From a virus: a DNA stretch of 22,614 nucleotides. Of this stretch, positions 1 to 22,614 are shown in pieces (position 1 is the stretch's first letter; each line of letters opens with the position of its first letter). The notes beneath the pieces are model-generated. The model had not been told where the DNA came from, did not search any database, and saw only the letters and a list, made by a program, of their open reading frames with translations. The DNA lies in the IMG/VR virus record IMGVR_UViG_3300009059_000068, positions 1 to 22,614 of that record; one strand, 5' to 3'. The position numbers and the translations under genes are program-made.

Positions 1-1169
1 ATAGATTAGCAAGAGTTACTAGAATTTCAAAAGTTGTAGGAACAGGAGCTAATGGAGTTCCACTTAACAGTACAAGATTCACCGTATTTACAGATGTAGA
101 ACCGGCTTGGAATAATAAAATTATTAAATCTTTTGAAGATGCTTCTTCTGTTTACAAAACTTTTGTTTTAGGAAAAGCTGTAATTACTGTTAAAAATCTA
201 AGCGATTATCTATCAGTTCTTTCAGGTGGAGTTGGATTATATGATGCTTTAGTCGACAAAGACATGATCGATTTTAGATACGTTGTTGACACATTTACTT
301 CTTTTGATGTGAATGGTTTAAATAACAAATCAAACCTTTCTCAATTAGCAAAAGACAGACAAAATGCTTCAGCTATCTTAAATGCACCTACAATCGAAGA
401 TTTCAAAAAATCATCTGACCCATCATTTACTGATATGGACGGAGCTTTCGATACTGCTTATATCGCAACTGGAGGTAACCAAGATAAAAACCCAACTAAA
501 GTTTATGCTTTACCAAGTATTAATGCTGGAGCAAACTATGCGTTCTACTACGGACCTGGTTTAATCGTAAGTGACAATGGAAAAGATATTATTGTTCCAC
601 CAGCCGCTTATGTTGCTAATAACTATTTGGATAAATACACCAACGCTTTACCATGGTCAATCGTTGCTGGTCCAAGACGTGGAGTTGTATCTGGTACAAA
701 CGTTAAAGGAGCTGAGTATGCATTTGATAAAAATGATAGAGATATTCTAGAGCCATTCGGAATCAATCCAATTGTATTCCAAAGAGGAACTGGTTTAACT
801 ATCTTAGGTAACAAAACTGCACAGCAATCTATTAAATCTGCATTATCTTCTGCTCACGTTAGAGAGGTGCTTATTTATATCCAAGATGGTATGGCAGATA
901 TCCTTAAAGATTACGTATTTGAATTCAATAACGTACAGACAAGACTTGAAATTAAAACTTTAGCAGATTCATTCTTAGAAAGTGTTAAACAAGACGGAGG
1001 AGTTTACGAATTTAAAAACGTAATGGACCAATCAAACAATACTAATGAGGTTATTGATAACAATATGGGTATTATTGATACTTATGTAGAACCGGTTAAA
1101 GGTTTAGAAATTGTAGTTCACAGAACAACAATCTTAAACACAGGAGAAATCCAATCAGGTAATCTATAA
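1..1169 (+). CDS. Tail sheath protein (T4 gp18-like), 5'-truncated by window
   Basis: Contractile tail sheath subunit, which polymerises around the tail tube and contracts at infection. The reading frame is open from base 3, well upstream of the first ATG at 264, so the gene starts outside the window. The last 120 or so residues have the typical sheath C-terminal domain: a helix with REVLIYIQDGM, then FEFNN, then a repeat of the kind seen in T4 gp18 (ADSFLESVKQDGGVYEF) and a final beta-strand segment with EIVVHRTT. The tail tube gene follows 43 bases downstream, as in T4 (18-19). The family call is based on the C-terminal domain and gene order; the missing N-terminus cannot be assessed. Confidence 0.9.
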   Translation, partial: RLARVTRISKVVGTGANGVPLNSTRFTVFTDVEPAWNNKIIKSFEDASSVYKTFVLGKAVITVKNLSDYLSVLSGGVGLYDALVDKDMIDFRYVVDTFTSFDVNGLNNKSNLSQLAKDRQNASAILNAPTIEDFKKSSDPSFTDMDGAFDTAYIATGGNQDKNPTKVYALPSINAGANYAFYYGPGLIVSDNGKDIIVPPAAYVANNYLDKYTNALPWSIVAGPRRGVVSGTNVKGAEYAFDKNDRDILEPFGINPIVFQRGTGLTILGNKTAQQSIKSALSSAHVREVLIYIQDGMADILKDYVFEFNNVQTRLEIKTLADSFLESVKQDGGVYEFKNVMDQSNNTNEVIDNNMGIIDTYVEPVKGLEIVVHRTTILNTGEIQSGNL

Positions 1170-1181
1170 TCAGATTAATTA

Positions 1182-1190
1182 GATATATAA
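1182..1190 (+). promoter_or_regulatory. Possible late promoter motif GATATATAA
   Basis: GATATATAA lies 22 bases upstream of the tail tube start, in the short gap after the sheath gene. Similar motifs occur before 3340, 6055, 10866, 14191 and 16290. It resembles the T4 late box TATAAATA in composition and position, but AT-rich leaders are common here, so this is suggestive only. Confidence 0.35.
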
Positions 1191-1212
1191 AAAAATAAAA
1201 CATTAATAAAAC

Positions 1213-1767
1213 ATGGCTTTACCACATTATTCACAAGACCAAACGTCTAGAAAAGGTAGAAATTTCGAACCAGTTCAGGCTAACCTGTTCGAAGTTACAA
1301 TTCTGCCTCCGCAAGGAGTTTCAGATGCGCCACTTATGCTTCAACATATCAACTCAATCTCAGGATTAGAATTTTATAAAGAAGTTGGTGCTATCGAACA
1401 AAAATACAAGTTCGTAACTAGATCGTTTGCAGGTACTCCTGATAACACATCAGTTGACGTAACAGTTAACTTCTCATTAAACTTAAATGAAGCAAACCAA
1501 GCTTACCTTTATAAATCAATGAGACAATGGTATAACTTAAGATACGATCCAAACACTGGTGCTATGGGACTTAAAAAAGATTATGTAGGAACTATTGTTA
1601 TCGTACAGTTCAACAGAGCTGGAGATATTTATAGAACTATAACTTTAGAAGATTGTCAAATCACTTCAGGATTAGGATTCACAACTGAATTAAGTTATGA
1701 ATCGGCTGATGCTGCTGCATTGGAGGTAACTTGGAGATGTGATGCTTGGAAAGAAGTTTTAGCATAA
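1213..1767 (+). CDS. Tail tube protein (T4 gp19-like)
   Basis: Major subunit of the inner tail tube, through which DNA passes. The 184-aa size and beta-rich sequence fit the gp19 family (T4 gp19 is about 160 aa). Visible features are an N-terminal strand with NLFEVTILPP, a GLEFYKEV segment, the inner-strand region ending in VDVTVNFSLNLNEANQAYLY, and a C-terminal part with TLEDCQITSGLGF and LEVTWRCDAW, which recalls the common tube ending where the chain closes the barrel. It sits directly after the sheath gene and ends at an intrinsic terminator, so sheath and tube probably form the end of one late transcription unit. Start is the ATG at 1213, the only in-frame start near the expected N-terminus. 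Confidence 0.88.
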   Translation: MALPHYSQDQTSRKGRNFEPVQANLFEVTILPPQGVSDAPLMLQHINSISGLEFYKEVGAIEQKYKFVTRSFAGTPDNTSVDVTVNFSLNLNEANQAYLYKSMRQWYNLRYDPNTGAMGLKKDYVGTIVIVQFNRAGDIYRTITLEDCQITSGLGFTTELSYESADAAALEVTWRCDAWKEVLA

Positions 1768-1780
1768 TTATTCTATAATC

Positions 1781-1816
1781 ATGGGGAATAGTTTTAAATT
1801 ATTCCCCATTTTTTTA
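1781..1816 (+). terminator. Intrinsic terminator after tail tube gene
   Basis: A 10-bp perfect stem, ATGGGGAATA (1781-1790) with TATTCCCCAT (1800-1809), followed by a run of T. It lies 13 bases after the tail tube stop. Confidence 0.85.
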
Positions 1817-1855
1817 TGAAACAAAAACATAATATAATGATAATATAATATATAG

Positions 1856-2071
1856 ATGGATAAATTAACCAAAAAGCTACAAGTTCTTCTCTCTGAAGAC
1901 GAGGTATCTTTGATTAATCGAATCATCTTGAACGAAGCAATTGAAACTGGACAACGACCTATTTCAATTTCAGCATTTATTAGAGATGTTATTAGAGAGG
2001 AAATCGAAAAAAAGGCAAATAGTATCAAGCCTTTTGAAAAAATTGATATTAAAAAACTTAAAGACAAATAA
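1856..2071 (+). CDS. Small ribbon-helix-helix-like protein
   Basis: A 71-aa protein. The segment ISISAFIRDVIREEIEKK (about residues 36-53) resembles the second half of a ribbon-helix-helix DNA-binding unit (S-x-F-I-R-x-x-I-x-E-E). The N-terminal part (LSEDEVSLINRIILNEA) could supply the strand and first helix, but with an insertion compared with Arc/CopG. Function is unknown; a small regulator is one possibility and a structural accessory protein is another, because it lies between the tail tube and baseplate genes. It follows a terminator, so it needs its own promoter; AATATATAG ends directly at the ATG. The next gene starts 4 bases after its stop. Confidence 0.6.
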   Translation: MDKLTKKLQVLLSEDEVSLINRIILNEAIETGQRPISISAFIRDVIREEIEKKANSIKPFEKIDIKKLKDK

Positions 2072-2074
2072 TTT

Positions 2075-3034
2075 ATGAGTAACGAAAGTAACGAAAACGA
2101 ATTCAACTTAGAAGACCAGTACAAAAACATGGTTACATCTAGCGAGAGTCCCGAAGTTCATGAAGAACCGGTAAATTTGGGAAGAGTTAACATGGAACGA
2201 TTTAATGGAGAAAAGGCAGAAAGTGCAGATTTCCATTTAGGTTATCATACAATTCCTACAATCTCATTACCTTCAGGTGGTATGTTTTACCCAGAGGGAA
2301 CTGAAATTTCAATTAGATCTGCTAAAGTAACTGAGGTTAGACATTTCTCAACAATTGACGAAACGAACGTTTTAGATATTGACGAAAAATTAAACCAGAT
2401 CCTTGAATCATGTATTAGAATAACTTCAGCAAACAAGAGATTGTCTTACAAGGATATTCTAGAAGAGGACAGATTTTACATTATTTTATCAATTAGAGAT
2501 TTAACATTCCCAGAGCCTGAATCTAACCTTAAAATCGATCACATGTCGAAAAAAGGAGAGAAGCATGAGATTGAAATCAAAAAAGAATATTTCCAATACT
2601 TTAAAATTCCAACTGAATTAGATAAGTACTATGATTCTACAAGAAAATCATTTATGATTGAAACAAAATCATTTGGAACTATTGAAATGGCACCTCCAGC
2701 AATCGGAGTTATGCAAAAGATTACTGCTTATATTAAAGAAAAGCAACAAAAAGGTCAAAAAGTCGATCAATCAATCCTTCAAATCATTCCTTACTTACAT
2801 AAGGATTGGAGAGGTTTTAGTGATAAAACAATCTTTGATTTTGAAATTGAATTAAACGGATGGTCAAACAAAAAATACAATTTAGTGTATACATTGGCTG
2901 AAAAGATGAAAATTGGAGTTCAACCAAATATGCTAGTACAGTTAGGGGACGAGGAGGAGGAAGTTCCCATCACCTTTCGTGACGGCATCAAATCTCTTTT
3001 CGTTGTTCAAGATATCGCTGGAGAACTTCTTTAA
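2075..3034 (+). CDS. Baseplate protein, T4 gp26-like
   Basis: A 319-aa protein with the signature of the T4 baseplate protein family typified by gp26. A polar N-terminal tail of about 65 residues is followed by LPSGGMFYPEGTEISIRS, then a helical stretch with a D-x-x-L-x-x-x-L-x-x-C pattern (EKLNQILESCI) and EEDRFYIILSIRDLTFPEP. Longer than T4 gp26 (about 200 aa), the excess being in the N-terminal tail and the C-terminal third. Likely role: baseplate hub/wedge assembly. Its end overlaps a +1 frame ORF (2979-3254); see the frameshift finding. Position between tube and tape-measure candidate fits a tail-assembly block. Confidence 0.72.
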   Translation: MSNESNENEFNLEDQYKNMVTSSESPEVHEEPVNLGRVNMERFNGEKAESADFHLGYHTIPTISLPSGGMFYPEGTEISIRSAKVTEVRHFSTIDETNVLDIDEKLNQILESCIRITSANKRLSYKDILEEDRFYIILSIRDLTFPEPESNLKIDHMSKKGEKHEIEIKKEYFQYFKIPTELDKYYDSTRKSFMIETKSFGTIEMAPPAIGVMQKITAYIKEKQQKGQKVDQSILQIIPYLHKDWRGFSDKTIFDFEIELNGWSNKKYNLVYTLAEKMKIGVQPNMLVQLGDEEEEVPITFRDGIKSLFVVQDIAGELL

Positions 3035-3254
3035 GGTTAAGTTTCATATTTACCTTAAACTACGAATTCAACCAAGTGAAATTGAGAACCTTGAATACTA
3101 TGAGTTCCATTATTTAGTTAAGGACTTAATAGAGCATATCAAGGAGGAGAATAAACAGAACCAAGGGCAGAATGACGCAACTGCAGGAGCCATGAGTGGA
3201 ATGAAAATGCCAAACATGAAAATGCCAAACATGAAAATGCCAAAACTAAAATAA
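2979..3254 (+). CDS. Small overlapping tail-assembly ORF (possible frameshift product)
   Basis: A 91-aa ORF in the +1 frame relative to the gp26-like gene, overlapping its last 56 bases. If it is translated alone the start would be the GTG at 2979, preceded at some distance by a GGAGGAGGAAG run. The conserved-looking part is after the overlap: LRIQPSEIENLEYYEFHYLVKDLIEHIKEENKQ, a pattern seen in short tail-assembly or chaperone proteins next to baseplate genes. The C-terminus carries three MKMPN-type repeats, encoded by near-identical 15-base units at about 3201-3245. The upstream gene ends in CTT-TAA-G, where a +1 slip would read straight into this frame and give one fused protein. Which form is made is not decided by the sequence. 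Confidence 0.6.
   Translation: MTASNLFSLFKISLENFFKVKFHIYLKLRIQPSEIENLEYYEFHYLVKDLIEHIKEENKQNQGQNDATAGAMSGMKMPNMKMPNMKMPKLK
3201..3245 (+). repeat. 15-base tandem repeat encoding MKMPN
   Basis: Three copies of a unit like ATGAAAATGCCAAAC give the C-terminal MKMPN-MKMPN-MKMPK run of the small ORF. The second copy is identical or nearly so to the first, which points to recent slippage. Confidence 0.7.
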
Positions 3255-3257
3255 AAG

Positions 3258-3284
3258 AAGGGTCCGTAATAGGACCCTTTTTTA
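3258..3284 (+). terminator. Intrinsic terminator
   Basis: AAGGGTCC (3258-3265) pairs with GGACCCTT (3272-3279) around a 6-base loop, followed by T residues. It ends the baseplate unit just after the stop at 3254. Confidence 0.85.
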
Positions 3285-3288
3285 TTGG

Positions 3289-3300
3289 GATATATAATCC
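3289..3300 (+). promoter_or_regulatory. Possible late promoter motif GATATATAATCC
   Basis: Directly after the terminator at 3258-3284 and 40 bases before the 890-aa gene. Shares GATATATAATC with the motif before 16290. Confidence 0.4.
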
Positions 3301-3339
3301 TAGAGAACAAGTGTTTATCTTAAAAAAATAGAATCGCAC

Positions 3340-6012
3340 GTGACCAGTAATAATAAACAAGTTACTTTACTAACAAACCCTTTAAATAAGATACAAGCTG
3401 CTACAGAGGCAACCGCAGCTATTTTAATGGAATTAAGTACCGTTATTGTCGGTTTTAATACATATTCAGTAGATACTATAAAGGAATTAAAAAAACAAAC
3501 AGATGTTTTATTAGATATTAAGAGTTTGTTAAAAGAACAGGCTCGACAGGGCAGTGGAGGCAGTGGTGGAAAAACCAAAATGCCCGGTATCGTGGGAGCT
3601 GCCAAAACAGCAGTTGCAATTGTAATTATGGCAGGAGCTCTGGTTGCAGCATCTGGAATTTTAGGATATATGCAACCAGTTACGGCAATACAGATGTTAA
3701 CTGCTCTTGCGGTTGGATATTTATTTGTATTATTAGTACCTGTATTTGTTAAAATAAGTGAAGCATTTAAAGGACCTGGTCTTACTGATAGAATAATTGG
3801 AAAGGTTGCAGGAGTAGGGGCTAGATCCCAGCCAAGTATGGGTAAAATGCTAGCAGGTGTTGGACTTGCAATGGTGATAATGGCAGCAGGAACTGCAGCA
3901 TCTTCGCATATTCTTGCACTTGTAAAACCAATTACACTCGCCCAATTCGCAACTGCCGCTTTAATAGGAATATCATTTGTATTTTTAGCGATATCATTTG
4001 GCCAAATAACAAAAACCTTAAGAAGGAATAGAATATCGGCAGATAGAAAGGGTATAATGAGATTAGGGATGGTTAGCGCATCTATGGTTGCAATTGCACT
4101 AGGTGTTGTTGGAGTTGCATATGCATTTATGTTGATGCCATCTAATCCACCTGCACCCGACCTAGGATGGACATTTAGAGCTGCCGCAGCGATTGGTTTA
4201 TTTGCAATTGGTTTTAATTTTATAATGAAGGCAATTAAAAGAGCATCTTTAAAAGATATAATATTTGGAGCATTAGCAATTCCAGCAATGGCAGTAGCAA
4301 TAGTTGGAGTCGCGTATGCATTTATGTTAATGCCTGAAAATCCAGGATCACCGGATGCTTTATGGACTTTAAAATCTGCTTTTGCAATCGGTTTATTTGC
4401 AATTGGATTTTTCTTTATAATGAAGGCAATTAAAAGAGCATCTTTAAAAGATATAATATTTGGAGCATTGGCAATTCCAGCAATGGCGCTCGCAATCGTT
4501 GGTGTTGCATTTATATTTGGAATGTTAGGAGATGTTAGTAATTGGGTTGCCCCACCCGCAATGTGGACATTAAAAGCTGGTTTTGCTCTATTAATTTTTG
4601 CAATCCCTTTCTATATAGTTTCAAAAGCAATTAAAGGAATGAATGCCAAACGATTATTATTTATGGCTGCTGCCCTTCCTGTTGTTGCATTTGGAGTTCT
4701 TGCAGCCGCATGGATTTTCCAAGCACTTCCTGATGTTTATAAAGCTCCGGAAGCAGAATGGACACTAAAAGCCGGACTTGCAATGGTTATCTTTGGAGCA
4801 GCCATATACCTTTCTAGTAAAACTATTGGTAGAATGGGAATGGGTGATTTATTTAAAGCACTTATTGGTGTTGTAGTTGCCTCATTCGCAATTATTGCAG
4901 TTGGTTGGATTTTATCATTAGGACCATCAACTTGGATTGCACCGCCTCTCGATTGGAGTATTGCAGTTGCTGCCGCTCTTGGAGTTATAGGTGGAGCAAT
5001 CGTAGTAATGGGAATCGCTGTTACCGCATTAACTCCAGTTACTCTACTATTAGGAGCCCTTGGTATTATTGTCGCAGCTATTACAATACTGGCAGTTGGT
5101 TGGATTCTTTCTGGACTTGCTCCAGTTATGCCGTCTTTAGTTAAAGTTGCCCAAGGATTTACAGCAATGTTATTAGCACCTGTAAATGGAATGGTTGATG
5201 TATTTGCCCGATTTAAAAACGAAATTGGAGTTGATAATATGATAGGACTTGCAATTGGTATTGCAGCACTAGGAGGTGCGTGGTTAATCTTTACTGCAGC
5301 CATGGCCGGTGCAAGTATTGCATCAGGTATTGGTAATGCCATTGGAGGAATTCTTGATGGTATTGGTTCACTATTTGGTGGAGATAAACCATCACCAATC
5401 GAAATATTAGAACGTCTGGCTGTTATTGCACCAGAGGTACAAAAATTAGCAAGACCATTAATAAACGTTGGTAAAGGATTTTCGATGATTAATAGAGGTG
5501 CGCTTGGCGCCATGTCAGCTTTTACAGCTCTTATTGAATTACATGAAGATATTGATGTTGATGATTTCAAAGATCAGGCAAAATCTTTTAATAGTATTGC
5601 AAAATCTTACAATAAGATCGCTCATGCAAGTAAGATGATGGATATTAAAGCACTTTATGCAACAACAAATATGTTTAAAGCACTTGATGATTTGGCTAAA
5701 AATGGAGGAGCCTCAGCAATGGGAGTTCTTGCTGACAAATTAATGGAGGCAGTTAAACAACTCTCAGGAACTGTTACTAATCTTGAAAAATCAGTGGAGA
5801 AACAAGGTAAAGCAACCAGTGGAATCGGAGATGCCCTTTCTGGAGCTATTGATACTGTAAAAGAAACAGTAACTGGTGTTAAGAAAAATGTTGATGCAAT
5901 GAATAAAGATACTAAAGATGCTAAGTTAGATATTCAACCATTAATTGATGCAATTCAAGACCTAGAAACTAGATTTGATAGAGCAATTAAAGTTATTCAA
6001 GTAGAAGCATAA
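3340..6012 (+). CDS. Probable tail tape measure protein
   Basis: An 890-aa, highly hydrophobic protein. Layout: a short polar N-terminus with a helical region (about 15-70), a Gly/Ser linker (GSGGSGG, about 73-79), roughly 500 residues of Ala/Gly/Ile/Val-rich membrane-like helices, then a polar helical C-terminus (about 640-890) with coiled-coil character. The hydrophobic part contains repeats of about 65 aa, such as IMKAIKRASLKDIIFGALA followed by a loop with FMLMP, pro-rich residues and a W-T-(F/L) step. Position after tube and baseplate genes, length and composition suit a tape measure that also enters the host membrane. No sequence homology to T4 gp29 is visible to me, so another large membrane-active virion protein remains possible. 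Start is the GTG at 3340; no good ATG lies nearby. Confidence 0.6.
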   Translation: MTSNNKQVTLLTNPLNKIQAATEATAAILMELSTVIVGFNTYSVDTIKELKKQTDVLLDIKSLLKEQARQGSGGSGGKTKMPGIVGAAKTAVAIVIMAGALVAASGILGYMQPVTAIQMLTALAVGYLFVLLVPVFVKISEAFKGPGLTDRIIGKVAGVGARSQPSMGKMLAGVGLAMVIMAAGTAASSHILALVKPITLAQFATAALIGISFVFLAISFGQITKTLRRNRISADRKGIMRLGMVSASMVAIALGVVGVAYAFMLMPSNPPAPDLGWTFRAAAAIGLFAIGFNFIMKAIKRASLKDIIFGALAIPAMAVAIVGVAYAFMLMPENPGSPDALWTLKSAFAIGLFAIGFFFIMKAIKRASLKDIIFGALAIPAMALAIVGVAFIFGMLGDVSNWVAPPAMWTLKAGFALLIFAIPFYIVSKAIKGMNAKRLLFMAAALPVVAFGVLAAAWIFQALPDVYKAPEAEWTLKAGLAMVIFGAAIYLSSKTIGRMGMGDLFKALIGVVVASFAIIAVGWILSLGPSTWIAPPLDWSIAVAAALGVIGGAIVVMGIAVTALTPVTLLLGALGIIVAAITILAVGWILSGLAPVMPSLVKVAQGFTAMLLAPVNGMVDVFARFKNEIGVDNMIGLAIGIAALGGAWLIFTAAMAGASIASGIGNAIGGILDGIGSLFGGDKPSPIEILERLAVIAPEVQKLARPLINVGKGFSMINRGALGAMSAFTALIELHEDIDVDDFKDQAKSFNSIAKSYNKIAHASKMMDIKALYATTNMFKALDDLAKNGGASAMGVLADKLMEAVKQLSGTVTNLEKSVEKQGKATSGIGDALSGAIDTVKETVTGVKKNVDAMNKDTKDAKLDIQPLIDAIQDLETRFDRAIKVIQVEA
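4221..4488 (+). repeat. Near-identical 195-base direct repeat inside tape-measure candidate
   Basis: About 73 bases starting TATAATGAAGGCAATTAAAA at 4221 recur at 4416 with a single difference in that stretch. The 195-base offset equals 65 codons. The flanking parts of the two units are more diverged, so the core was duplicated recently or is kept uniform. Confidence 0.85.
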
Positions 6013-6054
6013 ACTTTATTTAGTATTCTTATATAATACTTAAACTAATATACC

Positions 6055-6309
6055 ATGAAATACCTTTATTTTAGCGCACCATGGTGCGGACCTTGTAAAC
6101 TGTTAGCACCAAAAATGCAATTGGTTGCAGATGAAGTCCCTGTCGAAAAAATCATCGTTGATGATAATGTAGAAACGACACAGAAGTTTGGAGTAAGAAA
6201 TATTCCAACAGTAATATTAATTGATGAGAACGAGAATGAAATCGAAAGATTCGTAGGAGTACATAGTGTTGAATTCTATCTTGAAAAATTTGAGGAGCAT
6301 GCAAACTAG
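6055..6309 (+). CDS. Thioredoxin-like protein
   Basis: An 84-aa thioredoxin-fold disulfide reductase. The active site WCGPC is at residues 10-14 and the cis-proline segment NIPT at 49-52, followed by VILIDENENE strands and a terminal helix. Shorter than E. coli thioredoxin (about 108 aa), like the small phage thioredoxins, because the first helix and strand are missing. A T4-type use would be supplying electrons to a ribonucleotide reductase, which is not seen here. Start codon follows TTATATAATAC at 6029 (late-type motif). The stop overlaps the start of the next gene. Confidence 0.85.
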   Translation: MKYLYFSAPWCGPCKLLAPKMQLVADEVPVEKIIVDDNVETTQKFGVRNIPTVILIDENENEIERFVGVHSVEFYLEKFEEHAN

Positions 6310-6580
6310 AGAATCGATAGTTCAAAGATTATTTAATGAAGGACTTATAACAGCAGAAGAGGCTGTTGTTCTTTTGAAAGAGGACGTGAAGATTATTCAA
6401 GTTCCAAATCAACGTAGTCTATGGATTGGACCGGGACCATCACAACCTTATGTTCCATATACGTCAGGAACTGCACCAAATCCAATGTTTCCATATTGTG
6501 ATTGGACATATCGCCCAGATCAAATGCCCGTTTACTGTACAACAGGAACTGATTTAAACAAAAATTACACAGACAAATAG
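6299..6580 (+). CDS. Hypothetical 93-aa protein
   Basis: I chose the ATG at 6299, which overlaps the end of the thioredoxin gene; an earlier in-frame ATG at 6266 would overlap it by 44 bases. The N-terminus (TRESIVQRLFNEGLITAEEAVVLLKED) looks like a short helical SHOCT-like module: helix, G-L-I-T turn, E-E-A helix. The C-terminus is rich in Pro, Tyr, Trp and Gly (IGPGPSQPYVPYTSG) and holds two Cys. No function recognised. Its stop TAG overlaps the GTG of the next gene, so the three genes are probably translated together. Confidence 0.7.
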   Translation: MQTRESIVQRLFNEGLITAEEAVVLLKEDVKIIQVPNQRSLWIGPGPSQPYVPYTSGTAPNPMFPYCDWTYRPDQMPVYCTTGTDLNKNYTDK

Positions 6581-7182
6581 TGAAAAGATTTTCATTGCTC
6601 TTATTATTGATTGTAGCCTCTCTTTCTCTTGGAGTAACATCTCCAGATTTAAAGAATGTTACAATCAATAATTCTGTCTATACGATAGTTTATTCTCAAG
6701 ATTTTGAACAGCCGTTAGAAATAACGTACGATGTTGAATGTACTTCAAAATCAAAAGAATATTATAGCCGCAAAGGTTTAAACTTTTATAAACCAGACGG
6801 GATTCATACTTCTGATGATGCGGATTATTATAATAATGTATGGGATAAGGGTCACATGGCGCCAGCCGCTGATTTTAATTGTAACTTAAGCAGTTTGAAA
6901 TCAACATTTTCTTATGTGAATTGTGCCTTACAACATCAAGACCTTAACCGTGGCCAATGGAAGGCACTGGAGGCATACGAGAAGGAACTTGCGATTAATA
7001 ATGAGGTAACAATTAAGATTTATGTTGATTTCGTAGGCTCAACAAGATTAAAGACCGGAGCAATGTTACCAGTAGGATTCAGTAAGGTTATTTATTTGAA
7101 TGGCAATAGATTTAAGAGCTATTATTTTCCAAATAGGCGTTTGGAAGGTTCTTATGAAAAGTATCTAATCAGTAAAAATTAA
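6580..7182 (+). CDS. Exported DNA/RNA non-specific endonuclease (ββα-Me, NUC1-like)
   Basis: A 200-aa nuclease with a clear signal peptide: MKRF followed by a Leu/Ile-rich core to about residue 18. The ββα-Me active site reads DKGHMAP at 89-95 (family DRGH, with Arg to Lys), with the general-base His at 92. The downstream helix region YVNCALQHQDLNRGQWKALE (about 112-131) supplies the metal-binding Asn and Glu of this family. It should cut nucleic acid outside the cytoplasm, for example incoming DNA of competing phages or host-derived extracellular DNA; which one is not known. GTG start at 6580 overlaps the preceding stop. Neighbouring thioredoxin could matter for the Cys pairs, but an exported protein would not meet a cytoplasmic thioredoxin. 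Confidence 0.82.
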   Translation: MKRFSLLLLLIVASLSLGVTSPDLKNVTINNSVYTIVYSQDFEQPLEITYDVECTSKSKEYYSRKGLNFYKPDGIHTSDDADYYNNVWDKGHMAPAADFNCNLSSLKSTFSYVNCALQHQDLNRGQWKALEAYEKELAINNEVTIKIYVDFVGSTRLKTGAMLPVGFSKVIYLNGNRFKSYYFPNRRLEGSYEKYLISKN

Positions 7183-7185
7183 AAA

Positions 7186-7211
7186 GCCAAGGTTATTTAC
7201 CCTGGCCTTTG
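7186..7211. terminator. Probable bidirectional terminator between convergent genes
   Basis: GCCAAGG (7186-7192) pairs with CCCTGGC (7200-7206) with one mismatch and is flanked by A-rich sequence on the left and T residues on the right, so it could stop both the nuclease gene and the minus-strand gene that ends inside it at 7193. Confidence 0.5.
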
Positions 7212-7330
7212 TAAGATTTTTTGTAGTTTGCAGCTCCCTTATTCTTAGTAGTTTTAGTTTTAGCGTGAACTCCTTTTCTTTTCTTTTTTGGAGTAGCTTG
7301 AAAAGCTCCACCAGTTGTGCCCTTTGCCAT
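7193..7330 (-). CDS. 45-aa basic protein, minus strand
   Basis: Read on the minus strand from the ATG at 7330 to the TAA at 7193-7195. The protein has 14 Lys and 1 Arg in 45 residues: MAKGTTGGAFQ, then PKKKRKGVHAKTKTTKNKG, ending YKKSYKGQGK. I believe short proteins with a PKKKR-GVHAK-TKT core are common in Bacteroidota and their phages, but I cannot name a function; the composition suggests RNA or ribosome binding. It is the only convincing minus-strand gene in the window. On the minus strand TTGACT and TAAATA occur 17 bases apart at 7362-7390, about 30 bases upstream of the start. It is convergent with the nuclease gene. Confidence 0.7.
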   Translation of the reverse strand: MAKGTTGGAFQATPKKKRKGVHAKTKTTKNKGAANYKKSYKGQGK

Positions 7331-7396
7331 AATTATTTAGATATTTTTAGGTTAATATATTTATTTAGTGGCACATTGAAAAAAAGTCAATAAAAG

Positions 7397-7429
7397 TTTT
7401 ACCGTGTCAAAAAAATATATTATATTTAC
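7397..7429 (+). promoter_or_regulatory. Promoter, TTTTACC ... TATATTTAC type
   Basis: TTTTACC starts at 7397 and TATATTTAC at 7421, a start-to-start distance of 24 bases. That spacing is the same as at 12491, 13714 and 18002. Matches the Bacteroidota -33/-7 promoter layout. This copy lacks the TTTAACA pair found upstream of the others. It serves the 46-aa gene at 7447 and the genes after it. Confidence 0.7.
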
Positions 7430-7446
7430 ATATCAAATTAAAACAA

Positions 7447-7587
7447 ATGGAAAAGAAAAAACTAACAAAGGTAACGTTTACATTAAATGAATGGTTTGAT
7501 GCATTAAAAGTACCTACTCCACATAGGAATAAAAAGAAGTACTACAAAAAAGTAAAACATAAAGGAAAGTCTAACGATAATTATTAA
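7447..7587 (+). CDS. 46-aa basic hypothetical protein
   Basis: Short ORF directly downstream of a promoter, with the standard leader AATTAAAACAA before the ATG. The N-terminal half (KVTFTLNEWFDALKVPTPH) looks folded and the C-terminal half is Lys/Tyr-rich (KKKYYKKVKHKGK). No function recognised. The strong promoter and start context are the main reasons for believing the gene. Confidence 0.65.
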   Translation: MEKKKLTKVTFTLNEWFDALKVPTPHRNKKKYYKKVKHKGKSNDNY

Positions 7588-7591
7588 AAGT

Positions 7592-7741
7592 ATGAAAGTA
7601 ATTTACATGGAGCAAACATTAAACTTAATGGCTCAAACAAATTTAGAAGAGGTTAAAAATATTGTTTCTACAGGAGTTGTGAAACAAAAAGAATTTGGAA
7701 CATATTTAGTAATTGAAACAAAATCAGAAGAACTAATATAA
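7592..7741 (+). CDS. 49-aa hypothetical protein
   Basis: Small ORF 4 bases after the previous stop and 5 bases before the next start, which suggests an operon. The sequence (MKVIYMEQTLNLMAQ, then LEEVKNIVSTGVVKQKEFGTYLVIETK) has alternating helix and strand character. An internal ATG at 7607 would give a 44-aa form. No function recognised. Confidence 0.55.
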   Translation: MKVIYMEQTLNLMAQTNLEEVKNIVSTGVVKQKEFGTYLVIETKSEELI

Positions 7742-7746
7742 TTATT

Positions 7747-7971
7747 ATGGAAAATTTAGCAAAAGGATTAGGATTAATTTTAGGTGGAATTGCACTTATT
7801 ATTTTCGCAGCAGTGGTATTGGCATGGCCAGTGCAGTTATTATGGAATGGTTGTTTAGTCGACGCAGTTGATGGAATCCACCCAATTGGATTTTGGCAAG
7901 CGATGGGATTAAACTTCTTGTTCTCAATCCTATTTAAAAACTCCACTGGTTCAAATTCAAAAGAAAAATAA
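7747..7971 (+). CDS. Small membrane protein, 74 aa
   Basis: One strong hydrophobic helix (about residues 8-33, GLILGGIALIIFAAVVLAW) and a second weaker one (about 48-64, FWQAMGLNFLFSILF), with a polar Ser/Lys tail. It probably sits in the inner membrane as a hairpin. Function unknown. Stop and next start overlap in TAATGA. Confidence 0.7.
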   Translation: MENLAKGLGLILGGIALIIFAAVVLAWPVQLLWNGCLVDAVDGIHPIGFWQAMGLNFLFSILFKNSTGSNSKEK

Positions 7972-8243
7972 TGAGCAAAACAATTAAAGTTGTAAAATCG
8001 CCAAAAGAGGTTTATTTCGCAGAGACTATTGAATTTACTCTATTAATAGAGGACAAAGAAATATTATTTAGATATTTTGAGGATAGCAATGGAGCAGAAT
8101 CATTTCAATTGACTGATATTGGTTGGGGCCCTATAAGCGAAGAATATAATTTTATTGAAGATTTTATATTTAATGGATTTATCACCAAAGACACTGTGGT
8201 TGGAGAAGAATTTAGTGAAAAAGATTTACAAGAATACTTATAA
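7971..8243 (+). CDS. Hypothetical acidic protein, 90 aa
   Basis: Begins in the stop codon of the membrane protein gene (TAATGA). The sequence is acidic with many aromatic residues (FRYFEDSNGAESFQL, WGPISEEYNFIEDFIF) and reads as a small mixed alpha/beta domain. No motif recognised. The next gene starts 7 bases after its stop. Confidence 0.65.
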   Translation: MSKTIKVVKSPKEVYFAETIEFTLLIEDKEILFRYFEDSNGAESFQLTDIGWGPISEEYNFIEDFIFNGFITKDTVVGEEFSEKDLQEYL

Positions 8244-8250
8244 ATAAAAA

Positions 8251-8697
8251 ATGGAAACTATCATATTTGACCTTGACGGAACATTAGCAATCATTGATAA
8301 AAGACGTGCTTTGGCAACTAAAGCTGATGGCAAAATTGATTGGGATGTTTTCTTTGCACCTGAGAATATTCAGTTGGATGAACCAAATATCCCAGTTATT
8401 AAAATGCTAAAAGCACTTACTAATGATTATTGTATTGTAATTTTTAGTGGAAGAGATGACATTAGTGCTGAAGAGACCCTTAATTGGTTGAATTATTATG
8501 GAATCTATCCAGATATGATTAAAATGCGCCGTCACGGAAGTTTTGTACCAGACGACAAATTGAAAAAACTTTGGTTAGAAGACCTAAGAAAACAGGACTA
8601 TCAGGTTATTTGTGCTTATGATGATCGAGACAAAGTTGTAAAGATGTGGAGAGATAATGGTGTTCCATGTTTCCAAGTTGCAGAAGGTGACTTTTAA
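8251..8697 (+). CDS. HAD-family polynucleotide 3'-phosphatase-like protein
   Basis: A 148-aa HAD hydrolase. Motif I is FDLDGT at residues 6-11 (nucleophile Asp7, acid/base Asp9), motif II is FSGR at 65-68, Lys at 103 or 105 could be motif III, and motif IV is YDDRD at 123-127. The C-terminal pattern DDRDKVVKMWRDNGVPCFQVAEGDF is typical of the phosphatase half of T4 polynucleotide kinase (Pnkp) and its stand-alone relatives. The expected role is removing 3'-phosphate or 2',3'-cyclic phosphate ends before ligation. The kinase half appears as a separate gene at 13767 and an RNA ligase at 15147, so T4-type end healing may be split over two genes here. A nucleotidase acting on another substrate is possible. 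Confidence 0.78.
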   Translation: METIIFDLDGTLAIIDKRRALATKADGKIDWDVFFAPENIQLDEPNIPVIKMLKALTNDYCIVIFSGRDDISAEETLNWLNYYGIYPDMIKMRRHGSFVPDDKLKKLWLEDLRKQDYQVICAYDDRDKVVKMWRDNGVPCFQVAEGDF

Positions 8698-8707
8698 AAA
8701 ATAAAAT

Positions 8708-9487
8708 ATGCCAGAATTAGCAGAGTTAAAATTAACGGCAACTTATATTAATCAACTTTCAAAAGGTTTGATTTTTAATAAGATTGAAAAGAATCCAGAA
8801 CATAAAGGAGCTGAAGTTAGTTCACCCTACCCAGAATTTAAAATTAAGGCCGAAAGCCGAGGTAAAGAATTGTTGGTATTTCTATTTGATAGTACAAGTT
8901 ATATTTCAATTAGAATGAATATGGGAATGGCAGGACATTTTCAAATGACAGAAACTGGTAATGAATCTAAACATGCTCATCTTAAATTTTACACAAAATG
9001 TGGTAAAACACTAAGCTTTGTAGATGTTCGAAGATTTGGAAAATGGAAGGTTGGATATGAATGGTCAGATGATCGAGGTCCAGATCCAACAACTGAATAC
9101 GAGAAATTTGTGCATAATATATGTTTAAATCTTCATAAAAAGGAATTTGATAAACCAATTCACTTGGTGATGATGAATCAAAAATACTTTAATGGGATTG
9201 GAAACTATTTAAGAGCAGAAATTTTGTATAGAGTTCCAGAAGCAAATCCATTCCTTCCAGCAAGAGATGTTATTACAAACCATCCAGAAATTCTAACACT
9301 GTGTTGCGATCTTCCAAAACTTGCATTTGTAATGGGAGGTGGAAGTATCAAAGATTGGAAAAATCCATTTGGTGAAGAGGCAGCCCCAGAACATTTCTTT
9401 CAGTGCTACTCAAATCCAACAATGGATAACATAGTTGATAATAATGGCCGAAGATTCTGGTATGACCCTAAATGGAACAATAACTAA
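8708..9487 (+). CDS. Formamidopyrimidine-DNA glycosylase (Fpg/Nei family), zincless type
   Basis: A 259-aa base-excision repair enzyme. The N-terminus MPELAEL gives the catalytic Pro2 and Glu3 after Met removal, and Lys53 in SRGKELL matches the conserved beta-hairpin lysine. FVDVRRFGKW (about 103-112) is the damaged-strand loop and NGIGNYLRAEIL (about 162-173) is the helix-two-turn-helix. The usual C-terminal zinc finger with four Cys is absent: only one Cys is left in FFQCYSNPT, followed by GRRFWYDPKW, which resembles the zincless finger of NEIL1-like and plant enzymes and keeps an Arg for binding. Expected role: removal of oxidised bases from phage DNA. The next gene starts 4 bases downstream. 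Confidence 0.87.
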   Translation: MPELAELKLTATYINQLSKGLIFNKIEKNPEHKGAEVSSPYPEFKIKAESRGKELLVFLFDSTSYISIRMNMGMAGHFQMTETGNESKHAHLKFYTKCGKTLSFVDVRRFGKWKVGYEWSDDRGPDPTTEYEKFVHNICLNLHKKEFDKPIHLVMMNQKYFNGIGNYLRAEILYRVPEANPFLPARDVITNHPEILTLCCDLPKLAFVMGGGSIKDWKNPFGEEAAPEHFFQCYSNPTMDNIVDNNGRRFWYDPKWNNN

Positions 9488-9491
9488 AAGA

Positions 9492-10361
9492 ATGAAAAAT
9501 ATATTAGTAACAGGTGGAGCCGGCTTTGTCGGCTCCAACCTTATTAAAAAGCTTAAAGAATCACATCCAGATTCTACAATTGTTAGCCTTGATAATTACT
9601 TTACAGGAAAGGAAGAGAACCATGTTCCTGGGGTTGAATATTACCATGGACATACATGGGAAGCTGACCATATCTTCAGAAACCGTGAATTTGATACAGT
9701 GTTTCATTTTGGAGAATATAGTAGAATCGTTAAATCATTTGAAGATATTGATTTTGTTCATCGAAGCATTCTATCAGGAACACCGATTATCTTAGAATTG
9801 TGTAGAAAATGGGGTGCAAAACTTATTTACTCAGCAAGTTCAAGTAAATTTGGGAATGGTGGTAAGGATGAGAACTTGAGTCCATACTCTTGGATGAAGT
9901 CAAAAATGGTAGAACTTATTAAGAACTACGGAACATGGTATGGCTTGAATTATGAGATATGTTATTTCTTTAATGTATATGGTCCAGGCCAAATAACAAC
10001 CGGTGATTATGCAACTGTGATTGGAATCTTTGAGCGACAATTTAGAGCTGGAGAATTATTAACTGTTGTTTCTCCAGGAACCCAAACCAGAGATTTCACA
10101 CACATTTATGATATTGTTAGTGGACTTATTAAAGCGGCTGAAAAGGATCCAGCAATGAATCACGAATGGCATCTAAGATCTGGAGTTAATGTTTCAATGA
10201 TAGAATTAACTAGAATGTTCAATAGTGCATATACTATAATTCCTGAAAGACGAGGAGAGAGATTCACTAGTGAAGAGTTTCCATCAGATACTGAAACTTT
10301 ATTGGACTGGAAGCCTATAAATAACCTAAAAGATTGGATTAACCAAATTATAACAGAATGA
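9492..10361 (+). CDS. NAD-dependent sugar-nucleotide epimerase/dehydratase
   Basis: A 289-aa extended SDR protein. The NAD-binding GGAGFVG is at residues 8-14, the acid residue after strand 2 is in SLDNYFTG, and the catalytic pair Y132/K136 lies in PYSWMK with the preceding Ser in SASSSKFG. FFNVYGPGQ and the later RDFTHIYDIV are typical of UDP-glucose 4-epimerase-like enzymes. The ATG at 9492 puts the Rossmann motif at the usual place; an upstream ATG at 9435 would add 19 residues without function and overlap the glycosylase gene. Likely used for modifying surface sugars or hydroxylated bases; the substrate cannot be told. The stop overlaps the next start (10358). Confidence 0.85.
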   Translation: MKNILVTGGAGFVGSNLIKKLKESHPDSTIVSLDNYFTGKEENHVPGVEYYHGHTWEADHIFRNREFDTVFHFGEYSRIVKSFEDIDFVHRSILSGTPIILELCRKWGAKLIYSASSSKFGNGGKDENLSPYSWMKSKMVELIKNYGTWYGLNYEICYFFNVYGPGQITTGDYATVIGIFERQFRAGELLTVVSPGTQTRDFTHIYDIVSGLIKAAEKDPAMNHEWHLRSGVNVSMIELTRMFNSAYTIIPERRGERFTSEEFPSDTETLLDWKPINNLKDWINQIITE

Positions 10362-10837
10362 GCGGAAAAATAGCAATTGTCGGTGCTGCGGCTACCGGAA
10401 AGGATTACTTAAGAAAACGTATGATGGATCGAGGATTCAGTTATGGCGTTTCATGTACAACCCGTTCACCGAGAGAGGGAGAAGTACATGGGAAAGATTA
10501 TTACTATCTAACAACTGAGGAATTTGATAGTAAAATAGAAAGAGGAGAATTTGCAGAATGGCAAGAATTTAATGGTTGGAAGTACGGACTAACTAAAGAT
10601 GAATTTAATCGATGTGATGTAATGATTCTAAATGCTGAGGCTGTTACCCTACTTGAACCAGAATATAGAAACAAATTGTTTGTAATCTATTTAGATATTC
10701 CAGAAGAGATTCGTAGAGAGCGTTTGGGAGTTCGAGATGACAAAAATGATTCTATAGATAGGAGAATTAATGCGGATAACGATCAATTTAGAAACTTTTT
10801 TGAATTTGATTGTAAAATAACTAATGAGAATTTTTAA
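10358..10837 (+). CDS. Guanylate kinase-like protein with altered P-loop
   Basis: A 159-aa protein of the guanylate kinase family (T4 uses gp1 for a related dNMP kinase step). GMP-binding features are clear: SCTTRSPREGEVHGKDYYYLT (about 31-52) and EFAEWQEFNGWKYG. The P-loop reads GAAATGKD, with Asp instead of Ser/Thr after the Lys, which normally binds Mg-ATP. The lid region RRERLGVRDDKNDSIDRR is also short. It is somewhat shorter than cellular Gmk (about 200 aa). Either the enzyme works with a modified site or it has a different role such as binding a modified nucleotide. Overlaps the epimerase stop by 4 bases. Confidence 0.78.
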   Translation: MSGKIAIVGAAATGKDYLRKRMMDRGFSYGVSCTTRSPREGEVHGKDYYYLTTEEFDSKIERGEFAEWQEFNGWKYGLTKDEFNRCDVMILNAEAVTLLEPEYRNKLFVIYLDIPEEIRRERLGVRDDKNDSIDRRINADNDQFRNFFEFDCKITNENF

Positions 10838-10838
10838 T

Positions 10839-10850
10839 AATATATAAAAT
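10839..10850 (+). promoter_or_regulatory. Possible late promoter motif AATATATAAAAT
   Basis: AT-rich motif with ATATATAA, 16 bases before the ATG at 10866, in the only gap of this stretch. Weak evidence. Confidence 0.3.
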
Positions 10851-10865
10851 CTAAAACAAATAATC

Positions 10866-11378
10866 ATGGCGAAAGCAAAATCAATTAAAGAATTAAAAGA
10901 CCTACGTGCTCAATTAGAAGTTGAAGTTAACGAGGCACAGACAGAATTGGCAACTCGAGAATATTCTGTAGATTTGGAAAACACGCAAAACATCAACGCA
11001 ATTTTAAAACAAATTGACAAGAGTTATGAGTGGAACATTAAAAATGCGGCTTTCTTGATTAATCTTTACGATTCTATTGCAGATCAAAAAAGAATTAATG
11101 CAAATGCAGAAGAGAAAACTTCAGTTGTAAAATTAAACAACTTACAAATCAACACACTTTACACAGTATTAACTAACATCACTGGAACTGGTATTGAGGC
11201 TGCAAGAACATTTACACGTCTTTTAACAAATGTAGGAGCTCAAATCTCTGAAGCGTTGAAAGAAATGGCAGATGACAATAAAGTTGTTCAAGAGAAACAC
11301 GTTCAATTAGCTGAATTGGATGTTGCTATCGAGCAGGCTTCTAAACCAACTGTTGAAGTTGAAGAACTAGCAAAATAA
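10866..11378 (+). CDS. Coiled-coil protein, 170 aa
   Basis: Almost entirely helical with long heptad-like stretches: residues about 3-70 (IKELKDLRAQLEVEVNEAQ) and about 135-165 (EKHVQLAELDVAIEQA). A central segment LNNLQINTLYTVLTNITGTGIEAART separates them. Codons such as ACA, CAA and GTT are used as in the structural genes, so high expression is plausible. No family recognised. It has its own candidate late-type motif upstream. Confidence 0.72.
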   Translation: MAKAKSIKELKDLRAQLEVEVNEAQTELATREYSVDLENTQNINAILKQIDKSYEWNIKNAAFLINLYDSIADQKRINANAEEKTSVVKLNNLQINTLYTVLTNITGTGIEAARTFTRLLTNVGAQISEALKEMADDNKVVQEKHVQLAELDVAIEQASKPTVEVEELAK

Positions 11379-11383
11379 TCATT

Positions 11384-11920
11384 ATGAAATTAGCGAGTAA
11401 ATCTAAAAAACGTTTAGATCTGCTAGAAGCTATCCAAGAAGGTATCACAACTCGTGATGTTTTCGAAACAATTGACTATAAGGCTCAGAGTGAGGATAAG
11501 ATAAAACAATTTATCTATCCTCACCTTCTTACTCAATTGACTGAGTATATCATGGATAAAAAGGGCTTTAGCAGAGGACTTGCCAAAGAAAAGGCAAGAA
11601 CAATGATTAAGTGGGAGGGAAATGTTAACACAACCGTGAAACATATCCAGTTCATGGGTACTCAAAATCGCCCAGATATGACCATTGAAAGCGAAGGTGT
11701 AACTATTGCCATTGAATTTAAAAAAGGTGATAGAGGTTCAGCACTTAGAGAAGGATTTGGACAGGCATTAGTATATTCTACGGCATATGATTTTGTTATT
11801 TATATGTTTATTGATACTTCTGATGAGGGTAAAATATCAAATGGAGCTACGGCAGTTAATGAACAAAGATTCCTACAAAACTTGTGGGATAATTTTAATG
11901 TAAAATTTGCAATCGTATAA
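11384..11920 (+). CDS. PD-(D/E)XK nuclease-like protein
   Basis: A 178-aa protein with the PD-(D/E)XK pattern: RPDMTI (Pro97-Asp98), then AIEFKKG (Glu111-x-Lys113), then EGFGQALVY with Gln127, which matches the motif IV helix of restriction-like nucleases. The N-terminal 60 residues are helical and basic. Such proteins act as resolvases, repair nucleases or restriction-like enzymes in phages. The substrate cannot be told. The next gene starts at 11921, one base after this one ends. Confidence 0.72.
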   Translation: MKLASKSKKRLDLLEAIQEGITTRDVFETIDYKAQSEDKIKQFIYPHLLTQLTEYIMDKKGFSRGLAKEKARTMIKWEGNVNTTVKHIQFMGTQNRPDMTIESEGVTIAIEFKKGDRGSALREGFGQALVYSTAYDFVIYMFIDTSDEGKISNGATAVNEQRFLQNLWDNFNVKFAIV

Positions 11921-12442
11921 ATGAAAGTATTTGTAACATCAAACCAACAATTTGGTAGACCAGGGGCGATTAAAGCCTATAAAAGACCATTCAAATCCTT
12001 GAATGAAATGAACCAAGAACTTCTTAATGCTTGGAATTCAGTTGTTTCTCCTGAGGATATTGTATATGTTCTTGGTAACTTTGCATGGGATCCAGAAACT
12101 ACTGAGGTGTTTATTAAGAATCTAAATGGAGATATTGTAGTTATTAGTGGTGAATATGACAAGGCAACCGCCGACATCGCATTAACTCTAGGGTTTGATG
12201 ATGTAGAATTTTTATATAACTCTATAGAAGAGCATCCTGAAGCGAACGTAGTAATGTCGTATTGGCCCCTAGTCGATTGGCCAAATAAATCTAAAGGAAG
12301 CTATTCTATTATAGGACATCCAAGTTCTAAATACAAAACAGACCATAAAGCAAGAGTAATCAATTGCGCGTGTGATAACTGGGAATATAAGCCAGTTGAA
12401 GTTACTAAGCTTATTGACCTCTTCGAAGAGGTTAACCAGTAA
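11921..12442 (+). CDS. Metallophosphoesterase-fold protein lacking metal ligands
   Basis: A 173-aa protein that follows the calcineurin-like phosphoesterase template along its length: FVTSNQQFGR, then KRPFKSLNEMNQELLNAWN, VYVLGNFAW, LNGDIVVISGEYD, YWPLVDW and SIIGHPSS. In active relatives these read SD-x-H-x-x-H, LGDF, GNHD, HYP and GHxH. Here Asp8 is Asn, His10 is Gln, the LGD Asp is Asn53, GNHD is GEYD (77-80), the HYP His is Tyr114, and the last His is Ser135. Nearly every metal ligand is replaced while the fold-defining residues stay. It is therefore probably catalytically dead and acts by binding. Confidence 0.8.
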   Translation: MKVFVTSNQQFGRPGAIKAYKRPFKSLNEMNQELLNAWNSVVSPEDIVYVLGNFAWDPETTEVFIKNLNGDIVVISGEYDKATADIALTLGFDDVEFLYNSIEEHPEANVVMSYWPLVDWPNKSKGSYSIIGHPSSKYKTDHKARVINCACDNWEYKPVEVTKLIDLFEEVNQ

Positions 12443-12444
12443 AA

Positions 12445-12472
12445 TGTTAATAACTTGTTAATAACTTTAACA
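12445..12472 (+). repeat. Tandem TGTTAATAACT and inverted TGTTAA/TTAACA site
   Basis: TGTTAATAACT occurs twice in a row (12445-12455 and 12456-12466). The second copy runs into TTTAACA, forming TGTTAATAACTTTAACA (12456-12472), a near-palindrome that recurs exactly at 14735-14751 and 17967-17983. A protein binding site upstream of the sigma gene promoter is plausible. Confidence 0.6.
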
Positions 12473-12523
12473 TAAATTTAACATAAAAAGTTTTACCGAT
12501 TCAAACAAATTGATTATATTTAC
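12466..12523 (+). promoter_or_regulatory. Composite promoter of the sigma factor gene
   Basis: TTTAACA at 12466 and 12477 (11-base spacing), TTTTACC at 12491 and TATATTTAC at 12515. The gap from the second TTTAACA to TATATTTAC is the same as at 13738, 14794, 18026 and 19504. No hairpin is built around TTTTACC in this copy. Confidence 0.75.
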
Positions 12524-12559
12524 ACTATAATTAATAAACAAATAAAAACAAAAACATCT

Positions 12560-13156
12560 ATGGCAAGCTACAGAGAATTAACAGAAAACTTTTTGCAAAC
12601 ACGTTCAGACGCAGATTTCACAGCATTATTCTACAAAGTTAAACCGGGACTAACATCTTACGTTAACAAAATTGTCAAAGATAGAGAATTAGCAGAAGAT
12701 ATTGCTATTAACACATTAACAAAAATGTGGACTAAAATCGATCAGTACGATCCACAATACCAAATCACAACTTGGTTGTATCGTATTGCGTTCAACGATG
12801 CATTGGGACATATTAGCAACCGAAACAAACAATCATCTCTTGATAAATTGTCAGAGTTTGGTGTAGAAATTAATGAAGCTGGCGAATTCACTACAGGATT
12901 GCAAGGTGCATTCGAGGATTACGAAATGAAAACTGAACAGGATTTCATTGATGAAGATAATGAAATGATGGAGAAGTATGGTAAAACTCTTAAAGCTATC
13001 GATTCATTAAAAGAGGCTTACAAAGGTATTATTGTAGATCGTTTGATTAATGAAATGAAATACGAAGATATTGCAGAGAAACATAACTTGCCTCTTCAAA
13101 CAATTAAGAATCGTATTCGTCGCGGTAAAGCAATCATCGAAGAATCTGTAGCATAA
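12560..13156 (+). CDS. RNA polymerase sigma factor, ECF-like
   Basis: A 198-aa sigma-70-family protein with regions 2 and 4 only. Region 2 is about residues 15-85: YVNKIVKDRELAEDIAINTLTKMW, then YQITTWLYRIAFNDALGHISNR, the normal ECF helix pair. Region 4 is about 145-196, with DIAEKHNLPLQTIKNRIRRGKAII as the helix-turn-helix. An acidic linker of about 50 residues (EDYEMKTEQDFIDEDNE) joins them. It probably redirects host RNA polymerase to phage late promoters, as T4 gp55 does; the GATATATAA motif is a candidate target. It has its own composite promoter and its stop overlaps the start of the next gene. Confidence 0.88.
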   Translation: MASYRELTENFLQTRSDADFTALFYKVKPGLTSYVNKIVKDRELAEDIAINTLTKMWTKIDQYDPQYQITTWLYRIAFNDALGHISNRNKQSSLDKLSEFGVEINEAGEFTTGLQGAFEDYEMKTEQDFIDEDNEMMEKYGKTLKAIDSLKEAYKGIIVDRLINEMKYEDIAEKHNLPLQTIKNRIRRGKAIIEESVA

Positions 13157-13371
13157 TGGTAGTTGTAGTTTATAGAAAATCAGAGCGTTCAAAAACAAAA
13201 TACATGACCGTATTTCCAAATGAACAAACACCCGATAAAATTATCAATGGTCGAGCCCGAAAGCCCATGATTCCAGATGAGTATATCATCGATGAGATTG
13301 GAGTTGGAGAAAGATTTATTGAGGACTATAAAAACCAATATAAAATTAAAAAGCATGAAGTTATTGAATAA
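13156..13371 (+). CDS. Hypothetical 71-aa protein
   Basis: Starts in the sigma gene's stop codon (TAATGG). Residues 1-25 (VVVVYRKSERSKTKYMTVFPNE) look like a beta hairpin with basic loops, followed by NGRARKPMIPDEYIIDEIGVG. No family recognised. Overlap with the sigma gene suggests a related role, for example an anti-sigma or sigma partner, but nothing in the sequence proves it. Confidence 0.65.
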   Translation: MVVVVYRKSERSKTKYMTVFPNEQTPDKIINGRARKPMIPDEYIIDEIGVGERFIEDYKNQYKIKKHEVIE

Positions 13372-13693
13372 AATATCGTGGATTACTAGGAGATGGAATT
13401 ATAAATTTCAACTCTTGAATGTTTATCTACATGATGGTAATGAAAGCTGGGGTATTGATATTGCAACTTTTATTATAAACCATAGGGCTAGTTCACTATT
13501 TTCAATTATGTTGAGATTTCCAAATCTCACAACTGTTAAAAAATTAACAATAGATGAGTTCGATATTTTTTATTTAAGAAAACCGTTATATGATGATTAT
13601 GATAACTTAAGCGATTCTAAATTATGGGGATCAAAACTTACCAAATTTCAAATATTTAGGCTATCAATTCTAGAAAAAATATTTAAACTTTAA
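13355..13693 (+). CDS. Hypothetical 112-aa protein
   Basis: I place the start at the ATG at 13355, which overlaps the preceding gene by 17 bases; an in-frame ATG at 13277 would overlap it by 95. The sequence is basic at the N-terminus (MKLLNKISWITRRWNYKFQLL) and then reads LHDGNESWGIDIATFIINHRASSLFSIMLRFPN, a mixed alpha/beta region. No family recognised. It ends 14 bases before a terminator-promoter module. Confidence 0.6.
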   Translation: MKLLNKISWITRRWNYKFQLLNVYLHDGNESWGIDIATFIINHRASSLFSIMLRFPNLTTVKKLTIDEFDIFYLRKPLYDDYDNLSDSKLWGSKLTKFQIFRLSILEKIFKL

Positions 13694-13746
13694 CATAAAT
13701 TTAACACTCCAGATTTTACCGTCTGGGGTTTTTTGTTTATATTTAC
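13689..13746 (+). promoter_or_regulatory. Composite promoter overlapping a terminator
   Basis: TTTAACA at 13689 and 13700, TTTTACC at 13714 and TATATTTAC at 13738. The TTTTACC box is in the loop of the terminator at 13707-13734. Drives the P-loop kinase gene at 13767. Confidence 0.78.
13707..13734 (+). terminator. Intrinsic terminator fused to a promoter
   Basis: CTCCAGA (13707-13713) pairs with TCTGGGG (13722-13728; one G-T pair), loop TTTTACCG, then six T. It ends the sigma operon. Confidence 0.8.
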
Positions 13747-13766
13747 ACTATAATTAAAACAAACAA

Positions 13767-14180
13767 ATGAAAAATTTAATACTATTAAGAGGATTACCTG
13801 GAAGTGGAAAATCGACAACTGCAAAATTGTTAGGAGCTGGTGGAGCTGGAACTGCACATTTTGAAGCTGATATGTTTTTCATGGTCGATGGAGAATACAA
13901 ATTTGATGTAGCAAAAATCAAAGATGCACACCAATGGTGTCAAAGTTCAGTGGAACATGCAATGTTAATGAATCACACAACTGGATATAATAGTACAATC
14001 ATCGTTTCAAATACGTTTACTCAAGAATGGGAAATGGAAGTTTACTATAACCTTGCAAAAGAATGGGGTTATCGAGTAACTTCTCTAATTGTAGAAAACC
14101 GACATGAGGGAGTTAATGTTCACGGAGTTCCTCAAGAAACCTTGGACAAAATGAAACAAAGGTTTGAAATTAAACTATAA
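13767..14180 (+). CDS. P-loop kinase, polynucleotide kinase-like
   Basis: A 137-aa P-loop protein. RGLPGSGKST (residues 8-17) is the Walker A, with the RG-LPGSGKS form typical of the Pnkp/N4BP2-like kinases. EADMFF (about 33-38) gives the catalytic Asp, YKFD and KDAHQWCQSSVEHAM (about 51-65) fit the helix after it, and VSNTFTQEWEMEVYYNLAKEWGY (about 86-108) matches the D-N-T-N-x-x-x-x-E-M pattern. Expected role: phosphorylating 5'-OH ends of RNA or DNA. It is about half the length of T4 Pnkp because the phosphatase is a separate gene (8251). It has its own promoter. Confidence 0.82.
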   Translation: MKNLILLRGLPGSGKSTTAKLLGAGGAGTAHFEADMFFMVDGEYKFDVAKIKDAHQWCQSSVEHAMLMNHTTGYNSTIIVSNTFTQEWEMEVYYNLAKEWGYRVTSLIVENRHEGVNVHGVPQETLDKMKQRFEIKL

Positions 14181-14190
14181 TATATAGAAT

Positions 14191-14730
14191 ATGAAAAAAG
14201 CAATAATGACATTTGAAAAGTACACAACCTACTCTGAATTGAGTAAAGGTAAGTGGGGAACGCCAGAAGAGATGATGACGGATGCTGAATTTATTATTGG
14301 AAGAGTATTACCAACTAATGATAAAAAATGGATTAAAGATATTGAAGACCAGTCGACAGACCAGGGAATCAAGTTCCAAGCAACACTTTCAGGTGGCGAT
14401 GTTATTCACATGTATATGGTTTCAAAATGGAGAATGAACATGGATTCGTGGGAATTCTATTTGAATAAAAAGAAAATCAAATCATTTGAACTTATTAAAG
14501 TCTTAGAGGAGAAATATATGTCAGACCTTGAGAAATTCTTAAAGTATGCATTTTCATATGATTTTTATGCACAGTACATAGATAATGGTACTCAGTATAA
14601 AAATGCAGTGGCTAATAATGATAGAATAGAGGCAAACTTTAAAGCGTTGAGCCCTAAAGATAAAAAGAGTGCAATTGAAGCTCTCGAAGCAAAATTTGGA
14701 AAGGAATTATCGTCAAAGGTATTCAAGTAG
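14191..14730 (+). CDS. Hypothetical 179-aa protein with possible capsid-targeting N-terminus
   Basis: The N-terminus MKKAIMTFEKYTTYSEL resembles the MKK-x-K-x-FEEF start of three genes downstream, but less well. The middle (ATLSGGDVIHMYMVSKWRMNMDSWEFYLNKKKIKSF) looks like a small beta-domain and the C-terminal 70 residues are helical (ALSPKDKKSAIEALEAKFGKELSS). AATATATAGAATATG precedes the start, a late-type motif. No family recognised. It ends just before the next terminator-promoter module. Confidence 0.65.
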   Translation: MKKAIMTFEKYTTYSELSKGKWGTPEEMMTDAEFIIGRVLPTNDKKWIKDIEDQSTDQGIKFQATLSGGDVIHMYMVSKWRMNMDSWEFYLNKKKIKSFELIKVLEEKYMSDLEKFLKYAFSYDFYAQYIDNGTQYKNAVANNDRIEANFKALSPKDKKSAIEALEAKFGKELSSKVFK

Positions 14731-14734
14731 AAAT

Positions 14735-14751
14735 TGTTAATAACTTTAACA
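14735..14751 (+). repeat. TGTTAATAACTTTAACA site
   Basis: Exact copy of the sequence at 12456-12472 and 17967-17983; inverted TGTTAA/TTAACA. Confidence 0.65.
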
Positions 14752-14802
14752 AAAATTTAACACTCCAGATTTTTTAATCTGGAGTTTTTTGTTTATATTT
14801 AC
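14745..14802 (+). promoter_or_regulatory. Composite promoter overlapping a terminator
   Basis: TTTAACA at 14745 and 14756 and TATATTTAC at 14794. The loop of the terminator carries TTTTTTAA in place of TTTTACC, so the -33 box is weaker. Drives the genes from 14827. Confidence 0.72.
14763..14790 (+). terminator. Intrinsic terminator fused to a promoter
   Basis: CTCCAGAT (14763-14770) pairs with ATCTGGAG (14777-14784), then six T. Confidence 0.85.
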
Positions 14803-14826
14803 ATATCTAATTAAAACAATAACAAT

Positions 14827-15138
14827 ATGAAAAAATTTAAAGTACTAGATTTTCAACAAGCTGATAGTTTAACAGTTGGTTCATCATTAAAAGGTTATAT
14901 CAATGCAACATATAGTCAATTGCTAGAAATCTTAGGAGAACCTACATACAATGAACCATCGGGAGACGGCAAAGTTCAAGTTGAATGGGTGGTATCTTTT
15001 GAAGGAGATATTTTTACAATATATGATTGGAAAACATTCTCAAGGGAATATACTGAAACCGAATTAAAGGAGTTTAATGTTGGAGGTAAAACATACGCTG
15101 GTTACTTCATAGAAAAAATAGAATCATTACTTAAATAA
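14827..15138 (+). CDS. Hypothetical 103-aa protein
   Basis: First gene after a composite promoter. Reads as a small alpha+beta domain: GSSLKGYINATYSQLLEILGEPTYNEPSGDGKVQVEWVVSFEGDIFTIYDWKTF. The order 'helix, LGEP, K-x-x-x-EW-x-V, G-x-x-FTIYDWK' looks like a widespread phage family, but I cannot name it or give a function. Expressed in one unit with the RNA ligase that starts 9 bases later. Confidence 0.7.
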   Translation: MKKFKVLDFQQADSLTVGSSLKGYINATYSQLLEILGEPTYNEPSGDGKVQVEWVVSFEGDIFTIYDWKTFSREYTETELKEFNVGGKTYAGYFIEKIESLLK

Positions 15139-15146
15139 AAAATAAG

Positions 15147-16271
15147 ATGGAAAATCAAAATTCAGTTTGCTATGTAGGGCAAATCACAGAAATCAGACCA
15201 ATTGAAGGTGCTGATAACATTGAATTAGCAGTTGTTGGTGGCTGGAATGCAATCACTAAAAAGGGTGAATTCAATCCAGGTTCCCTAGTAGCTATCGCAA
15301 CTACAGATGCTGTAATTCCACAAGAATTGTCAGATAAAATGGGAGTAACTTCATACTTACGTAAAGGTCAAAGAGTACGTACTGTAAAATTACGTGGAGT
15401 TTATTCAGAATGTTTAATCATTCCAGTGGTACATATTAAAGCATCAAGTATCCGAGAGGGTAGAGACCTAATGGAAGAACTTGGTATTACTAAGTTCGAA
15501 CCACCTGTAAAACAAGTTCAATTATCAAACGGTAAAAAGATTCGTTACCAATCTAATCCTAATTTTACAGTTTACTATAAGTTTCCGAACTTAAAGAATG
15601 TTGCTGGATTATTCACAGAAGAGGATGGTGTTCAAATCACCAGAAAAATTCATGGTACTAATGCACGTTTTGGTATTGTTCGTAAAAATAAACTATCATT
15701 CTTTGATAAATTAAAGAAATTCTTTGGACTTGCTGGCGAATGGATTCAATACGAATATGTTTATGGTTCTCATAACGTGGAGAAAGGAAGCGATTCTCAG
15801 GGATTCTATTCAACTGATGTTTGGAGAACTATTGCCGAAGAGTATGGTATCAAACAAAAATTATGGGATGTTGTTAAAACTAGAGATGTTGAGGAAATTG
15901 GTGGAGGATTTGTATTGTATGGTGAAATCTATGGCGCAGGAATTCAAAAGAATTATGAATATGGTTTAACCGATATCAAATTTGCTGGATTCGATGTCAC
16001 AATCGATGGTAGATATGCTGATACCCAATTGGCACAATATATCATTGAAGATGTATTAGAACTTCCACACGTTGAAGTACTTTACGATGGTTTATGGAAC
16101 CAAGAAGTACAAGATAGTTTTGTATTTAATAATTTCATTGAAGGAACTAAAGTACCTCATGAAGGAATTGTAATCAAACATGTTACTGGTGAAAGACAAA
16201 AAGTTGCGAAAGTGATTAATCCAGACTATTTGATTTATGGTGAAAAGAACAATGTAGGAGATTCACATTAA
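15147..16271 (+). CDS. RNA ligase, DraRnl (Rnl5)-like, with N-terminal OB domain
   Basis: A 374-aa ATP-dependent RNA ligase. Residues 1-115 form an OB-like module (CYVGQITEIRPIEGADNIELA, VVGGWNAITKKGEFNPGSLVAI) as in the Deinococcus DraRnl ligase. The nucleotidyltransferase motifs follow: motif I RKIHGTNAR with Lys167 as the AMP acceptor, motif III LYGEIYG (257-263), motif IV EGIVIK (339-344) and motif V KVINPDYL (355-362). Expected role: sealing nicked RNA, most likely cleaved tRNAs, after end healing by the phosphatase (8251) and kinase (13767). The link to tRNA repair is inferred from the tRNA arrays and the T4 precedent. Confidence 0.9.
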   Translation: MENQNSVCYVGQITEIRPIEGADNIELAVVGGWNAITKKGEFNPGSLVAIATTDAVIPQELSDKMGVTSYLRKGQRVRTVKLRGVYSECLIIPVVHIKASSIREGRDLMEELGITKFEPPVKQVQLSNGKKIRYQSNPNFTVYYKFPNLKNVAGLFTEEDGVQITRKIHGTNARFGIVRKNKLSFFDKLKKFFGLAGEWIQYEYVYGSHNVEKGSDSQGFYSTDVWRTIAEEYGIKQKLWDVVKTRDVEEIGGGFVLYGEIYGAGIQKNYEYGLTDIKFAGFDVTIDGRYADTQLAQYIIEDVLELPHVEVLYDGLWNQEVQDSFVFNNFIEGTKVPHEGIVIKHVTGERQKVAKVINPDYLIYGEKNNVGDSH

Positions 16272-16276
16272 TACTG

Positions 16277-16288
16277 CGATATATAATC
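16277..16288 (+). promoter_or_regulatory. Possible late promoter motif CGATATATAATC
   Basis: GATATATAATC ends a few bases before the ATG at 16290, so a transcript from it would have almost no leader. Same core as the motif before the tape-measure candidate (3289). It precedes the three genes with capsid-targeting-like N-termini. Confidence 0.42.
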
Positions 16289-16289
16289 T

Positions 16290-17087
16290 ATGAAAAAACT
16301 AAAAACATTCGAAGAATTTTCGGCAAACCAGGTAAAGTGCGACGAGTGTGGTTGGAAATGGAGACTTGAAGAGGGTGGAGACGATGTTTATGTTTGTCAC
16401 GAATGTGGACATGATAATTCTCCAAAATTTGTTCAAGAAGCTGAAGAGAAGGAAACTTCTAGAGAGGCATTAGATAATCCAGCAATCAACAAAGCACTTG
16501 ATACAAAGGCTAAAGAATCGGGAGTTCCAATTGGAATACTTAGAGCTGTAATGCGTAGAGGAATGGGAGCTTGGAATTCTAGTCACCGACCTGGAGTTAG
16601 TCAAGAGGCTTGGGGTTATGCAAGAGTAAATGCTTTCCTTGAAAAAGGAGATGGTACTTGGCAAAACGCAGATGCTGATTTGGCAAAAGAGGTTAGAGCA
16701 GGAGGCCATGATAAAAAGTTACCGTACAAGGTTGAAGAGTCCCTAAATGAGGCTGAAGAAACTTATAATGACTATCCAGCTGCAGCAAAAGCAAACGCAA
16801 AGAAAGCACTTGATTGGAGAGATGAATATGGTCGCGATGAGGTAACTGCAGGTACTCCAGTTGGATGGCAAAGAGCGAATCAATTGGCAAAAGGAGAAAA
16901 GCTTTCCCGAGATGTTATTAGTAGAATGGCACAATTTAATCGTCATAGAAAGAATTCAGAAATAGATCCAGAATTAAAATCAACTCCATGGAAAGACAAT
17001 GGATATGTTGCATGGTTAATTTGGGGAGGAGACGAAGGAGTCGATTGGGCAATTAATAAAATAAAAGAAATAGATGAAAAAGGTTAA
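16290..17087 (+). CDS. Zinc-ribbon / DUF5824-like protein with capsid-targeting-like N-terminus
   Basis: A 265-aa protein. Starts MKKLKTFEEF, like the next two genes. Residues 17-41 form a zinc ribbon (CDECGWKW ... CHECGHD). Residues about 74-130 (GVPIGILRAVMRRGMGAWNSSHRPG, then WGYARVNAFL) match a phage motif I know as DUF5824. Residues about 160-260 (AKKALDWRDEYG, VGWQRANQLAKGEKLS, FNRHRKN, VAWLIWGGDEG) form another module common in phage head proteins. The linker LNEAEET between them could be a second prohead protease site. A role inside the capsid is likely; enzyme activity is unknown. The stop overlaps the next start by 14 bases. Confidence 0.75.
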   Translation: MKKLKTFEEFSANQVKCDECGWKWRLEEGGDDVYVCHECGHDNSPKFVQEAEEKETSREALDNPAINKALDTKAKESGVPIGILRAVMRRGMGAWNSSHRPGVSQEAWGYARVNAFLEKGDGTWQNADADLAKEVRAGGHDKKLPYKVEESLNEAEETYNDYPAAAKANAKKALDWRDEYGRDEVTAGTPVGWQRANQLAKGEKLSRDVISRMAQFNRHRKNSEIDPELKSTPWKDNGYVAWLIWGGDEGVDWAINKIKEIDEKG

Positions 17088-17421
17088 ACTTTTTGAAGAG
17101 TTCTTAAATGAGGAAATGGTCCTTAAAGATTTGGAGGGTAAGTTTGGAATTAAGTTGGATGTATTTAATACCCTAAATTATGTTGAGTTAACAAGAATTG
17201 AAATACCTAAAGAAAAGAGAGGACAAGGAATAGGAACCGAGGTTATGGATTTAATAATTGCATTTGCAAATGCGCAAAATAAACCAATATATTTAACTCC
17301 ATCAAAAGATTTTGGAGCAACATCAGTTTCGAGATTAGAGAAATTTTATAAAGGTCTAGGTTTTGTAAAAAACACAGACAAGAGTTTAACAAGAAATACA
17401 ATGGTAAAATACCCAAACTAG
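17074..17421 (+). CDS. GNAT-family acetyltransferase with capsid-targeting-like N-terminus
   Basis: A 115-aa protein beginning MKKVKLFEEFLNEE. The rest has the GNAT core: a strand with VELTRIEIPKEKRGQGIGTEVM, where RGQGIG binds the acetyl-CoA pyrophosphate, then helix, a strand IYLTPSKD, and the terminal RLEKFYKGLGFVKN motif. The N-terminal beta strands of a full GNAT domain are reduced. The target is unknown; T4 injects ADP-ribosyltransferases that modify host RNA polymerase, and this could be a similar injected modifying enzyme. Confidence 0.78.
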   Translation: MKKVKLFEEFLNEEMVLKDLEGKFGIKLDVFNTLNYVELTRIEIPKEKRGQGIGTEVMDLIIAFANAQNKPIYLTPSKDFGATSVSRLEKFYKGLGFVKNTDKSLTRNTMVKYPN

Positions 17422-17422
17422 T

Positions 17423-17965
17423 ATGAAAAGAATTAAATTATTTGAAGAGTTTATGAATGAGGCTGAAAAACAAACTTACGATTCTAATTGTGCAATGCTA
17501 TATTTTGACTTTCCACAAATGAAAGAAATTCATAAAGAAATCAGCCCAGAGGACATTTATCATGCAGATAAAAATGGAGGATACGGATTAGAAACCGAAC
17601 CACACTGTACCCTATTATATGGTTTAAAACCAGATGTATCGTTAGAGCAGGTAAGGGAAAAGCTGGATGGCTTTGATTTTGGAAAATGTTTAGCACATAA
17701 TGTATCACTATTTGAAAATGCAGATTTTGATGTACTTAAATTTGATATTAAGGGAGACAATTTACATGCAGCAAATAAATCTCTATGTGAATTACCATAT
17801 TCGTCAGATTATCCGGATTACCATCCACACATGACAGTTGCATACTTAAAACCTGGAAAGGGGAGTAAATATTTAAAGATTCTAAATGCACAAGAGCATT
17901 CATTGAAACCGCTACATATTGTATATAGCATGAGCGATGGAAGTAAGCATATTATGAACCTATAA
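17423..17965 (+). CDS. 2H phosphoesterase (2'-5' RNA ligase-like / Acb1-like) with capsid-targeting-like N-terminus
   Basis: A 180-aa protein starting MKRIKLFEEFMNEAEKQ. It has the two H-x-T motifs of the 2H superfamily: HCTLLYG (His61, Thr63) and HPHMTVAYL (His136, Thr138). Such enzymes act on 2',5'-linked or cyclic nucleotides and RNA 2',3'-cyclic ends. Two roles are open: tRNA end processing with the ligase and kinase here, or destroying cyclic nucleotide signals of host defence, as phage Acb1 (T4 57B) does. A capsid-delivered copy would be in the cell from the start of infection, which favours the second. The start is 1 base after the GNAT stop region. Confidence 0.8.
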   Translation: MKRIKLFEEFMNEAEKQTYDSNCAMLYFDFPQMKEIHKEISPEDIYHADKNGGYGLETEPHCTLLYGLKPDVSLEQVREKLDGFDFGKCLAHNVSLFENADFDVLKFDIKGDNLHAANKSLCELPYSSDYPDYHPHMTVAYLKPGKGSKYLKILNAQEHSLKPLHIVYSMSDGSKHIMNL

Positions 17966-17966
17966 T

Positions 17967-17983
17967 TGTTAATAACTTTAACA
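17967..17983 (+). repeat. TGTTAATAACTTTAACA site
   Basis: Third exact copy of the near-palindrome found at 12456 and 14735. Confidence 0.65.
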
Positions 17984-18034
17984 AAAAATTAACACTCCAG
18001 ATTTTACCGTCTGGAGTTTTTTGTTTATATTTAC
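17977..18034 (+). promoter_or_regulatory. Composite promoter overlapping a terminator
   Basis: TTTAACA at 17977, ATTAACA at 17988, TTTTACC at 18002 and TATATTTAC at 18026. Drives 18053 through the tRNA-Arg and DUF4326 genes. Confidence 0.78.
17995..18022 (+). terminator. Intrinsic terminator fused to a promoter
   Basis: CTCCAGA (17995-18001) pairs perfectly with TCTGGAG (18010-18016), loop TTTTACCG, then six T. Confidence 0.85.
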
Positions 18035-18052
18035 ATATCAAATTAAAACAAG

Positions 18053-18277
18053 ATGATTAGAGAGAAACAAGAAAAAACTGGACTAATTATTATAGATCTA
18101 ACAGGACCTGACGGTAATGCATATGCCTTAATGGCAATGGCTAAACGATTTGCAAAACAATTAGGTTGGAAAGATCAGGGTGCTGCCCTAATTAATGAAA
18201 TGATGAGTGGAGATTATGAACACTTATTGGAAGTATTTGATAATGCATTCGGTGAATTTGTAATCTTAGAGCGATAA
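18053..18277 (+). CDS. Hypothetical 74-aa protein
   Basis: Reads GLIIIDLTGPDGNAYALMAMAKRFAKQLGWKDQGAALINEMMSGDYEHLLEVFDNAFGEFV. I believe this pattern, IDLTGPDGNA followed by helix and SGDYE-x-L-x-x-x-F, is a common small phage family without a known role. It is the first gene after a composite promoter and its stop overlaps the SWIM gene start (TAATGG). Confidence 0.75.
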   Translation: MIREKQEKTGLIIIDLTGPDGNAYALMAMAKRFAKQLGWKDQGAALINEMMSGDYEHLLEVFDNAFGEFVILER

Positions 18278-18630
18278 TGGCTAAATATAAGATACCTCGA
18301 CACCCAGTATTCAGGGACTTTGCTCTTGTTAAAACAATAAATGGTCTATTCATATGTCCGGGTTGGATTCCTGTGGAAGATGGAACAACCCGAGATGATA
18401 TAGAGTTTGATGATGATATAATAATTGAATCAGGTGTCACATCAACAGAATTGAAGGCAGAACCTCAAAAGGATATGGAATTCAATGTTCCATCTTCAAA
18501 TGGAAAGTCAACCTATTTGGTTAAATTCCATCGGGGTGTTTGGAGCTGTACATGTCCAGCCTCTACATTCCGCCGAGGGAATTGTAAACATATAAAAGAA
18601 TTTGAAACAAAAGTTGATTCTAATATATAA
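18277..18630 (+). CDS. SWIM zinc-finger protein
   Basis: A 117-aa protein with a SWIM motif at residues 91-105: C-x-C, then CKH, in WSCTCPASTFRRGNCKHI. The preceding strand YLVKFHRGVW and following helix IKEFETK complete the domain. SWIM domains bind nucleic acid or proteins; the N-terminal 65 residues have no recognised motif. Likely made together with the 74-aa protein. tRNA-Arg follows 33 bases later. Confidence 0.82.
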   Translation: MAKYKIPRHPVFRDFALVKTINGLFICPGWIPVEDGTTRDDIEFDDDIIIESGVTSTELKAEPQKDMEFNVPSSNGKSTYLVKFHRGVWSCTCPASTFRRGNCKHIKEFETKVDSNI

Positions 18631-18663
18631 TTAATGAATTCAAAATAACGAATTTAAAACAAC

Positions 18664-18737
18664 GGTCCGATAGCTCAGCTGGATAGAGCAACTGCCTTCT
18701 AAGCAGTAGGTCGAAGGTTCGAATCCTTCTCGGATCA
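18664..18737 (+). tRNA. tRNA-Arg (TCT)
   Basis: Acceptor GGTCCGA/TCGGATC, D arm with AGCTCAGCTGGATAGAGC, anticodon stem ACTGC/GCAGT with loop CTTCTAA (anticodon TCT at 18698-18700), T arm GAAGG-TTCGAAT-CCTTC, discriminator A. CCA is not encoded. Reads AGA, a common Arg codon in this AT-rich phage. Confidence 0.95.
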
Positions 18738-18739
18738 CA

Positions 18740-19036
18740 ATGAAACAAACAAAGATAGTTCATCTTAAAAAAGAACCTTATGATGTTTATATCGGTAGAC
18801 CCTCAAAATGGGGAAATCCATATTCGCATAAAGAAGGAACCCTTGCAGAATTTAGGGTTAAGAATAGAGCAGAAGCCCTAGAAAAATATGAGAAATATCT
18901 TCTAGAAAATGAAACACTATTTAATTCTTTGATAGAACTACAAGGAAAAACTCTTGGATGTTGGTGTAAACCTAATAAATGTCACGGAGATATTCTGGTA
19001 AAGTGGTCAAATTCAATTGGAATTCAACTATTTTAA
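18740..19036 (+). CDS. DUF4326 domain protein
   Basis: A 98-aa protein with the DUF4326 pattern: VYIGRPSKWGNPYSHKEG (about 16-33), RAEALEKYEKYLL and LQGKTLGCWCKPNKCHGDIL (about 68-86). The Cys and His residues of GCWC-x-x-x-x-CHG probably bind a metal. The family is frequent in phages; I know of no firm function. Starts two bases after the tRNA-Arg discriminator, so tRNA 3' processing would remove or shorten its leader. Confidence 0.82.
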   Translation: MKQTKIVHLKKEPYDVYIGRPSKWGNPYSHKEGTLAEFRVKNRAEALEKYEKYLLENETLFNSLIELQGKTLGCWCKPNKCHGDILVKWSNSIGIQLF

Positions 19037-19158
19037 AAATAAATTAAAAATAATTCAAATTAACATTGAATTTTTTGAAACAAATAGATATATACATCTA
19101 TAATATACATAAGAAAATTAAATCTTATATATAGATTAGAACAAACAAAATAATTAAA
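19037..19158 (+). other. AT-rich intergenic region
   Basis: About 120 bases without a gene. It contains ATTAACA (19059), TTTTTTGAAA, TATATACAT (19089) and CTTATATATAGATT (19123). A promoter for the 48-aa ORF is likely here but I cannot choose between these. Confidence 0.35.
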
Positions 19159-19305
19159 ATGCAAACAATTCAAAAACATATCATTATGGAACAACCAGTC
19201 CTTACGACAGGAAACCCGATATGTGGCCAGTATCCTGGGAATTTTAGCAATTCGGATTGGAAGCAAGACGGTTCTTTTGAAAACAAACATGTTAGTATGA
19301 GTTAA
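19159..19305 (+). CDS. Possible 48-aa small protein
   Basis: ORF from the ATG at 19159, MQTIQKHIIMEQPVLTTGNPICGQYPGNFSNSDW, ending KHVSMS. Supported by an A-rich leader (AACAAACAAAATAATTAAA) and by a terminator 23 bases after the stop. No homologue recognised. It might instead be an untranslated small RNA ending at the same terminator. Confidence 0.42.
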   Translation: MQTIQKHIIMEQPVLTTGNPICGQYPGNFSNSDWKQDGSFENKHVSMS

Positions 19306-19327
19306 TCTATTAACATATAAGATATTC

Positions 19328-19361
19328 AAAAGGACCTTTCAGAAATGAATGGTCCTTTTTT
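19328..19361 (+). terminator. Intrinsic terminator
   Basis: AAAAGGACC (19328-19336) pairs with GGTCCTTTT (19351-19359), followed by more T. Lies just before tRNA-Cys. Confidence 0.8.
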
Positions 19362-19371
19362 GATTTTATAG

Positions 19372-19442
19372 GTTCGGTTGGTCGATTGGTTAGGCACTGG
19401 ATTGCAAACTCAGGAAGGTTGGTTCGATTCCAACACCGGACT
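19372..19442 (+). tRNA. tRNA-Cys (GCA)
   Basis: Acceptor GTTCGGT/ACCGGAC, D arm with GATTGGTTA, anticodon loop TTGCAAA (GCA at 19404-19406), T arm GTTGG-TTCGATT-CCAAC, discriminator T as expected for Cys. The last pair of the anticodon stem is a mismatch. No CCA. It lies between a terminator and the tRNA-array promoter. Confidence 0.88.
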
Positions 19443-19454
19443 CAAAAAGAAACT

Positions 19455-19512
19455 TTTAACAAAAATTTAACATTTAAAAGTTTCGGGTTTAAAAAGTTTT
19501 GATTATATTTAC
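19455..19512 (+). promoter_or_regulatory. Promoter of first tRNA array
   Basis: TTTAACA at 19455 and 19466 and TATATTTAC at 19504, with the usual spacing. The -33 position reads GTTTCGG, a weaker match. Confidence 0.75.
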
Positions 19513-19532
19513 ATATCAAAATTTAGAACAAA

Positions 19533-19550
19533 TGTTCATTGACATCTTGG
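19533..19550 (+). promoter_or_regulatory. boxA-like leader of first tRNA array
   Basis: TGTTCATTGACATCTTGG follows the promoter and precedes tRNA-Ser. Its first 12 bases match E. coli rRNA boxA (TGCTCTTTAACA) at 9 positions. A related sequence leads the second array (21302-21319). Confidence 0.5.
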
Positions 19551-19562
19551 CATAGAAATTAA

Positions 19563-19649
19563 GGAGGATTGGCAGAGTGGTCGATCGCGCTGGTCTTGAA
19601 AACCAGTGGACCTGAAAGGGTCCCGTAGGTTCGAATCCTACATCCTCCG
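19563..19649 (+). tRNA. tRNA-Ser (TGA)
   Basis: Acceptor GGAGGAT/ATCCTCC, anticodon stem CTGGT/ACCAG with loop CTTGAAA (TGA), long variable arm (GGACC..GGTCC), T arm GTAGG-TTCGAAT-CCTAC, discriminator G as in tRNA-Ser. Confidence 0.93.
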
Positions 19650-19657
19650 CCGGGACT

Positions 19658-19739
19658 GCTCCTGTGGTGGAATTGGTAGACACGCTAGACTTAGGATCTA
19701 GTGCCAATAGGTTTGAGAGTTCGAGTCTCTCCGGGAGTA
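19658..19739 (+). tRNA. tRNA-Leu (TAG)
   Basis: Anticodon stem CTAGA/TCTAG with loop CTTAGGA (TAG at 19692-19694), long variable region, T arm GAGAG-TTCGAGT-CTCTC, discriminator A. The first acceptor pair is G-T. Confidence 0.92.
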
Positions 19740-19757
19740 CTGTGAAACTTTTTGCCA

Positions 19758-19806
19758 TTTCCATGGATATATAGATTATAGAAAAATATCTAAATATCCA
19801 TGGAAA
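19758..19806 (+). promoter_or_regulatory. Perfect 13-bp hairpin enclosing the endonuclease start codon
   Basis: TTTCCATGGATAT (19758-19770) and ATATCCATGGAAA (19794-19806) are exact inverted copies. The right arm contains the start ATG (19800). The loop starts with late-type ATATATAG. See findings. Confidence 0.75.
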
Positions 19807-20432
19807 GAGCTCAAAGAAGGAAATACCACTACATTTATAAAACTACATGTATTATTACAAACAAGTTTTATATTGGAATGCATTCAACAGATAACCTAGA
19901 AGATGGTTATGTTGGTTCAGGCAAAAGACTTTGGTATTCAATTAACAAACACGGTAAAGACAATCATGTTTGTGAAATATTAGAATTCTTACCTGATAGA
20001 AATTCTTTAAAAGTTAGAGAAATGGAAATAGTTAATGAAGAACTTTTAAATGAAGAATTATGTATGAATCTAAAACTAGGTGGTAGTGGAGGTTTTTCTA
20101 ATGAAGAGCATAGAAAAAATGCACAAGAATCTGGTAGAAAATCATATATCAACAGATTAAAAAATGATAAAGATTTTTTTAAAAAAATATCTGATTCTAG
20201 AATTACTAATAATTTAGGTAATCAATATGGAATTGGTAATAAATCATTTACAGGTAAAACTCATTCAGAAGAAACAAAAAGAAAAATAGGAGAATCTAAT
20301 TCTGCTAAACAAAAAGGATCTAATAACTCCCAATATGGAAAGTGTTGGATAACAAATGAAAATGAATCTAAGAAAATCAATAAAGGTGATATAATACCTG
20401 AAGGATGGAGATTAGGTAGAAAGATTTTTTAA
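19800..20432 (+). CDS. GIY-YIG homing endonuclease
   Basis: A 210-aa free-standing homing endonuclease. GIY-YIG motifs: YIYKTT (11-16) and KFYIGMHST (22-30), then GSGKRLWYSINKHG (39-52), and the catalytic Glu in REMEIVNEELL (about 73-83). The second half has NUMOD3-like DNA-binding repeats (GNKSFTGKTHSEETKRKIGESN) and a final CWITNEN ... IPEGWRLGRK element seen in phage HEGs. It sits between tRNA-Leu and tRNA-Thr. Its stop is 5 bases before tRNA-Thr. A mobile element that entered the tRNA array. Confidence 0.9.
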   Translation: MERAQRRKYHYIYKTTCIITNKFYIGMHSTDNLEDGYVGSGKRLWYSINKHGKDNHVCEILEFLPDRNSLKVREMEIVNEELLNEELCMNLKLGGSGGFSNEEHRKNAQESGRKSYINRLKNDKDFFKKISDSRITNNLGNQYGIGNKSFTGKTHSEETKRKIGESNSAKQKGSNNSQYGKCWITNENESKKINKGDIIPEGWRLGRKIF

Positions 20433-20437
20433 AATTT

Positions 20438-20510
20438 GCTTCCGTAGCTCAGTTGGTAGAGCAGCTGATTTGTAATCAGCAGGTCATGGGTTCGAGTCCC
20501 ATACGAGCCG
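20438..20510 (+). tRNA. tRNA-Thr (TGT) with defective acceptor pairing
   Basis: D arm, anticodon stem GCTGA/TCAGC with loop TTTGTAA (TGT) and T arm ATGGG-TTCGAGT-CCCAT are perfect, and CCA is encoded (20511-20513). The acceptor does not close: GCTTCCG against ACGAGCC has mismatches at pairs 2, 6 and 7. The homing endonuclease gene ends 5 bases upstream. Confidence 0.82.
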
Positions 20511-20519
20511 CCAAATTAT

Positions 20520-20592
20520 CTAGGTATGGGAAAGTTGGTAATCCGCTACATTTGGGATGTAGAGATCGCAGGTTCGAGTCCTGCTACTTAGA
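20520..20592 (+). tRNA. tRNA-Pro (TGG)
   Basis: Acceptor CTAGGTA/TACTTAG, anticodon stem CTACA/TGTAG with loop TTTGGGA (TGG), T arm GCAGG-TTCGAGT-CCTGC, discriminator A, CCA encoded at 20593-20595. Confidence 0.93.
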
Positions 20593-20596
20593 CCAT

Positions 20597-20668
20597 GGAC
20601 CAGTAGCTCAGTGGTAGAGCAAACGGCTGTTAACCGTTAGGTCGAAGGTTCGAATCCTTCCTGGTCCG
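20597..20668 (+). tRNA. tRNA-Asn (GTT)
   Basis: Acceptor GGACCAG/CTGGTCC, anticodon stem AACGG/CCGTT with loop CTGTTAA (GTT), T arm GAAGG-TTCGAAT-CCTTC, discriminator G, no CCA. Confidence 0.95.
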
Positions 20669-20676
20669 CAATTAAT

Positions 20677-20748
20677 GGTCCGCTCGTCTATCGGTTAGGA
20701 CGCCAGGTTTTCATCCTGGTAAGCGGGGTTCGATTCCCCGGCGGACTA
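20677..20748 (+). tRNA. tRNA-Glu (TTC)
   Basis: Acceptor GGTCCGC/GCGGACT (first pair G-T), anticodon stem CCAGG/CCTGG with loop TTTTCAT (TTC), T arm CGGGG-TTCGATT-CCCCG, discriminator A. Confidence 0.94.
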
Positions 20749-20753
20749 CAATT

Positions 20754-20825
20754 GGTCTCATAGTTAAACGGCTATAATGCAGCCCTGTCACGGCTGAGTT
20801 CGGAGTTCGATTCTCCGTGGGACCG
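20754..20825 (+). tRNA. tRNA-Asp (GTC)
   Basis: Acceptor GGTCTCA/TGGGACC, anticodon stem CAGCC/GGCTG with loop CTGTCAC (GTC), T arm CGGAG-TTCGATT-CTCCG, discriminator G. Confidence 0.94.
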
Positions 20826-20979
20826 CTTCTTAAAACCGATTCGCGTTCAAGGTAAAGTAACAACGTGCGGAAACGATGCAACAGTCGTTGAGTCTTTCAG
20901 AACAAGACATAAAAGAATTCGAAACCTCCATACTCTGGAAAGTTACCACAGAAGGTGATATCGGTGACCTTCTATTTCT
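20826..20979 (+). other. Structured gap between tRNA-Asp and tRNA-Ile
   Basis: A 154-base stretch with no tRNA. Perfect hairpins: AACGA/TCGTT (20872-20889), GTCTT/AAGAC with a 7-base loop (about 20893-20909) and AGAAGGT/ACCTTCT with a 10-base loop (20950-20973). A 37-aa ORF (ATG 20876) runs into tRNA-Ile and is probably chance. A small RNA released by tRNA processing is possible. Confidence 0.4.
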
Positions 20980-21053
20980 AGTCATTTAGCTCAGTTGGTT
21001 AGAGCGCCTCGCTGATACCGAGGAGGTCACTGGTTCGAGTCCAGTATTGACTA
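20980..21053 (+). tRNA. tRNA-Ile (GAT)
   Basis: Acceptor AGTCATT/ATTGACT with a T-T mismatch at pair 6, anticodon stem CCTCG/CGAGG with loop CTGATAC (GAT), T arm ACTGG-TTCGAGT-CCAGT, discriminator A. Confidence 0.93.
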
Positions 21054-21061
21054 CGATATAT

Positions 21062-21132
21062 TGTCCTTTCGTCTAATGGCAGGACACGTGGTTTTGGTCC
21101 ACGCGGTGGAGGTTCGAGTCCTCCAGGGACAA
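21062..21132 (+). tRNA. tRNA-Gln (TTG)
   Basis: Acceptor TGTCCTT/AGGGACA, anticodon stem CGTGG/CCACG with loop TTTTGGT (TTG), T arm GGAGG-TTCGAGT-CCTCC, discriminator A. The weak T-A first pair fits Gln. Confidence 0.93.
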
Positions 21133-21138
21133 CAATAA

Positions 21139-21212
21139 GGTCTTTTAGCTCAGTCTGGTAGAGCGCCTCGCTCATAACGAGAGGGTCCTAGGTTCGAATC
21201 CTAGATGGACCA
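21139..21212 (+). tRNA. tRNA-Met or Ile2 (CAT)
   Basis: Acceptor GGTCTTT/ATGGACC (T-T mismatch at pair 6), anticodon loop CTCATAA (CAT), T arm CTAGG-TTCGAAT-CCTAG, discriminator A. First acceptor pair is G-C, so not initiator-like; elongator Met or lysidine-modified Ile. Confidence 0.92.
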
Positions 21213-21250
21213 CAATTGTTAATAACTTTCTAAAAATAATTGCTAAAATA

Positions 21251-21283
21251 TTTTTTTATATCAAAAGTTTTTAATATATTTAC
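21251..21283 (+). promoter_or_regulatory. Promoter of second tRNA array
   Basis: TATATTTAC at 21275, T-run at the -33 position, preceded by TTGTTAATAACTTT (21216-21229), a partial copy of the TGTTAATAACTTTAACA site. The TTTAACA pair has decayed. The leader after it resembles that of the first array. Confidence 0.65.
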
Positions 21284-21301
21284 ATAACAAATTAAAACAA
21301 A

Positions 21302-21319
21302 CGTTATTTGAAATCTTGG
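21302..21319 (+). promoter_or_regulatory. boxA-like leader of second tRNA array
   Basis: CGTTATTTGAAATCTTGG aligns without gaps to the leader at 19533-19550 and lies at the same place between promoter and first tRNA. Confidence 0.4.
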
Positions 21320-21329
21320 TAAAAAAAAT

Positions 21330-21401
21330 GCAGATGTCGTATAATGGTCATTACTTCAGACTTCCAATCTGAAGATGAGAGTTCGATTCTCTCCATCTGC
21401 T
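21330..21401 (+). tRNA. tRNA-Gly (TCC)
   Basis: Acceptor GCAGATG/CATCTGC, anticodon stem TCAGA/TCTGA with loop CTTCCAA (TCC), T arm GAGAG-TTCGATT-CTCTC, discriminator T, CCA encoded at 21402-21404. Confidence 0.95.
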
Positions 21402-21407
21402 CCATGT

Positions 21408-21472
21408 GATAATTGCTCCAGTATGATTGGTAAGCATCCGACAGTAACATCGGACTGGCAATGTAATTATTA
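21408..21472 (+). ncRNA. tRNA-like element without T arm
   Basis: GATAATT (21408-21414) pairs with AATTATT (21465-21471) like an acceptor stem. A D-loop-like TGATTGGTAAGC follows, then TCCGA/TCGGA (21437-21441 with 21450-21454) closing an 8-base loop CAGTAACA. There is no T arm; CCAG/CTGG (21418-21421 with 21455-21458) adds an internal helix instead. It is too regular for random sequence but not a normal tRNA. Confidence 0.4.
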
Positions 21473-21495
21473 AGAGGTAAGGAAAAGACTAAGTT

Positions 21496-21568
21496 TGTTA
21501 TGTAGCTCATTGGTAGAGCGGGTGCGTAAAAGTAGTTGCCGTAGCAGGTTCGATTCCTGTCATAACAT
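21496..21568 (+). tRNA. Atypical tRNA-like element, no anticodon stem
   Basis: Acceptor TGTTATG/CATAACA is perfect, D arm GCTC-ATTGGTA-GAGC is canonical, and T arm GCAGG-TTCGATT-CCTGT is good. The 24 bases between D and T arms (GGGTGCGTAAAAGTAGTTGCCGTA) have nearly normal length but cannot form a 5-bp anticodon stem, so no isotype can be assigned. Confidence 0.5.
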
Positions 21569-21828
21569 CGAGGAGACTGTTACTAATTCATAGTCCTTAT
21601 GTGACGACGGAAGCATAGAATTAGAATTACTTTAAGACGTTAGAGATAGGGTCGCTCCCTAATCAAAGATGCGCTTCGAAACCTTAGCAATAAGGCAGCT
21701 TAAAGTAAAACGCATAGGTAACTGAAGAACACGAGTTCTAAAGAGTAATGGTTCGATTCCATTATCCGTAATAGCCAAAGGGAAAGCATTGAGGTCGATG
21801 CATAAGTTATAACAGAGCTGCAGCTCTA
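21569..21828 (+). ncRNA. Hairpin-rich region with one T arm
   Basis: Contains perfect short hairpins in series: CTAATTC/GAATTAG, TAGGG-TCGCT-CCCTA, CCTTA-GCAA-TAAGG inside ATGCG/CGCAT, AGAAC-ACGA-GTTCT, and AGAGC-TGCA-GCTCT. A full T arm AATGG-TTCGATT-CCATT stands at 21747-21763. The best 5' partner for its acceptor side (TCCGT) is ACGGA at 21607, 140 bases upstream. No ORF. A structured RNA of unknown kind. Confidence 0.45.
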
Positions 21829-21888
21829 GGAGTGGTCTGGTTAAAGTCGTACAAGTACAGACAAATGGTTCGAATCCATTCACTTCGC
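21828..21888 (+). ncRNA. tRNA-like element with one arm replacing D and anticodon arms
   Basis: GGAGTG (21829-21834) pairs with CACTTC (21881-21886). The T arm AATGG-TTCGAAT-CCATT is perfect. Only 29 bases lie between acceptor and T arm and they form GTCTG/CAGAC around an 18-base loop. Confidence 0.42.
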
Positions 21889-21895
21889 AAATATG

Positions 21896-21970
21896 AGCGT
21901 TGAAGCACAATTGGACGTGCAACCGGTAATAGGCCGGATTAGGTTATAGGTTCGAATCCTATCTCTGCTC
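21896..21970 (+). tRNA. Atypical tRNA-like element, loop without U33
   Basis: D arm GCAC-AATTGGAC-GTGC and T arm ATAGG-TTCGAAT-CCTAT are good. Acceptor AGCGTTG/CTCTGCT has two mismatches. The CCGG/CCGG stem closes a 7-base loop TAATAGG, which lacks the T normally at position 33, so the anticodon is uncertain (ATA by position). Confidence 0.5.
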
Positions 21971-21975
21971 CAAAT

Positions 21976-22072
21976 GATTATGAGTCCATTGGTTGGAAGC
22001 ACCTCCCCAAGGTTGAGTTGAAATACACTCTTTATGGCAAAGCTGAAATTGGTTCGAATCCAATCATAATTA
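21976..22072 (+). tRNA. Atypical tRNA-like element with extra hairpin
   Basis: Acceptor GATTATG/CATAATT and T arm ATTGG-TTCGAAT-CCAAT are fully paired and a D arm TCC-ATTGGTT-GGA is present. In the anticodon position ACCT/AGGT closes a 5-base loop CCCCA, followed by a second hairpin GAGT-TGAAATAC-ACTC. Total length 97 bases. No isotype can be given. Confidence 0.48.
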
Positions 22073-22076
22073 CAAA

Positions 22077-22121
22077 GAAGATGCCTGATCAGCAAAATCT
22101 TCCTAACGATTAAGATTACAT
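22077..22121 (+). other. Two mutually exclusive hairpins
   Basis: The segment AATCTTC at about 22096-22102 can pair with GAAGAT upstream (22077-22082) or with AAGATT downstream (22112-22117). Such overlap is typical of switching RNAs but may be chance in AT-rich sequence. Confidence 0.3.
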
Positions 22122-22169
22122 ATAGCTTAAAGAGATTTGACGTCACTATTTCTGTAATTTTAATTGATT

Positions 22170-22247
22170 GCTTTACGTAGTTTAACGTGGTTTGGAACGC
22201 TGGCATATAAGTCCGGAAGAGTATGGGTTCGAATCCCATGTAAAGAC
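22170..22247 (+). tRNA. Atypical tRNA-like element with 9-base loop
   Basis: CTTTAC/GTAAAG acceptor (six pairs, then one extra G before the D arm), D stem GTTT/GAAC, and T arm ATGGG-TTCGAAT-CCCAT are present. The stem CTGG/CCGG closes a 9-base loop CATATAAGT, so the anticodon is not defined. Confidence 0.5.
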
Positions 22248-22254
22248 ACTATAT

Positions 22255-22328
22255 TGCGGGTTAAAGTTCTGGTGAACTTATCGGTCTCATAAGCCGAATG
22301 AAGGGTCGTTCGATTCGGCCACCCGCTA
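22255..22328 (+). tRNA. tRNA-Met (CAT), possibly initiator-like
   Basis: GCGGGT/ACCCGC pairs with an unpaired T-T at position 1-72, D arm AAGT/ACTT, anticodon stem TCGGT/GCCGA with loop CTCATAA (CAT), T arm GGTCG-TTCGATT-CGGCC, discriminator A. An unpaired 1-72 is a hallmark of bacterial initiator tRNA. Confidence 0.88.
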
Positions 22329-22381
22329 CTAAAAGTTTTAATGTTGGCTCTAGTTCTTTAAAAACGTAATTGCCTACACCA

Positions 22382-22454
22382 GACTTCGTAGCTCAATCGG
22401 TAGAGCACCGAACTTTTAATTCGGGGGTAGTGGGATCGTAGCCCGCCGGGGTCA
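22382..22454 (+). tRNA. tRNA-Lys (TTT) with unusual T loop
   Basis: Acceptor GACTTCG/CGGGGTC, anticodon stem CCGAA/TTCGG with loop CTTTTAA (TTT), T stem GTGGG/CCCGC. The T loop is ATCGTAG instead of TTCGANT. Discriminator A. Confidence 0.9.
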
Positions 22455-22490
22455 CAATAAACTAAAAATTGTCACAATAAACTAACAATG
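22451..22490 (+). repeat. 20-base tandem duplication of the tRNA-Lys tail
   Basis: GTCACAATAAACTAAAAATT is followed directly by GTCACAATAAACTAACAATG. The first GTCA is the 3' end of tRNA-Lys, so the duplication includes the gene's last bases. Confidence 0.75.
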
Positions 22491-22538
22491 TTTATTATAA
22501 CAAAAAGAGGTTTACTAATATATGCTTCATACACAATT

Positions 22539-22570
22539 CTGCAATCTCTCAGTTAAAAGCTGTTGCAGAC
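22539..22570 (+). other. Hairpin near the window end
   Basis: TCTGCAA (22539-22545) and TTGCAGA (22563-22569) are perfect inverted copies, enclosing CAG-TTAAAAG-CTG. No terminator T-run follows. Confidence 0.35.
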
Positions 22571-22574
22571 GTAA

Positions 22575-22614
22575 ATGAATAATCCAATATGGTTATTAGT
22601 TGTGAACATTATGA
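22575..22614 (+). CDS. Possible start of a small membrane protein, cut by window end
   Basis: ATG at 22575 opens MNNPIWLLVVNIM and stays open to the last base. The hydrophobic start fits a membrane segment. Thirteen codons are too few to judge. Confidence 0.25.
   Translation, partial: MNNPIWLLVVNIM

Follow-up and report, generated by a model that had tools for sequence, protein, structure and literature searches.

An N-terminal leader shared by three adjacent genes of a phage genome fragment, and recurrent in related genomes, resembles the capsid-targeting sequence of T4 internal proteins

The internal proteins of the T-even phages form a diverse anti-defence set whose only common feature is the targeting sequence (PMC3012670), and IPI–IPIII inhibit GmrSD enzymes after injection (PMC12373910). 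That the T4 leader directs foreign proteins into the head is established, on the account given in PMC9958956 (Mullaney and Black 1996, as cited there). Most huge phages are uncultured, and what they inject at the start of infection is therefore largely unknown.

The window, by which we mean the whole stretch of 22,614 nucleotides that was analysed, is a 22.6-kb viral record carrying the C-terminus of a tail sheath, a tube, a tape measure and a tRNA array; its sheath is nearest to that of a 462-kb uncultured phage (61%), followed by those of Tenacibaculum phage PTm1 and other huge phages. A sequence-only reading of this DNA had pointed to a T4-like capsid-targeting N-terminus on three neighbouring and otherwise unrelated proteins. 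Both parts of that observation hold: MKKLKTFEEF at 16290, MKKVKLFEEFLNE↓E at 17074 and MKRIKLFEEFMNE↓A at 17423 (arrows mark predicted cuts) are the N-termini of three operon genes, and the bodies of the three proteins belong to separate families. The ORFs were called mechanically, that at 17074 beginning within the 3' end of the 16290 ORF and that at 17423 one base past the stop of the 17074 ORF. The features of the operon are these:

16290..17087, + strand: ORF of 265 aa, leader with zinc ribbon, DUF5824 (PF19141, 46 bits against a cut-off of 25) and third domain (NDYPxAA); zinc ribbon and third domain assigned by homologs
16290..16331, + strand: leader MKKLKTFEEFSANQ, without a canonical cut site ahead of the zinc ribbon
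16431..16439, + strand: V48-Q-E50, predicted cut before A51, at the joint of zinc ribbon and DUF5824 (L096 homolog; model disorder at 43-52)
16743..16751, + strand: L152-N-E154, predicted cut before A155, at the joint of DUF5824 and third domain (L103 homolog; model disorder at 139-155)
17074..17421, + strand: ORF of 115 aa, leader with GNAT acetyltransferase
17074..17112, + strand: leader MKKVKLFEEFLNE, predicted cut after its Glu (L-N-E↓E)
17423..17965, + strand: ORF of 180 aa, leader with 2H phosphoesterase, motifs H61-C-T63 and H136-M-T138 (Pfam profiles, invariant H/T, fold)
17423..17461, + strand: leader MKRIKLFEEFMNE, predicted cut after its Glu (M-N-E↓A) (leader swapped among homologs; residues 1-16 disordered in the model)
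17994..18017, + strand: terminator-like hairpin at the operon end

Near-identical terminator-like hairpins (ACTCCAGATTT...TCTGGAGT with a T run) lie in the window at 13706-13729, 14762-14785 and 17994-18017. The tRNA array (18664-22455) holds 16 predicted tRNA genes, one of them without a clear anticodon, and a GIY-YIG-like ORF (19800-20432) lies within it.

The motif FEEF occurs nine times in 827,737 internal residues of the compared genomes, a rate of about 1e-5 per position, and within the first ten residues of 3 of the 43 non-overlapping ORFs of the window, so these N-termini are not a product of chance. Tallying N-termini over full proteomes, as the sequence-only reading had proposed, revealed recurrent leaders far above internal controls in several related genomes, each with 8 to more than 100 otherwise unrelated carriers. 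Pairs of similar N-termini numbered 42 against a mean of 0.4 for internal-window controls in the closest relative, G007 (a 77 kb IMG/VR record in which the proteins compared are 92-97% identical to those of the window), 206 against 3.9 in G001 (256 kb), 394 against 19.1 in W01 (462 kb), 895 against 31 in W03 (634 kb) and 117 against 6.6 in G013. No recurrent leaders were found in Bacillus phage SPO1 (2 pairs against 1.4) or crAss001 (1 against 0.5), both of which have no match to the S77 (gp21-family) protease; PTm1 has the protease and shows no such leader expansion (5 against 1.8), so an S77 protease does not imply one. Carriers exceed 100 in W03, and in G001 14 of 15 consecutive genes bear leaders. 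When 61 carriers are aligned, conservation is confined to MKxIKLFExFxNE, the general form being a basic start followed by [FY]-E-x-[FY]. Codon similarity among leaders is close to the expectation from genome usage (0.705 versus 0.642 in G001, 0.700 versus 0.785 in W01), which argues for selection on the leader peptide and against recent copying. Scanned by the same method, T4 yielded MKTYQEFIAEA on two ORFs (100 and 193 aa) and MKTFKEF...TITEA on a third (95 aa), which from their sizes we take to be IPII, IPIII and IPI. On these comparisons, the N-termini of the three genes are the local edge of a proteome-wide system.

Three further N-termini, MKIIITESQ of G013, MIKLKDLI of G012 and G018 and MKTxxIKSLIE of Molly, are assigned to leader families by analogy. 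In G013 (L373-L389) about 31 proteins begin MKIIITES/ENQ-like, and the 2H homolog of this genome uses another leader. In the cultured Maribacter phage Molly_1 (NC_062751) about nine proteins, for example those at 13107-18193 and 107604-118982, begin MKTxxIKSL[IV]E↓S, which is another hydrophobic-x-Glu family; the S77 match in Molly_1 scores 27.1 bits, and no mention of 'mass spectrometry' was found in the paper on the Maribacter phages Molly and Colly. A tblastn search with the doubled leader, too short a query, gave no match among the named phages, and PAU gp70, annotated 'internal capsid protein', does not have such a leader.

After the aromatic block the site runs hydrophobic residue, any residue, Glu. 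At the canonical position of 94 leader-like starts, 62 had hydrophobic-x-E and four hydrophobic-x-D, while two residues past the first aromatic the acidic choice is free (39 E, 23 D). A viral-contig sample chosen by leader only, which overlaps the first set in some gene families and is thus not fully independent of it, gave hydrophobic-x-E in 32 of 58 starts and hydrophobic-x-D in one; 20 of the 58, including a 63-aa family, had no hydrophobic-x-E within 18 residues. A leader-agnostic test of N-terminal Glu against Asp was significant in part of the genomes only. Within the operon the motif is present in 17074 (L-N-E↓E) and in 17423 (M-N-E↓A, with Met at P3) and absent beside the 16290 leader, being found instead at the module joints of that protein. 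The E-F-x-N-E-A core earlier ascribed to all three is accordingly exact in 17423 only; 17074 has FLNE↓E, and 16290 has FSANQVKCDE, with no hydrophobic-x-E before the zinc ribbon. The ORF at 14191, earlier listed as a weaker match, was rejected as a leader carrier because the Glu is not kept, TFEKYTTYSE of the window aligning with TFEAYQTYSD, Asp in place of Glu, in a relative.

Leaders are also exchanged between lineages. The 2H body begins at about Y-x-Y-G-C-A-M-L-Y-F, and the segment preceding it differs by lineage (MKRIKLFEEFMNEA, MKHIKLFEEFIAEK, MENQEFKRMQKLAGLIVEE, MIKLKDLITEA, MELNEQLTKIKTMMGINEN and MKLKKYKQFIKES), these lineage-specific leaders nearly always ending in hydrophobic-x-Glu directly ahead of the body. 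Different leaders are likewise found on the zinc ribbon, a P-loop kinase and one small body, and some homologs, for example that of Maribacter phage Molly_1, are leaderless.

Two joints, V48-Q-E50↓A51 and L152-N-E154↓A155, connect the three bodies of the 16290 protein. In the L096 homolog the body that comes after the first of these joints directly follows a leader (FISE↓AEEKE), as the third body does in L103 (FINE↓AEETYNDYP). The third body occurs in 28 distinct contexts. All 7 that have a leader keep hydrophobic-x-E, and so do 11 fusions, three of these with the portal-type TIKE/TVKE. Fusions of the third domain to portal proteins (PF04860) locate it at the head in other phages, and leader-like segments occur inside long proteins of the relatives L133, L142 and L100. 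The structural model of the 16290 protein (overall pLDDT 69) is of low confidence at residues 1-15, 22-38, 43-52, 121-125 and 139-155, a set covering the leader and both joints, and weakly supports the placing of both joints in predicted disordered linkers. Portal proteins (PF04860) with the third domain at the C-terminus are encoded at L111 6492-8717 and L161 130-2052, the former having a DUF5824-like stretch at its C-terminus as well. A homolog of the third domain at L005 5001-6782 has an intein-like insert, and an S77 match at LR756508.1 156507-158102 is interrupted within one long frame, perhaps by an intein as well.

The prohead protease gene, which the sequence-only reading had proposed to seek elsewhere in the genome, is not in the 22.6-kb window, where no S77 gene was found, as expected of a fragment, but the closest relative, G007, has one. 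Matches to S77 were obtained in all nine named related genomes (six above cut-off), in 18 of 24 IMG/VR records, G007 included, and in T4 as a control, and from the relatives we infer a gp21-type protease in the phage of the window. In G007, G003 and G001 a gene between portal and protease, sitting where T4 has genes 67 and 68, bears a leader with hydrophobic-x-E at varying spacing. The major capsid proteins of G012, G018 and G013 have L-D-E↓A or I-N-E↓A where T4 gp23 has L-T-E↓A, a correspondence by sequence order, since the aligner did not stack the columns.

The 17423 protein matches PF23474 (Acb1) at 29 bits and PF13563 (2'-5' RNA ligase) at 28, the cut-off being 27 in each case, and residues H61, T63, H136 and T138 of its HCT and HMT motifs are invariant in 20 homologs. 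In its model (pLDDT 86) the leader (residues 1-16) is disordered, and a fold search returned, close together, poxviral cGAMP phosphodiesterase, a Burkholderia phage phosphodiesterase, Usb1 and Acb1 (fold matches 9bkq, 9q2y/9q2g and 7t27). The modelled fold suggests that the 2H enzyme acts on immune nucleotides; RNA-end repair is a possible role, because an RNA ligase gene lies upstream of the operon at 15147. The GNAT protein at 17074 matches PF00583 at 21.5 (cut-off 20.7), and its G001 ortholog PF13508 at 31.6 (cut-off 27). In G007 a leader-bearing Tad3-like gene (68.9 bits, cut-off 27), absent from the operon of the window, lies between the GNAT and 2H genes; no paper on Tad3 was found among the open-access papers searched. 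Among the carriers of four genomes, Pfam identified 2H/Acb1, Tad3, GNAT, P-loop/zeta-like kinase, polynucleotide kinase 3' phosphatase, ATP-grasp and LRR families; most carriers had no Pfam match, and those of W03 hardly any. The proteins likely carried as cargo are a GNAT and a 2H enzyme resembling Acb1/cGAMP phosphodiesterases, joined in G007 by the Tad3-like product of the intervening gene.

Our current working hypothesis, which we regard as quite probable, is that the N-terminus common to these proteins serves as a capsid-targeting propeptide and is removed by a protease of gp21 type, the enzymes then being delivered with the DNA. The leader, the preference for Glu, the swapping and the protease of the relatives, each seen in sequence, point to the targeting and the cutting; the delivery is conjecture. 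By T4 precedent, the leader, with its basic start and [FY]-E-x-[FY], would bind the core of the growing head and bring the attached protein inside, where a prohead protease of the gp21 family would cut after the Glu of hydrophobic-x-Glu and free the mature enzyme. At infection the enzymes would then leave the head together with the DNA and take effect immediately. Cyclic or 2',5' nucleotides of immune signalling would probably be the substrates of the 2H enzyme, the GNAT would acetylate some target, and the 16290 protein may be divided by cuts at V-Q-E↓A and L-N-E↓A into as many as three active modules. The capsid-targeting proposal of the earlier reading gains strong comparative support from the proteome-wide leaders, the Glu at the cut, the swapping, the gp21-family protease in the nearest relatives and the T4 control, but not in every particular, as a canonical cut is missing beside the 16290 leader and 14191 is unsupported.

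More than 100 carriers in a 634-kb phage are many for packaged proteins, and this stands against the hypothesis, as do the missing canonical cut of 16290, the leader starts lacking hydrophobic-x-E, the want of a leader expansion in PTm1 and the outcome of the leader-agnostic test. So large a number of carriers would suit a leader that is no packaging tag and serves as a docking or sorting peptide for the replication machinery, a membrane or an intracellular phage compartment, as would the several carriers that resemble nucleic-acid or nucleotide enzymes and could act in replication, and the leader starts without a cut site. We nevertheless think docking unlikely, given that one position favours Glu over Asp whereas either acid is freely used two residues past the first aromatic, that hydrophobic-x-E is also retained at junctions between modules, outside the N-terminus, that the form is that of the T4 internal proteins and that a leader gene adjoins the protease. 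Lysine-rich starts are common in AT-rich phages, and the similarity could in principle stem from recent duplication of gene starts or from selection on translation initiation, with no function of the peptide; the conservation of residues 7-13, a codon variety near that expected from genome usage and the leader-like segments inside long proteins (L133, L100, L142), where no start is needed, make this highly improbable. The propeptide might also be cut from structural head or core proteins that are retained in the capsid or degraded, no cargo being injected. The leader gene at the place of T4 genes 67 and 68, the products of which are degraded in the T4 head (PMC9958956), and the fusion of the 16290 third domain to portal proteins elsewhere would agree with this; however, most carriers assignable to a family are enzymes or inhibitors (2H, GNAT, kinase, Tad3-like) and not structural proteins, and we give such a role little credence.

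Should the leader prove to be a packaging tag, one could read from the sequence of any such phage which proteins it injects, and with such a tag on the Acb1-like and Tad3-like carriers, immune signalling would be countered before phage gene expression starts. It is interesting to speculate, with the chances about even, that huge phages load dozens of proteins (more than 100 in the 634-kb phage) by means of lineage-specific tags, pre-deliver Acb1-like and Tad3-like inhibitors of nucleotide-signalling immunity with the DNA and cut multi-module cargo inside the capsid. The open-access papers searched contained no report of leaders expanded in this way outside the T-even phages.

Among described systems, Acb1 and the viral cGAMP phosphodiesterases share with the 17423 protein the 2H fold, two H-x-T motifs and a Pfam Acb1 match just above cut-off, but the 2'-5' RNA ligase model gives the 17423 protein a score about as high, Usb1 is among its matches too, and it bears a leader of packaging type. 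DarA and Hdf of phage P1 are anti-restriction proteins carried in the head, DarA being cut by the prohead protease; the propeptide is of about 70-90 residues, however, and no shared short leader is reported (PMC12810830). The head ejection proteins of the giant phages SPN3US and phiKZ are likewise numerous and head-packaged, and a prohead protease trims the propeptides that some of them bear (PMC5694885), yet those propeptides are mostly long (>100 residues), with no shared short tag. The likeness to IPI, IPII and IPIII of T4 and the T-even phages lies in the short K-x-[FY]-x-[EQ]-[FY] leader, the hydrophobic-x-Glu end, which 16290 lacks beside its leader, the unrelated bodies (PMC9958956; PMC12373910), a gp21-family protease in the phage, here seen in the relatives, and, in known cases, anti-defence cargo. 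The system described here, whose packaging is predicted from sequence, differs from these in a leader about three residues longer, in having 8 to more than 100 carriers per genome where T4 has three, and in its lineage-specific leader families, leader or cut sites inside multi-module proteins, and enzymes among the cargo.
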